Assembly (NCBI GenBank): GCA_951828535.1
Contig: OX639990.1
Location: 2,095,300 to 2,159,299 of the forward strand
Length of the DNA stretch: 64,000 nt
Direction: 5' to 3'
Source: an uncultured Candidatus Entotheonella sp.
GTDB taxonomy: Bacteria > Tectomicrobia > Entotheonellia > Entotheonellales > Entotheonellaceae
How positions within the stretch are numbered: position 1 is the stretch's first letter; every line of letters starts with the position of its first letter. Below are positions 1-64,000 of this stretch, piece by piece. Below the pieces are notes generated by a model, which did no database searches, was not told where the DNA came from, and saw only the letters and a list, made by a program, of their open reading frames with translations. The position numbers and the translations under genes are program-made.

Positions 1-1
1 C

Positions 2-379
2 CTGCCCGCCAGCATGGCCGACATCCCCCTGGACTTTCGCACCCTGGCGGAGGCCGGCTCGATGCTCGGATCGGGCGCGGTGGTGGTCGTCGGCGATGAC
101 GTCTGCATGCTGGAACTGGCCCTCAACGTCGGGCGTTTCTTCCGCAACGAATCGTGCGGCAAGTGCGTGCCCTGCCGGGTCGGCTCGGAGAAGATTGTCA
201 CGCTCCTGGAAGGCATCCTGGCGGGGAACGGCTCGTGGGCCGACCTGGAACTCATCGAGGAACTGTCGGCAACCATGGCGCTGACCTCGATCTGCGGTCT
301 GGGGCAGGCGGCGCCGAACCCTATCTTGTCGGTCATCAAGCACTTCAAGGACGATATCGCCCGCTACATCGCGGCGTGA
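2..379 (+). CDS. fdsB: NAD-dependent formate dehydrogenase beta subunit (NuoF-like), C-terminal part
   Basis: The frame is open from the window edge, so only the last 125 or so residues are present; the ATG at position 14 is probably internal. The segment carries the NuoF-type motif ESCGKCVPCRVGSEK, with the closely spaced cysteines of a 4Fe-4S cluster, followed by a helical tail with a further Cys in TSICGLGQ. In the family this subunit holds FMN, binds NAD and passes electrons from the catalytic subunit. It ends 22 bases before a formate dehydrogenase alpha subunit, which favours FdsB over respiratory NuoF. The symbol rests on that neighbour. The gamma subunit (FdsG) would lie outside the window. 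Confidence 0.8.
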   Translation: MPASMADIPLDFRTLAEAGSMLGSGAVVVVGDDVCMLELALNVGRFFRNESCGKCVPCRVGSEKIVTLLEGILAGNGSWADLELIEELSATMALTSICGLGQAAPNPILSVIKHFKDDIARYIAA

Positions 380-401
380 TCAGCGGAGCGAGGGAGCACC
401 C

Positions 402-3248
402 ATGTCTGAAGCCATCGCAACCACCACAGCGAACGCCAGTGAGCCTATAGGACAAGACCGCACGAGCACGGCGAGTGGTGTCCGCATCACGATGGACGGC
501 CAATCACTCGACGTGGCGCCCGGCACGACCCTGTACGAGGCCGCTCAACAGGCGGGAATCGATGTGCCCGTGCTGTGCCACTCGCCCAAGCTGGAGCCGG
601 TTGGCGTCTGCCGCATGTGCGTGGTCGAAGTGGAGGGCAACCGTGTGCTGCAGGCCGCCTGCGTGCGTCAAGCCGAGGACGGCATGGTGGTACACACGAA
701 CGGCGACAAGGTAACGCGGTCGCGGGCCATGCTAACCGAATTGCTCATGGCCGACTATCCCACCGCCAACGGCAAGCCGGCCCCGCCACGGCAAGCCGGC
801 AAGCCCGATCTGCTGCTGGAGCTCGCCGCCGCGCAGGGCGTCACGACGCCGCGCTTTCCCGCCCGCCAATCGCTAGCAAGCTTTGATAACGGGCGCGACC
901 TGTCGTCAGCGGTCATCGCCGTCGATCACAACGCCTGCATCCTGTGCGACCGCTGCATCCGCGCCTGCGACGACGTGCAGTGCAACGACGTCATCGGGCG
1001 CACCGGCAAGGGCTACACGGCGCGCATTTCCTTCGACAACGACCTACCGATGGGCCAGTCGAGCTGCGTTTCCTGCGGCGAGTGCATGGCCGCCTGCCCG
1101 ACCGGTGCCCTGACCGACAAGCCCCTGACTCTGCCGATGCTGACGGACGTCGATCACAAACAAGTCGACTCCCTGTGTCCCTACTGCGGCGTCGGGTGCA
1201 GCATCACCTACACGGTCAACACGGAGGCCAATACCATCGTTCAGGTGTCCGGGCGCGCCAGTCCGGTGAATCATGGGCGGCTGTGCGTCAAAGGCCGTTA
1301 CGGGTTCGATTACGTGCACCACGGCGAGCGCCTGTTGGTGCCGCTGATTCGCAAGCCGGAGTACTACCCGAAGACCCCCGAGCCGCCCGCCGATCCGCGC
1401 CAGGCGTTCCGGGAAGCGACCTGGGACGAGGCCCTCGACCTGGCGGCGCAGCGCTTCATGGCCGTCCGGGAAGCGCACGGCAGCCAGGCGCTGGCCGGTT
1501 TCGGCTCCGCCAAGTGCTCGAATGAGGATAACTACCTGTTCCAGAAGCTCATCCGGGCGGTCTTCGGCACCAACAACGTCGATCACTGCACGCGACTGTG
1601 CCACGCTTCCTCGGTGGCCGCCTTGCTCGACCAGATCGGCGGCGGCTCGGTGTCGAACCCGTTTTCCGACGCGCTGGACACCGACGCCATCTTCATCATC
1701 GGCTCCAATACCACGCACAACCACCCTGTGGCGGCAACGTTCATCAAGCAGGCCGCCAACGCCGGCACCACGCTACTCGTCGCCGACCCTCGACGGCCCG
1801 AGATCGCCGACCACGCCGACCATTACGTGCGCTTCAACCCCGGTACCGACGTGGCGTTCCTCAACGGCCTCATGCACGTCATCATCCGCGAGGAGCTTTA
1901 CGACGCCGACTTCATCGAAGAGCGCACCGAGGCCTTCGACCGCCTGCGCGACACGGTGATCGCCTACACGCCGCGCCTGGTGTCGCGCCTCACCGGGGTG
2001 CCGGAGCAAAAGCTGATCGACGTCGCCCGCGCCTACGGGCGGGCCAAGCGCGCCATGATCTTCTGGGGCATGGGCATCTCGCAGCACATCACCGGCACCG
2101 ACAACGCCCGCTGCCTCATCAACCTGGCGCTGCTCACCGGCAACATCGGCCGGCCCGGCACCGGCCTGCACCCCTTGCGCGGCCAGAACAACGTACAGGG
2201 CGCCTCGGACGTCGGCCTCATTCCCATGGTCTACACCGGCTACCAGAGCGTTGCGGACGCCGAGGTGCGACGGAAATTCGAGGACGTCTGGGGCGTCACG
2301 CTCGACCCCGAACCGGGCCTTACGGTGGTGGAGATCATGTCCGCGGTGCTGGAGGGCAACATCCGAGCGATGTTCATGATGGGCGAGAACCCCTTTCTGA
2401 GCGATCCCAACATCAACAAGGTAAAGAAGTGCCTGGCCAGCATGGACTTCCTGGTGGTGCAGGATATCTTCCTCACCGAAACCGCGGCGTACGCCGACGT
2501 GATCCTGCCGGGCACGAGCTTTCCCGAGAAGACCGGCACCTTCACCAACACGGATTCGCGCGTGCAGCTCGCCCGGCAGGCCATCGACTCGCCGGGACAG
2601 GTGCGCGACGACTGGCGGATCATCGCCGACCTTGCGGCGCGCATGGGCTACCCGATGTCGTACGCCTCGGAGGAGGCCATCTGGCGGGAGATCGTGTCCC
2701 TGACGCCCGTATTCACCGGCATCACCTACGAGCGGCTGGCGCACGCGGGCATTCCGTGGCCGTGCCCGGAACCCCAGCATCCGGGCGTGCCGATCCGTTT
2801 CACCGACGGCTTCCCGCGCGGCAAGGGCAAGTTCGAGCCCGCCGAATTCGCCCCCGCCAAGGAGTTGCCGGACGCGGATTACCCCTTGGTGCTCAACACC
2901 GGACGGGTGCTGCAGCACTGGCACACGGGCACCATGACGCGGCGCGCCAAGGCGCTGGACGCCATGGTGCCGGAAGCGTTGCTGGAGATGACGCCGGAGG
3001 ATATGACAACGTTGCACATCGAGGATGGCGAATGGGTACGGGTATTATCGCGGCGGGGCGAGATCACGGTGAGGGTGACGGCGTCGACCAAGCCGTCAAC
3101 GGGCAGCGTCTTCCTGCCGTTTCATTTCAAGGAAGCCGCCGCCAACCTGCTGACCATCGACGCCCTCGACCCGTACGGCAAAATACCGGAGTTCAAATTC
3201 TGCGCCGTGCGGGTCGAGAAAATCGTTGGGCGGATGGGTGCGGGATAA
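402..3248 (+). CDS. fdsA: NAD-dependent formate dehydrogenase alpha subunit (Mo/W-bisPGD)
   Basis: At 948 residues this matches FdsA, which oxidises formate to CO2 in the cytoplasm and passes electrons to the FdsB/FdsG subunits. Domains in order: an N-terminal 2Fe-2S ferredoxin domain (about residues 25-105, CHSPKLEPVGVCRMC), a His-Cys and a two-cluster 4Fe-4S region (CILCDRCIRAC, CVSCGECMAACP), a molybdopterin 4Fe-4S motif (CPYCGVGC), then the large bis-MGD domain and a C-terminal molybdopterin-dinucleotide domain. The predicted metal ligand is Cys400 in RLCHASS, where selenocysteine enzymes have Sec, so this is a cysteine form. The start follows a GAGGGAG ribosome site. No fdhD or fdsD follows; the next gene is on the other strand. 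Confidence 0.93.
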   Translation: MSEAIATTTANASEPIGQDRTSTASGVRITMDGQSLDVAPGTTLYEAAQQAGIDVPVLCHSPKLEPVGVCRMCVVEVEGNRVLQAACVRQAEDGMVVHTNGDKVTRSRAMLTELLMADYPTANGKPAPPRQAGKPDLLLELAAAQGVTTPRFPARQSLASFDNGRDLSSAVIAVDHNACILCDRCIRACDDVQCNDVIGRTGKGYTARISFDNDLPMGQSSCVSCGECMAACPTGALTDKPLTLPMLTDVDHKQVDSLCPYCGVGCSITYTVNTEANTIVQVSGRASPVNHGRLCVKGRYGFDYVHHGERLLVPLIRKPEYYPKTPEPPADPRQAFREATWDEALDLAAQRFMAVREAHGSQALAGFGSAKCSNEDNYLFQKLIRAVFGTNNVDHCTRLCHASSVAALLDQIGGGSVSNPFSDALDTDAIFIIGSNTTHNHPVAATFIKQAANAGTTLLVADPRRPEIADHADHYVRFNPGTDVAFLNGLMHVIIREELYDADFIEERTEAFDRLRDTVIAYTPRLVSRLTGVPEQKLIDVARAYGRAKRAMIFWGMGISQHITGTDNARCLINLALLTGNIGRPGTGLHPLRGQNNVQGASDVGLIPMVYTGYQSVADAEVRRKFEDVWGVTLDPEPGLTVVEIMSAVLEGNIRAMFMMGENPFLSDPNINKVKKCLASMDFLVVQDIFLTETAAYADVILPGTSFPEKTGTFTNTDSRVQLARQAIDSPGQVRDDWRIIADLAARMGYPMSYASEEAIWREIVSLTPVFTGITYERLAHAGIPWPCPEPQHPGVPIRFTDGFPRGKGKFEPAEFAPAKELPDADYPLVLNTGRVLQHWHTGTMTRRAKALDAMVPEALLEMTPEDMTTLHIEDGEWVRVLSRRGEITVRVTASTKPSTGSVFLPFHFKEAAANLLTIDALDPYGKIPEFKFCAVRVEKIVGRMGAG

Positions 3249-3254
3249 GGGAAT

Positions 3255-3653
3255 CTACTTCGGCACCCGCTTGAGTGACACGGAATTGAGACAATAGCGT
3301 TTGTAGGTGGGTGCCGGGCCGTCGTCGAAGACGTGACCGAGGTGTGCGTCGCAGGTGCTGCACATGACCTCGGTGCGGCGCATGAAAAAGCTGCGGTCCT
3401 CTTCGTACTCGACGCTCTCGGGTGTTAGCGGCTGCCAGAAGCTCGGCCAGCCGGTTCTCGAATCGAATTTGGTGTCGGAACTGAACAGATCGCTGCCGCA
3501 GCACATACATTGATAAATGCCGGGCTCTTTTGAGTCGTGATACTCCCCGGTGAAGGCGCGTTCCGTGCCCTTGCGGCGGCAGACTTCATATTGCGCCGGG
3601 GTCAGTTGCTGGCGCCACTCCGCATCTGTCTTGACGATTTTGGTTGCTTTCAT
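3255..3653 (-). CDS. msrB: Peptide-methionine (R)-S-oxide reductase
   Basis: This 132-residue protein reduces the R epimer of methionine sulfoxide in proteins. Zinc cysteines are Cys49/Cys52 and Cys98/Cys101, and the catalytic cysteine is Cys121 in RYCLNS, so it is a cysteine rather than a selenocysteine MsrB. The family signature TGWPSFW is present. An in-frame ATG lies 12 codons upstream, but the chosen ATG has an AGAGGAGA ribosome site directly before it and gives the usual N-terminus. It is a single-gene unit, convergent with the formate dehydrogenase operon. Confidence 0.95.
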   Translation of the reverse strand: MKATKIVKTDAEWRQQLTPAQYEVCRRKGTERAFTGEYHDSKEPGIYQCMCCGSDLFSSDTKFDSRTGWPSFWQPLTPESVEYEEDRSFFMRRTEVMCSTCDAHLGHVFDDGPAPTYKRYCLNSVSLKRVPK

Positions 3654-3736
3654 GGTCTTCTCCTCTGGTGATGGCGGCGGAATATCCAACCCTGCTATGA
3701 ACGACAGAATACCATAACTCCGGGGTTTCTAACCGA

Positions 3737-4384
3737 TTGATTGAGGTGTTCCCAGTGTCCGAGGTACTCCATCAAGTCACCCAGGCGATTACCGCGGACG
3801 ATCTGCCGCGCATGGTCCTGAGCCGCGCGGCCTTGCCGGCGCCGTTGCGCGACTTCATAGCGGCACGCGCGGGCTTTCTGGACAACCACAGCCTGGCAGA
3901 GCAGGGCCTGCCGGGCAGCACCGCCGAGCGTTTCCGGGAGGTAGGCCGCCTGACGGGATATCTGCAAGAATTCCTGCCCGCGGCGCCCGAGAGCCGCAAG
4001 ATACCGCTGGGGTTCATTCTGGCAGCGTCCACCGTGGTGCATCTGTTCGATGAAACGCATTCCGTATCGCGCTGGATCGAGGAGGTCTTTCTGCGGGATT
4101 TCGAGTCGCGGCTCGATGAGGAGATTCATCCGGGGCAGCACTTGCTGGTCGCGGAACGCCTGCAATTCGAGGGCTTCACAGACGAAACGGCGGGGTTACG
4201 CGTGCTGCAAAGCAGCCCGGAAGGTCCCGTATCGTCGACGGTGGTGGATTTCCGGGTAGGCCGCCTGCTGGGCGTGGCGTACGTGGTCACGCTGGGCAAC
4301 TACACCCAGCAAGCCCTCACACAACGCCTGGGCCAGACGCTGGAGCGCCACATGGTGCAGGCGATTCTGGAAGTGCCTCGTTAA
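3737..4384 (+). CDS. Conserved-looking hypothetical protein
   Basis: I do not recognise this 215-residue protein. It has no signal peptide or membrane span. It looks like a soluble alpha/beta protein: a helical, charged N-terminal half, then a segment with FVTDETAG-like beta-rich spacing (residues about 150-190) and a final amphipathic helix. The first codon taken here is TTG; GTG codons at 3746 and 3755 are equally plausible starts. It is divergent from msrB with an 83-base gap. Codon use is like the surrounding high-GC genes, so it is likely real. Confidence 0.6.
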   Translation: MIEVFPVSEVLHQVTQAITADDLPRMVLSRAALPAPLRDFIAARAGFLDNHSLAEQGLPGSTAERFREVGRLTGYLQEFLPAAPESRKIPLGFILAASTVVHLFDETHSVSRWIEEVFLRDFESRLDEEIHPGQHLLVAERLQFEGFTDETAGLRVLQSSPEGPVSSTVVDFRVGRLLGVAYVVTLGNYTQQALTQRLGQTLERHMVQAILEVPR

Positions 4385-4417
4385 ATCCGAGGGGTCAGCC
4401 GAGAACCTTCCCTGCCT

Positions 4418-5332
4418 TTACTCGTCGGATTCGTCCAAGTCGAGCAGGGCTTCGAGTTCCGTAATGATCGCCAGGGCCGATCTGGATTTTGGCGACGGAA
4501 TGTCCGTGCCCCTTTGCACCCGCTGCCTTAACCGTTCTAATGCTGTACGGACTTGAAGATCCGACGTATTTTCCTGGAACGTCTTCAAGAACTCCCGCCA
4601 GTAAACCGTTTTGATTCCACAAAGCTGTACGTCGTCGAGCTTCTGCAGGTAGGCGTCCATCATCCCCGTCCGCGCCAACCGGCCGAAATTGCCACCACCA
4701 TCGGCTCGGGGCCTGTCGAGGATCTGGTCGGATTTATTGGGATAGGGGTTGACGCGATCAGGGGTTTCAATGTCGGTCGGTTGTCTCGTTCGCCGCACGT
4801 GTTGCCAATGATGATTTCGGTATGCGGCAGCGTACCTCGCAGACTCGACAAAGGGTTCAAAGAGAATGGGAGAGCCGCTAATGACGTTCCCCAATGCCCA
4901 GGGCACGACGACGATCAAATCCTGCCTCATGCAGGCATCAATTGTGACTTGAAACCTCAGGCTCGGCTCTGCTTCCTTCGCCAACAAATACCAACCTTTG
5001 AGCTCGATGCCCAGCAAAACTTCACCGCTTGAAACCTGACGCAGGAGAATGTCGGGGAATGTCTGCGCTTGTCTGACAAAACTGTAGAGCGAGTACGTTC
5101 CATGCGAATCCCAGGTATTGCGAACCAAATTCAGTGTCCGCACGACCTGATCCTCAATCGTCGCCCCCAATACAGTGTTCAACGTGTGAAGATCGGTCGC
5201 CATGATGCCAGAAATGTGCGTTTCGGTGCGGAAGTACAAAGGCAAAGAGGCAATCGCCTCACGGATGTTTCTATATAGCGGGAAGTGCTCCCATTCGTTC
5301 ACGGATTCTCGGGTCGGCGGTGATGGCGCCAT
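4418..5332 (-). CDS. Putative type II restriction endonuclease
   Basis: This 304-residue protein lies 11 bases downstream of a DNA methyltransferase on the same strand. A PD-(D/E)XK-like active site is visible: PD at residues 93-94 and ELK at 110-112 (GIELKGW), with hydrophobic beta strands around both. I infer that it is the restriction partner of the methyltransferase, cutting the same site when unmodified. The recognition sequence cannot be read from the sequence. Its GC content and codon use are lower than those of neighbouring housekeeping genes, which suits a transferred cassette. It could alternatively be a non-restriction DNA-binding partner, since no family name is recognised. Confidence 0.6.
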   Translation of the reverse strand: MAPSPPTRESVNEWEHFPLYRNIREAIASLPLYFRTETHISGIMATDLHTLNTVLGATIEDQVVRTLNLVRNTWDSHGTYSLYSFVRQAQTFPDILLRQVSSGEVLLGIELKGWYLLAKEAEPSLRFQVTIDACMRQDLIVVVPWALGNVISGSPILFEPFVESARYAAAYRNHHWQHVRRTRQPTDIETPDRVNPYPNKSDQILDRPRADGGGNFGRLARTGMMDAYLQKLDDVQLCGIKTVYWREFLKTFQENTSDLQVRTALERLRQRVQRGTDIPSPKSRSALAIITELEALLDLDESDE

Positions 5333-5343
5333 GGTCTACCTCC

Positions 5344-6435
5344 CTACGGCCATAAGGAAGCCGACCTTCGCAATCTCTCCGCCGCCGCTGCGTAGAATTC
5401 GGAAATCGTCTCTGCGCCGTGGTATTCCCGGCCCAGGTGGTAGGAGACGATGGCGCCAGGACACAACCCGCCGAATGGCTCCCAAACAACATCGCCACGG
5501 TCCGTCGATGCTCGAATAATCACGTCGATAAGCTTCAGCGGTTTCTGGCTGCCGTGCAGGCTGCGAAACTTGTACTTCATCCCATTTCTCGACCCTTGTA
5601 TACGTTCTGCCCCACCGACCTGCGGTTCCCGCCAGACGTTCGTAACTCCAACCTCGCATTTGAATTTTGCTCGCAGCCTCGACCACTGCTCACCGGATAG
5701 AGGTCCTTTCCCGTCCGTGCTGAAATAGGGGCGACCGCTCGGGTCGCCATGCTCGTTGGCATAGGCGGCCAATTTCACGAAGGTGTCAACCGGGGGGTAA
5801 TACCAGAGGTGATCGGCGGTAAGGTACTTTCTCGTAGCCGCGTTACGCACACCGCACGCCTCGTTAGCCAGCCTAAGAGGCAACCCGGCGCGCTTCCACT
5901 CATGGCGAAGCCACGCCTGCATAGTCAAAACTTCACCCTGGACCCGAAACTTCGCGGCCTTGACGTAGTGGACACAAACTTCGGTAACGACAGGGAATTT
6001 TCTCAGAGTCTGCGTATTCGCATTGCCGGCAACGTGCCCCAATCCCTTGTCCCAGATGTTGCAACAGCGATACTCCCAGCCCTGCGCCACCAGCACCGGA
6101 TGGACGTTAGCCCAGCCTGCCTCGGTATTCCAGAACCACAATGTCGTCTCGGGCGTGGCCCGTTCGCTCCACGCCTTGACGTGCGGTTCGTACCACTCGT
6201 GCAGGGATTCCGCATCATGGCAATCTCCGGGGAACCCGCTCACGCCGTAAGGACCGTCGGAGATGATACACGTCGGCGTCGGCCAATCCGCATACAGGTT
6301 CTCGGCTCGATCAAAGTGTATTGCTACCTTGCCGCGGGTTTGACACTGGCCGCGTCTCAACTCTGGCTGCTCGCCGGCCGCCTCGGAAAACAGCCGGCTC
6401 TGGACCATTTGCTTAATCTCTGCCAATGGCAACAC
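5344..6435 (-). CDS. Site-specific DNA methyltransferase, beta-class (N6-adenine or N4-cytosine)
   Basis: This 363-residue enzyme transfers a methyl group from S-adenosylmethionine to an exocyclic amino group in DNA. The catalytic motif IV comes first (SDGPYGV, about residues 59-65). The AdoMet-binding motif comes near the C-terminus (WEPFGGLCPGA), which is the beta-class order. The motif is DGPY instead of the usual DPPY or SPPY, a variant I take as functional because the surrounding residues are well formed. The start is GTG with a weak ribosome site. It leads a two-gene unit with the putative endonuclease, which favours protection of the host before cutting. Confidence 0.8.
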   Translation of the reverse strand: MLPLAEIKQMVQSRLFSEAAGEQPELRRGQCQTRGKVAIHFDRAENLYADWPTPTCIISDGPYGVSGFPGDCHDAESLHEWYEPHVKAWSERATPETTLWFWNTEAGWANVHPVLVAQGWEYRCCNIWDKGLGHVAGNANTQTLRKFPVVTEVCVHYVKAAKFRVQGEVLTMQAWLRHEWKRAGLPLRLANEACGVRNAATRKYLTADHLWYYPPVDTFVKLAAYANEHGDPSGRPYFSTDGKGPLSGEQWSRLRAKFKCEVGVTNVWREPQVGGAERIQGSRNGMKYKFRSLHGSQKPLKLIDVIIRASTDRGDVVWEPFGGLCPGAIVSYHLGREYHGAETISEFYAAAAERLRRSASLWP

Positions 6436-6454
6436 CTGTCACGCTATTCATACC

Positions 6455-7330
6455 TTACCCGCCCGCCTCACTGACCTCTGCTTCCTGACCGCTGGCCACC
6501 GAGATTTCCTCGATCGCTGCAGGCGCGTCGCCACCATCGATGTTAGTAGTGGGAGGGCCGCCATTGCCGGACGGCACGATCCCCTCGGCCATGTCTATCA
6601 GCGGCTTGATAAGATCAATGGGTATCGGAAAGACAATCGTCGAATTGTTCTCCACCGCCACCTCCGTGAGGGTCTGCAGGAAGCGCAGTTGCAGCGACAT
6701 GGGGTGGCGTCCCATGATGTCGGCGGCCTCGGCCAGCCGCGTCGAAGCCTGAAACTCGCCCTCTGCCGCGATGACCTTCGCGCGCCGTTCGCGTTCGGCC
6801 TCCGCCTGCCGGGCCATGGCTCTCTGCATTTCCTGCGGCAAGTCCACGTGTTTGATCTCAACCGAATCGACCTTGATCCCCCACTGGTCGGTCTCGGAAT
6901 CCAGAATCGTCTGCAGGCGATGGTTGATGGTGTCGCGCGCGCTTAACAACTCATCCAGTTCGAACTGCCCCAGCACATTACGCAGCACCGTTTGGGCCTT
7001 CTGGTAGGTCGCCGAAAAGTACTCCTCGACGTTCACCACCGCCTCTTTGGGGCTGAGAATCCGGAAGAAGACGACGGCGTTGACCTTGAGGGTGACGTTG
7101 TCCTTGGTAATGATGTCCTGCGGCGGCACGTCCACGTTCACCACCCGCGTGTTGATCCTGTGCATTTTTTCGATGAGCGGAATGATAAAGATCAGCCCCG
7201 GCCCGCGTACGGCCTGATACCTGCCGAGGCGCAGCACGACGCCGCGCTCCCACTCGCGCAGAATCCGCACGGCATTGACGAGAATGAGCAAGACAACAAT
7301 GAGTACGAACCCAAACTGCGAAATCATCAT
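6455..7330 (-). CDS. Slipin / stomatin-like SPFH (band 7) membrane protein
   Basis: This 291-residue protein has one N-terminal membrane segment (about residues 5-22) followed by the SPFH domain ([15 protein letters not shown] through [28 protein letters not shown], split here into separate motifs) and a coiled-coil stretch rich in Ala and Glu. Slipins oligomerise at the inner membrane. Its start codon overlaps the stop of the NfeD protease gene by 4 bases, the classic nfeD-slipin arrangement in which the protease is thought to cleave the slipin C-terminal region. The C-terminal tail (residues 245-291) is low-complexity and acidic. Confidence 0.92.
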
Positions 7331-8631
7331 GAAATTCTCTCCTCCGTAGCCTTCTCAACGGTCAATTTCAGTCCCTCGACCCCCACGATACGCACCGCTT
7401 CGCCAACTTCGATGTCCGTGGCGCCCCTGGCGCTCCACAGAGAGCCGCGCAGCTGCACGGTGCCGGTCGGGGCGAGGCGGGCGAACACCGTGCCGATCTC
7501 GCCAACCATGCCCTCGGAGCCGCTGACCGGCTGGTTGCGAAAGCCGCGTACCGCAGCGCCAATGATAAACGTAAACAGGGCCGCGGTGGTGCCGACCACC
7601 ACGATGATCGTGCTCAATGGGATTTGCAGGTACTCCTCGGGGGAGTCGATCAGCATGAGCGCGCCCAGGAACATGGCCACCGCACCGCCCAGCGTCAGCA
7701 TGCCAAAACTGGCGACGCTGGCTTCCAGAATGAACATAATGATGCTCAGCCCGATCAGCAGCAGCCCGGCGTAATTGACCGGCAGTGTCTGCAAGGAATA
7801 GAAGGCCAGCAGCAGAGAAATGGCGCCGATGACGCCAGGAAAAATCAGCCCCGGATTGTACAGCTCGATCATCAGGCCCAGCGAGCCCAGGCTCAGGAGC
7901 ATCAGGGCGAACTGCGGATGGGAGATCACCGCGAGCACGCGCTGACGCCAACTCATCTGCTTCGACACCATGGTGGCGTCCGCCGTGTGCAGGGTGACCG
8001 GCTCGCCCGCCACCGATACCTCGCGGCCGTCGAGCTGGGCCAGCAGGTCGGCGAGGTCTTCGGCAACGATGTCGATGACGTCGATTTCCAGGGCACGCGT
8101 TTCGGTAATCGACACGCTCTCCCGCACCGCCTCCTCGGCCCAATCGGCGTTTTTCTGCCGCTGGTTGGCGATGGAGCGGGCAAAGGCGGCGAGGTCGTTT
8201 TCTGCCTTGGTGCGCATGTCGCCCTCAATGTCGGAACCTTCCCCGGAAACGGGATGCGCGGCGCCAATGTTGGTGCCCGGCGCCATGGCCGCGACGTGGC
8301 CGGCGATGGTGATGAAGGTGCCGGCCGAGGCCGCCCGGGCACCGCTCGGCGATACGTATACCACCACCGGCACGTTGGCGTTCAGGATCGCCTTGACGAT
8401 CAGGCGGGTCGACTCCACCAGACCGCCGGGGGTATCCAGCTGAAAAACGACCGCGCCGGCGTTGCCGGCCTCGGCCTGCTCGATGCTTTGGGTCATGTAT
8501 TCGACGACGACGGGATTAATGATGCCCTCAACAACGTGAACATCCACGTGGGAATCGGCTGCCGGGGTCGGAGAACCCAGGGACAGAGCCAATCCGAGTA
8601 GCGCGACGGCAAGGAAAAGCAGGCGAGGCAT
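7327..8631 (-). CDS. nfeD: NfeD-family membrane serine protease (ClpP class)
   Basis: The long form of NfeD, 434 residues. It has a signal peptide (residues 1-25), then a ClpP-like protease domain with the Ser-Lys dyad expected at Ser102 (RAASAGTFI) and Lys142 (MRTKAEN), by comparison with the archaeal 1510-N protease. Four or five membrane helices follow (about residues 230-350) and a C-terminal soluble NfeD beta-barrel (residues 370-434). The family is membrane bound with the protease domain outside the cytoplasm. It is the first gene of a two-gene operon with slipin. Confidence 0.92.
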
Positions 8632-8752
8632 ACAACACCTGAGCAGTAGCGAGCCCTGGGGCTCGTCGGTGTGCGGGATGGGCGAAAAAGTGCGTGATTA
8701 TACCACAGGGCAACGATAAAGAGCGGCGCCTGTGCAAAAGTTGGCCTGGGAC

Positions 8753-9541
8753 TTACGTGGCATCGGCGGGGGCTTCGATGTGCAGCAGCATCAGGGTGCC
8801 GCCGACAACCAGGCCGGGCATGCAGACGAAGTTCAGCAGCGGCAGTAGCAGCGACAGGGACGCCGACGCCCCGAACCCGAGCATGAGCCAGCGATGCCGC
8901 CAGACCAAGACACGGCGCTGAGCGAAGCGCAGGTGCCGGCTGTCCATGGCGAAGCTGGCATACTCAAGCGGTAGAAACACCAGGGTGAAGAGCATGGCGA
9001 CGGTAACCGTAATCGGCGCCAGGAAGGGCAGCAAGAGGCCCAGTACCCACAACAGAAGCTGCACGCCGGCGAAGAAGGCAACCTTGCGGAACTCGTCCAC
9101 TACGGATTCAAACACGGTGGCCAGGGCGGCTTTCCAGCTTGTGGCGTCTGGCCCCTGTTTCCCCGTCACCAACCCCTCGACGCGCTGCGACAGCAGGGCC
9201 AGAAAGGGCGCGGCGATCACCAGGCCGAGAGCCAAAAAGGCCCCGTACAGGATCAGCAGCGCCGCCAGCAGCAGCACGATTCCGATGGACCAGGCGAACA
9301 CGCGCAAGGGCACCACCCACGCCCAGGCGAGCCAGAAGTCGGGCGCGGCCGGGTACATCCACCCGGTGGTAAGGCTGTAGAGGGTGCCGAAGAAATACAG
9401 GAAGACGGCCAGAGCGGCGGCGAAAACGCCGACGTTCACCACCGCCGGCAGCACGGCCCACGTCCACAGGGAGCGGTGGCGTGCCAGAAAGGCGATGCCC
9501 TGAAACGGGAAACGGCAGCCGCGTAGGAGATCAGCCAGCAA
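8753..9541 (-). CDS. EI24-domain (CysZ-like) membrane protein
   Basis: A 262-residue polytopic membrane protein with about six hydrophobic segments. It starts with the family-like pattern RGCRFPFQGIAFLARHRSLW and continues with the AAPFLALLSQRVE segment typical of EI24/CysZ-like proteins. CysZ transports sulfate, but no cysteine biosynthesis genes are near, so I do not assign a substrate. The start appears to be TTG, with GAGGTG just upstream. The 121 bases between it and nfeD hold no gene. Confidence 0.75.
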   Translation of the reverse strand: MLADLLRGCRFPFQGIAFLARHRSLWTWAVLPAVVNVGVFAAALAVFLYFFGTLYSLTTGWMYPAAPDFWLAWAWVVPLRVFAWSIGIVLLLAALLILYGAFLALGLVIAAPFLALLSQRVEGLVTGKQGPDATSWKAALATVFESVVDEFRKVAFFAGVQLLLWVLGLLLPFLAPITVTVAMLFTLVFLPLEYASFAMDSRHLRFAQRRVLVWRHRWLMLGFGASASLSLLLPLLNFVCMPGLVVGGTLMLLHIEAPADAT

Positions 9542-9599
9542 TGGGCACCTCGATACCTCCCCGCCCGACGACCCGGCACCGGCAGCGGATCAAGGCGCC

Positions 9600-10508
9600 C
9601 TAATCCCCCCGCAGCCGTGGGTCGAGCAGGTCCCGCAGCGCGTCGCCCATGATGTTGAACGACAGCACCGCCAGCATGATGGAGAGGCCGGAGAACGTCG
9701 TCAGCCACGGGCAGCATTTGATGAATTGGCGTCCCTCGCTGAGGATGTTGCCCCAGCTTGGGGTCGGCGGCGGCACGCCCAGGCCGAGGAAGCTCAACCC
9801 GGCCTCGGTGCGGATGGCGTTGGCGATGTACAGGGTGGCAATGACGACCAGCGTGGACACGGCGTTCGGGAAGATGTGACGCACCATGAGGCGCAGCGGG
9901 CTGCCGCCGAGAGCGCGCGCCGCCATGATGTAGTCGTTTTCCTTGATCGTCAGGGCCATACTGCGCGCCAGACGCACGAAGCTGGGCGTCAGCGCAACGC
10001 CAATGGCGATGATCTCGTTGATCAGCGACCCGCCCAGCGCCGTCACGATGATCAACGCCAGCAGCAGGGTGGGAAAGGCCAGCAGCATGTCGGTGCAGCG
10101 CATGATTGTGGCTTCGGTGCCGCCGCCTTTGTACCCCGCCAGGATGCCGAGCGGCACGCCGACCAGAAAACCGACGACGACCGCGCCCAGCCCGACTTGC
10201 AGGGAAACCCGCGCCCCCCAGATGACGCGGCTGAGCACGTCGCGGCCAAACTCGTCGGTACCGAGCAGGTGCCGCCCGCCAGGGCCTTCGAGCACGTAGT
10301 CGGAAAACTGCGCCGACGGACTGAACGGCGAGATCAGTGGCGCCAGCACCGCGAAGACGAGCATCAGCACGACCATCAACATCCCCGCCGCGATGGGGAT
10401 GTAACGCCGGTGGCGACGACCCGACAGGCGGCGCTGGTACGCCTCCGAATCGAACGCCGCGGGCTCGACTGCCGCCCCTGCGGTCGCCGTGTTGCCGGTT
10501 GTCGCCAT
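9600..10508 (-). CDS. Peptide-type ABC transporter permease, DppC-like
   Basis: A 302-residue inner-membrane permease of the peptide/nickel (Dpp/Opp) importer family. It has an N-terminal cytoplasmic tail, an N-terminal helix and five core helices. The EAA loop is visible in ARALGGSPLRLMVRHIFPNA, and the C-terminus is of the OppC type (GDALRDLLDPRLRG). It lies 15 bases downstream of the partner permease. It is the last gene of the substrate-binding protein-DppB-DppC unit; the two ATPase genes normally found with this set are not in the window. Confidence 0.93.
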   Translation of the reverse strand: MATTGNTATAGAAVEPAAFDSEAYQRRLSGRRHRRYIPIAAGMLMVVLMLVFAVLAPLISPFSPSAQFSDYVLEGPGGRHLLGTDEFGRDVLSRVIWGARVSLQVGLGAVVVGFLVGVPLGILAGYKGGGTEATIMRCTDMLLAFPTLLLALIIVTALGGSLINEIIAIGVALTPSFVRLARSMALTIKENDYIMAARALGGSPLRLMVRHIFPNAVSTLVVIATLYIANAIRTEAGLSFLGLGVPPPTPSWGNILSEGRQFIKCCPWLTTFSGLSIMLAVLSFNIMGDALRDLLDPRLRGD

Positions 10509-10523
10509 AGTCGTCCGCCTCTC

Positions 10524-11528
10524 CTATTTGTACGCAATGCGGGGATCGAACACGGCATACAGAATATCAACCAACAAATTCACCAGGATGATCATCATCG
10601 TGAACACCGTGATAGCGCCCTGCGCCAGCGGGTAGTCTCGGGCGCCGATGGCATCGACGAGCATCTTGCCCAGCCCCGGGCGTGTGAACACCGTCTCGGT
10701 CAGCACCGTGCCGGTCAGGGCGATGGCCACGAACAGGCCGATGATCGTCAGCAGCGGGATCATCATGTTGCGCAGCGCGTGCTTGTAGATCACGAAGCGC
10801 TCGTGCAGGCCCTTGGAGCGCGCCGTGCGGATGTAATCGGCGCTGATGACCTCGAGCATGGCGGAGCGCGCCATGCGGCTGACGGTCGCCGCCAGGGTCA
10901 ACCCCAGGGCGAGCGCCGGCAGAGCCAGGTGGTGCAGCACGTCCCACACCGCGGCCAGAAAGTCCTCCGGGTATTCGAAGACTTCACCCTCGGCGATCAT
11001 GTCGAACACCGTGGTCAGATCACCGCCGCCGATCAGCGGAAACAGGTCCAGATGCAGGGAAAAGACGATCAGCAACAGGATGCCGAACCAGAACACCGGC
11101 ATGGACAGCCCCAAGAGAGCGATGAGGCGGGAACTGTAATCCACCAGCGGGTTCTGCCGATGCAGGGCCGAGAAGATGCCCGTCGGCAGCCCGACGCACA
11201 GGGCCACCAGACTGCTGGCCAGCACCAGCAGCAGGGTGTGCGGAAACATGCCCAGAATGTAGCTGGAAACGGTGTATTGAAAAACGATGGAACGGCCGAA
11301 ATCGAAGTGCAGCGACTTCCACATGTAGTCGGCGTATTGCACCAGCAGCGGGCGGTCCAGGCCAAGGTGCCGCACACAGTCTTCCAGGGCTTCCGTGGTA
11401 GCTTCGTCGCCCATCATGGCGAGGCAGGGGTCGCCCGGCAGGATGCGCATGGCGAAAAAGACGATGCTCATGGCGCCGAGAAGCATGGGGATGGCGATCA
11501 GCAACCGCCTGACCATATACGACAGCAA
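10524..11528 (-). CDS. Peptide-type ABC transporter permease, DppB-like
   Basis: A 334-residue permease with six predicted membrane helices and the OppB N-terminus (MLSYMVRRLLIAIPMLLGA). The EAA loop is visible in ARSKGLHERFVIYKHALRN, and the C-terminus is DILYAVFDPRIAYK, as usual for the family. It pairs with the DppC-like permease to form the membrane channel. It follows the substrate-binding gene by 29 bases. The periplasmic insert after helix 1 (residues 40-90, with two cysteines in LPGDPCLAMMGDEATTE and LEDCVRHLG) is longer than in short DppB forms. Confidence 0.93.
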   Translation of the reverse strand: MLSYMVRRLLIAIPMLLGAMSIVFFAMRILPGDPCLAMMGDEATTEALEDCVRHLGLDRPLLVQYADYMWKSLHFDFGRSIVFQYTVSSYILGMFPHTLLLVLASSLVALCVGLPTGIFSALHRQNPLVDYSSRLIALLGLSMPVFWFGILLLIVFSLHLDLFPLIGGGDLTTVFDMIAEGEVFEYPEDFLAAVWDVLHHLALPALALGLTLAATVSRMARSAMLEVISADYIRTARSKGLHERFVIYKHALRNMMIPLLTIIGLFVAIALTGTVLTETVFTRPGLGKMLVDAIGARDYPLAQGAITVFTMMIILVNLLVDILYAVFDPRIAYK

Positions 11529-11557
11529 AGGCGTCTCTCCAGCGGTGTTACTGCGTC

Positions 11558-13189
11558 TTATTCAACGACGGCGAGCATTTCGGGATAGTTGTAGAAGTAG
11601 TGCAGGGCATACTCGCCGAGCTCCGGATCGAAGGGCGTGCTGACACGCGCCGGGTTGCGGGCACTGCGACTAGGGACATCGACAATGGGCAGGCACACCG
11701 CATCGCGCAAAATGCGGCGCTGCGCCTCGTGGTAGAGCGCGGCGCGCTGCTCGCTGTCACGGGTGCGGCGCCCCGCTTCCAACAGATCGTCGATGCCGCG
11801 GTAGTGGGCGAAATTGGTGCCCTTGTTGCCGGTGGCCGGGTCGGGAGCCTCGTCGGAGTGAAAAAACAGGCTGAGCATCACGTCGCCGTCGGTGAGACGA
11901 GTGCCGCCGTACAGTACGAACGGGTTCAGGTTGTTGCGGATGTTGCGGTGGTACGTCGGGTGCTCGATCAACTGGAGCTGCACGTCCACCCCGACCCGTT
12001 TCAACTGCTCCTGCACCATAGTCATGATCTTCGGGTAACCGTAGGACCTGGTGATGAAGTAATCATGGATGGTGAGGCCGCCCGGGTACCCTGCCTCGGC
12101 CAGCAGCTGGCGCGCCAGCTCGGGGTCGTAGGCCGGAATTTCCATGGCCAGGTGCCCGAAATACCCCGGCGGCAGCGGGCTGGAAGCCACCGTGCCGAGG
12201 CCGTCGGGCCACAACGTATCGACGATGGCTTGGCGGTCGATGGCGTGCATAAACGCTTTGCGCACCCGGATGTCGTCGAACGGCGGCTTGGTGTAATTGA
12301 AGTAAAAGCGGAACTGCCCACCTGGCCCGCGCTCGTCCAGCACCGCGTCCATCGCCGCCACCTGCTCCTTGACGTCTGCCGTGACGATATTCGGCGACAC
12401 GATGTCGAAGGTACCCTTTTCCAGGCCGATCAGCTTGGTGGCGTCCTCGGGCACGTCGAACCAGTGGATCTCATCGATCGGCGGGCGGCCGCCGTAATAC
12501 TTCTTGAAAGCCCTGAAAATGATTTTTTCACGCGGCAAGTGACGATGAAAATAGAATGGTCCGGTGCCGACCGGATTCCAGCCGAACCGGTCGCCGAACT
12601 CCAGCGCCGCCTTTTGGCTGACGATGTAGCCCTGCTGGTAGCCGGCCATGCGCAGCGGGAAGACGGGATCGAACTGCTTGAGGGTGATGCGCACGGTGTA
12701 GGGATCAACAACGGTGATGTCCTGGATCACGTCGAGGTTCTTGGCGAAGCGCATGCCGCGATCGCGCCGCATCTGGCGCTCGAAGCTGAATTTGACGTCC
12801 TCCGAGGTCAGCTCGCCGTAGCCCTTGTGGAACTGCACGCCCTGCCGCAGCTTGAAGGTCCACACGGTGCCGTCGTCCGACACCGTCCAGCTCTCCGCCA
12901 GGTCCGGCTCGACCTCCGTGGTGGTCACTTCCTGCCGCACGACCTCCGTGCCGTCCGGCGCCGTCTCCGTGACCTCCTTGATGGCGAAGCGGGTCAGGCC
13001 GCGGTACAGCAGGCGCACGCCGGATTGCGTCTGTCCGAGAATGCTGGCGTGCGGATCGAGGGTTTCCTGCTCCTTGTAGGCGATCTTGACCACCTTCTTG
13101 CGGGCCGCATCAGCGGAAGCGAAGAGTCCCAGCAGGATGCAGCCCTGCATCACAAGCACCACGAACAGCCGAAACACGCCCTTGTACAC
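11558..13189 (-). CDS. ABC transporter substrate-binding protein, family 5 (peptide/nickel type)
   Basis: A 543-residue periplasmic binding protein with a hydrophobic N-terminal signal (residues 1-28, ending ADAA). The SBP family 5 pattern follows: ESWTVSDDGTVWTFKLRQGVQ region, VRKAFMHAIDRQAI and the late PIVDVPSRSA segment. It would capture an oligopeptide, opine or other solute for the two permeases downstream. The start is GTG, preceded by an AAAGGAGGC ribosome site. It is the promoter-proximal gene of the operon. The substrate cannot be read from sequence. Confidence 0.92.
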   Translation of the reverse strand: MYKGVFRLFVVLVMQGCILLGLFASADAARKKVVKIAYKEQETLDPHASILGQTQSGVRLLYRGLTRFAIKEVTETAPDGTEVVRQEVTTTEVEPDLAESWTVSDDGTVWTFKLRQGVQFHKGYGELTSEDVKFSFERQMRRDRGMRFAKNLDVIQDITVVDPYTVRITLKQFDPVFPLRMAGYQQGYIVSQKAALEFGDRFGWNPVGTGPFYFHRHLPREKIIFRAFKKYYGGRPPIDEIHWFDVPEDATKLIGLEKGTFDIVSPNIVTADVKEQVAAMDAVLDERGPGGQFRFYFNYTKPPFDDIRVRKAFMHAIDRQAIVDTLWPDGLGTVASSPLPPGYFGHLAMEIPAYDPELARQLLAEAGYPGGLTIHDYFITRSYGYPKIMTMVQEQLKRVGVDVQLQLIEHPTYHRNIRNNLNPFVLYGGTRLTDGDVMLSLFFHSDEAPDPATGNKGTNFAHYRGIDDLLEAGRRTRDSEQRAALYHEAQRRILRDAVCLPIVDVPSRSARNPARVSTPFDPELGEYALHYFYNYPEMLAVVE

Positions 13190-13253
13190 GGCGTCGCCTC
13201 CTTTTCTGGGGTCGCGTGATCATCGTACGGATGGGTTGTTTACAAGAGCGGTT

Positions 13254-13282
13254 AGGATAATAAGCTACCCTAGCCGTGTCAA
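13254..13282 (-). promoter_or_regulatory. Candidate sigma-70 promoter for the ABC importer operon
   Basis: On the minus strand, TTGACA (13282-13277) is followed after 17 bases by TATCCT (13259-13254). This is about 60 bases upstream of the GTG start of the substrate-binding gene. The -35 is perfect and the -10 matches four of six. Confidence 0.4.
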
Positions 13283-13316
13283 CGGCTTTCCGGGCTTCAT
13301 CGCGGGGGTTAGCCCT

Positions 13317-14162
13317 ATGCGGGTGAGTGTCGTCATTCCAACATACAACCGCGCCGATTTCGTGCGTGAGGCGATCGCCTCGGTGCTACGGCAGGACTAC
13401 CCGGCCATCGAGCTCATCGTCGTGGACGACGGCTCGTGCGATGGCACGGCGGCGGTCGTCAGCGGTTTTGGGCCGGACGTGCAATACCTGTGGCAGGAGA
13501 ACCGCGGCGTCAGCGCGGCCCGCAACCGCGGCGTGGCGGCGTCAACCGGCGACCTGGTCACCTTCCTCGATTCCGACGACCTCTGGCTGCCGCGCAAGGT
13601 GTCCGCGCAAGTCGCCTATTTCGAGGCACAGGCGGAGGCGCAGGCATGCCACACGGACGAGATATGGATACGCCGCGGGGTGCGGGTGAACGAACGGCGC
13701 ATCCATCGCAAGCAGGGCGGCTGGCAGTTTCTGGCGTCGCTGCCGCGCTGCCTCATCAGCCCGTCCGCCATCATGATGCGGCGCACGCTGTGGGACCGGC
13801 TCGGCGGCTTTGACGAAAGTCTGCCGGCCTGCGAGGATTACGATCTGTGGCTGCGATTGACGGCCACCGTGCCGGTCGGTTTCCTGCCGGAGCGGCTCGT
13901 CATCAAACGCGGTGGGCACGCCGATCAGTTGTCGCGCCGCATCCCCGTGCTGGACCGCTACCGCATCCAGGCCCTGGAGAAGGCCTTGGCGACGCCCTTG
14001 CCGGCCGCGCATCGCCGGGCCGTCCTTGAACAACTGGTTGCCAAATGCCGTATCGTCGCGCAGGGAGCCAGGAAACGGCAGCACACGGACCGCTGGGCGT
14101 GCTATGACGCCAAGGCGCGACAGTACCGGCAGCGCCTGAATGGCGAGAATGGATCGGATTAG
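13317..14162 (+). CDS. Family 2 glycosyltransferase
   Basis: A 281-residue GT-A fold enzyme that adds a sugar from a nucleotide-sugar donor to an acceptor. It starts with VSVVIPTYNRADFVREAI and carries VVDDGSCDGT (nucleotide binding), a DXD-like metal site in FLDSDDLWL, and the conserved acceptor region ACEDYDLWLRL. No membrane span, so cytoplasmic. An open frame extends upstream to 13086 across the promoter region, but this ATG begins the conserved fold. The stop codon TAG sits inside a palindromic repeat that follows. No polysaccharide cluster is near, so the product is unknown. Confidence 0.88.
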   Translation: MRVSVVIPTYNRADFVREAIASVLRQDYPAIELIVVDDGSCDGTAAVVSGFGPDVQYLWQENRGVSAARNRGVAASTGDLVTFLDSDDLWLPRKVSAQVAYFEAQAEAQACHTDEIWIRRGVRVNERRIHRKQGGWQFLASLPRCLISPSAIMMRRTLWDRLGGFDESLPACEDYDLWLRLTATVPVGFLPERLVIKRGGHADQLSRRIPVLDRYRIQALEKALATPLPAAHRRAVLEQLVAKCRIVAQGARKRQHTDRWACYDAKARQYRQRLNGENGSD

Positions 14163-14180
14163 CGCAGCGTCATCCGACCC
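14151..14180 (+). repeat. Short palindromic repeat (GGATTAGC family)
   Basis: TCGGAT at 14154-14159 pairs with ATCCGA at 14172-14177 around a short loop beginning TAGCGC. The element resembles others at 47347-47377 and 57821-57846. It supplies the TAG stop of the glycosyltransferase and could act as a transcription end or mRNA-stabilising hairpin. Confidence 0.6.
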
Positions 14181-14240
14181 GGCTTTCCCCGCCCACGGGA
14201 ATGGCAGGCGCAAGGCTGGATTGGGAAAGAAAGGTTCGAC

Positions 14241-15209
14241 ATGCCGGCATTCGGACGCATCCTGGTAACGGATATCGCTTTGGACGACGAGACCTTCGTG
14301 GTCACCTACCGGCCGCAGATGCAACGCCTCCTGGCCTCCGTCGCGCGTATGGGCGTCCTGACGCCGCTGCACCTGCGCCAGCCAGGCGAGTCGGCGCTCT
14401 TGCAACTCGTTGCGGGCTCCAAGCGCCTACGCGCCGCGCGGCAGGCCGGACAGGCAACCGTGCCGGCCTTGATTCACGAGGCCGACGAACTCTCTGAGCA
14501 GCAGGCATTTCTGCTCGCCGTGCACGATAATCTGGCCTGCCGCCCCTTCAATGTCGTGGAAAAGGCCCGCATTCTCCGGCGTCTTCGGCACGATTTTCAG
14601 TACCCGGACGCTACCCTGATCGAACAGGTCTGCCCGCTCCTGGACCTGCCGCCGCGTGCCGATACGCTGGAAGCCTATTGCACCCTGGCAACCCTGGACG
14701 ATGCCCTGCAAGCGGCAACGGTCGAAAGCGCCCTGCCTGTTGACGTCGCCCTGTGGATCGGCGGCTTGGACACCGCCGACCGGCAAGCCGTGCTGCCCCT
14801 TTTCACCGACCTGCAACTGGGCAGCAACCGCGCCCAGGAATGCGCCGCTTATATCGACGAGGTCTGCCAACGCGACGCCTGCACCGCTGCCGCCCTGATC
14901 GAGCGGCTCGACATACCCGCCCTGCTGGCCGACCCACAGAGTTCCGGGCCGCAGAAACGCGAAGCGGTGCGGCACGCCCTGCGTCAGGCGCGCTACCCTC
15001 AGCTCACCGCCCACGAACAGCGCTACCGGGAAGCCACCCGCCGTTTGCGCCTGCCGCCCGCCATCTCGCTACGCCCACCGCCCTACTTTGAAAAGCGTCA
15101 GTATCAGGTTTCATTCAGCTTTAGCCAGCGCCAGGAACTGCGCCACGCCGCCCAACGCCTCCTCGACGCAGCCGATTCCGATGCCATGGACGACTTGTTT
15201 GATCTATAG
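14241..15209 (+). CDS. ParB/Srx-like N-terminal domain protein
   Basis: A 322-residue protein whose first 110 residues follow the ParB N-terminal pattern: the box LVAGSKRLRAARQAGQ matches the G-x-R-R-x-x-A motif that binds nucleotide (CTP in true ParB), and HDNLACRPFNVVEKARILRRL matches the segment after it. No clear ParB DNA-binding helix-turn-helix follows; the C-terminal half is helical with many Ala and Gln. There is no ParA partner and no parS site was seen nearby, so a chromosome-partition role is not supported. The next gene encodes a GalT-like transferase on the same strand, 123 bases downstream. Confidence 0.7.
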   Translation: MPAFGRILVTDIALDDETFVVTYRPQMQRLLASVARMGVLTPLHLRQPGESALLQLVAGSKRLRAARQAGQATVPALIHEADELSEQQAFLLAVHDNLACRPFNVVEKARILRRLRHDFQYPDATLIEQVCPLLDLPPRADTLEAYCTLATLDDALQAATVESALPVDVALWIGGLDTADRQAVLPLFTDLQLGSNRAQECAAYIDEVCQRDACTAAALIERLDIPALLADPQSSGPQKREAVRHALRQARYPQLTAHEQRYREATRRLRLPPAISLRPPPYFEKRQYQVSFSFSQRQELRHAAQRLLDAADSDAMDDLFDL

Positions 15210-15332
15210 GTTGGTACAGGCGAGAACCGCGCCGCGTTGAATTCAAAGCCCGGTTACAGTAGAGTACCCGCCGCTACGAACAGCCCGACACTTCCAAGCC
15301 TGCCAGCAAGAGGGCAAGGGGCAACAACCGGT

Positions 15333-16394
15333 ATGAGCATCGAATACGGCACGAAGGACGGCGCCGTTCTGTGGATTCGCAATCCCTTTACCGGCAACGT
15401 CACCTATTTCAACAACATCCACCGCAAGCCCCACGCCTACCGCCACCTGACGAATCCCCAGGAGTCGGCCCCGACCGCTCCGCCCCCGCCATCGACCTAC
15501 GACGTGCGCGCCGACATGCAGCGTGTGCAGGACGCCTGCGTATTCTGTCCGGGCAACGAGGCCATGACGATGGAAGAGGTCATGCGCGTCGCCTACGGCG
15601 ACATGCACCCCGGCGTCGCCCCGCCCGACGGCAGCCAGGCCGAGGATTGGGCCATGCGCGTGGTGCGCAACATCGTGCCGCGCATCCCGGAGGCGTGCAC
15701 GGGCGGCCGAAACGAGTCGTACGTCATCATCGAAGACGCCCGCCACTTTCTGCCCGGCGCTGCCGACCTGACCGATCTCATGTGGTCCGGCGCACTGTCT
15801 GCGGTGCAGTACTACCACGTGCTGCGCACCACCGCCGACGTGGTGCGGCACGCCATGGACAACCCGGCCGTCAAATCGGTGCTCATCCGCAAGCATCAGG
15901 GGCGGGAATCCGGCGCCTCGCAGCCGCACATCCATATTCAGGCCATCGGCGCAGACCGCATTTTCCCGGACGTGGAGCAGGAGATGGCGGTCACGGCGCG
16001 CCATCCGGAGGTCTGGCAGGAAAGTGTGGACTTGATGCGATGCTTCGGCTTTCATCTGCATGAGAGCGACGGCATCGTCTCGCACTGGTCGCCGTTCGGC
16101 AAGTTCGGTCGGCACTTCGAACTCATCTCGCTAGACGACCAGCAGCCGCTGCACGACATTCCCGACCATCGCCTGCGGCTGTTCGCTCAGCACCTGCACC
16201 GCCTCCTGCGCGCCCTGCATACCGCCCCGCACGACCTCGAACTACACCACGGCCACGGTATCCCCCTGCACGTGCACGTCAACGGACGCCGCTACGTGTA
16301 CGCCAACTTCGCCGGCACCCTGAACGCCCCCGCCGACCTCGCCACCAATTACATGCCGCCGACACGACACGCCATGCACGAAATGACGTGGTAA
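15333..16394 (+). CDS. Galactose-1-phosphate uridylyltransferase-like protein (HIT superfamily)
   Basis: A 353-residue member of the GalT branch of the HIT superfamily. The nucleotidyl-transfer motif H199-I-H201-I-Q203 is present (ASQPHIHIQAIG), and a CxxC pair sits in CVFCPGNE, a likely zinc site as in GalT. The conserved RNIVPRIPE region is also visible. True GalT moves UMP between UDP-glucose and galactose-1-phosphate; without Leloir genes nearby the substrates are uncertain. An open frame reaches 15237, but the ATG at 15333 has AAGGGGC upstream and gives the family N-terminus. Confidence 0.75.
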   Translation: MSIEYGTKDGAVLWIRNPFTGNVTYFNNIHRKPHAYRHLTNPQESAPTAPPPPSTYDVRADMQRVQDACVFCPGNEAMTMEEVMRVAYGDMHPGVAPPDGSQAEDWAMRVVRNIVPRIPEACTGGRNESYVIIEDARHFLPGAADLTDLMWSGALSAVQYYHVLRTTADVVRHAMDNPAVKSVLIRKHQGRESGASQPHIHIQAIGADRIFPDVEQEMAVTARHPEVWQESVDLMRCFGFHLHESDGIVSHWSPFGKFGRHFELISLDDQQPLHDIPDHRLRLFAQHLHRLLRALHTAPHDLELHHGHGIPLHVHVNGRRYVYANFAGTLNAPADLATNYMPPTRHAMHEMTW

Positions 16395-16487
16395 ACGCCG
16401 CATTAACGTACTTGGCGCGCGGTCGAGTCACAAGAAAGCCCGGCCTGCAGGTGACGTGCGCCTGCGGAATGCATGGGGAAAATCAGC

Positions 16488-18197
16488 ATGCGCAACACGA
16501 TCCTGCTCCTGATGCTCCTGGCGCTGTCCGTTTCCATGCTGAATGGCTGCAGCGGCGGCGCTAAGGGTAGCGGCTCGCAGATGCCGTCGCCCGATGGCTC
16601 AACCGGCGATGCAAGAACAAGAGGGCGCCTGACCCTGCCCGGTATTGACAACATCCCGCTGGCCGATATCTCTCAAAGTAACGCTCAGATGCGGGGTATG
16701 TGGGCTGCTACCGATCATTACAGTTCGATCAACGGTTCCAGAGCACACGGACGGCTTATCCGCCGGACCTCGTGTTGGTCGTACATCGTGGAATGTGATG
16801 ATGCGGACAAAACCGGCGCGCGTCCGTTTACGTATTTCCAGAATTATCCCGAGACCGGCGAGTACAAGGAGATCGACTACCAGGATGCGGGATTACCGGC
16901 CCCTTCTCGATACGCCAATGCCTGGTTCAAGCGGGAGCTTGACAATGCGGGCATCAAGGTCGTGTCCTTCTCCATCCGACCTGACCCCCGTGACATGGTG
17001 GCACAATACGGCAATGCACTCGATTTCCTCGTCATCCATAGCGCGGGAAACGAAAAAACGGACGCGTTTCCTGTCCGTCCCGCTAATTCCCCGGGTATCG
17101 AACGAGCAGTAGAGGGCGATAAGGTCGTCTACGTCGCCGGATACGCCGTCAACGACAGGGGCGAAATCGTCCGCCATGCCGATTCGTCCGGTTGCGATAC
17201 GGTTTCCAGTGCCTGTGTCTGGGTGCCCTATGTAACGTCGGATGTCGGGAACGGCACCAGCTTCGGTGCACCGCGGGTGGCCGCTGCTTTGGCCTCGGTG
17301 CTTGCGGTATTTCCGGATACGACGCACCAGGACCTTGCCAGGATGTTGAAAACCACAGCCCGCAACGTTCCCACCCTCCCCAATGGCTTGGGCGTGGTGG
17401 ACTTCACGCGGTTGACGACTTTGGATGCCAGCGGTGAGTGGCGGTTGGTGAAAAACAGCGGGGAATTCGTTGATGCCGTTGCGCCGCTACAACTGAAACA
17501 TGTGACGCTTCCCGGCAATGCGGCGATTTCATCCGATTTCGCGATTGCCTCGGACGGCGAAGCCATTACGTTGGGGACGGCGGTGTCGGGGGTATTCGGA
17601 AGAATAACCCCCAGTGGGTCTACGGGGTATCACGAGACGGGAACCCCCGTGGCTGCGGGCGTAGCGGAAGGGTTTTCGTTCCGACTGGCGCAACCGAACG
17701 GCAGTCTGTACGCGGGCGGTCTGTACAAACACGAGCAGAGCAAGCTGTTTGCCTCTGCCGGCTTCGGCATCCGCAATGATTTCTTCGGACTCGACGAGAA
17801 GTACGACTACGATCAGACGCTCGGGTACGAGGCAAACATCGGACACCGCGACCTGTTCTTCCGTGTCTCCCACCAGGAATCGGAAGGAAGAGAAAACGGG
17901 CTCATCGAGTCGGCAGCCGGCACGGCTATCGGGTTCACTGCCCGTCAATCCCTCACCCTCTCGGAGGGGATGACATTGGATGCGGCTCTGAACCTTGACA
18001 AATTCGCCGGCGGTAAAGCCAGGACGGTATTCGGTACCGTGCAGATGGATGAGAGCGGGTGGAACAGGACGCTGTCCTTCAATCTTGTACACCAACCAAA
18101 TCCGTACACCGAATTCATTGCCGGAACCGAGGTTTTCAGCCCCGCCGACGGCCATGAAATAGTCTCCGCCGGTGTGAAGCTGAGTATCCGTTTCTAG
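16488..18197 (+). CDS. Lipoprotein with subtilisin-like (S8) domain and barrel-like C-terminus
   Basis: A 569-residue exported protein (an ATG five codons earlier at 16473 is also possible, but GGGGAA precedes 16488). The signal ends in a lipobox, LNGC, so the mature protein would be lipidated. Residues 80-290 look like an S8 protease: a likely His87 in AHGRL, the oxyanion Asn188 in HSAGNE and the nucleophile Ser258 in GNGTSFGAPRVAAAL. I do not find a D-[ST]-G aspartate box upstream of the His. From about residue 370 the chain has repeated beta strands and ends VSAGVKLSIRF, the terminal-Phe pattern of outer-membrane barrels and autotransporters. It is convergent with the MFS gene; the two stops share a CTAG. 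Confidence 0.65.
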   Translation: MRNTILLLMLLALSVSMLNGCSGGAKGSGSQMPSPDGSTGDARTRGRLTLPGIDNIPLADISQSNAQMRGMWAATDHYSSINGSRAHGRLIRRTSCWSYIVECDDADKTGARPFTYFQNYPETGEYKEIDYQDAGLPAPSRYANAWFKRELDNAGIKVVSFSIRPDPRDMVAQYGNALDFLVIHSAGNEKTDAFPVRPANSPGIERAVEGDKVVYVAGYAVNDRGEIVRHADSSGCDTVSSACVWVPYVTSDVGNGTSFGAPRVAAALASVLAVFPDTTHQDLARMLKTTARNVPTLPNGLGVVDFTRLTTLDASGEWRLVKNSGEFVDAVAPLQLKHVTLPGNAAISSDFAIASDGEAITLGTAVSGVFGRITPSGSTGYHETGTPVAAGVAEGFSFRLAQPNGSLYAGGLYKHEQSKLFASAGFGIRNDFFGLDEKYDYDQTLGYEANIGHRDLFFRVSHQESEGRENGLIESAAGTAIGFTARQSLTLSEGMTLDAALNLDKFAGGKARTVFGTVQMDESGWNRTLSFNLVHQPNPYTEFIAGTEVFSPADGHEIVSAGVKLSIRF

Positions 18198-19414
18198 CCC
18201 CTGGGTCGGGTTGCCACCCAAAAGCAGCCGATCACTCCGCACAGCGACACGCACGCCAGCGCAAACGCGAGGTCGTACGACCCCAGGCGGTCATACATGG
18301 CCCCACCGTACCAAGGGCCGAGAGCGCCGCCCAGGCCGTGCCCGATACTGATAAACCCAAAGATGGTGGCGAACGAACGACCCGGAAAGCGGTCCGCCGC
18401 AATAGCCGAGATAATGGGGCCGCGGGCGCCGTAACCCAAGCCGAAGCACACCGCATACAGATACAGCGGCCACATGACGGTGGTCCCGTCGAGCATGAGA
18501 AGCGCCAGGATGCCGAGTTGGGAAAAGATCACGCTCAGGGTCACGCCGCCGAAGCGCCCCAGCCGGTCGGAAAGCGCCCCGAAAAGCAGCCGGCCGCACG
18601 AGCTCATCACCCCCATGTAGCCCAGAACGCCCGCCGCCAGGACGCGGCTGAAGCCCAGGTCCGTCAGGTAGGCCACCTGGTGCACGGACACCGGAAAGAC
18701 GCCCAGCGGAATGAGCACCTGCGCCAGCCCCAAGGCCCAGAACTGCCGCGTGCGCAGGGCCTCGCGGACGGTCCAACTCGCTTCCCCGGACGGCGCGGCC
18801 TCGGGCTGAACGGTTAACTCGTCAGCGCCGTAGGGCTGCAAGCCGACGTCCTCGGGCCGGTTGCGCAGGGTCAGCAGCACCGTGAGGGCATACAGCGCGG
18901 TGATGCCGCCCAGGGCCACGAACGCATACCGCCAGCCCAGGCGCGACATGAGCGCCTGCGACAGCGGCCCCATGACCTTGACGCCCAGCCCCATGCCGGC
19001 GAACGCGAAGCCGATCATCGTGCCGCGGCGCTTGACGAACCAGCGCGACAGCAGCGCCGCGTGCGACACCTGCCCCGCCAGCCCGACCCCAAGGCCGACG
19101 ATGACGCCGAACAGCACGACCAAGTGCCACAATGTCTGCACCAAGCTGCACGCCGCTAAGCCCACCGCAATGGCGCCCAGGCCGCCGACCACCACGACGC
19201 GCGGACCCCAGCGGTCCGTCAGCATGCCGACAAGCGGCGACGACGCGGCCTGCATGACATTGCCCACCGAGAAGGCCATTGCCGCGCCGCCGCGGCTCCA
19301 GTCGAACGCCTCCAGCATGGCCACAAAGAACACGGCGTACGAAAACCACACGCCGAACACCAAGGCAGTGGTCACGAACGACTGCCCCATGATGAACCAG
19401 GCGTAGGCCGTCAT
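18194..19414 (-). CDS. MFS transporter, monocarboxylate/oxalate-formate antiporter-like
   Basis: A 406-residue, 12-helix major facilitator. Motif A is visible between helices 2 and 3 (GMLTDRWGPRVVVVGG) and its repeat after helix 8 (GALSDRLGRFGG). The loop VSHAALLSRWFVKRRGTMIG is typical of the OFA/monocarboxylate branch. The substrate may be an organic acid anion, by family only. It is transcribed alone, divergent from the aminotransferase operon. Confidence 0.88.
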   Translation of the reverse strand: MTAYAWFIMGQSFVTTALVFGVWFSYAVFFVAMLEAFDWSRGGAAMAFSVGNVMQAASSPLVGMLTDRWGPRVVVVGGLGAIAVGLAACSLVQTLWHLVVLFGVIVGLGVGLAGQVSHAALLSRWFVKRRGTMIGFAFAGMGLGVKVMGPLSQALMSRLGWRYAFVALGGITALYALTVLLTLRNRPEDVGLQPYGADELTVQPEAAPSGEASWTVREALRTRQFWALGLAQVLIPLGVFPVSVHQVAYLTDLGFSRVLAAGVLGYMGVMSSCGRLLFGALSDRLGRFGGVTLSVIFSQLGILALLMLDGTTVMWPLYLYAVCFGLGYGARGPIISAIAADRFPGRSFATIFGFISIGHGLGGALGPWYGGAMYDRLGSYDLAFALACVSLCGVIGCFWVATRPRG

Positions 19415-19448
19415 TGGTCCCTTTTCAAAGCTTGCTAGCCAGAGGGTG

Positions 19449-19479
19449 TTGACACGCGGGCAGCCTGTCCGGCTACAAT
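19449..19479 (+). promoter_or_regulatory. Candidate promoter for the aminotransferase operon
   Basis: TTGACA (19449-19454) and TACAAT (19474-19479) are separated by 19 bases, slightly longer than ideal. They lie about 87 bases before the aminotransferase ATG and read away from the MFS gene. Confidence 0.45.
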
Positions 19480-19565
19480 AACCGCGCTCAACGATGGGAT
19501 GCGGTGTCAGAGCCTGCGAGTCACAGGCTGATTACGGACCAACGAGGCCAACCTCAGGGAGATGC

Positions 19566-20900
19566 ATGAGCCAGCGATCGTTCCTCACCAACTTTGCCCG
19601 CGAGAACCTCGAAACGCTGAACCTCCGTCGCTTCTTCGGCGATTACCGCGCCTTCTCGTTCGACCCCGAAAGCTTCCACCTCGGCATTGGCGAAATTGCG
19701 CAGATCACCGACGACGAAACCTGGCAGGGCATCATACACGGATTTTACGGCGACCCGCGGCTGGTATCGCGCGCCACCATGTATTCCGGCACGCGGGGCG
19801 AGCTGGACGCCAATCAGGCGATGGCCGAGCATGTCGGCGGGTTGCTCGGACGGCCCGAGTTGAGCGAGCAGCACGTGGTGCCGTACGACGGCGGCCACAA
19901 CGCCATCAGCGGCATTGTGCGGGCCTGCGTGGCGCCGCTGGGGTCGGCCAGGGACGAGCGCCAATACGTGCTGGTGCCGACACCCTGCTACCCGTATTTC
20001 CCCACTATCGTCACGGCGCATGCCGGTGTCATGGCGTACACCGCTTATTCGGCGGAAGAGTTGGTGTCGAGCATCGAGGCGCTGGTGAACCCGCAGGTCG
20101 GGGTGGTTCTGATCAACGCGCCGCACAATCCCACCGGCTACGTCCTGAGCGCCGAGCAGGTGGCGCGCATCAACCGCGCGGTGGCGCCTTACGACTGCGT
20201 TCTGGCCGTCGACATGGTGTACGCCCTGCACGCCCTCGAGCCGCAGGCCATCCAGGCCCTCGGCGGCCTCGATCCCGATCGCACCATCTACATCGACAGC
20301 TTCTCCAAGAAGTTCGGGCTGCCGGGTTACCGGCTGGGCTTTGCACTGTGCGCGAATACCAAGCTGATCGAGGCGCTGCGCATGCTCAAGGCCGCCGAAT
20401 CGATCTCTACCAGCAACGTCAAACTGCTGTTCGCGGCGCATCTGCTGCAGCATCACATGGCGTTGGCCGAGACGACGGCCTTGGAGATTCGGCGGCGCCA
20501 CGAGGTATTTCGCGCCGCCGTGGAGGGCATTGAGGAGTACGGTATCGAGATGCCGCCGCTGAGCCGTAGCGCGAACGCCTTCTACCTGCCGCTTTACGTA
20601 GAACGGCTGCTGGATCGCACCGGGCTGAGCGCGGACGAGTTTGCGGCGCGCTGCTATGATGCGTATGGTGTCGTCGTGGTGCCCGGCACCCGCATGTACC
20701 CGCCAATCGACCTGCCGCACGGCGAATTGACGATGGACAACGGCACGCCGCGCGTCAGCACGCCCGGACCGGTCATTTATGCCCCCGGATTTGCCGCCGC
20801 CAAACGCCCCTTCGTGCGCGTCTCGTTCGGTGTCGAACACCGGGTCGGCGAGGCGGCCGAGCGGTTCATGCAAGCCTGCGCCGAAACCTTCGCCCTGTAG
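19566..20900 (+). CDS. PLP-dependent aminotransferase, class I/II
   Basis: A 444-residue fold-type I aminotransferase. The Schiff-base lysine is predicted at Lys248 in SFSKKFGLPGYRLGF, the Asn-Pro loop is INAPHNPTGYVL, and an Arg for the substrate carboxylate is in RVSFG near the end. It would interconvert an amino acid and a 2-oxo acid; the substrate is not clear. An in-frame extension to 19494 is open, but this ATG has GGGAG in front. It is followed at short distance by the HAD phosphatase and acpS genes, likely one operon. Confidence 0.88.
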   Translation: MSQRSFLTNFARENLETLNLRRFFGDYRAFSFDPESFHLGIGEIAQITDDETWQGIIHGFYGDPRLVSRATMYSGTRGELDANQAMAEHVGGLLGRPELSEQHVVPYDGGHNAISGIVRACVAPLGSARDERQYVLVPTPCYPYFPTIVTAHAGVMAYTAYSAEELVSSIEALVNPQVGVVLINAPHNPTGYVLSAEQVARINRAVAPYDCVLAVDMVYALHALEPQAIQALGGLDPDRTIYIDSFSKKFGLPGYRLGFALCANTKLIEALRMLKAAESISTSNVKLLFAAHLLQHHMALAETTALEIRRRHEVFRAAVEGIEEYGIEMPPLSRSANAFYLPLYVERLLDRTGLSADEFAARCYDAYGVVVVPGTRMYPPIDLPHGELTMDNGTPRVSTPGPVIYAPGFAAAKRPFVRVSFGVEHRVGEAAERFMQACAETFAL

Positions 20901-20911
20901 GCCCGCCCACC

Positions 20912-21748
20912 ATGCCCTACCGCCTACTCGCCCTGGATGTCGACGGCACCCTGCTCGATCCCGACGGTGAACTGCGGGACACCGTGCGGCAGGCGATCAC
21001 GGCCGCCCAGCAGACCGGTCTGCGGGTCATCCTGTGCACCGGCCGGCGCTTTCGCTCGACGCGCCCGTTGGCGCAGGAACTGGGGCTCGATGGCCCCGTC
21101 GTGGTGCACAACGGTGCTCTCGTAAAGGACGTCGCGTCAGCCGAAACACTGCACTGCCACCCCTTGCCGGAGACGCTCTGCCGGCGCGGCCTGGCGGTGC
21201 TGCGGCAACTGGCGCCGCCGCTGATCTACATCGACGCCTTCCACCAAGAAGTCGATATCCTCACCGAACCTATGGAGCAGTTGCACCCCTTTCAGCGCGA
21301 GTACCTCCAGGACAACCTGCCCTACTGCCGCTTCGTGGATGACCTTGGCGCCGCCTGCCTGAGCGGGGTCGTCATGCTCAGCGTCATGGCCGAAGCCGAC
21401 CGCCTGGAGGCCCTGCGTCCGACGGTGGAAGACGCGCTCGCCGGCCAGGGGCATACCAAGATGATCCTGAACAAGAATTACCGAGGGCACATCCTGGAGG
21501 TCCTGCCGGCAACGGTTTCCAAATGGCAGGCGCTGGAACGCCTGATGGCAGCGGAGGGATTGACCGCCGCCGACGTCATGGCCATCGGCGATGACTACAA
21601 CGACCTGGAAATGATCCGCGGCGCCGGCCTCGGCATCGCCATGGGCAACGCCGTCGACGCCGTCCGCGCTGCCGCCGGGTACGTCACCGGCAGCAACGCC
21701 GACGACGGCCTCGTGCAAGCCCTCGAACGCTTCGTCCTGCAGCGCTGA
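20912..21748 (+). CDS. HAD-superfamily hydrolase, Cof type
   Basis: A 278-residue phosphatase. Motif I is LDVDGTLLD at the N-terminus (nucleophile Asp9), motif II is in LCTGR, and motif IV is GDDYNDLEMI with the conserved GIAMGNAVDAV tail. The large central cap domain is of the C2 type found in Cof/YbiV proteins, which act on sugar phosphates or flavin nucleotides. It starts 12 bases after the aminotransferase stop. Confidence 0.92.
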   Translation: MPYRLLALDVDGTLLDPDGELRDTVRQAITAAQQTGLRVILCTGRRFRSTRPLAQELGLDGPVVVHNGALVKDVASAETLHCHPLPETLCRRGLAVLRQLAPPLIYIDAFHQEVDILTEPMEQLHPFQREYLQDNLPYCRFVDDLGAACLSGVVMLSVMAEADRLEALRPTVEDALAGQGHTKMILNKNYRGHILEVLPATVSKWQALERLMAAEGLTAADVMAIGDDYNDLEMIRGAGLGIAMGNAVDAVRAAAGYVTGSNADDGLVQALERFVLQR

Positions 21749-21757
21749 GACCCCGCC

Positions 21758-22135
21758 ATGATTTACGGCATCGGCGTCGACCTGGTCGAAATCGACCGTA
21801 TGGAACGCGCCATCATCCGCAGTGGCCCGCGTCTCGTTGAACGCCTCTACACCGCTGACGAACGCGCCTACTGCAACGCCAAACGTCTCCCCTACCCCTG
21901 CTTCGCCGCCCGTTTCGCCTGCAAGGAAGCCTTCCTCAAAGCCCTCGGCACCGGGCTCCGCAAGCACATGCGCTGGCGCGACATCGAAGTCCGTCGCGAC
22001 CCCCTCGGCAAACCCTTTTTGCAGCTCCACGGCTACCTGCAGGAACGCTGCGCCGACGCTGGTATCCGGCACATCCACCTGTCGCTGTCGCACAGCGCCG
22101 GGCACGCCATCGCCCAGGTGGTGCTGGAGTGCTGA
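21758..22135 (+). CDS. acpS: Holo-[acyl-carrier-protein] synthase
   Basis: A 125-residue enzyme that moves 4'-phosphopantetheine from CoA to the serine of acyl carrier protein. Both magnesium-binding motifs are present: GIGVDLVEIDR (Asp8) and RFACKEAFLKALG (Glu57). Length is normal for the family. It lies 9 bases downstream of the HAD gene and is followed by a palindromic repeat. Confidence 0.96.
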   Translation: MIYGIGVDLVEIDRMERAIIRSGPRLVERLYTADERAYCNAKRLPYPCFAARFACKEAFLKALGTGLRKHMRWRDIEVRRDPLGKPFLQLHGYLQERCADAGIRHIHLSLSHSAGHAIAQVVLEC

Positions 22136-22146
22136 GCGGGTTTTTA

Positions 22147-22185
22147 CTCCCTCTCCCTCGAAGGGAGAGGGCTGGGGTGAGGGGG
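22147..22185 (+). repeat. CCCTCTCCC palindromic repeat
   Basis: CCCTCTCCC (22149-22157) pairs with GGGAGAGGG (22163-22171) around a 5-base loop and is followed by CTGGGGTGAGGG. The same unit, in the other orientation, lies inside ispG at 41655-41691. Between acpS and the convergent SDR gene it may also work as a transcription end. Confidence 0.7.
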
Positions 22186-22241
22186 AAGTGCCGGATTACA
22201 AGCCGTCTTGCTCCGAACGTGCTCTGATCCGACCTACACGA

Positions 22242-23009
22242 CTACTGCTCTTCGTAGTGCCACATCAGGCCGCCGTCCACGAAATACGTTGAGCCCGTGA
22301 CGTACGCAGCGTCATCGGAAGCCAAGAAGACGGCGACACCCGCGACGTCTCCCGGCTGGCCGAGGCGAGCGAGGGGGATCTGCGTCAGCAGAGCGTTGAG
22401 CTTGGCGGGATCGTTCAGCAGCTTCGTGTTGATGGGCGTTTCGATGGCGCCGGGGGCGATGGCATTGACGGTGATGCCGAACTGGCCGAGCTCGACCGCC
22501 AAGTTGCGGGTCAGCATTTTCAGTCCGCCCTTGCTGGCGCAGTAGGCGGCGAAGTTGGGAAAGGGCAGCTCCTCGTGCACGGAACTGATGTTGATAATCC
22601 TGACCGGCCGATTGGTCTGCCGGGCGTGATTCACCATCGCCTGGGTAGTGAAGAAAACACCCTTGAGATTGACGTTCAACACGCGGTCGTAATCCGCCTC
22701 GGTCACCTCCCAAAACGGCGCGTGGGCTTCGACCCCGGCGTTGTTCACCAGAATATCGAGCTCGCCGAAGTGGTCGACAGCGGCCTCGATGAGGTGCCGC
22801 ACCCCGGCGGTGCTCGACATGTCGGCCTGCACAACCAAGCCCCGCCGCCCGGCCGCCTCCACCGCGGCGAGGACCTCTTGGGCACCGCCCGGACTGCGGT
22901 TGTAGTTGATCACCACGTCCGCCCCCTCGCGGGCAAAACGCTCCGCAATACCTCGCCCGATGCCCTGGCTGCTGCCCGTCACCACGGCTACTTTCCCCGA
23001 CAATCGCAT
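22242..23009 (-). CDS. Short-chain dehydrogenase/reductase, glucose 1-dehydrogenase-like
   Basis: A 255-residue classical SDR. The NAD(P)-binding motif is VVTGSSQGIGRGIAE, NNAG is present in LVNNAGVEAH, and the catalytic set is Ser in INISSVHE with Tyr and Lys in YCASKGG. The C-terminus (YVTGSTYFVDGGLMW) is typical. An open frame runs 16 codons further upstream, but an AGGAGG ribosome site sits just before the chosen ATG. The true substrate (sugar, hydroxyacid or other alcohol) is not known. Confidence 0.9.
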   Translation of the reverse strand: MRLSGKVAVVTGSSQGIGRGIAERFAREGADVVINYNRSPGGAQEVLAAVEAAGRRGLVVQADMSSTAGVRHLIEAAVDHFGELDILVNNAGVEAHAPFWEVTEADYDRVLNVNLKGVFFTTQAMVNHARQTNRPVRIINISSVHEELPFPNFAAYCASKGGLKMLTRNLAVELGQFGITVNAIAPGAIETPINTKLLNDPAKLNALLTQIPLARLGQPGDVAGVAVFLASDDAAYVTGSTYFVDGGLMWHYEEQ

Positions 23010-23155
23010 GACCGTTCCTCCTGTTGATATTTGCCCCTTGCGTGCTGGTTGACGCACCCTACCTTACTTGACTTTCGGCATACCCTTCAAGAGAATGGCC
23101 GGGGTTGCCGGAGGCGCCGCATCGGATGATTCGCAGGGCTCGGAGGAGGGCAGAC

Positions 23156-24409
23156 ATGGACGTGGGACAAGGGCGCTTGGGCATCCTGGTGGGGGGCGGT
23201 CCGGCACCGGGCATCAACAGCGCCATCAGCGCGGCAGCCATCGCGGCGATCAACGCCGGCCTCGAAGTCGTCGGCATTTATGACGGTTTTTCGCACCTCA
23301 TGCAGGGCCGCGCGGACAGGGTGACGCCGCTGCGCCTCGCCGACGTGTCGCGCATCCACGTGCAGGGCGGCGCCATTCTGCGGACCTCGCGCGCCAACCC
23401 GACCCGCAAGGCGGCCGACCTGCAGCGTACGGTGGCCACCCTGAAGGAGCTCGGTATCACCCGCCTGGTGACCATTGGCGGCGACGATACGGCGTTCAGT
23501 GCCCTGGAGGTGGCTCGAGCGGCTGGCGGCACGATCAGGTCGGTACACATCCCCAAGACCATCGACAACGACCTGCCGCTGCCGGACGGCGCGCCCACCT
23601 TCGGATACGAGACCGCGCGCGACCTCGGCACCCGCCTGGCCCTGAATCTCCTCGAAGACGCCCGCACGACCAACCGCTGGTACATCGTCAGCGCCATGGG
23701 CCGCAACGCCGGTCATCTGGCGCTGGGCATCGGGCGGGCGACGGGCGCGACGCTGACGATCATCGCCGAGGAATTCGCGTCGGAGAACATCGACATCGAC
23801 GTGGTATGCGACATCGTCGAAGGCGCCATGCTGAAGCAGCGGGTCAACGGCCAGGAATATGGCTTGGCGGTGCTGGCCGAGGGCATCGCCGAGAAGATTC
23901 CCGCCGAAACCCTGGCGCAACTACCGGGTGTGGAGATCGCCCACGATCAGCACGGCCATTTGCGACTCGAAGAAATTCCGCTCGAAAAGGTGGTGAAACG
24001 CGAAATCCTACGCCGCTTCGCCGAGCGCGGTGAAAAGCTGGCCATCGTCGACCGCACGATCGGTTACGAGCTGCGCTCCGCCGCCCCGGTTCCGTTCGAC
24101 ATCGACTACACCCGCACCCTGGGCTACGGCGCCGTCAAGTTCCTGCTGTCGGACGCCAACGCCGGTATGGTCTGCCTGCGGGACGGCCGCATCGACTTGC
24201 TGCCCTTCGACGAGATGCGCGACCCCGCCACCGGCCGCACCCGCGTCCGCTTGGTGGACATCAGCAGCGAAGGCTATCAGGTGGCACGCCACTACATGAC
24301 GCGGCTGGAAAAGGCCGACCTGCAGCAGCCGGACGTACTCGACAAGCTGGCCGCCGCCGCGGCCACGTCCTCGCAGGACTTCGCCCGCCGGTTTGCGCAT
24401 GTTGTCTGA
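23156..24409 (+). CDS. pfp: 6-phosphofructokinase, diphosphate-dependent type by signature
   Basis: A 417-residue member of the PFK superfamily that phosphorylates fructose 6-phosphate. Two residues set the phosphoryl donor in this family: here the motifs are GGDD (Asp110-Asp111) and PKTIDND (Lys134), the PPi-type combination, where ATP enzymes have GGDG and PGTIDND. The glycine-rich start GGGPAPGINS is complete. I infer a reversible, PPi-using enzyme. The ATG has GGAGGAGGG directly upstream. It is divergent from the SDR gene and 96 bases before the TPP enzyme gene. Confidence 0.85.
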   Translation: MDVGQGRLGILVGGGPAPGINSAISAAAIAAINAGLEVVGIYDGFSHLMQGRADRVTPLRLADVSRIHVQGGAILRTSRANPTRKAADLQRTVATLKELGITRLVTIGGDDTAFSALEVARAAGGTIRSVHIPKTIDNDLPLPDGAPTFGYETARDLGTRLALNLLEDARTTNRWYIVSAMGRNAGHLALGIGRATGATLTIIAEEFASENIDIDVVCDIVEGAMLKQRVNGQEYGLAVLAEGIAEKIPAETLAQLPGVEIAHDQHGHLRLEEIPLEKVVKREILRRFAERGEKLAIVDRTIGYELRSAAPVPFDIDYTRTLGYGAVKFLLSDANAGMVCLRDGRIDLLPFDEMRDPATGRTRVRLVDISSEGYQVARHYMTRLEKADLQQPDVLDKLAAAAATSSQDFARRFAHVV

Positions 24410-24505
24410 ACCTTCTGCAAGCTTCTTTTGGACGCCTGCTTCCGGCGTGGCGGAGCACTTTCTGACACATCTTCGCAAGAATTCCTTACCAACAGGAGTA
24501 ATACC

Positions 24506-26155
24506 ATGACCGAAATCAGCGGCGGACATCTGGTCGCCCGCGCCTTGAAGGCCGAGGGAGTGGAGGCCATTTTTACCCTCTGCGGCGGCCATATCATCGA
24601 CATTTACGACGGCTGCCTGGATGAAGGCATCCGCATTATCGACGTGCGGCACGAACAGGCGGCGGCGCACGCCGCCGACGCCTGGACGCGCGTCACCGGC
24701 AAGCCGGGCGTGGCGGTGGTGACCGCCGGGCCGGGAACGACGGACACGGTGACGGGCGTGGCCAACGCCTTTCGTGCCCAGACGCCGATGCTGGTCATCG
24801 GCGGCCAGGGCGCCTTCACGCAGATGCACATGGGCTCGCTGCAAGAGCTCGATCACGTCTCCATCATGAAGCCCATCACCAAGTTCGCCTCCACGGTACC
24901 GCACACCGATCGCATCCCCGAACTGATGAGCATGGCCTTCCGGGAAGCCTTTAACGGCCGCCCAGGGCCGGTTTTCCTCGAAATGCCGCGTGACGTGCTG
25001 GACGCCAAGGTCGACGCCGACCGCGTGCGCATGCCCAGCAACTACCGTTCCACCTACAAGGTGCACGGCGACCCCAACGCCATCGCCATGGCCGCCGACT
25101 GGTTTCGCAACGCCGAGCGTCCGGCGGTGCTGGCCGGCAGCCAGGTGCAGTTCTGCCGCGGCGCTGCGGAGTTGGCGCAGTTGGCCGAGCAGGCGCGGCT
25201 GCCGATCTACGTCAACGGCGCGGCGCGCGGCGCCCTGCCGCCGACCCACCCCAACCTCTTCGTCACCTCGCGCCGCCGGGCGCTCAAGGAAGCCGACGTC
25301 ATCATGATCATCGGCACCCCGTTCGACTTCCGCCTCGGCTACGGCCAACGCCTCAACCCGGACGCCAAAGTCATCCAGGTCGATCTGGACTACGGCGAGC
25401 TCGGTCATAACCGCGACGTGTCGCTGGGCATCTGCGGCGACGCCGCGGCGGTGATCGCGCAACTGACCGACGCCATCGCGCCGGGCCACAGCAACTCGGA
25501 CAACTGGCTGCGCACCCTGCGCGAGAATGAAGAGAAGCGCGCCAGCCAGGCGGCCCTCGGACTCAACTCCGATCAGGTGCCGATCCACCCGCTGCGGCTG
25601 TGCAAGGAGATCAACGACTTCCTCACCGAGGACACCGTGTTCATCGGCGACGGCGGCGACATCGTCACCATGTCGGCGTCGGTCATCCGTACCCACAAGC
25701 CCGGGCACTGGCTCGATCCCGGGCCGCTCGGCACCCTGGGGGTCGGCGCGCCGTTCGCCATCGCCGCCAAGGCCGCCATGCCGGAAAAGGACATCTTCGT
25801 GCTGTTCGGCGACGGCGCCTTCGGGCTCACCGGCTTCGACATCGACACCGCAGTGCGCTTCGACCTGCCGTTCGTCAGCGTCGTGGGCAACAACGCCGGC
25901 TGGAACCAGATCCGCTACGGCCAGCTCGCCAAGTACGGCGAGCAAAAGGGCGACGTGGCCAACAAGCTGTCCGCCACGCGCTACGACGTGATCGTCGAGG
26001 CCATGGGCGGCTACGGCGAATGCGTCACCGAGCCCGGCGACATCCGCCCGGCCATGGAGCGGGCGCGCGCCTCGGGCAAGCCGTCGTGCGTCAACGTCAT
26101 CCTTGACCCGGACATCTACAGCAGCGGTACGATGAACCAGACCATGTACAAGTAG
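24506..26155 (+). CDS. Thiamine pyrophosphate-dependent enzyme, acetolactate synthase / oxalyl-CoA decarboxylase-like
   Basis: A 549-residue enzyme with the three-domain layout of the POX/acetohydroxyacid synthase family. The N-terminal pyrimidine-binding domain carries the catalytic Glu50 (VRHEQAAAHAADAW), the middle domain is Rossmann-like, and the C-terminal domain carries the TPP-Mg motif from GDGAFG (435-440) to Asn462-Asn463. The family makes or breaks carbon-carbon bonds next to a carbonyl; members include acetolactate synthase, oxalyl-CoA decarboxylase and 2-hydroxyacyl-CoA lyase. It leads an operon with an unknown protein and a UGSC selenoprotein, so ordinary branched-chain amino acid synthesis is unlikely. 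An AGGAG site precedes the ATG. Confidence 0.88.
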   Translation: MTEISGGHLVARALKAEGVEAIFTLCGGHIIDIYDGCLDEGIRIIDVRHEQAAAHAADAWTRVTGKPGVAVVTAGPGTTDTVTGVANAFRAQTPMLVIGGQGAFTQMHMGSLQELDHVSIMKPITKFASTVPHTDRIPELMSMAFREAFNGRPGPVFLEMPRDVLDAKVDADRVRMPSNYRSTYKVHGDPNAIAMAADWFRNAERPAVLAGSQVQFCRGAAELAQLAEQARLPIYVNGAARGALPPTHPNLFVTSRRRALKEADVIMIIGTPFDFRLGYGQRLNPDAKVIQVDLDYGELGHNRDVSLGICGDAAAVIAQLTDAIAPGHSNSDNWLRTLRENEEKRASQAALGLNSDQVPIHPLRLCKEINDFLTEDTVFIGDGGDIVTMSASVIRTHKPGHWLDPGPLGTLGVGAPFAIAAKAAMPEKDIFVLFGDGAFGLTGFDIDTAVRFDLPFVSVVGNNAGWNQIRYGQLAKYGEQKGDVANKLSATRYDVIVEAMGGYGECVTEPGDIRPAMERARASGKPSCVNVILDPDIYSSGTMNQTMYK

Positions 26156-26174
26156 AACGGGAGGGAAGCCAAGC

Positions 26175-27257
26175 ATGGCAGAACCCGTTGAAGGGCGCGG
26201 CTATGACGTGAACGAGGACATCGACGCCATCGAGTTCTATTTCGAGCGCGGTGTCACCGACGGGTTGCCGGTGGTGCCGCCCACCGAGACGCGAGTGGCG
26301 CGCATGCTGGCCGTCACGGCGCGGCCGGCCGACGAGGTGATCGCCCTGGTGCCGCCGAATTACGGCGCCGCGACGCTTGAGAAGATCGCCATCAACGCCG
26401 TGATGGCGGGCTGCAAGCCGGATTACCTGCCGGTGGTCGTGGCCGGGGTGCAGGCCATGTGCGCCGAGCAGGTCAGCCTGCACGGGGTGCAGGGCACGAC
26501 GCACACCGCCACGCCGCTGTTCATCGTCAACGGCCCGGTGCGACAGCAGCTCGACATCAACTGCGCCACCGGCGTGTTCGGCTCCGGCTGGCGCGCCAAC
26601 GCCACGATCGGCCGCGCCCTGCGGCTGATCATGACCAATCTGGGCGGCGCCCGGCCCGGCGAGATCGACAAGTCCGCCATGGGGCATCCGGGCAAGTACA
26701 CCTTCCTCATCGGCGAGTACGAGGAGGCAAGCCCCTGGGAGCCGCTGCACGTCGAAAAGGGCTACCGGCCCGACCAGAGCGCCGTCAGCGTGTATTGCTG
26801 CGACGCCCCGCAATGCATCAGCAACCACGGCAGCCGCACCGCCGAAGGCATCCTGACTACCATTGCGGCCAGCATGGCGGTGGGCTGGCAACACAAGGCG
26901 TATCTCAACGACAACTGCGCGCTGGTGATTGGGCCGGAACACGCCAAGACCATCGGCGACGACGGCCTGAGCAAACAGGACGTCAAGCGCTTTCTGTACG
27001 AGCAGATGCAGCGGCCGCTGGGCGAGTTGCTGCCCGGCCCGGACGGCGCCGAGGGCGTGTCACGCCAGATCACCTCGCCGGAGCGAATTCCGGAGGGGCT
27101 AGACCTGCGGGACGGCACCACGCTGATTCCCAAGATCACCTCGCCGGACGGCATTACGGTGGTGGTCGCCGGCGGCACCGCCGGACGATTTTCGATTCAC
27201 CTGTCGGGCTGGGGCGCTGGCAGTCGCCTGGCCACGGCGCCGATCGAGTTTGACTGA
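26175..27257 (+). CDS. Conserved protein encoded next to the UGSC selenoprotein
   Basis: I do not recognise a named family for this 360-residue protein. It begins with an acidic segment (FYFERGVTDGLPVVPPTE), then a Gly- and Ala-rich alpha/beta core. Several cysteines stand out: AGCKPDY, LDINCATG and YCCDAPQCISNHGS, the last being a closely spaced group. No signal peptide or membrane span is seen. It starts 19 bases after the TPP gene and ends 29 bases before the selenoprotein, so the three are almost surely cotranscribed. I infer a role in the same pathway, perhaps as a redox or substrate-binding partner. Confidence 0.75.
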   Translation: MAEPVEGRGYDVNEDIDAIEFYFERGVTDGLPVVPPTETRVARMLAVTARPADEVIALVPPNYGAATLEKIAINAVMAGCKPDYLPVVVAGVQAMCAEQVSLHGVQGTTHTATPLFIVNGPVRQQLDINCATGVFGSGWRANATIGRALRLIMTNLGGARPGEIDKSAMGHPGKYTFLIGEYEEASPWEPLHVEKGYRPDQSAVSVYCCDAPQCISNHGSRTAEGILTTIAASMAVGWQHKAYLNDNCALVIGPEHAKTIGDDGLSKQDVKRFLYEQMQRPLGELLPGPDGAEGVSRQITSPERIPEGLDLRDGTTLIPKITSPDGITVVVAGGTAGRFSIHLSGWGAGSRLATAPIEFD

Positions 27258-27286
27258 ACCCGCATACCCCAAAAAAGGAGAAAGCG

Positions 27287-27811
27287 ATGACGAAGTTGTA
27301 CGATCCAACCGCAGCACCGGTGGCCGACGCCGCGAGTCTGGCGGCACGGCTGCCGGACCTGCGCGGCAAGGTGGTCGGCCTGCTGGACATCAGCAAGGCG
27401 CAGGGTAACCACTTCCTGGACCGCATCGAGGAATGGCTGCACGAAACGCACCAGCCCAGCGCCGTCCTGCGGCGCATGAAGCCCACCTTTGCCCGGCCCG
27501 CGCCGGAGGACATGCGCAAGGAACTCGAACAGCAGTGCGATCTGATCATCGAAGCGCTGGCGGATTGAGGCTCCTGCACAACGTGCAGTGTGCACGACGG
27601 CGTTTACTTTGAAAAAGCCGGCATTCCCGTCGCGGTTTGCACCACCACCGAGTTCGCCAACGCCGCCCGCGCCCAGGCCGACGCGCTGGGCCTGTCGGCG
27701 TTCAACGTGATTCTCGTGGAGCATCCCATCCAACCCCTGACCCGCGACGAGGTGCGCCAACGCGCCGAGACGGTGTTCGACCGCGTGGTCGACAAGCTGA
27801 CGGTGGGTTGA
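27287..27811 (+). CDS. UGSC-family selenoprotein (UGA 27566-27568 read as selenocysteine)
   Basis: The frame from 27287 meets a UGA at codon 94, but the same frame continues directly into UGA-GGC-TCC-TGC, which reads Sec-Gly-Ser-Cys, then TTCSVHDGV and on to a TGA at 27809-27811. The resulting 174-residue protein matches the UGSC (seleno)protein family along its whole length: start KLYDPTA, RMKPTFARPAP before the motif, and GIPVAVCTTTEF and VEHPIQPL after it. Sec94 and Cys97 would form a redox pair like CxxC. Its exact reaction is not known. AAGGAGAAAG precedes the ATG. Conventional gene calling would give a false 93-residue protein and a second short fragment. Confidence 0.9.
27569..27600 (+). 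promoter_or_regulatory. Candidate bacterial SECIS hairpin after the UGA
   Basis: Directly after the UGA two alternative hairpins can form. One is CTGCAC/GTGCAG (27574-27579 with 27583-27588). The other is CGTGCA/TGCACG (27582-27587 with 27591-27596) around a GTG loop about 20 bases from the UGA. The second places a G-containing apical loop at the distance usual for bacterial SECIS elements. SelB recognition cannot be proven by eye. Confidence 0.5.
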
Positions 27812-27820
27812 GGTCAGCAT

Positions 27821-28012
27821 TTGCCGAAAGTACGAGAGGCCATCCGCCTGATAGAGCGCGATGGGTGGCAGTTGGTGCCAACTCGAGGAAGCCACCGCCA
27901 GTATCGTCACCCCATTGAGCCGGGCACGGTGACCGTTCCGGGTAAACCGGGTGACGATCTGCCTCCCGGCACTTGGGACAGTATCATGAAGCAGTGCGGA
28001 TTGAAGGCGTGA
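27821..28012 (+). CDS. hicA: HicA-family mRNA interferase toxin
   Basis: A 63-residue protein with the HicA dsRBD-like fold: VREAIRLIERDGWQLVPTRG, then SHRQYRHP with the catalytic His, and a C-terminal helix. The family cleaves mRNA. It starts at TTG with an AGG-containing ribosome site and lies 9 bases after the selenoprotein stop and 8 bases before hicB, forming a toxin-antitoxin module. Confidence 0.88.
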   Translation: MPKVREAIRLIERDGWQLVPTRGSHRQYRHPIEPGTVTVPGKPGDDLPPGTWDSIMKQCGLKA

Positions 28013-28020
28013 AGGAACCT

Positions 28021-28245
28021 ATGAAATACACCGTGGTGATTGAAAAGGCTCCCAGTAACTATGCCGCCTACGTGCCCGACCTGCCCGGCTGCGTGGCGAC
28101 CGGCGCCACCCGGGACGCAGTGTTGGCGGAAATCCGCGAGGCCATCGCCTTCCACATTGAAAGCCTGCGTGAACACGGCGAGCCGGTGCCGGAACCACAA
28201 AGCACCGCCGAGGTGGTGGATGTTGGCGTCACAACGGCGGGATAA
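28021..28245 (+). CDS. hicB: HicB-family antitoxin
   Basis: A 74-residue short HicB with the partial RNase-H fold: YTVVIEKAPSNYAAYVPDLPGC followed here by VATGATRDAVLAEIREAI (given as two pieces). It lacks the extra C-terminal DNA-binding domain found in long HicB proteins. It would bind and block HicA. The ATG is 8 bases after the hicA stop. Confidence 0.88.
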   Translation: MKYTVVIEKAPSNYAAYVPDLPGCVATGATRDAVLAEIREAIAFHIESLREHGEPVPEPQSTAEVVDVGVTTAG

Positions 28246-28487
28246 AGAAGACAAGTACGGAAGAGCGGCGCCATCTGGCAGAGGCATTGGAATTTTTCTT
28301 CGGAACGGCGGAAGCTTCCGAGGTCCAGCGGCGCCTCCAGAGTGAGGCTTTTGTTAGGGACCTGGAGGTCGCGGATGGGTAGATTGCGCCCGCTGTCTGG
28401 CAGGAAGTGTACCTCATCCTCACAGAAGATGTCGTTCTTCAGGTTCGTCAACCCAGAAGCCATGATCGGCATTTTGCGTTCCATCAT
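28229..28487 (-). other. Possible minus-strand ORF between hicB and the kinase gene
   Basis: An ATG pair at 28487/28484 on the minus strand has a good GGGAGGGG ribosome site and opens a frame (start MMERKMPIMASGLTNLKND) that runs on to 28068, across hicB. The first 80 or so residues look protein-like, the rest is antisense to hicB. It could be the start of a gene broken by recombination. No family recognised. Confidence 0.25.
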
Positions 28488-28618
28488 CAAAATCCCCTCC
28501 CATTTCCGAACGCCATCACAGCCCTGGCGCTCTGTCATCTAGGACAGTGACTCGGTTGGAAGTCAATCCACCACTTTCGACACCCCGTCATGAAGCTGAC
28601 CTCACGAAAGGTATCGTC

Positions 28619-29503
28619 ATGTCCGGCCCATATAAAATCCTTGAAGTTCAATCAGACTGGCAGATTGCGGTTGAGGAGATGGGGAGCAAAAAGAAGTTCT
28701 GGTATCGAGACCCCGACACCGACTGGCTCTTCAAATTTCCTCAAGCCAACACCGGACAGCATTGGGCGGAAAAGATTGCCGCGGAAGTAGCGGCTCGGCT
28801 TGGGACCCTGCATGCCAAGGTAGAACTCGCGGAGTTTCAGGGAACGCGCGGCTCGGTGACGGAATCATTCGCGCGCCGAGGTCGGGAGCTGGTCCACGGC
28901 AACCAGCTGCTGGGGCGAGTCATTCACGGATACGATCCCGAGAGAAAGTTACGTCAATCGGCTCATACCCTGTCGAATATCTTACAGGTAATGGACCGTG
29001 TTTTCGTAAACTCTGAAAGTGCAAGAAGGGCGAAGCTCCACATCGCGGAATACTTGGTCCTAGACGGGCTGATTGGCAACACGGATCGTCATCATGAGAA
29101 CTGGGGCGTCCTGCGGAAACGCGCAGGCAACCGTTGGAGGGGTTTCGTAGCACCGTCATTCGACCATGCCTCCTCGCTGGGTCGGGAACTCCTGGATGCG
29201 CGCCGTGATAGAGATCTGGCACAGAACCGCGTGGGCAATTATGTAGAAAAAGGGCGTGGTGCGATTTACTGGTCAGGGGAAGAGCGGCACGGCCCCAGCC
29301 CTCTGGAGTTGGTAAGGCGGGGGACTGGTACGCATCCGGACCTTTTCCGGCCAGCACTTGTCAAGCTTGAAAATTTGGACGAGAGCGCTTTGCGTGGTCT
29401 CGTAAACCGTGTGCCCGATGATTGGATGACGCCTTCAGCCCGTGGGTTCGCAGTCGCGCTACTGTGTTATAACTTTGAACAATTGGGGGAGCTAATCCGA
29501 TGA
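28619..29503 (+). CDS. HipA-like kinase domain protein
   Basis: A 294-residue protein with the HipA/PI3K-like kinase core: a candidate ATP lysine Lys39 (WLFKFP), the helix GQHWAEKIAAEVAARLG, the catalytic loop GNTDRHHENWG (Asp156, Asn161) and the metal-binding Asp182 in SFDHASSLG. True HipA is about 440 residues with an N-terminal domain; that part is missing here and a HipA N-domain-like segment is instead in the next gene. The two genes overlap by 4 bases (ATGA). No HipB repressor gene is present. An in-frame extension to 28547 exists, but AAAGGT precedes this ATG. Confidence 0.8.
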   Translation: MSGPYKILEVQSDWQIAVEEMGSKKKFWYRDPDTDWLFKFPQANTGQHWAEKIAAEVAARLGTLHAKVELAEFQGTRGSVTESFARRGRELVHGNQLLGRVIHGYDPERKLRQSAHTLSNILQVMDRVFVNSESARRAKLHIAEYLVLDGLIGNTDRHHENWGVLRKRAGNRWRGFVAPSFDHASSLGRELLDARRDRDLAQNRVGNYVEKGRGAIYWSGEERHGPSPLELVRRGTGTHPDLFRPALVKLENLDESALRGLVNRVPDDWMTPSARGFAVALLCYNFEQLGELIR

Positions 29504-30255
29504 ATACGAGAACCCTATTTCTGGCGTGGCAGGACAAGGCACAAACCCGTCAGTGGTTCCCGGTAGGCCGCCTGGATGTAGACACCGAAGAACCATGCTA
29601 TAGCTTCCGCTACACAGGCGGCGCAGAACAAGCAATGAAAAAAGCGGGTTTCCCGCTGTTGATCGAGTTTCCTGATCTGCGTAAAGCCTATCGATCCCCA
29701 GAATTGTTTCCTGTGTTCCAAAACCGAGTCATGAATCGGGCACGCCCAGACTTCGCCGATTATCTACGCTATTTGGACCTGCCCGAAGGGGCCGACCCCA
29801 TTGAGATTCTTTCGGTAAATGGCGGTTCTCGCGTAACAGATACTTACGAGGTTTTCCCCAAACTCATCAAGCAAGACGATGGAAGTTTTACCTGCCGCTT
29901 TTTCCTCCACGGCTGGCGATACGTCAGTCAGGCCGCTCAAGAGCGGCTTAATGAACTGACACCGGGAGAGGAGCTGTATATGGCGTTGGAACTCGCCAAT
30001 CCGGCGACTGGACTGGCAGTGCAGATGCAGACGACGGACCACCACATGATCGGCTGGACACCCCGCTATCTCGTGCGTGATCTAACGGAGGCAATGACTA
30101 ATGCACCCGACACATACAAGGCGAAAATCGTAGGGACCAATCCCCAACCTGCCCCCTCGAAACAGCGTGTTTTGATCGAAATGACCGGCAATTGGGGGAA
30201 GCACGAACCCATGACCAGCGAAGATTTCAGGCCTTTGGTTGCTGATACGCCCTAA
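29500..30255 (+). CDS. HIRAN-domain protein with HipA N-domain-like region
   Basis: A 251-residue protein. The first 110 residues resemble the HipA N-terminal subdomain (VGRLDVDTEEPCYSFRYTGG, then ARPDFADYLRYLDLPE). Residues about 140-200 match a HIRAN domain (FLHGWRYVSQ, then HHMIGWTPRYLVRDL), a fold that binds DNA ends in HLTF. It is coupled to the kinase gene through an ATGA overlap, so the two products are probably made in fixed ratio and act together. I infer a split kinase system with a DNA- or nucleic-acid-sensing subunit. Its stop codon overlaps that of the convergent gene on the other strand. Confidence 0.7.
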   Translation: MNTRTLFLAWQDKAQTRQWFPVGRLDVDTEEPCYSFRYTGGAEQAMKKAGFPLLIEFPDLRKAYRSPELFPVFQNRVMNRARPDFADYLRYLDLPEGADPIEILSVNGGSRVTDTYEVFPKLIKQDDGSFTCRFFLHGWRYVSQAAQERLNELTPGEELYMALELANPATGLAVQMQTTDHHMIGWTPRYLVRDLTEAMTNAPDTYKAKIVGTNPQPAPSKQRVLIEMTGNWGKHEPMTSEDFRPLVADTP

Positions 30256-30551
30256 CCACCGCCGCGCTGGAAGGCGCGGTCGAAGCGAGCCATGAACCGG
30301 TCGATGTCCTGCGGGGAATAGCCCGAGAAGGTGAAGTGGACCTGAGTGGTGGGCAGGGATAGCGCCGCGATGCGGCGGCGGCCTTCAGGCGACAGGCTGA
30401 TCACCAAGCGCCGGGTGTCCTCGCCGATAACCACGTCGTGGCCCTGGACGGTGTAGGGCAACGTTGCCAGGGCGGCGGGCAAGGTACGGAAGAACTCGCT
30501 GTGGGTGATGCCCATGTCTCGGGAGAAGCGGACGATGGCGGGGTTCGGCAC
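30252..30551 (-). CDS. Small conserved protein at the end of the AOR operon
   Basis: A 99-residue protein, not recognised. It has a helix-strand pattern with a start DMGITHSEFFRTLPAAL and a tail IDRFMARFDRAFQRGGG. It lies 6 bases downstream of the MoaD-like gene, so it is probably cotranscribed. The C-terminal GGG is reminiscent of a sulfur-carrier end but the fold is not shown to be ubiquitin-like. Confidence 0.65.
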   Translation of the reverse strand: MPNPAIVRFSRDMGITHSEFFRTLPAALATLPYTVQGHDVVIGEDTRRLVISLSPEGRRRIAALSLPTTQVHFTFSGYSPQDIDRFMARFDRAFQRGGG

Positions 30552-30557
30552 GTGGGG

Positions 30558-30809
30558 TTATCCGCCCGCGATGGGCGGCCAGATGGCCAGCACGTCACCG
30601 TCGTTCAGCACGGCGCGGTCGCGGTCCCCAGGGGTGAGATACACGCCGTTGTGCAAAACCAGGTGGGCCATGGGGCGGGGGACGCGAAACTGATCGATGA
30701 CTTGGTGCGGCGTGATGTCGAGCGGCACCTCGATCACCACGCCGGTCCAGGGGGTATCGGGGGGCAGGAGGTCACGCAGCGAGGCGTACAACTTCAGGGA
30801 AATCTTCAT
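30558..30809 (-). CDS. aorD: MoaD/ThiS-family sulfur carrier
   Basis: An 83-residue ubiquitin-like protein: KISLKLYASLRDLLP at the start, a middle DGDVLAIWPPIAGG and the C-terminal Gly-Gly that is activated and thiolated in the family. In AOR operons a dedicated MoaD-like protein is thought to serve pterin cofactor (tungstopterin) assembly. A longer upstream frame exists, but the ATG at 30809 overlaps the preceding gene's stop by 4 bases and gives the conserved start. The symbol follows the AorABCDE operon of Aromatoleum. Confidence 0.85.
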   Translation of the reverse strand: MKISLKLYASLRDLLPPDTPWTGVVIEVPLDITPHQVIDQFRVPRPMAHLVLHNGVYLTPGDRDRAVLNDGDVLAIWPPIAGG

Positions 30810-32065
30810 ACAACGCCTGCGTTGTGTCCAATCGCCAGGGTGTTGGCCAGGTAAGCCTCCATGACCCGGGTGGGGTCCTGCATGAGCTTCTGCTTCCACC
30901 CGCGCAGCCGCACCCGCGTTTGAATGAGCCCTCTGATCACGCCGACGTGCTCGGTAAGGCCCAGGCTGCTGGCGCCAACCAGACGGTCGTCCTCAAACTG
31001 CAAATTCAGATAGCGAAAACGCTCGGCGTCCAGAAGTTCCGCCGAGTCCCCGCCTTCAACACCCATCCAGGCACCGAAGGAGCTGGAAATCAGCCCCAGG
31101 GTGTCCAGCACGTTCATGTTCAGGTTGCCGCGGTGCGTCTGCGTGCGGCCGGCCATGTTGCTGGCGGCGATGCGACCGTGATCCGCAGCGGTCGGCTGAA
31201 TGGCCTGCACCGTGTACTGCCCGGTTGAGAAATCCAGCCCCTGCGCCACGTCCCCGGCGGCGTACACGTCGGCGGCGCTGGTCGCCAATTGCGTATCCAC
31301 CAGCACGCCGTAATCGGTGCGGATGCCGGAGCCTTCCAGGAAGTCGATGTTGGGCCGCACGCCCGTCGCCGCGATGACCAGATCGGCGGCCAGCGTGTTG
31401 CCGTTGTTGAGCCTGACCGTCATCGGCTGGCCGGACTCGATGGCCTCGACCTGCGTGGAGGTGAGTACCTTCACCCCCTTGTTCTCGCACCACGCCTTGA
31501 TGAGACCGCCGGCCACGGCATTCATCATGCGCGGCACCATGCGATCCTCCATTTCAACAACGGTCAGATCGGTTCTCCGCGCCGCCAGCGCCTCCAGGAT
31601 GATGCTGCCGATAAACCCGGCGCCCATGAGCACCACCTTGGCGCCCGCCTGGGCGCGCTGCATGATGTCGCGGGCGTCCTGCAGCGTCCAGCAGGCGTGT
31701 ACGCCGGGAGCGTCAATACCGGGCACCGGCGGCGACACCGGCCGCGAGCCGGTGGCGATCAGCAGCTTGTCGTACGACACGTCGGAGCCGCTTTGCAGGG
31801 ACAGGTTCTTGCGCTCCGGCTGCACCCGCGCCACGCGGTCCTGCCGTACCTCGATGTTGTGGTCAGCGTAGTGCCCGCCGGTTTTGCGCAAATGGGTTCC
31901 CGAGGCATCGATCTGGTTGATCAGGAGATAGGGGATGGCCATGCGCGAGTAGGGCGCCTCCGGCTCGTCCCCGATGATGGTGATCTGGGATTCGGCGTCC
32001 AGCTTGCGCAGCGTTTCGGCGGCCACGACCCCGGTGGGTCCGGCGCCGATGATGATGTGATGCAT
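30806..32065 (-). CDS. aorC: FAD/NAD(P)-dependent oxidoreductase of the AOR operon
   Basis: A 419-residue two-Rossmann flavoprotein. The FAD motif is IIIGAGPTGVVAAETL, the NAD motif is VLMGAGFIGSIILEALAAR, and the late FAD motif is VYAAGDVAQ. In the Aromatoleum AOR complex, the homologous subunit links the tungsten enzyme to NAD. The ATG has GGGAGGAA just upstream. An in-frame stretch of 28 codons before it is open but not used. It overlaps the MoaD-like gene by 4 bases. Confidence 0.87.
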   Translation of the reverse strand: MHHIIIGAGPTGVVAAETLRKLDAESQITIIGDEPEAPYSRMAIPYLLINQIDASGTHLRKTGGHYADHNIEVRQDRVARVQPERKNLSLQSGSDVSYDKLLIATGSRPVSPPVPGIDAPGVHACWTLQDARDIMQRAQAGAKVVLMGAGFIGSIILEALAARRTDLTVVEMEDRMVPRMMNAVAGGLIKAWCENKGVKVLTSTQVEAIESGQPMTVRLNNGNTLAADLVIAATGVRPNIDFLEGSGIRTDYGVLVDTQLATSAADVYAAGDVAQGLDFSTGQYTVQAIQPTAADHGRIAASNMAGRTQTHRGNLNMNVLDTLGLISSSFGAWMGVEGGDSAELLDAERFRYLNLQFEDDRLVGASSLGLTEHVGVIRGLIQTRVRLRGWKQKLMQDPTRVMEAYLANTLAIGHNAGVV

Positions 32066-32156
32066 GTGACATTCCTCCCAACCCGGCACGGCAGACCTGC
32101 CGACCGCATCAGCGACGCGCCGCCCCGCTACGGGTGAGCGGGGCGACAAATCGTCA

Positions 32157-34004
32157 TCAGACCCGCAAGCGGCGGCGTGTGTCGTCGCTCAGTTCACCGT
32201 CCTGCGTCCAGCCGCGAATTTCGTAGTAGCGCGGCAGCATCTGCTGGAGATCGTTCACCCTACCCTCTGCCGGGCCGGTATTGGCACCCTCTTCCAGCAG
32301 GCGGTGCGGCAGCGTGTCGTCGGCCATGGTGAGGCCGGCCTTGAGGTTGAAGTCGCGCTCCAGGTTCCAGACGCGCTCGCCAACCTCCAGCATCTTCTCC
32401 GCCGACCAGTCGCCCTCGCAGGCAGCGTCGACCTGCGGCGCGATGTCCTCCATGCCCCAAGCGAAGGTGGTGAAGACGCACAGGCCGGAGGAATCCACCG
32501 CCGCGGTGGCGTCCTGGAAGGCCTTGACGAGTTCCGCCTTGCCTTCCGTCACCAGCGGGTCGGTCTTCTCGGGAATGCCGAGGATTTCCGACGCCACGGT
32601 GTAGGCGCGCAAGTGGCAGGCGCCGCGGTTGGCGGTGGCGTAGGCCAGTCCCATGCCCTGGATGCCGCGCGGGTCGTAGGCCGGGAATTCCTGCCCCTTG
32701 ACCGTCATCGACAGCTCCGGGTGGCCGTACTTCTCACACAGGCGCAGCGAGCCGAGCCCGAGAATCTTGCCGAAGCCTTCGCCGCGGGCGGTCAGCTCGG
32801 TTGCCCTGGCGAGTGCCTCGGCGGAGCCGAATCGCAAGTCGATGCCGCCGGTGTCTTCCTGGGTGATGACGCCGCGCTCGTACAGCTCCATGGCAGCCGC
32901 CACGGTGGCGCCGAACGAGATGGGATCAATGCCGTCCTCGTTGCACAGGAAGTTCACGTAGGTAAGGGTTTCCAGATCGTCAACCCCGGTGTCGCTGCCC
33001 AGAGCCCAGGCCGCCTCGTACTCCAGGCCGCCGGAAGCGCCCCAGTATTTGGGCTTGTTCTCGATGGTGAAGTGGCCCTTCTCGATCGTCGAGATGCGCC
33101 CGCAGGCGATGGTGCAGGCGAAGCAGGCGGCGTTGGTATGCAGGTTCGGGGTGCCGTCGCTGCGCGGCTCGTGCATGGCCTCGGCGGAAATCTTGTGGGC
33201 GCCCTCGAACTGCACCTCGCGCATGTTGCGGGTCGGCATGGCGCCGACTTCGTTGATGACGTTCATCAGCACCTGGGTGCCGAACTTCGGCAGGCCCTGA
33301 CCGGTGACGGCATTTTCCGCCAATACCTTCTTGCCCTGCTCGGTGGCCTGGAAGAAGCGCATAGGGTCCTTCAGGTTGCCGACGCCCTTGGTGCCGCGGC
33401 AGACCAGCGCTTTGAGATTCTTGGCAGCCATGACCGTGCCGACCCCGGAGCGCCCGGCGGCGCGGTGCAGGTCGTTCACCACGGAAGCATACAGGCAGCC
33501 CTGCTCGGCAGCGCGGCCGACGCAGGCGATGCGGATGAGCGGGTCCTGGTGCTTGGCGTGCAGGCGCTCGTCCGTCTCCCATACCGAGGCGCCCCACAGA
33601 TCGTCCGCCGGCATCAGCTCGGCGTTCTCGTTCTCCACGTATAGATACACCGGCTGCGGGGATTTGCCCTCGAAAATGATCATGTCCCAGCCGGCCATCT
33701 TCATCTCGGCGCCGATGAAGCCGCCGGAATTGGAGCACGCCACGGCGCCCGTCAGCGGGCTCTTGGTGACGACGGAATAGCGCCCGCCGGTAGCGGCCAT
33801 GGTGCCCGTCAACGGCCCGGTGGTCATGATCAGCTTGTTGGCAGGGGAAAGCGCGTCAATGGTGGGATCGATTTCTTCATAGAGATACTTGGTGGCAAGC
33901 CCGCGCTGGCCGAGGTAATCGCGCGCCCATTCCCTATTGAGCGGTTCGGAGGCGATCTTGCCGGAGGTGAGGTCGACTCGTAAGACGTTTCCTGTCCAGG
34001 CCAT
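32157..34004 (-). CDS. aorB: Tungsten-containing aldehyde:ferredoxin oxidoreductase, catalytic subunit
   Basis: A 615-residue AOR-family enzyme that oxidises aldehydes to acids (or the reverse) with a bis-tungstopterin and one 4Fe-4S cluster. The cluster cysteines are Cys294, Cys297, Cys301 (CFACTIACG) and Cys509 (SGLCVFTTF). Pterin-binding motifs are in TGGRYSVVTKSPLTG and DPRGIQGMGLAYATANRG. The start at 34004 has AGGAGA before it; an open frame continues 46 codons further upstream but overlaps the ferredoxin gene. The gene lies between the electron-transfer subunits, matching an AOR complex operon. Confidence 0.93.
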   Translation of the reverse strand: MAWTGNVLRVDLTSGKIASEPLNREWARDYLGQRGLATKYLYEEIDPTIDALSPANKLIMTTGPLTGTMAATGGRYSVVTKSPLTGAVACSNSGGFIGAEMKMAGWDMIIFEGKSPQPVYLYVENENAELMPADDLWGASVWETDERLHAKHQDPLIRIACVGRAAEQGCLYASVVNDLHRAAGRSGVGTVMAAKNLKALVCRGTKGVGNLKDPMRFFQATEQGKKVLAENAVTGQGLPKFGTQVLMNVINEVGAMPTRNMREVQFEGAHKISAEAMHEPRSDGTPNLHTNAACFACTIACGRISTIEKGHFTIENKPKYWGASGGLEYEAAWALGSDTGVDDLETLTYVNFLCNEDGIDPISFGATVAAAMELYERGVITQEDTGGIDLRFGSAEALARATELTARGEGFGKILGLGSLRLCEKYGHPELSMTVKGQEFPAYDPRGIQGMGLAYATANRGACHLRAYTVASEILGIPEKTDPLVTEGKAELVKAFQDATAAVDSSGLCVFTTFAWGMEDIAPQVDAACEGDWSAEKMLEVGERVWNLERDFNLKAGLTMADDTLPHRLLEEGANTGPAEGRVNDLQQMLPRYYEIRGWTQDGELSDDTRRRLRV

Positions 34005-34023
34005 GGGGGGTCTCCTCTCGCGG

Positions 34024-34545
34024 CTACTGCGCGCGGTTGTAGGTGGCGATTTCCTTGGGGCGCGGCTCGACGTGGGTGGCCGGTCCCGCCGGGCTCTGCT
34101 GCGCCCAGGCGCGCATGCGGTCCAGGCCGGTGCTGTCGACATCCACGTAGGTGATGGCGCCGGTGGGGCACGCCTTGGCGCACCACGGGTCGCCGCCGCA
34201 CAGATCGCACTTCATCACCTTGCCGGAATCCTGGTTGTAGTTCACGGTGCCGAACGGGCAGGCGATGGTGCACACCTTGCAGCCGACGCAGACGTTGTCC
34301 AGCACTTCCTTGGCGCCCGTTTCGGCGTTGATGACGATGGCCTCAACGGGGCAGGAATGCAGGCACCAGGCTTCCTCGCACTGCGTGCAGGTGTAGGGGG
34401 CAAAGCGCCCTTCTTGATGGAAGGTGAAGACCTTGATGCGGGATTTGGCGGGGTTGAAAACCCCTTCGTTCTCATACGAACAGGCCATCTCGCACTGCAG
34501 GCAGCCCGTGCATTTTTCCGGTTCAAGCTTGAGCGCCCTTAGCAT
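34024..34545 (-). CDS. aorA: Four-cluster ferredoxin-like electron transfer subunit of the AOR complex
   Basis: A 173-residue iron-sulfur protein with four cysteine sets: CTGCLQCEMAC, CTQCEEAWCLHSCP, CVGCKVCTIACPFG and CDLCGGDPWCAKACPTGA, the layout of HycB/CooF-like subunits with four 4Fe-4S clusters. It starts 265 bases from the IS and is the first gene of the minus-strand operon aorA-aorB-aorC-aorD. In the Aromatoleum complex, the homologue forms an electron-conducting filament. Confidence 0.9.
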   Translation of the reverse strand: MLRALKLEPEKCTGCLQCEMACSYENEGVFNPAKSRIKVFTFHQEGRFAPYTCTQCEEAWCLHSCPVEAIVINAETGAKEVLDNVCVGCKVCTIACPFGTVNYNQDSGKVMKCDLCGGDPWCAKACPTGAITYVDVDSTGLDRMRAWAQQSPAGPATHVEPRPKEIATYNRAQ

Positions 34546-34595
34546 GCGGACTCTCCTTCGTGTGTGTTGCTGCGATGAGGCATTTGACAGCGGCA

Positions 34596-34624
34596 GGTTA
34601 AGTGAGCCTGTAAGCCGGTGTCAA
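34596..34624 (-). promoter_or_regulatory. Candidate promoter of the AOR operon
   Basis: On the minus strand, TTGACA (34624-34619) is followed after 17 bases by TTAACC (34601-34596), about 50 bases before the aorA start. The -35 is perfect, the -10 is weak. Confidence 0.3.
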
Positions 34625-34890
34625 TGGGAAATTGCTACCTGAAGATGGGTGCGCGGGCGGGTGGTTTTGGAGGGAGGTTAGGCGCTTGCAAGGGCTGCCG
34701 TCGAGTGCTGCACGCTTTATTGCGGATGGGCGATGTCGAGTGGTAGGCAGAGCAAGATTAGTTCACTCTTATGGAGGTTCATAGCATGCCCCCTTTCAGG
34801 CATTGAGAGCTGGACCCCATTGACTGGCCAGTAAACCAGACCTGATAAGTGTAATCTTCTGCGGTAGAATTCCCTGAGGAGGAGCGGAAG

Positions 34891-35181
34891 ATGACCCGAA
34901 GAAAGAGACGTCACCATTCATCGGCATTCAAGGCGAAGGTCGCGCTGGCAGCTGTGAAGGCAGAGAAGACCCTAGCCGAGCTTGCCGAGCAGTTCGACGT
35001 GCATCCAAACCAGATCCAGGATTGGAAGCGGCGCTTGGTGGAGGGAGCCGAGGATGTACTCGGTCGTAACGCGACCCAAGCCCTGCACCCCGAACATGAC
35101 TTTGAGAAGCTGCACGCAAAGGTCGGGCAGCTGACGATGGAAAATGATTTTTTATCCAAGGTGCTCGGACGCGGCCGATGA
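34891..35181 (+). CDS. IS3-family transposase OrfA
   Basis: A 96-residue helix-turn-helix protein (RRKRRHHSSAFKAKVALAA, then LAEQFDVHPNQIQDWKRRL) with a leucine-zipper-like tail. It binds the element ends. It shares the ATGA overlap with OrfB. IS3 elements usually make an OrfAB fusion by -1 frameshifting; a T6 run near 35150 might be the slippery site, but the overlap also suggests coupled translation. Confidence 0.9.
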   Translation: MTRRKRRHHSSAFKAKVALAAVKAEKTLAELAEQFDVHPNQIQDWKRRLVEGAEDVLGRNATQALHPEHDFEKLHAKVGQLTMENDFLSKVLGRGR

Positions 35182-36023
35182 GTGAGCGCCGAGCCCAGAT
35201 TCACATTGCCCATCGGTTGACGAAGAGACGCCGGTGCGAATTGCTCGACGTCGCCCGTTCGACCGCCTACTACCGGTCTGAGCCGGTTGCTGAGACCGAT
35301 CTCGCCGCCATGCGGCTCATCGACGAGATCCACCTTCAGCGCCCGTTCTACGGGAGCCGGCGTATCCGCGACGAGTTCGAAACGCGTGGCCAGCGCGTCA
35401 ACCGCAAGCGTGTACAGCGTCTGATGCGCCGCATGGGCCTGCGAGCCCTGTATCCGAGGCGACGCACTAGCCATGCGGGCAAGGGGCACAAGGTGTATCC
35501 GTATCTGCTCGCTGCTCGAACGGTCGAACGCCCCAACGAAGTGTGGGCGGCCGACATCTGCTTTTTGCCGATGGCCAAGGGCTTCATGTACCTGGTGGCG
35601 ATCATGGACTGGCACTCGCGCCGAGTGCTTTCCTGGCGCGTGTCGAATACGCTCGACGCCGGATTCTGTGTCGAAGCACTCGAGGAGGCCTTGCTGCGCT
35701 TCGGCACACCGGTGATCTTCAATACCGACCAAGGTGCCCAGTTCACTTCGCAAGCGTTCACCGGCATGCTCGCGAGCCACGGCATCGACATCAGCATGGA
35801 CGGCAAGGGGCGCTGGTTGGATAACGTGTTCGTCGAGCGGCTGTGGCGCAGTGTGAAATACGAGGATGTGTACCTGCGCGCCTACGAGAGCCCGGCCGAG
35901 CTGCGAGCCGGGCTGGCCCGGTACTTCGAGTTCTACAACTCCCAACGCCGCCATAGCGCGTTGGGCCGACACACCCCGGATGCGGTGTACTACGGTTGGG
36001 CGCCCCCCGAAATGGCAGCCTGA
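35178..36023 (+). CDS. IS3-family transposase OrfB (DDE integrase core)
   Basis: A 281-residue catalytic transposase subunit. The N-terminal HTH_21 region contains YGSRRIRDEFETRG. The DDE triad is seen as Asp in VWAADICFLP, Asp in FNTDQGAQF and Glu in DNVFVERLWRSVKYE. Full length, no frameshift or stop, so the element may be active. Confidence 0.92.
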   Translation: MSERRAQIHIAHRLTKRRRCELLDVARSTAYYRSEPVAETDLAAMRLIDEIHLQRPFYGSRRIRDEFETRGQRVNRKRVQRLMRRMGLRALYPRRRTSHAGKGHKVYPYLLAARTVERPNEVWAADICFLPMAKGFMYLVAIMDWHSRRVLSWRVSNTLDAGFCVEALEEALLRFGTPVIFNTDQGAQFTSQAFTGMLASHGIDISMDGKGRWLDNVFVERLWRSVKYEDVYLRAYESPAELRAGLARYFEFYNSQRRHSALGRHTPDAVYYGWAPPEMAA

Positions 36024-36052
36024 TCACCGCAGAAGATCCCACTTAAGGAGCT

Positions 36053-36081
36053 GTCCAACATCTGGGGTCCACTTCTATAAT
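36053..36081 (+). promoter_or_regulatory. Perfect -10 box just outside the IS right end
   Basis: TATAAT lies at 36076-36081, five bases beyond the IS end and about 50 bases before the start of the STAND gene. A poor -35-like sequence lies within the IS end near 36052-36058. The IS may thus contribute part of the promoter for the following gene. Confidence 0.35.
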
Positions 36082-36131
36082 CTTCAGCTGTACACGTCAT
36101 TCTAGGTCTACAAGATTTGCAGGGGGATTCC

Positions 36132-39100
36132 ATGGACATTAATTTCCGGTTGATTGCTCCTCGCTGCGGTAGTCAGCGAGAGGGTTTTGAAGAACTTTGC
36201 TGCCAACTCGCCAGTCGTACAGTCCCTGAAGGGTCATCCTTTACACGGTTACACGGTGCTGGCGGTGATGGAGGGATCGAATGCTTCGCCGATCTTCGGG
36301 ACGGCAGTCGAATAGGCTGGCAAGCAAAATATGTTTTCGACGTGGATTCACTTTTGAAACAGGCTACACAGTCCCTCCAGACAGCCCTCAGCATTCACCC
36401 TACCCTGACGCGGTACGTGCTTTGTTTCCCATTTGATATGACAGGGCCAACAGGACGACGCGGTAAGAGCGGCACTGAAAAATTTGAAAGGTGGCGCAAG
36501 GAGCAAATATCCAACGCACCAACGCCTAATTTGACTATCGAGACTTGGCCAGCGTTCAATCTCCGTGAATTGTTGCTGAGCCACGATGTATCAGGGGGCA
36601 TCCGCCAATTTTTCTTTGATCATACCGTTTTGAACCCCGAACGGTTTTCCAAGCATCTCAAATCCGCGAAAGAAATTGCCGGTCCAAGATACACTGCCGA
36701 ATTGAATGTCGAGACAGACCTGTGGAAATGGTTTGCTGCTTTCGGGCGGACGACAGCATGGTCCAGGGAGTTCCAAAACAGAATCCGCGTATGCCGGAAA
36801 ACACACGAACGTATTGTCTCCGCCCTCAATAAATCGGGTCCCGATCCTATGTCACCAGCATGGCCCGATGGATTACGTCCTGATTCGCAGAAAATAGTGG
36901 ACGAAATAGGGAATTTTTTTGACGAATGCGAACAGCTCATCACGGTTGACGACACCAAGTCATACAAGAGTCGCGTTAGTAAACTAGAAGAAATTCTGCC
37001 CGGCATCGCGCATCTCGAATCGCAACTGATCGATGATCTTGCAACCCAGAAGCCGGACGGGTTTACTGATTCGCCCGGTTTTCGGCAGTTCACGGCTGAA
37101 TACATGGGTTCTTTCCCCGCGGCCAATCTTGATGATACACGGGAGTTAATCGGGGCACTCCGAGACTTGCATGACTGGCTTCGGTCTCCTTCCTGTTCAC
37201 TCTCATGCGAGCGGGCATTCGTGCTTTCGGGTGTCGCAGGGTCGGGAAAGACTCACGGAGTATGCGACACCGCGAATTCCCGCCTCAGGGAATCCTTCCT
37301 TACATGCGTAGTTTTCGGACATCAGTTTGGTGGTGAGCCGGACCCATGGACGCGGCTGTTGGAGACACTTGGTCTGCCGGTAACGCTTGGAAGGGACGGC
37401 CTCCTGGACATGTTAGACGCTGCGGCTGAAGCATCTGGGCACCCACTCATTCTCTTCATTGATGCGATAAACGAAACCCGCCCTTTGCGGTATTGGCGCG
37501 ACCAATTGCAGGCCGTCATACATGCCATTCGACGGAGACCACATCTGCGCCTTTGTATTGCTTGCAGAACTTCGTTTACGCCTTATTGTCTCCCGGATGG
37601 TCATAAATTACCGATTGTAGAGCACGCTGGATTTTCAGGTATAGAACGCGATGCTTGCCGGGCGTTTTGTGAATTCTACGGGCTTGAACCCCCAATCACT
37701 CCCTACCTCCAACCGGAGTTGTCTAACCCCCTTTATTTGCGCTTGGCATGTGAAACGTTCAGCTCTCGTGGTCTTCATCGGTTGCCTGTAGGGTGGCAAA
37801 GTTTCTCCCCTACAGTTCGTGCGTACCTGGAAGAAAAAGAACGGCAGTTCGCTGTGGAGCATGAGACCGGCACTGGAAGCAATATCGTAGGAAGCTGCCT
37901 CAGGGCGGTTGCACGAGCAATCGCTGATTCTGGTGAAACGGCGCTGTCGTGGTCGAAGGCGGAAAGAGTGATAACAACCGCTCGGCCGCAAGTCAGTAAC
38001 TTGCCGGTTCTGGAATGGCTTATCCGAAATGACCTGATAATTTCGGACATGCCGGCTTCTGCGAGAATGCTGGAATTAGAGGAGATTGTACGCCCCGGGT
38101 TCGAACGCCTGGGGGATTTCCTCGTCGCCTCCGAGTTGTTGGACAGGTGCAAGCCGACAGGTCTCAAGGTTTCGTTCCAAGAAGGTGGAGTGCTCCACGC
38201 CCTGGTGAAGGACTCGGAATCACTTGGTCAGAACGATGGTGTCCTTGCAGCACTTTCCATTCTTATTCCGGAACAGAATCCTGGGTTAGAACTCCGGGAT
38301 CTTGTAATTGATGACACCGCCCGCGAATCATTAATGCGAACTACGGTTAAGTCATTTCCCTCAAGAGACCCTGAAACCTTTACTGTCGCGTCAGAGGCTG
38401 TGATTCGAGAGGCACTGGGACAGAAAGGGCTCTCTTTTGATGCCATGGACGCGGTGTTGGCTTCATCTTGGCAACCGTCGGCTATTGATGGAATTTGGCT
38501 GCATAAACTCTTGGGCCATGAAGCCATGGCTAAGCGAGACGCTTACTGGTGTAGTTATCTTCACGACCGGTTTGAACATCGGGGAACTGTCTACCGCCTG
38601 ATAGAGGCCGCCGTTGAACTGCGGCTCGACCAATTGGAACCAGAGGTGGCGGAGCGTTGGGCTACCATCCTTCTGTGGTTCACCGCCGCTGCCGACCGGC
38701 GGGTTAAGGATAAGGCAACACGGGCTGCGACGGCCGTGATGGCTGCCCATCCGAAGGTCATGGGTAAGGTGTTGGCTCGGCTACTCGGGACTGACGACGA
38801 CGAAGTCCGATATCGGTTACTGCTGAGTTGCTATGGAGCTTTGATGCTTTCTCGAGACACCGAGGAATGCCGATTCATCGCGGGAACACTGCAATGGGCA
38901 TTCCAGCATGACCCGAGTTCCTTCAACAACGCGATGCTGCGCGACGGCATCAGATGTCTTTGCGAATTGGCCAGAACAATTGACCTTTTATCCAAGGATA
39001 TCGACTCCGAACTGACTATGAATCAGACAGATTCTCCCTGGCCCCTAAACATGCCGCCTGACGACAAAGTAGAGCGCTGGGGAAGATCATTGCACTTCCA

Positions 39101-40319
39101 ACCTGACGAATTTGCTAGTGATTTCTTCAAATATTCGATGTTTTGCATGCGTCCTTGGGAGCAGGGGATTCCCAAAATCGATATGGCCAAATGGATGATA
39201 GGGCAAATAGCAACAGTACTCGGCTACGAGGACTCCGATTCCGATTGTGAAATTTATGACAGATCCATGCTTGGGAAATATGGTGGAGGGCGCGCCAAGC
39301 CGGTGTGGGCGGAGAGGATTGGTAAGAAGTATCAATGGATATCCATGTATCAATTGGCGTCTAGGCTGCATGATCATGTGGAACGAAAAAGAGAAGACTG
39401 GGAGCCACAGCCCTTACGAACGCCGCTAATCCTGTTGCAGGGACGCCAGTTGGATCCGACGTTGCCGCCGAAAACTGTTGGCGGTGATAGAGATTCGAAC
39501 TCGTGGTGGATAGGATCTGCAGCAGACCTGGACTTGAGCCATACCCTTTCCGATACCGAATGGGTCAAAACCCAGGATGCTATTCCAGAACTGGAAGATC
39601 TCCTATCGGTCATCAGTCGTGACGGGCAAAATTGGCGTCCGCTCGTCTCCTACCCAGAATGGACAGAGCCGCACGACGATGCGGTCTTTGGCACTCCATA
39701 CCGACAAGTATGGATACAATTGCGAAGTTATCTCGTTCAACAACAAGAATTGGACACCATATTTGAGACGCTGCAAGGGGCTAATTTTTTTGGCAGATGG
39801 ATGCCGGAAGGCGCTTCGTGGCTGTATGGATTCGCGGGCGAATATCCGTGGGCGACTCCGTTCAATACGGAGCCAGAAGAGTGGCACATTGGACCCGCCG
39901 AACATGAGCTGCCGGCCACCCTTGTACCCTGTTGGAACGAACTGGTGGCAGAATGGGAATACGACGCATCTCTCCCTCATTTCTTTCACATGGCTGTTCC
40001 CGCTCGGATATTTTTCTCTCCAGGGGACTTGTGGTGGGATGGAAGAGACGGCTACCGGCTTGTAGGCGGAAGGACGGTCTTTAGGGATCCGTCTATTGTG
40101 GCGTCCGGTCCGAGTTCGCTTTTGGCAGACTCAATTGAGCTTCAGGCACGTCTGGATAAGTTGGGTTTGGGGCTTGTCTGGACGCTACTTGGCGAGAAAT
40201 GGATTCTGGGCGACCGGTCTGATGAGCCAACGCCGAGGCGAACCTTCAGCCAAGTCGCCTATCTAAACGAAGATAGCTCACTGAGTATTGGGGAACGGGT
40301 ATTCTTTGAAGACGCCTGA
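36132..40319 (+). CDS. Avs-like STAND NTPase with N-terminal PD-(D/E)XK-type nuclease domain
   Basis: A 1395-residue protein. Residues about 15-130 look like an Mrr/Cap4-type nuclease: Asp46 and Glu50 in GAGGDGGIE, then Gln64-Ala-Lys66 in GWQAKYVF, the QxK variant of the active site. Residues about 335-650 are a P-loop STAND NTPase with Walker A GVAGSGKT (367-374) and Walker B LFIDAINE (Asp444, Glu448). The rest is helical repeat-like (for example DRRVKDKATRAATAVMAA), ending in a Trp-rich region. This nuclease-STAND-repeat order matches Avs-type anti-phage sensors, in which the repeats detect a phage protein. I cannot place it in a known Avs type. GC is clearly lower than the flanks and it follows an IS, both signs of transfer. 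AGGGGG precedes the ATG. Confidence 0.75.
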   Translation: MDINFRLIAPRCGSQREGFEELCCQLASRTVPEGSSFTRLHGAGGDGGIECFADLRDGSRIGWQAKYVFDVDSLLKQATQSLQTALSIHPTLTRYVLCFPFDMTGPTGRRGKSGTEKFERWRKEQISNAPTPNLTIETWPAFNLRELLLSHDVSGGIRQFFFDHTVLNPERFSKHLKSAKEIAGPRYTAELNVETDLWKWFAAFGRTTAWSREFQNRIRVCRKTHERIVSALNKSGPDPMSPAWPDGLRPDSQKIVDEIGNFFDECEQLITVDDTKSYKSRVSKLEEILPGIAHLESQLIDDLATQKPDGFTDSPGFRQFTAEYMGSFPAANLDDTRELIGALRDLHDWLRSPSCSLSCERAFVLSGVAGSGKTHGVCDTANSRLRESFLTCVVFGHQFGGEPDPWTRLLETLGLPVTLGRDGLLDMLDAAAEASGHPLILFIDAINETRPLRYWRDQLQAVIHAIRRRPHLRLCIACRTSFTPYCLPDGHKLPIVEHAGFSGIERDACRAFCEFYGLEPPITPYLQPELSNPLYLRLACETFSSRGLHRLPVGWQSFSPTVRAYLEEKERQFAVEHETGTGSNIVGSCLRAVARAIADSGETALSWSKAERVITTARPQVSNLPVLEWLIRNDLIISDMPASARMLELEEIVRPGFERLGDFLVASELLDRCKPTGLKVSFQEGGVLHALVKDSESLGQNDGVLAALSILIPEQNPGLELRDLVIDDTARESLMRTTVKSFPSRDPETFTVASEAVIREALGQKGLSFDAMDAVLASSWQPSAIDGIWLHKLLGHEAMAKRDAYWCSYLHDRFEHRGTVYRLIEAAVELRLDQLEPEVAERWATILLWFTAAADRRVKDKATRAATAVMAAHPKVMGKVLARLLGTDDDEVRYRLLLSCYGALMLSRDTEECRFIAGTLQWAFQHDPSSFNNAMLRDGIRCLCELARTIDLLSKDIDSELTMNQTDSPWPLNMPPDDKVERWGRSLHFQPDEFASDFFKYSMFCMRPWEQGIPKIDMAKWMIGQIATVLGYEDSDSDCEIYDRSMLGKYGGGRAKPVWAERIGKKYQWISMYQLASRLHDHVERKREDWEPQPLRTPLILLQGRQLDPTLPPKTVGGDRDSNSWWIGSAADLDLSHTLSDTEWVKTQDAIPELEDLLSVISRDGQNWRPLVSYPEWTEPHDDAVFGTPYRQVWIQLRSYLVQQQELDTIFETLQGANFFGRWMPEGASWLYGFAGEYPWATPFNTEPEEWHIGPAEHELPATLVPCWNELVAEWEYDASLPHFFHMAVPARIFFSPGDLWWDGRDGYRLVGGRTVFRDPSIVASGPSSLLADSIELQARLDKLGLGLVWTLLGEKWILGDRSDEPTPRRTFSQVAYLNEDSSLSIGERVFFEDA

Positions 40320-40765
40320 ACCGTAAGTTTTCCCGTCAATTTACATATCCAAGGTAGATGGTGCAGAGCACGTCGGCCGACAAAGAAATCGGCGCGATGG
40401 GCAATTTACGCGGCATGGAGTGACACTCCAAATGTACTCCACGCCGCTTCTGTTTCGGATTATCGGGCAGGGTGGGGCTGACTTGAAGGCGCCGCTAACC
40501 AAGGCGTGGTTGCATGGAACCTCGGCGCCAGAACCTCACGGCACCATGGAACCCACTGAGCCTTCGACCTCAGAGCTTACCGACTTGTCGCCCAGCTTCG
40601 TTACGGTGAGGTGCTCGACGTAAACCTTCACAAAAATAAGCGAAATCCAAGGCAAGGTTTGGGAGATTCGCAACAAAAAAGCTCGCCACGCTCAGCGATT
40701 TTGTCTGTGAGATCCGTAAACCACTTTGTCCACAAGTAGATTTCACCCATGCTTGTACGCCTTCT
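40320..40765. other. Intergenic stretch after the STAND gene
   Basis: 446 bases without a supported gene. Short frames on both strands (67-68 codons) show no recognisable protein. The composition is mixed and lower in GC than the next genes, so it may be the far edge of the transferred segment. Confidence 0.4.
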
Positions 40766-42910
<2,145 letters not shown>

Positions 42911-42946
42911 CGTAAATCCTTCATCGTAAGGCCGTGCGGTGATGCG

Positions 42947-43537
42947 TCAGTTGTCGGATAACGGCGCCCGCACCAAGCGCGCCCGCGCCAGACGCCACAA
43001 AGGCGGTAGACAGAGGTAAGCGGCGCAAAGCACGTCCAGCGTCAATTCGAAAACGGCGAATTGGGTGCCGTAATGGCGGCTGTCCCAATAGCTGACGGGG
43101 CTTTCAAAGCGTATCGTCCACTCGAAGGGGAAGAGCAGCAACGGGCCGTCATCGACGTGTGTCAGCACGTCAACGATGCTATGCAGCAGGCACGCTGCCA
43201 GGAACCAGCGCAACCAGCGCCGCGGGGTTTCCCACAGCCCCCGGAGGCGCCACAGCAGGAGCAGGGCGATGAGCAGCACGGTCGGGGAGTGCAGCAGATT
43301 GTGGGCGGCGATCCAGAACGGGTTGTGAAAATACAGGGTGTCGAACAGGTGGCGCCACGTCGCCTCGGCGCTCCAGCCGAGCAGATAGCGGAAGTGGAGG
43401 GCGCCGCCGAGGGACAGCAGGTACAGCGCGATGTCGGGCGCCACCGAGCCCAGCAGGCAGGCGCTGGCGGGCGGTGGCGGGCGCTTCCAGGCGCGGCGCA
43501 GGGCGGCGGTCATCAGAAAATGCGACGGCGTGTTCAT
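42947..43537 (-). CDS. YdjM/DUF457-like membrane protein (putative metal-dependent hydrolase)
   Basis: A 196-residue membrane protein with four hydrophobic segments. It begins MNTPSHFLMTAAL, and histidines and aspartates typical of the family occur in SVAPDIALYL, HNLLHSPT and LLHSIVDVLTHVDDGP. These would lie at the membrane surface and could bind metal. The cellular role of the family is not well defined. It is upstream of ispG on the same strand. Confidence 0.7.
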   Translation of the reverse strand: MNTPSHFLMTAALRRAWKRPPPPASACLLGSVAPDIALYLLSLGGALHFRYLLGWSAEATWRHLFDTLYFHNPFWIAAHNLLHSPTVLLIALLLLWRLRGLWETPRRWLRWFLAACLLHSIVDVLTHVDDGPLLLFPFEWTIRFESPVSYWDSRHYGTQFAVFELTLDVLCAAYLCLPPLWRLARARLVRAPLSDN

Positions 43538-43949
43538 CGTGCTATCCCGGCTCCTGCCCCTTCTTCAGCCACTCCCCGCCGTTCACCACCAAGTTCCATC
43601 CCCCGGCGCAGGTGATGCACCTTATCAGGTAACGAGCAGCGGGGAAGCACCAGGAGCGTATAAGCCGGTTAACCAAGCGTTAAGAACGCTAACCAGCGTT
43701 TTGCGCCCGGACCCTTTCCTGATCGGATTGTACAGCATCGCGAACGATTTCTATCAGCTACACGACATCCCTCACATGCCCAGGCAGGCGTCCCGATTTA
43801 TCCAAGTCGGGATTTGGGAGGTAGGATTGGAAACGGCGTGGGTTCGAGGGCATTCGGGAGTGGGAATTGAGGCGGGATCGCGGCGGAAAGCGACTTCTCA
43901 AGGGGTCGCATCACCACCAGGGGCGTCCGATATTTTTGTATGTGTTGGC
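43538..43949. other. Intergenic stretch
   Basis: 412 bases in which no gene is supported. Plus-strand frames here are antisense extensions of neighbouring genes. The near-direct GCGTTAAGAACGC and CTAACCAGCG run near 43677-43700 may form a weak hairpin. Confidence 0.35.
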
Positions 43950-44222
43950 TTAGCATCTCCAGCGCACCTTTGTTGCTGGTACCCGTTCACCAAGCCGTAC
44001 AGGGTCACCGCGCAGAGCATCGATTGAATCGGTCATGCGGTCCATACGTTGGTCAACGGCATCAAAGCGCTGGTTCGTGCTCTGAATCAGATCGTCGAAG
44101 CGCTGGTTCATGGCCGCGAACTTGGTGTCGATCCTGGCATTCACCACGCTGAACAGTAAAGTTGACACTGCAGCAATAGCAAGCAACCCCGTGCCGTTCT
44201 CTTTGACCCATGCCCACATCAT
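43950..44222 (-). CDS. Small membrane-anchored coiled-coil protein
   Basis: A 90-residue protein with one N-terminal membrane segment (LLAIAAVSTLLFSVV) and a coiled coil of heptads: AAMNQRFDDLIQSTNQRFDA, then VDQRMDRMTDSIDAL. This is the DUF1640-like or phage-tail-like short coiled-coil pattern. The start is taken after AGAGGA. The other small coiled-coil gene at 57436-57795 has the same NQRF/VDQR style of heptads but the membrane span at the opposite end. Confidence 0.6.
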   Translation of the reverse strand: MMWAWVKENGTGLLAIAAVSTLLFSVVNARIDTKFAAMNQRFDDLIQSTNQRFDAVDQRMDRMTDSIDALRGDPVRLGERVPATKVRWRC

Positions 44223-44426
44223 GTATCCTCTAGGCATCTCCCACAGGCCCACGACTCGATAACGCACTGCATCGTACTCGCAAGTCGCCGCATTTTACCA
44301 GGAGGAAATCTGGCGCCGCCGAACCGGGGGCGGGCGTGTTGCCCGGCTGGGAGGGGTGCGATATGATCCGGCGGGCTTCATGAAGGTCCTGGGAACACGT
44401 TGCAAACCACACGGCTGGGAGACGAG

Positions 44427-45389
44427 ATGGTGAATTACCTCGTAACGGGCGGAACGGGTTTCGTGGGCGCCTACGCGGTGAAGGCGCTGGTCGAGGCGGG
44501 CCACCGGGTGACGGTGTTCGATCTGATGCTGAACCGGGAGTACTTGGCCGACGTGCTTGGCGGCCCGGCGGCCGACGAGGTGCAGATGATCAGCGGCGAC
44601 GTGACCGACCTGCCGGCCGTGTTGCGGGCCATGGGAAGCGCGCAGGCGCAGCGGGTCGTGCATCTGGCGGCCACGCTAAGCGTCAGCAGCGAGGTTAATC
44701 CCCTACGCACGCTGAAGGTTAATTGCGAGGGCACGCTGAACGTCTTCGAAGCGGCGCTGGCACTGGGCGTCAGCAAGGTCGTGTGGGCCAGTTCGGTGGC
44801 CGTGTTCGGCATATCCGGGGAGCGCGAGGGGTTCATCGAGAACAACGCCCACCACGAGCCGACCGGCCTCTACGGCGCCGTCAAGTCGTTCAACGAGAGC
44901 CTCGGCATGCACTACAAGAACCAGCGCGGCCTCGACAACATCGGCCTGCGCTTCACCGTCGTTTACGGCTACGGCAAGGCATTAACCATGGCGCGCGGCA
45001 CGGGCGCCGATTTCGTGACCGAGTTGCTGGAAAAGCCGGCCATCGGCGAACCCGGTGTGATCCGCAACGGCGACGACGCGCCGGATTTCCTGTACGCCGA
45101 AGACGTGGGCCGCGCCATCCACTTGGCCACCGAGGCGCCGCCGTGCCCGCTGTCAGGCCTCACCATCTGCGGCACCACCGGATCGATGCGAGACGCCGTG
45201 GCGTTCGTCAAACGGCTGCTGCCCGACGCCGACCTGCGGGTCGAGGACGGTCACACGATCGGCGCCATGAACTACGACCCCTCGGTGACCGAGACCGCCA
45301 TTGGCTACAGCCCGCAATTCACCATGGAAGAGGGCTTCCGGGCCACTATCAACGCCATGCGCAAAAAGCACGGCCTGCCACCGGTCTAA
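44427..45389 (+). CDS. NAD-dependent epimerase/dehydratase
   Basis: A 320-residue extended SDR. The start YLVTGGTGFVGAYAVKAL binds NAD, and the catalytic set is visible as Ser in VWASSVAVFG and Tyr and Lys in LYGAVKSFNE. It acts on a nucleotide-sugar or another hydroxyl-bearing substrate. A TTG 9 codons upstream is possible; the ATG with GGGAG upstream is preferred. It precedes uup by 58 bases. Confidence 0.88.
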   Translation: MVNYLVTGGTGFVGAYAVKALVEAGHRVTVFDLMLNREYLADVLGGPAADEVQMISGDVTDLPAVLRAMGSAQAQRVVHLAATLSVSSEVNPLRTLKVNCEGTLNVFEAALALGVSKVVWASSVAVFGISGEREGFIENNAHHEPTGLYGAVKSFNESLGMHYKNQRGLDNIGLRFTVVYGYGKALTMARGTGADFVTELLEKPAIGEPGVIRNGDDAPDFLYAEDVGRAIHLATEAPPCPLSGLTICGTTGSMRDAVAFVKRLLPDADLRVEDGHTIGAMNYDPSVTETAIGYSPQFTMEEGFRATINAMRKKHGLPPV

Positions 45390-45447
45390 CCCGGGCCGGC
45401 GCAGGGCGGATTCAATCTCTCGCACGCATTTCATGAATTGAGACACG

Positions 45448-47349
45448 ATGGCAGTTTTTGCCCTTGAACAAGTGTCGTTGGCCTTTGACCGCGTGCCGTT
45501 GCTGGACGAGGCGGCGCTGCAAGTCGAATCCGGTGAGCGGCTCGCCTTGGTGGGACGCAACGGCAGCGGTAAATCCACGCTCCTCAAGCTGCTGGCCGGC
45601 GATTTGCTGCCCGATGCCGGCACGGTGCACCGCGCCCACGCGCTGCGCTTGGCGCTCGTGCCGCAGGAGCCGATATTCGACCCCGACCGCACCGTCGAGC
45701 AGGCGCTCACCAGTGCCCTGGGCGCGGTGGGCGGGGTCGTCGCCGATTATCACCACACCACTACCCAACTGACCGTCGCGCAGGGCGCCAAGGCCGCGGC
45801 GTTGATGAGGCATCTGCACACCCTGCAGACGGAACTGGAGCGCCAGGACGGCTGGCGCCTGCACACGCAGGTGGAGACCGTGCTGTCGCGACTGCAACTC
45901 GACCCCGCGGCACGGGTTGGCGCGCTTTCCAGCGGCTGGCAGCGCCGGGTGGCCCTGGCACAGGCCCTGGTCGGCGATCCTGAGCTGCTGCTCCTGGACG
46001 AACCGACCAATCATCTCGACATCGGCTCCATCGAATGGCTCGAATCCTACCTGCTGAGCTTCCCCGGCACGCTCGTCTTCGTCACCCACGACCGCGTCTT
46101 CCTCGACCGCCTGGCCACCGGCATCGTCGAGTTGGACCGCGGGCGGCTGCGGCGCTTCCACGCCAACTGGGCAGCCTACCGCGAGCACAAAAACGCCCTG
46201 TTGACCGTTGAGGACACCGAAGCCGCGCAGTTCGACAAGCGCTTGGCGGAGGAAGAAGTCTGGATACGCCAAGGCGTGCGCGCCCGCCGCACTCGTAATG
46301 AGGGCCGGGTGCGCCGCCTGCTGGCCATGCGCGAAGAACGGCGTGCGCGCCGCGAGGTGGCGGGGCAGGTCAGTTTCACCCTGAGCAGCGGCGCGCGCTC
46401 CGGCCAGATGGTCGTCGAGGCCGAGGGCATCAGCAAAACTTTCGACGGCCATGGGGTGCTGCGCGATTTCTCGGCCCGCATCATGCGCGGCGACCGCATC
46501 GGCCTGGTCGGGCCGAACGGCATCGGCAAATCAACGCTGATCAAAATCCTCATGGGCGAGTTGCTGCCGGACACCGGACGCCTGCGCTTCGGCACCAAGC
46601 TGTCAAAGGTCTATTTCGATCAGCAGCGCGCCCAGTTGGACCCCGAGGCCACCCTGTGGGAAACCCTCTGCCCGCACGGTGGCGATCAGGTCATGGTGGC
46701 CGGCAAACCCCATCACGTGGTCAGTTATCTGGCGGATTTCCTGTTCCCGCGCCAGAGCATCCGGGCGCCGGTCAAGACCCTGTCCGGCGGCGAGCGCAAC
46801 CGCCTGCTGCTGGCGCGGCTGTTCACGCAACCGGCCAATCTCCTGGTCCTGGATGAGCCGACGAACGACCTCGACACGGAAACGCTGGAACTGTTGGAGG
46901 GATTGCTGGCGGAGTACGACGGCACCCTGCTGCTGGCGTCCCACGACCGCGCCTTTCTGGACGGCGTGGTGACGTCGATATATGCCTTCGAGGGCAAGGG
47001 CCGGGTGCGGGAGTATGTCGGGGGATACAGCGATTGGCAGCAGGCGTTACAGGCGCCGCCCGCGGCCAAACGGCGTCCTGCGACGGCCTCAACCAGGCAG
47101 CCTCGGCGGCGGGGGCTGACCTACAAGGAACAACGCCAGCTCGAAGGTCTGCCGGAATCCATCGAGACCCTGGAAAACGAACAGATGGCCCTGCACGCCC
47201 AGCTTGAGGACACCCAGCTTTTCCAGAAGGATCCCGCGACGTTCCAGGCCATTATGGAGCGGCTGACGGCCCTGGACGGCGAGCGCGACGCCGCCTATGC
47301 CCGCTGGGACGAGTTGGAGCAGCGACAGGCTGCCACCCAGGATGTGTAG
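45448..47349 (+). CDS. uup: ABC-F ATPase, Uup type
   Basis: A 633-residue soluble protein with two ABC cassettes: Walker A GRNGSGKST and GPNGIGKST, signature LSSGWQRRVALAQ and LSGGERNRLLLAR, and Walker B LLLLDEPTNHLD and LLVLDEPTNDLD. A linker with many Arg and a C-terminal coiled coil (about residues 560-633) fit Uup, which acts on ribosomes or in DNA-junction processing. The stop TAG lies in a palindromic repeat. Confidence 0.92.
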   Translation: MAVFALEQVSLAFDRVPLLDEAALQVESGERLALVGRNGSGKSTLLKLLAGDLLPDAGTVHRAHALRLALVPQEPIFDPDRTVEQALTSALGAVGGVVADYHHTTTQLTVAQGAKAAALMRHLHTLQTELERQDGWRLHTQVETVLSRLQLDPAARVGALSSGWQRRVALAQALVGDPELLLLDEPTNHLDIGSIEWLESYLLSFPGTLVFVTHDRVFLDRLATGIVELDRGRLRRFHANWAAYREHKNALLTVEDTEAAQFDKRLAEEEVWIRQGVRARRTRNEGRVRRLLAMREERRARREVAGQVSFTLSSGARSGQMVVEAEGISKTFDGHGVLRDFSARIMRGDRIGLVGPNGIGKSTLIKILMGELLPDTGRLRFGTKLSKVYFDQQRAQLDPEATLWETLCPHGGDQVMVAGKPHHVVSYLADFLFPRQSIRAPVKTLSGGERNRLLLARLFTQPANLLVLDEPTNDLDTETLELLEGLLAEYDGTLLLASHDRAFLDGVVTSIYAFEGKGRVREYVGGYSDWQQALQAPPAAKRRPATASTRQPRRRGLTYKEQRQLEGLPESIETLENEQMALHAQLEDTQLFQKDPATFQAIMERLTALDGERDAAYARWDELEQRQAATQDV

Positions 47350-47377
47350 GTTGGATTAGCGTAACGTGACCCGACAT
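47347..47377 (+). repeat. Short palindromic repeat (GGATTAGC family), degenerate
   Basis: TAGGTTGGATTAGCGTAACG followed by TGACCCGACA resembles the element at 57821-57846 with mismatches. Its first three bases are the uup stop codon. It lies in the short gap before the convergent kinase-like gene. Confidence 0.5.
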
Positions 47378-47390
47378 TCCAAACCGGCCC

Positions 47391-48383
47391 CTATCCCATA
47401 CGCCGGATCAGCCGCAACAGCGGTTGCAGGGTATCGACGCCGAGATTGCGACGCGCCTGCTCGGCAGCGGCCTCCAGGCAGGGCAGATTGTACAGCAGCA
47501 ATCGCCGCCCTTCTTCCTGGCCCACGGCCTCAACAATACCGGGAAGCAACGCCCGCTCCAGCACCTCCTCACGCAGCCCATACACGGCGGCCAGCCTCTG
47601 CACCACGTATGGAAAGCCGGCTTCCTCCTGCAGGCTATGCAGGTCGATGATCGTGGCGCTCCCGGCCCTCTCTCCCGCCGCATCGGCATCACGCACCAGA
47701 ACGTTCCACGGACTGGGATCGGAGGTAAACAGCCGCCGGCCCAGGGCGTCCCACAGCCGCACGTAGGTCGCCACCGCCAGCCGCTCGGCGGCGACTCGGC
47801 GTTGTGCGTAAGCAGCAGCGTCCAACTCGCCGGCCAGCAGCCGCTGTTCGTATTGAAGCAACAAACGCTCCACCGACACGCCGGGAATGAACGCCTCGAT
47901 GAGCAGATGGCGCGGCGCGTCGGTGTCATCGCGCCAATGCCACACGCCGCCACAGCGTGGAAACACCCCGGCGGCACGGCGGCTCACGGTTTCGGCAAGG
48001 TCTGCGAGCGTGTCGAGGAGATCGGAGGTGGCGTCATCTTGCGCTTGCGCGTCGGCGGTAGCCGAATATACAAGACGCCGTTGGTGGGGAATTTTGCAGA
48101 CCAGGGGATAGGCATGCCGACCGCATTGCACGGTCAGCTTGTAGACGGCCATGGCGCCGCCCACAGCCAAAGGGGCGCCCACGCCACGCAACAAAAAAGG
48201 GTGCACCCCGGAATCCGGGTACACCCTGCGCAAGGCTTGCCGCACGCAACCGAACAGGCGGTTGGCCGCCTCGATGGCCTCGACGTGCTGTGGCACACAT
48301 TCCGGCGCCCATTGCAGGGCGGAACCGGACATTATTGCCATGCCGTAATCACGATGGCCCAACCGCAGGATGGAGCGCACCAA
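47391..48383 (-). CDS. Kinase-fold (APH/protein kinase-like) protein
   Basis: A 330-residue protein with features of the protein kinase/aminoglycoside phosphotransferase fold: a beta strand with VYKLTV and YPLVCKIPHQ (candidate ATP lysine), a catalytic-loop-like FTSDPSPWNVLV in which the usual HGD is replaced by TSD, and a metal motif-like TIIDLHSLQEE. It may be an active small-molecule or lipopolysaccharide kinase or a pseudokinase. The start is uncertain (TTG/GTG at 48383, ATG at 48341). Confidence 0.55.
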   Translation of the reverse strand: MVRSILRLGHRDYGMAIMSGSALQWAPECVPQHVEAIEAANRLFGCVRQALRRVYPDSGVHPFLLRGVGAPLAVGGAMAVYKLTVQCGRHAYPLVCKIPHQRRLVYSATADAQAQDDATSDLLDTLADLAETVSRRAAGVFPRCGGVWHWRDDTDAPRHLLIEAFIPGVSVERLLLQYEQRLLAGELDAAAYAQRRVAAERLAVATYVRLWDALGRRLFTSDPSPWNVLVRDADAAGERAGSATIIDLHSLQEEAGFPYVVQRLAAVYGLREEVLERALLPGIVEAVGQEEGRRLLLYNLPCLEAAAEQARRNLGVDTLQPLLRLIRRMG

Positions 48384-48489
48384 GGCCGGCAGGCAAACAC
48401 GTCAACACTCCCTTGGTGCGGCCATGCGGAGAGACTCGACGACACACTCTGAAGAGCCTTCTGGTTGGGCGGACCTGCGGTGCGTCACG

Positions 48490-48702
48490 TCACGACGTCT
48501 GGCTTTCAACCTTTTTGGATTCCTCGTCCCCGCCGTCCTCGACTGCGTCCGTCACGTCGTCCGTCACCTTTTCGCTGGCCGTCTTGAATTCCCGAATGCC
48601 TTTGCCCAAGCCTTTGGCGATCTCCGGGATCTTCTTGCCGCCGAAAAACAGCATGGCAATGGCGAGGATGATAACCAGTTCTTGCACGCCTAGACCGAAC
48701 AT
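48490..48702 (-). CDS. tatA: Sec-independent protein translocase subunit TatA/E
   Basis: A 70-residue protein with one N-terminal helix ([18 protein letters not shown]), the [14 protein letters not shown] hinge and amphipathic helix, and an acidic tail. It forms the pore of the twin-arginine export path. No tatB or tatC is next to it. Confidence 0.93.
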
Positions 48703-48949
48703 TACGACCTCCTCACAGCTACTGGAGAGCTACTGGAATAACGAATGGTACTCAGTATACGCCGCATGGATGCTGCTGGCCAATGCAATTCTTCGCTGGC
48801 AGCAGTCCTCACCACGAAAATAGGAAGCGCCCAGGGCGGAGCGACTGTGATTCAATCTGCCGTATGAAATGACTGAAGCGATACATTGGGGACCTTTATG
48901 AGCAGTGCGATCTGTTGTCGGACCCGCTGTTGATGAGAGACATCCCAAC

Positions 48950-48979
48950 TTGACACCAACCCCGCTTGCCTTGTATTTG
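48950..48979 (+). promoter_or_regulatory. Candidate promoter of the DUF1302 cluster
   Basis: TTGACA (48950-48955) is followed after 18 bases by TATTTG (48974-48979), 70 bases before the first gene. The rest of the 347-base gap from 48703 holds no supported gene. Confidence 0.3.
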
Positions 48980-49049
48980 TTTAAGTTTTGTGGGTAAAGA
49001 ACGATAGCGTACTTGCTGCCAAAGCGAATAGCCCTATGAGGAATCAACC

Positions 49050-51170
49050 ATGTACATAATATGGCGCGATCGTTGCCGCCAGATGCTACCGAACCTGTTG
49101 CCTGGCGGGCTTCGCGCGCTGGCCGGTGCGACCCTCTGTCTGTATGCCTTCGGAGCCGTTGGGTTCACGTCACCCTCGTTGGCCGCCGAGCTCGGTCGCG
49201 GCGAGTTGCATCTAAGCCTCGATACCACCCTCTCGCATGGTCTGACCTTCCGCATCCAGGAGCAGGATGACCTTCTGACCAGCGACGTCAACGGCAACGA
49301 CGGCAACCTCAACTACAGCCGCGGCCTCGTCAGCAACACCTCCAAATTCACCAGTGATCTCGATCTCGGCTACCGCAACTTCGGCGCCTTCTTGCGTATC
49401 AACGGTTTCCTCGACTTCGAGAATGAGAACGGCGCGCGGGAACGCACCCCCCTGAGCGATGAGGCGAAGGAGTTGGTGGGACAGGACATCATTTTGCTCG
49501 ACGCCTACCTCACCGGCGCGTTCGAAGTCGGAAACGTTGCGATCGACCTACGCCTCGGCCGCCACGTGCTCAACTGGGGCGAGAGCACGTTCATCCAGAA
49601 CGGCATCAACACCATCAACCCGTTCGACGTGAGCAAGCTCCGGCTGCCGGGCTCGGAGCTGCGTGAGGCGCTGATGCCGGTCTCGCTGGTCTCGGCCTCG
49701 GTGGGGCTGACTGACACGCTGTCGATGGAAGGCTTCTATCAGCTCGACTGGGAGAACACCAAGATCGACCCGGTCGGGACCTACTTCTCGGTCACCGATT
49801 ACGTCGGCCCGGGCGCGGAGAAGGCGGTAATCGCTCTACCCGGCCTCGACCTTGGCGATATGGGCCTGACCGCAGAGAACAATCCTTTCGCCGTCTTTGG
49901 CGTCATGCCGGATCCCGACTTCCTGACCGCGAAGCGCGGTACGGACCACGAACCGGACGACTCGGGCCAGTGGGGGATCGCGTTCCGCTATCTCGCCGAG
50001 GCGTTGAACAATACCGAATTCGGCTTCTACTACATGAACTACCACAGCCGCCTACCGGTCGTCGGCGGGCACACCGGCACGCTGCTGGGAGCCACGAACG
50101 GCCTTGCTCGGGTTAGTACTGCCGCCGCTCCTATCGTAATGCTCGCCCAAATTTTTGGGGGCGCCGTTCAAATCGGCAATATACCCGCTGCTTTGATGGC
50201 CCTCTCGGATGCCGCCACCCGAGAAGTCCCTGGCGCCGAAGATGCCGCGGCCCGATTTCGGGCCGCGGTCAGTACTGGGAACCAGACTGCCATTGAGACA
50301 GCTACCTCGGAAATTATCGAGGCACTTACTTCTATCGCCAAGCAAGCTGCGCCTCTTGGCATCGACACCTACGTCAAGACCGGGCACTACTTCGTCGAAT
50401 ACCCGGAAGACATCCAACTCTTCGGCGTTAGCTTCAATACCGAGATCGGCGCGTCGGGCTGGGCCCTGCAAGGCGAATACTCCTTCCGCCAGGACGCGCC
50501 GCTGCAACTCGCGGAACGCAGGGTATTCGCTGACGCCCTCGGGCCGTTCACCGGCTGCCTCGCCCAGGGCGACGCGGCGGCCACCTGCATCAGTGAGAAT
50601 GCTGTGGCCGGCCTGTACGATGCGGACGTCGCCGGCTTCATTCTGCGCGACGTGAGCCAGATGCAGGCCACTGCCACCAAGGTGTTTGGTCCTGTTCTGG
50701 GATCGGACAGCGGGGTGTTCTTGACGGAAGTGGCGACAATGCACGTCCATAACATGCCGGGCGGCAAGGGGGTCGCTACCACGAATCCTGACGGGAGTCC
50801 GAATCCGGCCTTTGCCGATGCTATTCCCATCGAAAGCCCCGCCGGCGAGCCCGACGACGACCCCACCACGAACAGCAGCGACGCCGACGGCACCTCCTGG
50901 GGCTACCGGCTGGCGACACGCCTCGACTACAACAACGCCATCGGCGCGGTGAACCTGTTCCCGTACCTACAGTTGCAGCACGACATCAGCGGCAACAGCC
51001 CGGCACCCAGCGGCTCGTTCGTGGAAGGCCGAACCGCGCTGACCCTCGGGGTGCGCGCCGGCTATCTCAGCCGCTGGGAGGCTGACCTCAATTTCACCAC
51101 ATACGGCGGCAAGGAAAACGAGCTGCACGACCGCGATTTCGTCTCCGTCACCGTCAAATACTCATTCTGA
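49050..51170 (+). CDS. DUF1302-family outer-membrane protein
   Basis: A 706-residue exported protein. A signal-like segment (about 20-45, ending SLAA) is followed by beta-rich sequence, with the family pattern RLGRHVLNWGESTFIQNGIN and ends with VSVTVKYSF, the terminal Phe of a barrel. It likely acts as a porin-like outer-membrane channel or receptor. A central loop-rich insert (residues 345-430) is Ala-rich and less typical. GAGGAATC precedes the start. It heads a four-gene cluster with DUF1329, YCF48 and MMPL proteins. Confidence 0.88.
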   Translation: MYIIWRDRCRQMLPNLLPGGLRALAGATLCLYAFGAVGFTSPSLAAELGRGELHLSLDTTLSHGLTFRIQEQDDLLTSDVNGNDGNLNYSRGLVSNTSKFTSDLDLGYRNFGAFLRINGFLDFENENGARERTPLSDEAKELVGQDIILLDAYLTGAFEVGNVAIDLRLGRHVLNWGESTFIQNGINTINPFDVSKLRLPGSELREALMPVSLVSASVGLTDTLSMEGFYQLDWENTKIDPVGTYFSVTDYVGPGAEKAVIALPGLDLGDMGLTAENNPFAVFGVMPDPDFLTAKRGTDHEPDDSGQWGIAFRYLAEALNNTEFGFYYMNYHSRLPVVGGHTGTLLGATNGLARVSTAAAPIVMLAQIFGGAVQIGNIPAALMALSDAATREVPGAEDAAARFRAAVSTGNQTAIETATSEIIEALTSIAKQAAPLGIDTYVKTGHYFVEYPEDIQLFGVSFNTEIGASGWALQGEYSFRQDAPLQLAERRVFADALGPFTGCLAQGDAAATCISENAVAGLYDADVAGFILRDVSQMQATATKVFGPVLGSDSGVFLTEVATMHVHNMPGGKGVATTNPDGSPNPAFADAIPIESPAGEPDDDPTTNSSDADGTSWGYRLATRLDYNNAIGAVNLFPYLQLQHDISGNSPAPSGSFVEGRTALTLGVRAGYLSRWEADLNFTTYGGKENELHDRDFVSVTVKYSF

Positions 51171-51182
51171 GGGCTATGAATC

Positions 51183-52544
51183 ATGAACATATCGACCCTT
51201 CGACTCTGGGTCGCGCTCGCGCTCGTGAGTGCTCTCGCCTGTCCCGCTGCCGCCGAAATCTCGGCTGACCAGATCGCGCGGCTCGGCAACGACCTCACGC
51301 CCCTCGGCGGCGAGCGGGCGGGCAACGCTGAAGGCACTATTCCGGAATGGACCGGCGGCATCATCACGCCGCCTGCCGGCTACGTTGTCGGCGAGCACCA
51401 CCGCGACCCTTACGGAGTCGATCAGCCGCTCTTCATCATCAACGCCGCCAACCTTGACGAGCACCGCGACAAGCTGTCGGTCGGGCACCAGCGCATGCTG
51501 GAAACCTATCCGTCCTTCGAGATGCAGGTCTATCCGACCCGGCGCAGCGCCTCGGCGCCGCAGCGCATCTACAACGCCACCCGGAACATCGCCGCCACAG
51601 CGAAGCTGGTGGACGACGGCAACGGCGTTGGCGGCGCGGTGATCGGCATCCCCTTCCCGATCCCATCCAACGGCCTGGAAGCCGTCTGGAACCATCTGTT
51701 GCGCTACCGGGGCGAGACGATCGCCTGCACCATCGGCCAAGCCGCCGTGACCCGCGGCGGCGCTTACACGGTGGTCAAATACGGCCTTGAAGTCGAGATG
51801 CGCTATGCGCTCCCGGGCATGACCGAGGAACGGCTCGACAACACGATGATCCTATTCAAACAGAAGGTGCTGGCGCCGGCGCGGCTCGCCGGCGACATCC
51901 TCCTGGTCCACGAGACCATGAACCAGGTGCGCGAGCCGCGCAACGCCTGGACCTACAACCCCGGCCAGCGCCGGGTGCGGCGGGCGCCAAACGTCGCCTA
52001 TGACAACCCGGGCACCACCACGGACGGGTTGCGCACCGCTGATCAGTTCGACATGTTCAACGGCGCGGTCGACCGCTACGACTGGAAGCTCGTCGGCAAG
52101 CGCGAGATCTATGTGCCGTATAACGCCTACAGGCTGCACAGTGACCAACTTACCTTCGCCGACATCCTCACCCCGCTGCACCCCAACCCGGCGCATTTGC
52201 GCTATGAGCTGCACCGGGTGTGGGTGGTCGAGGCAGCCCTCAAGGAAGGCGCGCGGCACATCTACAACCGGCGTACCCTCTATATCGACGAGGACTCGTG
52301 GCAGATCTTGCTCGCCGACCTCTACGACAACCGCGACGAGCTCTGGCGTGTGTCGGAAGCGCACGTCATCAACTACTACGAAAAACCACTGATCTGGTCG
52401 ACGCTTGAGGTGCATACCGATCTGCAGGCGGGACGCTACCTCGCCCTCGGCCTCGACAACGAATTCTCCATGTGCACGCAGGACGTGGTGGCGAAGTCGC
52501 GGAACTTCACCCCAGCGGCCCTGCGCCGCGAAGGCCGGCGCTGA
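51183..52544 (+). CDS. DUF1329-family periplasmic protein
   Basis: A 453-residue protein with a signal peptide ending in ACPAAA. The family pattern is visible in EGTIPEWTGGI and in DMFNGAVDRYDWKLVGKREIYVPYN. DUF1329 proteins have a LolA/LolB-like fold and always sit next to DUF1302 proteins, which suggests transport or delivery of a hydrophobic molecule. It starts 12 bases after the DUF1302 gene. Confidence 0.9.
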   Translation: MNISTLRLWVALALVSALACPAAAEISADQIARLGNDLTPLGGERAGNAEGTIPEWTGGIITPPAGYVVGEHHRDPYGVDQPLFIINAANLDEHRDKLSVGHQRMLETYPSFEMQVYPTRRSASAPQRIYNATRNIAATAKLVDDGNGVGGAVIGIPFPIPSNGLEAVWNHLLRYRGETIACTIGQAAVTRGGAYTVVKYGLEVEMRYALPGMTEERLDNTMILFKQKVLAPARLAGDILLVHETMNQVREPRNAWTYNPGQRRVRRAPNVAYDNPGTTTDGLRTADQFDMFNGAVDRYDWKLVGKREIYVPYNAYRLHSDQLTFADILTPLHPNPAHLRYELHRVWVVEAALKEGARHIYNRRTLYIDEDSWQILLADLYDNRDELWRVSEAHVINYYEKPLIWSTLEVHTDLQAGRYLALGLDNEFSMCTQDVVAKSRNFTPAALRREGRR

Positions 52545-52546
52545 TC

Positions 52547-53578
52547 TTGGCCGGCCGCCGAGAGCGAGCCGCTTTGCTCGCGCGTGGCGGGCGCCTCGGG
52601 TTGTGGCTCGTCTTGACCGTTTGTACGGCGCTGCTCGTATCCGCCGCGGCCCAGATGGCATCAGTGGAGTCCCGACTTGCCGCGACCTCGCTGCTGCTTG
52701 ACGGGACGGCGGCCGGACCGCGTCTGGTCGTGGTTGGCGAACGCGGCCATATCCTGTTTTCCGACGACGGCGCGATCTGGACGCAGGCGCGGGTGCCGGT
52801 CCAGGTCATGCTGACGGCGGTGCGCATGCACGACGCGCGTACAGGCTGGGCGGTCGGGCACGACGCGGTCATCCTGCGTACGCGCGACGGCGGCGAGACG
52901 TGGCAGCTTGTTCACGACGCGCCGCAAGCGCAACTGCCGCTGCTCGATATCTGGTTCCGCGATGCGGACAGCGGCTTCGCGGTGGGCGCTTTCGGCACCT
53001 TCCTTGCCACCATGGACGGCGGTGACACCTGGACATGCCGGAACGGTTGCTGGGAAGACGACGACGGAGAGAGCGGACCGCCGTTGCTTCATGCCGCCGA
53101 TAGTGACTTCGAGGACGATTTCCACCTTAACGCCATTGCACCGGCCGGACCCGACCGGCTCTTTCTCGCCGGTGAGGCGGGCGTTCTGTACCGCTCCGAC
53201 GACGGCGGCGAGACGTGGCGCGCCCTGCCCTCCCCATACAGCGGCTCATGGTTCGGGGTCTTGGCGCTGGATGCCGATACCATACTCGTTGCGGGGCTTC
53301 GCGGCCGCCTGTTCCGTTCCGAGGATGCGGGCGAAAGCTGGACACAAATCGAAACCGGCACCACCGCGACGCTGACCGACCTCGTGCAGGTGAACCCCGA
53401 CCTGATGCTAATCACCGGCCTCGCCGGCGCCCTTCTGACCAGCCGTGACAACGGCCTCAGCGTCTCATACCGGCCCCTGCCCGCGCGCCAAGGCATATCG
53501 GCCGCCCTGGTAACAGCCGACGGCAGCATCGTGCTGGTTGGGGAATCCGGTATCGAACCCCTCTCCGGAATCGAATAG
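52547..53578 (+). CDS. YCF48/BNR-repeat beta-propeller protein
   Basis: A 343-residue protein with a membrane or signal segment (LGLWLVLTVCTALLVSAAA) and several BNR-like repeats with the pattern SDDGAIW, TRDGGETW, TMDGGDTW, RSDDGGETW and RSEDAGESW. These form a propeller related to the photosystem II assembly factor HCF136. I take a TTG three bases after the DUF1329 stop as the start; an ATG at 52472 would overlap that gene more deeply. It is probably periplasmic and helps the export cluster. Confidence 0.82.
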   Translation: MAGRRERAALLARGGRLGLWLVLTVCTALLVSAAAQMASVESRLAATSLLLDGTAAGPRLVVVGERGHILFSDDGAIWTQARVPVQVMLTAVRMHDARTGWAVGHDAVILRTRDGGETWQLVHDAPQAQLPLLDIWFRDADSGFAVGAFGTFLATMDGGDTWTCRNGCWEDDDGESGPPLLHAADSDFEDDFHLNAIAPAGPDRLFLAGEAGVLYRSDDGGETWRALPSPYSGSWFGVLALDADTILVAGLRGRLFRSEDAGESWTQIETGTTATLTDLVQVNPDLMLITGLAGALLTSRDNGLSVSYRPLPARQGISAALVTADGSIVLVGESGIEPLSGIE

Positions 53579-53587
53579 GCGGGTGTG

Positions 53588-55966
53588 ATGGCGGAAGCAA
53601 CGGCAAGCGGAAACGGTCATCCCATCGCCACTCTCATCGATCGCCTGGTATTCGGTCGCCGCCTCGTGACCCTCACCGTCTTCGTGGTGGTTACGGTGGT
53701 GCTGGGGTGGCTGGCTGCCGGGTTGCGCGTGGACGCCGGCTTCACCAAGCTGCTGCCGGTCGAACACGATTACATGCAGACCTTCCTTGAGTATCGTGAC
53801 GAATTCGGCAGCGCCGACCGCGTGGCCGTGGCGGTGATGGCACGCGACGGCAACATGTTCACGCCGGCGTTTTTCGCCTTGCTGCACAAGGTGACGGACG
53901 CCGTGTTCTTCCTGCCCGGCGTCGACCGCACCCAGGTCTATTCCGTCCTCACACCCAACGTGCGCTTCATCGAGGTGGTCGAAGACGGCCTGATGAGCGG
54001 CGATGTCCTGCCGTCGGATTTCCAGCCGACCGAAGAAAGTCTCGCGCAGGTCCGCGAGAACATCATCAAGGCCGGCGTCGTCGGCCGTCTGGTCGCCAAC
54101 GACTTCTCCGGCGCCCTGGTCAGCGCCAAGCTGCAGGAATTCGACCCCAACACCGGGGAGAAGCTCGACTATCTCAATGTCGCGGCAGAGCTCGAACGCA
54201 TTCGCGCCGAGGCGAGCGCGCCCGACGGGGGCGAGCCTATCGCGGATTTGCATGTCATCGGCTTCGCCAAGGTGGTGGGGGACATCGCAGCGGGCGCGGT
54301 CCGAGTCGTGCTTTTCTTTGTCATCACCTTTGCGATCACGGCTTTATTCGTTTACGTCTATGCAGGCTCCCTGCGCTTCACCGCGATGCTGCTCGCCTGT
54401 GCCTTGATTGCGATGGTGTGGCAGCTTGGCGCCCTCGCCGGCCTCGGCTTCGGCATCGATCCGATCTCCATCCTCGTGCCCTTCCTGGTGTTCGCCATCG
54501 GGGTCAGCCACGGCGTGCAGATGGTCAGTGCCGTACGCGCCGAAGCGATTGGCAGCGCGCCGCCGCTCACCGCCGCGCGCAACAGCCTGCGTCGCCTGCT
54601 GCTGCCCGGCGCCGTGGCGCTCGCCTCCGACACCGTGGGCTTCGTGACCATCTCGCTCATCAAGGTGCCGGTGATTCAGGAAATTGCGATTGCCGCCAGT
54701 CTCGGCGTCGCCGCCATCATTCTCACCAATCTGGGACTCCTGCCGGTCCTGCTCTCTTACGTCACGGTTAACGCCCGACAGCGCGAGGCAGCCCTTGAGC
54801 GCGACCGACGCTTGGCGCCGGTGTGGGCCCGTTTTGCGGGCGTGGCACGGCGCGGCCCCGCTCTCGTCACCATCGGCCTGGCCGCCGTCCTGATGATCGT
54901 CGGCGCCTCCTATGCGCCGATGGTGCGCATTGGCGATCAGCATCACGGCGTGCCGGAACTGCGCCCAACCGCCACGTACAACCTCGATGCCGCAGCCATC
55001 GGCGAGCGGTTCGAGATCGGCGTCGACGTCTTCACAGCCATCGCGGAAACCAAGTCGGAAGGCTGCATCGACTATGAGGTGATGAACACCCTCGACCGCT
55101 TCGAGTGGCACCTGCGCAACGTGGAGGGCGTGCAATCCGTGGCGGCGCTGAGCGGCGCCGTCCGCAAGGTCGCGTCCGGCCTGAAGGAAGGCAGCCTCAA
55201 ATGGCGGACCGTGCCGCGCGATCCGTACGTGCTGGCACAAACCGGAACGTACGTGCCGACTAGCAGCGGCCTGCTCAACGCCGATTGCAGCGCCATGCCG
55301 GTAATGGTTTACACTACGGATCACAAGGCCGTGACCATCGAGCGCATCGTCGACGCGGTCAAGGCGTTCAACGCCGCCAATGCGGACGAGGAGATCGTCT
55401 TCCGTCTCGCTTCCGGCAACGTCGGCGTCATGGCCGCAGTCAACGAGGAGGTTTCGGCCTCGCAGTTCCCGATCCTCGGCTACGTTTACGCCGCGGTCAT
55501 CATCCTGTGCCTGATCTTCTTCCGATCGCTGGCGGCAACGGTGTGCATCGTCGTGCCGCTCGCCGCCGTCTCGCTGCTCGCCTATGCGCTGATGGCGGCG
55601 CTGGAGATCGGGCTGAAGGTCTCCACGCTGCCGGTGGTGGCGCTCGGCATCGGCATCGGCGTCGATTACGGCATCTATATATACGGGCAGCTGCGCCTCC
55701 ACTTGGCGGAGGGCCTCGACTTTGCGACCGCCTATGTACGGACCCTTGCCACCACGGGGGCCGCGGTGGTGCTGACCGGCCTTACCCTGGCAGCCGGTGT
55801 GGCAACCTGGATCGTGGCGCCGCTCCAGCTTCAGGCCGACATGGGCACGGTGCTGACCTTCATGTTCCTCGTTAACATGATTGGCGCCATTGTGCTGCTG
55901 CCGGCGCTCGGCGCGTGGCTGATCCGGTCGAAGCCGGGCACGGCACCGCCTCGAACGGGAGGCTAA
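53588..55966 (+). CDS. RND/MMPL-family membrane transporter
   Basis: A 792-residue polytopic protein with two repeats: a first membrane helix, a periplasmic domain (about 60-230), then a bundle of helices; the second half repeats this. The MMPL-type charged helix pair GIDPISILVPFLVFAIGVSHGVQ and VALGIGIGVDYGIYIYGQ, each split in my reading into adjacent motifs, is present. With the DUF1302/DUF1329/YCF48 genes it probably forms an envelope-spanning exporter of lipids, sterols or other hydrophobic compounds. A GTG just before the ATG is an alternative start. Confidence 0.9.
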   Translation: MAEATASGNGHPIATLIDRLVFGRRLVTLTVFVVVTVVLGWLAAGLRVDAGFTKLLPVEHDYMQTFLEYRDEFGSADRVAVAVMARDGNMFTPAFFALLHKVTDAVFFLPGVDRTQVYSVLTPNVRFIEVVEDGLMSGDVLPSDFQPTEESLAQVRENIIKAGVVGRLVANDFSGALVSAKLQEFDPNTGEKLDYLNVAAELERIRAEASAPDGGEPIADLHVIGFAKVVGDIAAGAVRVVLFFVITFAITALFVYVYAGSLRFTAMLLACALIAMVWQLGALAGLGFGIDPISILVPFLVFAIGVSHGVQMVSAVRAEAIGSAPPLTAARNSLRRLLLPGAVALASDTVGFVTISLIKVPVIQEIAIAASLGVAAIILTNLGLLPVLLSYVTVNARQREAALERDRRLAPVWARFAGVARRGPALVTIGLAAVLMIVGASYAPMVRIGDQHHGVPELRPTATYNLDAAAIGERFEIGVDVFTAIAETKSEGCIDYEVMNTLDRFEWHLRNVEGVQSVAALSGAVRKVASGLKEGSLKWRTVPRDPYVLAQTGTYVPTSSGLLNADCSAMPVMVYTTDHKAVTIERIVDAVKAFNAANADEEIVFRLASGNVGVMAAVNEEVSASQFPILGYVYAAVIILCLIFFRSLAATVCIVVPLAAVSLLAYALMAALEIGLKVSTLPVVALGIGIGVDYGIYIYGQLRLHLAEGLDFATAYVRTLATTGAAVVLTGLTLAAGVATWIVAPLQLQADMGTVLTFMFLVNMIGAIVLLPALGAWLIRSKPGTAPPRTGG

Positions 55967-56050
55967 CCCGTCTGCGTCTCAAAGACGACTCAAGATGGAT
56001 TGGCACCCTATGGGCAAAGACATGCGCACGAGCCGCGGGGCTGCCGCTGG

Positions 56051-56157
56051 CGTAACCCCCCAACCCCCCTTATCAGGGGGGCTTCGGCGGCGGCGTTGTT
56101 TTGACTGCGCAAGGCTTTCAAGAATTTCCCCCTGATAAGGGGGCAAGGGGGGTTGCG
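56051..56157. repeat. Inverted pair of CCCCCTTATCAGGGGG repeats
   Basis: A copy at 56051-56082 (CGTAACCCCCCAACCCCC then TTATCAGGGGG) faces an inverted copy at 56126-56157 (TTCCCCCTGATAAGGGGG then CAAGGGGGGTT). The two can pair over about 30 bases with a 40-base loop, forming a large hairpin between the MMPL and P450 genes. It looks like a mobile palindromic repeat pair and could end transcription. Confidence 0.7.
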
Positions 56158-56203
56158 TCTCCCTGTTTCGACGCTCTGAACGCTTACCCGTGGAGGTGCT
56201 CAC

Positions 56204-57370
56204 ATGTACGATCCATTTGCTCCCCAGGTGAAGGAAAACCCGTATCCCGCCTACGACTGGCTGCGGCGCGAGCACCCGGTGTATCACAACGAAACACTGG
56301 ATTTCTGGGTGCTGAGCCACTACGCGGATGTCGAGGGGGCCGCACGCCGGCCGGAGATTTTTTCCTCGGCTCAGGGCGTCGGGCCGGACCGCCAGGTCGG
56401 GGTGTCCATGATTACCAAGGACCCGCCGGAGCATACGCGGTTGCGCAAGCTCGTCAGCAAGGCGTTTACGCCCCGCATGGTGACGCAGTTGGAGCCACGT
56501 ATTCAAGCGATTGCGGACGAACTGCTCGATGCGGTGATTAACGAAGGGGCGTTTGATCTCGTTCAGGATCTGGCCTATCCGCTGCCGGTGATCGTCATTG
56601 CCGAGATGCTGGGCGTTGACCCGGAGCGCCGGGACGATTTCAAGCGTTTGTCCGACGACGTCATCCACATTGTGGCGGCCGGACAGAACGAAGCGCGGAT
56701 GGCGCAGTACATGGAGAGTTGGGAGGCGTTCAAGGCCTACTTTGTGGAGTTGATTGAAGCGCGTCGCCGCACGCCCCGGGATGATCTGGTATCGGCGCTG
56801 GTGCTCGCTCAGGAAGAGCGCGACGCGCTCACCCTGAGCGAGCTTCTCAACGCCTGCCTGCTGCTGCTCGTGGCGGGCAACGAAACCACCACCAACCTGA
56901 TCGGCAACGGCGCCCTGGCACTCTTCACGCATGCCGAAGAGGGCTTGAAGGTGCGCCAGCAGCCCCAGTTCATCCCCGGCATGATTGAAGAGGTGCTGCG
57001 CTACGATTCGCCCATCCAGGGCACCTTTCGCACCACCACGGAAGCGGTCGACGTCCGGGGCGTGACAATCCCCGCCGACAGCAAGGTCCTGCTGCTCTGG
57101 GGCTCTGCCAATCGCGACCCGGAAGTGTTCCCGGATCCGGATCGCTTTGATATTGAACGCCATATCGACCGGCATTTGGCGTTCGGCATCGGCATTCACT
57201 TCTGCCTGGGCGCCCCGCTGGCGCGCCTCGAAGCGCGCGTCGCCACCGAGGCGATCCTGCGCCGCATGCACCGCGTGGAGCCGGATCCGAACGGGACGAT
57301 CGAGCGCGTTGACAACCCGTTCTTTCGCGGCCTCAAGCACTACCCGTTGGTGTTCGAGCCGATGCGGTGA
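56204..57370 (+). CDS. Cytochrome P450
   Basis: A 388-residue soluble bacterial P450. The haem cysteine is Cys334 in FGIGIHFCLGAPLARLE, the oxygen-activation helix I motif is VAGNETTTN, and the ExxR pair is in IEEVLRYDSP. It is a short, class-I type that needs separate ferredoxin and reductase partners, none of which are near. Substrate unknown. It follows the palindromic repeat. Confidence 0.94.
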   Translation: MYDPFAPQVKENPYPAYDWLRREHPVYHNETLDFWVLSHYADVEGAARRPEIFSSAQGVGPDRQVGVSMITKDPPEHTRLRKLVSKAFTPRMVTQLEPRIQAIADELLDAVINEGAFDLVQDLAYPLPVIVIAEMLGVDPERRDDFKRLSDDVIHIVAAGQNEARMAQYMESWEAFKAYFVELIEARRRTPRDDLVSALVLAQEERDALTLSELLNACLLLLVAGNETTTNLIGNGALALFTHAEEGLKVRQQPQFIPGMIEEVLRYDSPIQGTFRTTTEAVDVRGVTIPADSKVLLLWGSANRDPEVFPDPDRFDIERHIDRHLAFGIGIHFCLGAPLARLEARVATEAILRRMHRVEPDPNGTIERVDNPFFRGLKHYPLVFEPMR

Positions 57371-57435
57371 TTTCCAGAGCCTCTCTGTGATAGAGTGTCC
57401 TACCAGACTTTTCCAGCCGTTCGAGGAGTCATCCA

Positions 57436-57795
57436 ATGCCCGTCGTTGACACACTAAGACTGAAAACCAAGCTGTCGGACAGCGGCATGCCTGAGACCCA
57501 GGCGCAGGTTCTCGTCGAAGAGCTCGATGAGGCGCTGAGCACGGCGATTGCCGCCCAGGTCGCCACCAAGGCGGACGTCGTTGAACTGCGCGCTGCCATT
57601 AGCGCCATCTATGAGCGCTTCGAGCAGGTGGACAAACGCTTCGAGCAGGTGGACAAACGCTTCGACGACATGAATCAACGCTTCAACGAACTGAACCAGG
57701 CCGTCATACAAATGCGCTCGTGGCTGGTAGGTCTCTACTTCTTCATTGCCTTCGGCTTTCTCGGGATGATTATGAAGGACATGATCTTCAGGTAG
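57436..57795 (+). CDS. DUF1640-like coiled-coil protein with C-terminal membrane helix
   Basis: A 119-residue protein: an N-terminal DTLRLKTKLSDSGM segment, a coiled coil of repeated RFEQVDK heptads, and a C-terminal membrane helix (GLYFFIAFGFLGMIMKDMI). Two perfect tandem copies of a 21-base unit lie at 57616-57636 and 57637-57657, so heptad number may change by slippage. Similar proteins occur in CCDC90/DUF1640 families with unknown function. Confidence 0.75.
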   Translation: MPVVDTLRLKTKLSDSGMPETQAQVLVEELDEALSTAIAAQVATKADVVELRAAISAIYERFEQVDKRFEQVDKRFDDMNQRFNELNQAVIQMRSWLVGLYFFIAFGFLGMIMKDMIFR

Positions 57796-57820
57796 GTTCT
57801 GCGTCTCGTCTCAGTGGAAT

Positions 57821-57846
57821 GTCGGATTACGCTTTGCTAATCCGAC
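57821..57846 (+). repeat. Short palindromic repeat (GGATTAGC family), perfect stem
   Basis: GTCGGATTA (57821-57829) pairs perfectly with TAATCCGAC (57838-57846) around an 8-base loop. It lies between convergent genes, suitable for a two-way transcription end. Confidence 0.7.
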
Positions 57847-57862
57847 CTACAGGTTGATACGC

Positions 57863-58891
57863 CTACCCGCCGGTCAACTCACGGCGCACCAATTGGGCGG
57901 CTTCCACCATGCGCCGCAGCTTCAGCACGGCGAGCCAACGCGGCAGTTGAAAAAAGCCGCAATCGGGATTGATGAACACCTTTTCAGGCCCGATGTACTG
58001 CAAGCCCTCCCGAATCCGGGCAGCGATCTCCTCCACCGGCTCCACGTAGAACGACTTCACGTCCACGACGCCCAGCCCCGCTTCGCGCCCATCGCAAAAC
58101 TCCTTGACGCGCTCGATTTCCTTCATTTCGCGGTTGGCGAATTCCAGCACGAACTGATCCGCCCGCGCCTCGTGAAAGGTGGGAAACAGCGGCGCATAAC
58201 GCCGCGGGCCGCGCGGCCGGCTGCCCAGATTGCCGAAACACACGTGCAGGGCAATTTTGGCCTCGACCCCGGCGACGGTGGCGTTGTAGAGGTCGAGGTA
58301 ATCCTTGGCCGTGCCGGGAACGATGGCGTACGAGGGCTCGTCGATTTGCAGGAAGTCGACCCCCTCAGCCGCCAGCGCCTTGAGCTCGGCGTTGATCACC
58401 GGCACGAAAGACCAGCACAACTCCAGGCGGTCTTTGTAAAACGATTGATCGCGGGTCTGAATGTGGATGCTCAGGGTCAGAGGACCTGGACAGGTCACCT
58501 TAAGGGGATGCCGCGCGACCCGGCGGGCGTAACGCGCCTCCTCGACGATGCCCAGCCCCTGCGGCACGGTCACGGGCGCCACCGGACGGTAGCGCGGCGG
58601 CATGTCGTAGCCGTAAACGCCCGTCTTGCGCAGTTCCGGCAGGCGCTCGAGGCCCTGCATACGGCGATAGAAGCTCTGCACGAAGTACCAGCGGCGCATT
58701 TCGCCGTCCGAGATGATGTCCACGCCGGCGCGCTCCTGGTCCAGGATGGCGGCGTTGACCGCGTCGTCCACGGCCTCGCGGGCATCGGTGCTGCCATAGC
58801 GGCCCTGCTCGATCTCCTCGAGCGCGGTGAAAAACCAACCCGGATAGGCATGGCTGCCGACGACGGTGGTGGGAAGCAGCAGATCGCTCAT
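57863..58891 (-). CDS. MetE C-terminal-like cobalamin-independent methyltransferase
   Basis: A 342-residue protein with the TIM-barrel C-terminal half of MetE. It has VGSHAYPGWF at the start, the QIDEPSYA motif and zinc-ligand positions in LHVCFGN and INPDCGFF. It lacks the N-terminal half of full MetE (about 750 residues), as in archaeal and catabolic relatives that move methyl groups or act on other thiols. It is 2 bases downstream of an enoyl-CoA hydratase gene, so a catabolic role is as likely as methionine synthesis. Confidence 0.85.
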   Translation of the reverse strand: MSDLLLPTTVVGSHAYPGWFFTALEEIEQGRYGSTDAREAVDDAVNAAILDQERAGVDIISDGEMRRWYFVQSFYRRMQGLERLPELRKTGVYGYDMPPRYRPVAPVTVPQGLGIVEEARYARRVARHPLKVTCPGPLTLSIHIQTRDQSFYKDRLELCWSFVPVINAELKALAAEGVDFLQIDEPSYAIVPGTAKDYLDLYNATVAGVEAKIALHVCFGNLGSRPRGPRRYAPLFPTFHEARADQFVLEFANREMKEIERVKEFCDGREAGLGVVDVKSFYVEPVEEIAARIREGLQYIGPEKVFINPDCGFFQLPRWLAVLKLRRMVEAAQLVRRELTGG

Positions 58892-58893
58892 CC

Positions 58894-59673
58894 CTAGCGG
58901 CCCTTCCAGTTGGGCTTGCGCTTCTCGGCAAAGGCTTTCGGCCCCTCAACGATGTCCTCGGAACGCCGCATTACGGTATTCTGGGTGTACTCCAGGTTGA
59001 GGGCGATTTCCAGCGGATGGCCAAGCCCCATCATCGCCGCCTGCTTGCTGGCCCGGATGGACAGCGGCGCGCCCTCCAGGATGTCCTGCGCCCAGCGCTG
59101 GACGGTAGGCATGAGGTCGGCAAGCGGCACCACCTCGTTGACGACGCCCCAGCGGTGCGCCTCCTGCGCCGTCATGTGGCGACCGGTCAGGATGTAGCCC
59201 ATGGCGATCTTCTGCGGCATCATGCGCGGCAGCCGGTGCACCCCGCCGGCGCCCGCCATCAGCCCGACGCGCGGTTCGGGCAGGCCGAGGCGGGCGTGAT
59301 CGGCGGCGATGATGATATCGCACGCCAAGGCCATCTCGAAACCGCCGCCGAGCGCGAAGCCATTGACCGCGGCGATGATCGGCTTCCAGCAATCCGTGCG
59401 CTTGGCCAGGCCGCCGAAGCCGCTTTCGCCGACGCGCACCCCGCCCAGGCCGTGTTCGGCCGTGTATTTCAGATCGTTGCCCGCCGAAAACGCCCTGTCG
59501 CCGCTGCCGGTGAGGATGCCGATCCATACCTCAGGGTCGTCCTGAAAGTCGCTCCAGATCTCATGAAGCTCAAGGTTGGCGGGCGGATGCAGGGCGTTCA
59601 TACGCTCCGGACGGTTGATCGTCACCGTCGCGATGCGGCCTTTTTTCTCATAGGTAACAAATTCGTATGCCAT
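58894..59673 (-). CDS. Enoyl-CoA hydratase/isomerase family protein
   Basis: A 259-residue crotonase-fold protein. The oxyanion-hole motifs are SAGNDLKYTAEHG and NGFALGGGFEMALACDI, and the acid/base region is LPEPRVGLMAGAGGVHRLPR. It hydrates or isomerises an enoyl-CoA. An AAGGGAGAGC ribosome site precedes the ATG. It leads a two-gene unit with the MetE-like gene. Confidence 0.92.
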   Translation of the reverse strand: MAYEFVTYEKKGRIATVTINRPERMNALHPPANLELHEIWSDFQDDPEVWIGILTGSGDRAFSAGNDLKYTAEHGLGGVRVGESGFGGLAKRTDCWKPIIAAVNGFALGGGFEMALACDIIIAADHARLGLPEPRVGLMAGAGGVHRLPRMMPQKIAMGYILTGRHMTAQEAHRWGVVNEVVPLADLMPTVQRWAQDILEGAPLSIRASKQAAMMGLGHPLEIALNLEYTQNTVMRRSEDIVEGPKAFAEKRKPNWKGR

Positions 59674-59769
59674 GGTCGATTGCTCTCCCTTCTTCCCTCT
59701 ATACGATCCAACGGCGAGGGGCTCAACGCGGACCCAGTATGCCGACGCGGCCCTGTCGGTACAAAAAAC

Positions 59770-60327
59770 CTAGTTCGCCAGTCGCGACACGTCCACGTCC
59801 GAGCGCAAGACCCGAGGGTGCCACCAGCCGCTAGTTTCCTGGCACTGCCGGCGCCACTTCCAGGAAATGAAGGTGGCGTGCTTGAGCATGGAGCGCCGCA
59901 GTGAGCCGCGCTGGCCGATGCGGTCCAGGAAATCGAACACCAGCGTGTTCTCCACCCGCTTGCGGGCCATCCAGCAGTGCTGCACGGCGGCGGGAATGCC
60001 CTTGTAGTAGAGCACGAAATGCAGGTACTCGTGCGCCAGATAAAGCTCGACGATGCGCGGTACGCCGGAAAAAGCGTACACCGGATGCAGGTGCACCTCG
60101 CCGCTCCGAAGGTCGGCCATGGCGGCGCCTTTGTCGAGTTCCACCAGGCGGATGGCGGGCCGCGCGATGAGGCCGTTGCCCTTGCCGAGCCTCACCGCGT
60201 ACTGCCACAACGCTTCCTGCCGCGATTCGGACGGGAGTTGCGGGCGTTCCTGGGCCGTTAGGGAACTGAAAGCGTTGAAAACCAGCAAGGCAAGCAGAAT
60301 GCCGCAGCCTGCGACTGTGACGCGCAC
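59770..60327 (-). CDS. Exported protein with HExxH motif
   Basis: A 185-residue protein with an N-terminal membrane or signal segment (GCGILLALLVFNAF) and a zinc-metallopeptidase-like motif, His99-Glu-Tyr-Leu-His103 (LAHEYLHFVLYY). I do not recognise the family; the rest is charged and has no further membrane span. A GTG start with a GGGAGAA ribosome site is taken; an open frame reaches 60486 but would overlap the upstream hydratase gene. The start lies 13 bases after that gene's stop, so they may be cotranscribed. Confidence 0.65.
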   Translation of the reverse strand: MRVTVAGCGILLALLVFNAFSSLTAQERPQLPSESRQEALWQYAVRLGKGNGLIARPAIRLVELDKGAAMADLRSGEVHLHPVYAFSGVPRIVELYLAHEYLHFVLYYKGIPAAVQHCWMARKRVENTLVFDFLDRIGQRGSLRRSMLKHATFISWKWRRQCQETSGWWHPRVLRSDVDVSRLAN

Positions 60328-60340
60328 GCGTTTCTCCCGG

Positions 60341-61129
60341 TTAATCAAAGACCAGATCGACCGCGCCCAAGATGCCGAAATCGGCCTGCACGCTGTCGCC
60401 GGCCTTACCCTCGTAAACGTCCGTGCACACGCCGGTGCTGATCCGGTCGCCGGCCTTGAGGGCGCCGCCGTATTTGGGCAACTCATTGGCCAGCCACGCC
60501 ATCACGTTGAGCGGATGCCCCAGCACCGCGGCGCCGTTGCCTTGCGTAATGACCTGTCCGTTGACGATGAGCCGCACCTCGTGGGTGGCCAAATCCAGAT
60601 CGCGCCACGCCGCATACGGCTCACCGACGATCCAGGCGCCGTGGATGGCGTTGTCGGCAATCAGCGACAGCGCCCCGGCCGCAGTCCAGTCCACGTAGTG
60701 CCAATCGACGATCTCGATAGTCGGCAGGATGGCAGCCACGAAGGGGGCAATGGATTCCGCGGTGTAGGGCTCGGCGGCGGCGGGCACCGTGTCGGCCATC
60801 TCGAAGGCGAACTCCGCTTCGAGGATACGGTGCACGAAGTCGCCAGCAGGCAAGCGGGCCGGCGCCGCATAGACCGTCGGCGACAACAGCCGGCCGCAGA
60901 ACGGCCCGTCGACGCGCAGCAGGTCTTGCGCCAACTTGTTGGTGCAAGCCACCTTGTAGCCCACCGCGTGCCCATGCGACGGCGCCAGGAGCCGCTCGAC
61001 GAGGGCGGCCTGCACGGCGTAGGCTTCGGACGCTTCCGCCGGTCGGCAGGTTTCCGGCAGCGCCTGCGCAACGCTCCGTGTACGCCGCAGTTTCGCCAGG
61101 AAGTCGGCCGCGGCAGCTACCCGATCCAT
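60341..61129 (-). CDS. 2-keto-4-pentenoate hydratase-like protein
   Basis: A 262-residue protein of the fumarylacetoacetate hydrolase/MhpD family. Motifs seen: GHAVGYKVACTN, FCGRLLSPTVY, the metal-binding pair EAEFAFEM and the late region GHPLNVMAWLANEL. MhpD adds water to 2-oxopent-4-enoate in the breakdown of aromatic compounds. No ring-cleaving enzymes are nearby, so a different oxo-acid may be the substrate. AAGGGGG precedes the ATG. Confidence 0.85.
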   Translation of the reverse strand: MDRVAAAADFLAKLRRTRSVAQALPETCRPAEASEAYAVQAALVERLLAPSHGHAVGYKVACTNKLAQDLLRVDGPFCGRLLSPTVYAAPARLPAGDFVHRILEAEFAFEMADTVPAAAEPYTAESIAPFVAAILPTIEIVDWHYVDWTAAGALSLIADNAIHGAWIVGEPYAAWRDLDLATHEVRLIVNGQVITQGNGAAVLGHPLNVMAWLANELPKYGGALKAGDRISTGVCTDVYEGKAGDSVQADFGILGAVDLVFD

Positions 61130-61321
61130 ACGTTCCCCCTTCTGTGATGAGTGCCCATCGGTAACGAAGAAAGCGCCCATCATAGGGGACGGGGGCGCCA
61201 ATCGCCAGAGGCGACCGCACCCCGGCGTGCTATAATCACCGCCCCGAAACGAGCCCATTCGACAAACTCACGCGAGGCAGGGAAATATCGCGCGGCATTT
61301 AGCTGAAGGAGCCCCACCACC

Positions 61322-62494
61322 ATGAGAACCATTCCAAGCATTCGCTGGCTGCTGGCGCCGCTGGCCGTTGCTCTAGCCGTCCAATTCCCCTCGACGTCGC
61401 TGGCGCAGGTGATCATCGCGGGCAACGACAACAAGGCCCTGGTTGTCGACGGCAAGCTGCAGATCGACCCGCAGGGCGTGCAGTCCGTGTCCATTATCGA
61501 CATCGGCCCGGACGGCCCGACGCTGCGCGCCACCGTGGAGGTGCCGAACAGCATCTTCGGCCCGCCGACCAATCTGGCCGTCAGCGCGGACAATCGCTTG
61601 GCGCTGGTAGCGGAAGCCGTGAGGATCGATCCTGACGCCTCGCCACCCAAGTTCATGCCCAGCGACAAACTGCACGTCATCGATCTGGAGGCCGACCCGC
61701 CGCGGGTCATCGACACCCTCGCCGTGGGCCGCCAGCCCTCCGGCATGGCCATCAGCCCCGACGGGCGCCTGGCGATCGTCGCCAACCGCGCCGAGACGTC
61801 CGTGTCGGTGCTCAGCATCACGGGCAAGCAGGTGCGTTTTGAGGGCAAGGTGGAGACGGGTGATCAGGTCACCCACGTGGCGTTCACGCCGGACGGCAAC
61901 CGCGCCATGATCAACAAGGCCAGCACGGATCAGGTATCGTTTCTGGCCATCGACGGCGCCGAGGTCACCCTCGCCGGGCCGGACCTGGCGGTTGGCGATT
62001 ACCCGTACAACGCCGACATCACCCCCGACGGACGGTTGGCCATCGTCGCCAACACGGGCAACAACGGCCGCTCCGACGGCAATATCGACTCGATCACCGT
62101 GATCGACTTGCAGCACAGTCCGCCGCGCGTCGTCGACCACCTGGCGGCGGGCGACGCGCCGGAGGGCATCACCATCAGCCCGGACAGCCGCCTGGCGGTG
62201 ACCGGCAACCTGTGCGGCAGCGACGCGCCCCCGGACGCCTGGTTTCTGCGCAGCCCGGGGTGCATCCAGGTGTTCGAGATCGGCGACGCGGGCGTGCGCC
62301 ACGTGGCGGAACTACCGGCCGGCGGCGTTCCCGAAGCGCTGGCCTTCAGCCCGGACGGCCGCTGGCTGCTGGTGGCCAACCTGCTGGATGCCGATGTGAG
62401 CGTGTTCAAGGTGCAGGACGGTCAGATCGTCGATACGGGCCGCAAGCTGGCGCTGCCCGGACACCCGGGCTCGATGCGCGCCACCACGCCCTGA
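61322..62494 (+). CDS. Exported YVTN-type beta-propeller protein
   Basis: A 390-residue protein with a signal peptide (RWLLAPLAVALAV, ending SLAQ) and seven blade-like repeats of about 45 residues, each with a variation of ISPDGRLAIVAN or a similar strand (MAISPDGRLAIVANRAE, ITPDGRLAIVANTGN, ISPDSRLAVTGNLCG, FSPDGRWLLVANLLD). Such lactonase-like propellers bind ligands or proteins in the periplasm. No catalytic residues can be named. Confidence 0.85.
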   Translation: MRTIPSIRWLLAPLAVALAVQFPSTSLAQVIIAGNDNKALVVDGKLQIDPQGVQSVSIIDIGPDGPTLRATVEVPNSIFGPPTNLAVSADNRLALVAEAVRIDPDASPPKFMPSDKLHVIDLEADPPRVIDTLAVGRQPSGMAISPDGRLAIVANRAETSVSVLSITGKQVRFEGKVETGDQVTHVAFTPDGNRAMINKASTDQVSFLAIDGAEVTLAGPDLAVGDYPYNADITPDGRLAIVANTGNNGRSDGNIDSITVIDLQHSPPRVVDHLAAGDAPEGITISPDSRLAVTGNLCGSDAPPDAWFLRSPGCIQVFEIGDAGVRHVAELPAGGVPEALAFSPDGRWLLVANLLDADVSVFKVQDGQIVDTGRKLALPGHPGSMRATTP

Positions 62495-62548
62495 AGCTCG
62501 ATTTCCCGGTCCGGCAAAGGGCCGCATAACCCAGGAGAAAAGTAAGCG

Positions 62549-63550
62549 ATGCCGATGGCGGCGGTAATTCACGAGAAAGGGGCGCCCGATGTGCTGCGCT
62601 GGGAGTCCATCGACGTGCCGGCGCCGGGCCCCGGCGAGGTGCAGCTGCGCAACGAGGCGGTCGGGCTCAACTTCGTCGATACCTATCACCGCCGCGGCAT
62701 CCCGCACCCCTGGCCGGTGCCGCCGCTGCCGGTCGTGCTCGGCTTCGAGGGCGCCGGTCGCGTCGAGGCGGTCGGCCCCGGCGTCAGCGGGTTTTCAGCG
62801 GGAGACCGGGTGGCCTACGCGCTGCCGCCCCACGGCGCCTACAGCCAGGTGCGCAACTATCCCACCGCGAACCTCCTCAAGGTGCCTGCTTCCCTCGACC
62901 ATCTCGACGACCGCATCCTCGCCGCCTCGATGCTTAAGGGCCTGACGGTGCAATATCTCGTGCGGCGGACGTACCGCGTGGAGCGGGGCGACGTCGTGCT
63001 CGTCCACGCCGCGGCGGGCGCCACGGGGCTGCTCCTTTGCCAGTGGGCGAAGCACCTCGGGGCGATCGTCATCGGCACCGTGAGCTCGGCGGCGAAAGCG
63101 GAACAGGCACGCGCGGCAGGGGCGGCACACGTCGTCATCCATGGCGAGGGGGATTTTGTCGCCACCGTCCGCGAGGTAACCAACGGCGAGGGCTGCGCCG
63201 TCGTCTACGAATCGATCGGCAAGGACACGTTCCGCCGTTCTCTCGATTGCCTGCGCCCCCTCGGCATGATGGCGAGCTACGGCCACGCCTCCGGCCCGCC
63301 CGACCCCGTCGACGTCATCGAACTCGGCGCGCGCGGCTCCCTCTTTCTCACCCGTCCCGCGATCATGCACTACCTCGGAACGCGCGACGCCCTGGAACGC
63401 GGCGGGGAAGAACTGTTCGACGTCCTCGCCCAAGGGGTCGTACGGCCCGCCGTGAACCACGTCTACCCGCTCGCGGAGGCCGCCGAAGCACATCGGGCGC
63501 TCGAAGCGAGAGAGACCACAGGCGCCACCGTGTTCCTGCCCTGGGCGTGA
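62549..63550 (+). CDS. qor: Zinc-independent quinone oxidoreductase (MDR family)
   Basis: A 333-residue medium-chain reductase. It lacks the zinc-ligand set, has the quinone reductase signature GLNFVDTYHRRG and an NADPH-binding motif VLVHAAAGATGLLLCQWAK. It reduces quinones or enones with NADPH, one electron at a time in the family. AGGAGAAAAG precedes the ATG region. It is the last well-supported gene in the window. Confidence 0.92.
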   Translation: MPMAAVIHEKGAPDVLRWESIDVPAPGPGEVQLRNEAVGLNFVDTYHRRGIPHPWPVPPLPVVLGFEGAGRVEAVGPGVSGFSAGDRVAYALPPHGAYSQVRNYPTANLLKVPASLDHLDDRILAASMLKGLTVQYLVRRTYRVERGDVVLVHAAAGATGLLLCQWAKHLGAIVIGTVSSAAKAEQARAAGAAHVVIHGEGDFVATVREVTNGEGCAVVYESIGKDTFRRSLDCLRPLGMMASYGHASGPPDPVDVIELGARGSLFLTRPAIMHYLGTRDALERGGEELFDVLAQGVVRPAVNHVYPLAEAAEAHRALEARETTGATVFLPWA

Positions 63551-64000
63551 GGGGCGTTCCTGCGAACCTGCTCGTGCCCGAAACAGCCAAAATCGCCCTT
63601 CCTGGTGGGACACCGGCAGGCGCCATTTCAAAATCGCTCTCTGCCGGCAACGACGCGGATCTCCAGATCGACAGGGCCACCAACAGGCCATAATTTAAAC
63701 TAGGCAAAGTTGCGTGGGCTTGGTACAGGTTCTCACCAGAGAAGGAAAACGATTGTAATGATGAGCCAAGAAGAATTTCACGAGATGAATTGTCTTCTTA
63801 TCCTTCCTGGCTAAGGTGTGCTGAAAGGAGGTTAAGAAGACACCTGATGTTAGTTGACGCTGGCTCTGGGCTCTGACCGAGCTAGCGGACAAGTTCGAGC
63901 GCCAAGCCGAAAACTTCGCCTTTTACTTGCTGGTGGACTTGGAGGAAGCCTGTGCCGAGGGCTTGACGGATGCCTCCTTGAATGCGCAGCGCTACGGGTT
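63551..64000 (+). other. Terminal intergenic stretch with a possible partial gene
   Basis: 450 bases, with a drop in GC from about 63690. A plus-strand frame opens at 63858 and runs off the window end; it reads LTELADKFERQAENFAFYLL, a plausible helical protein, but has no ATG near its beginning. Strong ribosome-site-like AAAGGAGG occurs at about 63823. No family recognised. Confidence 0.3.

Follow-up and report, generated by a model that had tools for sequence, protein, structure and literature searches.

A UGSC-family selenoprotein gene with an in-frame UGA and its near-constant partner gene in an uncultured Candidatus Entotheonella

In a 64,000-nt stretch of DNA from an uncultured Candidatus Entotheonella sp. 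(the window), one reading frame meets a UGA at codon 94 and goes on as GGC TCC TGC (27566-27577 from the UGA onwards) up to a second TGA at 27809-27811. The locus therefore raises the question of whether codon 94 is a stop or a selenocysteine (Sec) codon and, if the latter, what the protein might do. The initial annotation had read the frame through as Sec-Gly-Ser-Cys, and both this reading and its coordinates are confirmed in the sequence. The frame opens with an ATG at 27287, separated by 6 nt from the AAGGAG ribosome-binding site (Table 1).

The 174-residue read-through protein exceeds the cut-offs of both the Pfam UGSC model (PF24696; 174.4 bits, cut-off 25) and the NCBIfam equivalog NF041046, 'UGSC family (seleno)protein' (163.8 bits, cut-off 125). 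Both halves had been proposed to align with this family, and they do so, each alone scoring 64 bits for the part before the UGA and 90 bits for the part after it. The full-length score together with the separate scores of the halves excludes chance as the origin of the read-through frame. Sec occupies the first position of the x-G-S-C motif, where the family has Sec or Cys, and this column is invariant.

Reading UGA94 instead as an ordinary stop, or as the product of a sequencing error or pseudogene mutation, would fit the standard code, under which only a 93-residue open reading frame (plus strand, 27287-27568) is called, just as the initial annotation expected; that such a call also loses the 'active site', as it went on to say, is something we infer rather than observe. 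Several lines of evidence argue against a stop or an error. The Sec codon is TGA in the window gene and in its same-genus orthologue alike. Each of the five UGSC genes in the window's own genome has one in-frame TGA, as do nearly all UGSC genes of three relatives in the order, which have more of these genes, and the UGA is therefore not a sequencing error. Comparison with the same-genus orthologue (NG86) gave dN 0.071, dS 0.194 and dN/dS of about 0.37 before the UGA, and dN 0.017, dS 0.104 and dN/dS of about 0.16 after it; the sequence downstream of the UGA is under purifying, protein-level selection in this frame. The Sec machinery is complete in the genome (3.6 Mb, a single contig): a tRNA-Sec scores 73.9 bits, over the Rfam cut-off, and is called by ARAGORN as SeC with anticodon tca, selA adjoins selB, and selD is present, all over curated cut-offs. 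The initial annotation's corollary that the organism must decode selenocysteine is thus borne out; neither an absence of Sec-decoding genes nor homologues with a sense codon other than Cys at this site and a loss of similarity after the UGA were found. A conserved hairpin downstream of the UGA (see below) also speaks against a stop. We conclude that the gene is a true selenoprotein gene and a new member of the known UGSC family; Sec incorporation at UGA94 is practically certain, while the probability of a stop, error or pseudogene mutation is negligible. New relative to the initial annotation are four further UGSC genes, the SECIS-type hairpin, a near-constant partner, which we call U1, and a Sec region resembling that of GrdB/PrdB.

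Table 1. Positions of features at the UGSC locus, numbered within the window
Feature	Coordinates	Strand	Evidence
Thiamine-pyrophosphate (TPP) enzyme, acetolactate synthase/2-hydroxyacyl-CoA lyase type	24506..26155	+	Pfam TPP_enzyme N, M, C; NCBIfam
U1, 360-aa partner protein	26175..27257	+	Homologue beside UGSC, or fused to it, at almost every locus
Ribosome-binding site AAGGAG of UGSC	27275..27280	+	Read from sequence
UGSC-family selenoprotein gene, 174 residues with Sec94	27287..27811 (final TGA included)	+	PF24696 and NF041046 over cut-off; read-through translation
In-frame UGA read as selenocysteine (Sec94), motif D-U-G-S-C	27566..27568	+	Sec column invariant in alignments A1 and A4; paralogues and relatives also have TGA
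Putative bacterial SECIS hairpin, stem CGUGCA/UGCACG, loop GUG	27582..27596	+	Conservation and covariation

In bacteria, SECIS elements are hairpins that lie shortly 3' of the UGA and whose apical loop begins with G. The putative element at this locus has arms at 27582-27587 and 27591-27596, and its triloop starts 20 nt after the UGA. Among the matches listed, the six stem pairs are formed in all 120 of 120 UGSC genes from many phyla, and the triloop at the identical position is GUG, GUU or GUC. The pair +18/+24, both members of which are third codon positions, is C-G in 88 of these genes and G-C in 32, with no mismatches; the search pattern fixed the amino-acid motif, not the third positions. 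In every one of the 120 genes the stem also exceeds the mean of synonymous-codon shuffles (on average 7.28 versus 5.01 bp). For the 55 nt following the UGA in the window, the minimum-energy fold has no unusual stability (z -0.18) and favours a different hairpin; plain energy folding does not single the element out. Its assignment as a SECIS rests on conservation and covariation. A divergent subgroup of fused genes (L041, L048, L057 and L059) lacks the hairpin at +20, and so do half of the Chloroflexi copies; these may have another form.

The U1 gene ends 29 bp before the UGSC start. Its product has no Pfam or NCBIfam match, and sequence and profile searches of the PDB returned no relative of UGSC, U1 or GrdB. 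In four genomes of the order, a U1 homologue lies beside nearly every UGSC gene or is fused to it C-terminally (one locus of this survey, L043, is cut by a contig end). Additional loci, at least 119, were collected with a degenerate DNA pattern containing the TGA; it selects only Sec forms of the [ST]-x-x-S-[VL]-H-D type, so that Cys forms and other subgroups are under-sampled. All of these loci encode UGSC, and they come from Alpha-, Beta-, Gamma- and Deltaproteobacteria, Chloroflexi, Actinomycetota, Acidobacteria, Myxococcota, Rokubacteria, Binatia and Neobacillus. Isolates that carry a UGSC gene include Sheuella amnicola NBD-18 (L130) and Neobacillus bataviensis LMG 21833 (L121). Among the matches listed, U1 is found within 1.2 kb, adjacent or fused, of 108 of 122 UGSC genes (on the same strand in 107), and there are 12 natural UGSC-U1 fusions; the remaining 14 genes comprise 13 at sequence ends and one (L171) without U1. 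Many Gly, Asn, Arg and Glu residues of U1 are invariant, and the cysteine of its MAGC motif is almost so. The predicted structure of a natural fusion (pLDDT 92.9, pTM 0.92) places the two parts confidently relative to each other; when this model was used for structure searches, the UGSC part dominated the matches.

Near-constant pairing and natural fusions strongly indicate that UGSC and U1 form a two-subunit enzyme, which, judged from sequence, we consider highly probable. Two cases count against it, namely a U1 gene without UGSC in the window's own genome and the L171 locus mentioned above. The former, the sixth U1 gene of this genome (L209:8661-9689, corresponding to C1:270699-271640), is present in the same-genus genome as well (L210); it may act with a different partner or, in trans, with one of the five UGSC proteins. 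U1 is very probably the 'Unknown_1' domain that Zhang and Gladyshev (2008, PMC2398784) reported as a fusion partner of UGSC. Both are conserved Cys-containing domains fused to UGSC, although 'Unknown_1' was described as an occasional fusion and U1 is a near-universal neighbour; the two are equated here by description.

Upstream of U1 lies the TPP enzyme, for which no equivalog cut-off was reached and whose start was chosen at an internal ATG; it probably belongs to one operon with the U1-UGSC pair. The gene order (phosphofructokinase-like ORF, TPP enzyme, U1, UGSC) is kept in the same-genus genome, where the TPP enzyme is 98% identical. A different gene, phosphosulfolactate synthase (ComA; TIGR03849 over cut-off), directly precedes another U1-UGSC pair of the own genome (L047:7461-9882), and this arrangement is likewise kept in the same-genus genome (L051); it is a possible link to organosulfonate chemistry. 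A further own-genome pair adjoins a DctP binding protein. Recurrent neighbours in other phyla include TctC binding proteins, SDR dehydrogenases, CoA-transferase III, thiolase, acyl-CoA dehydrogenase, enoyl-CoA hydratase, luciferase-like monooxygenase, AMP ligase and SelA/SelB, and one subgroup of pairs has a thioredoxin-reductase-like flavoprotein beside it (neighbour families without a Pfam call were named from sequence). Since the neighbouring genes vary, no single pathway is indicated for UGSC-U1.

The fold of UGSC has been described in reviews as likely thioredoxin-like. The predicted structure of the window protein (pLDDT 95.8) consists of alternating strands and helices, with Sec94 at the start of the helix that follows strand 3. 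Searches with Foldseek and VIA-align returned generic CheY, lumazine-synthase and Rossmann-like matches, mutually tied at Z of about 9-11 and rmsd of about 3 over 110-140 residues; thioredoxin is absent among the structural matches listed, and unlisted families may include one. The model thus suggests a parallel Rossmann-like fold and does not support the thioredoxin-like fold of the literature. The protein resembles the UGSC family (NF041046/PF24696; Zhang and Gladyshev 2007, 2008), which it matches over its full length, with Sec in the motif and a UGA followed by a hairpin; the predicted fold differs from the one assumed, and nothing excludes membership.

Aligned with hhalign, the UGSC profile matches the C-terminal Sec region of the GrdB family over 65-84 columns, with Sec on Sec, a probability of 91% and E of about 1e-6; the GrdB-family sequences came from the own and related genomes, each read through its own UGA. 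In controls, a reversed template gave E 0.28 and the best of 30 column shuffles E 0.047, and masking all Cys and Sec weakened the alignment to a probability of 47% and E 2e-4. On the basis of the alignment, the controls and the masking result, kinship of UGSC with GrdB/PrdB (the selenoprotein B of glycine/betaine/sarcosine reductase, and D-proline reductase) is likely, but local. The shared features are a strand, U-G-x-C, a helix and then E-x-x-G-I-P-x; moreover, GrdB proteins too occur as several paralogues with different substrates in one cell. The Pfam GRDB model (PF07355) did not match the window protein, for which only UGSC was reported at E up to 0.001. In contrast to GrdB/PrdB, UGSC lacks the GrdB N-terminal domain and has U1 as its partner instead of GrdE/PrdA. 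U1 shows no kinship with the GrdB N-terminal domain, and no gene for the pyruvoyl subunit GrdE/PrdA (PF09338) lies beside UGSC, the three PF09338 genes of the own genome adjoining its GrdB genes. Therefore, the chemistry of UGSC-U1 need not be GrdB-like.

These GrdB genes are themselves cut by an in-frame TGA. Three are full-length (L066, C1:203980; L070, C1:2938934; L074, C1:1576174), with UGTG, UGTC and UGSC motifs and a GrdE-type (PF09338) gene beside each; the genome is not annotated here as that of an amino-acid fermenter. There are also short proteins that match the GrdB C-terminal half only, with the in-frame TGA in U-P-[VL]-C (own genome L078, C1:1886540, and C1:1217083; relatives L069, L072, L075 and L076), and a Cys-free variant with S-P-L-C (L073). 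One such short gene has a UGSC-U1 pair about 5 kb away.

Most of the genomes tested have 1-8 UGSC copies and one betaproteobacterium has 19. By far the largest set was found in the groundwater Chloroflexi metagenome-assembled genome (MAG) JACPQD01 (5.0 Mb; G012, L188 and L226-L235), where at least 150 UGSC matches exceed the Pfam cut-off and at least 146 UGSC genes have an in-frame TGA; they are mostly fused to U1, and the MAG has one full-length SelB. Mis-binning is possible in a MAG, but many of the copies share contigs of up to 359 kb. In ten stretches of this genome, all 38 UGSC copies have U-G-x-C with TGA, with 38 U1 alongside, and their median pairwise identity is 27%. Family-5 solute-binding proteins account for 28 of the 78 other genes in these stretches; such a gene lies within 300 bp of 17 of the 38 UGSC-U1 pairs, always on the same strand. 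The largest bacterial selenoproteome that we found in the literature has 63 genes (PMC13188914), so that the in-frame-TGA UGSC genes of this MAG alone amount to more than twice the published maximum. As read from these sequences, the massive expansion of divergent paralogues points to substrate diversification.

No function of any UGSC protein is described in the literature that we found, in agreement with the initial annotation, which had called it unclear. The observations above can be combined into a proposed mechanism. On the computational evidence, UGA94 is decoded by SelA, SelB, SelD and tRNA-Sec, helped by the hairpin directly downstream. U1 would provide most of the substrate pocket, bind a small molecule and probably set the specificity. 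Placed where the helix after the third strand begins, the Sec selenolate would attack an electrophilic atom in a small organic molecule, displacing a leaving group from a C-N, C-O, C-S or C-halogen bond. Cys97, which is fully conserved in the UGSC alignments, would then act as the resolving cysteine and attack the selenide, releasing the reduced product and leaving a Se-S bond to be reduced by a donor of the thioredoxin/thioredoxin-reductase type. Paralogous pairs would differ in substrate, as GrdB proteins do, and for the window pair a derivative of a 2-oxo or 2-hydroxy acid may be suspected from the TPP enzyme upstream. Taken as a whole, the chain from UGA94 decoding to a substrate-specific Sec enzyme with U1 is in our judgment reasonably probable; reductive cleavage of the GrdB kind, proposed by analogy, is more tentative and falls a little short of an even chance. 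A working parallel is farACEB of Cloacibacillus porcorum MFA1, a GrdB-like operon proposed to encode a fluoroacetate reductase that cleaves the C-F bond (PMC10838667). There too, a GrdB-like Sec protein is proposed to attack the carbon-halogen bond of a small acid, and the system has its own transporter; however, farACEB uses GrdB/GrdE-type proteins and is anaerobic, and the comparison is one of function, not kinship.

Other functions have to be weighed against this mechanism. If the selenolate served as covalent nucleophile or as leaving group with no net reduction, UGSC-U1 would be a Sec-dependent lyase or isomerase. The invariant residues of U1 and its almost invariant Cys would suit any enzyme class, and the TPP enzyme and phosphosulfolactate synthase adjoining two own-genome pairs agree with such a role, but redox turnover accounts better for the full conservation of Cys97 and for the GrdB-like Sec region, and we regard a lyase or isomerase as unlikely. 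Somewhat less likely still is a general thiol-disulfide oxidoreductase of the thioredoxin-like kind, with U1 as its protein substrate or accessory factor. The UxxC motif, the likely thioredoxin-like fold stated in the literature and the thioredoxin-reductase-like genes beside one subgroup would be expected of such a protein. The high-confidence model argues against it, being a parallel Rossmann-like domain in which Sec follows strand 3 (unlisted folds are possible), and so do the catabolic and transport genes among the neighbours; up to about 150 divergent paralogues in one genome, each with its own U1, are unlike a housekeeping redox protein. Sec has been proposed as a metal ligand in some other selenoproteins (PMC13188914), and UGSC-U1 could by extension bind or detoxify metals or metalloids (Hg, As, Se). 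However, the genes that recur beside the pair are of organic-acid, peptide and CoA types, with no recurrent metal-resistance genes, and this role appears very improbable.

UGSC is among the commonest selenoproteins of aquatic metagenomes; the GOS survey had 255 versions with Sec and 21 with Cys (PMC2398784). The near-constant partner, the GrdB-type link and the paralogues associated with solute-binding proteins turn an 'unknown redox protein' into a testable enzyme hypothesis, and these family-level observations raise the interest of UGSC because its long-open function becomes directly testable. There is about an even chance, in our estimate, that UGSC-U1 pairs constitute a superfamily, so far unrecognised, of two-subunit enzymes that depend on selenium, are specific for their substrates and serve small-molecule catabolism; it would span many phyla, with a huge expansion in at least one Chloroflexi genome. 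Standard gene calling cuts UGSC proteins at the UGA, and a possibly large enzyme repertoire may therefore be hidden. If the Chloroflexi MAG is confirmed, the upper limit of the number of selenoproteins in a bacterium moves.

Two other gene groups of the window were considered as parts of the UGSC system and left out. Directly 3' of UGSC lie a gene for a HicA toxin (Pfam HicA_toxin) and a HicB-like ORF (27821-28245), both of which are absent from the same-genus locus. On the minus strand, genes for an aldehyde ferredoxin oxidoreductase and a pyridine-nucleotide-disulphide oxidoreductase, together with a MoaD/ThiS-like ORF (30558-34142), form a separate cluster of the tungsten/molybdenum type.
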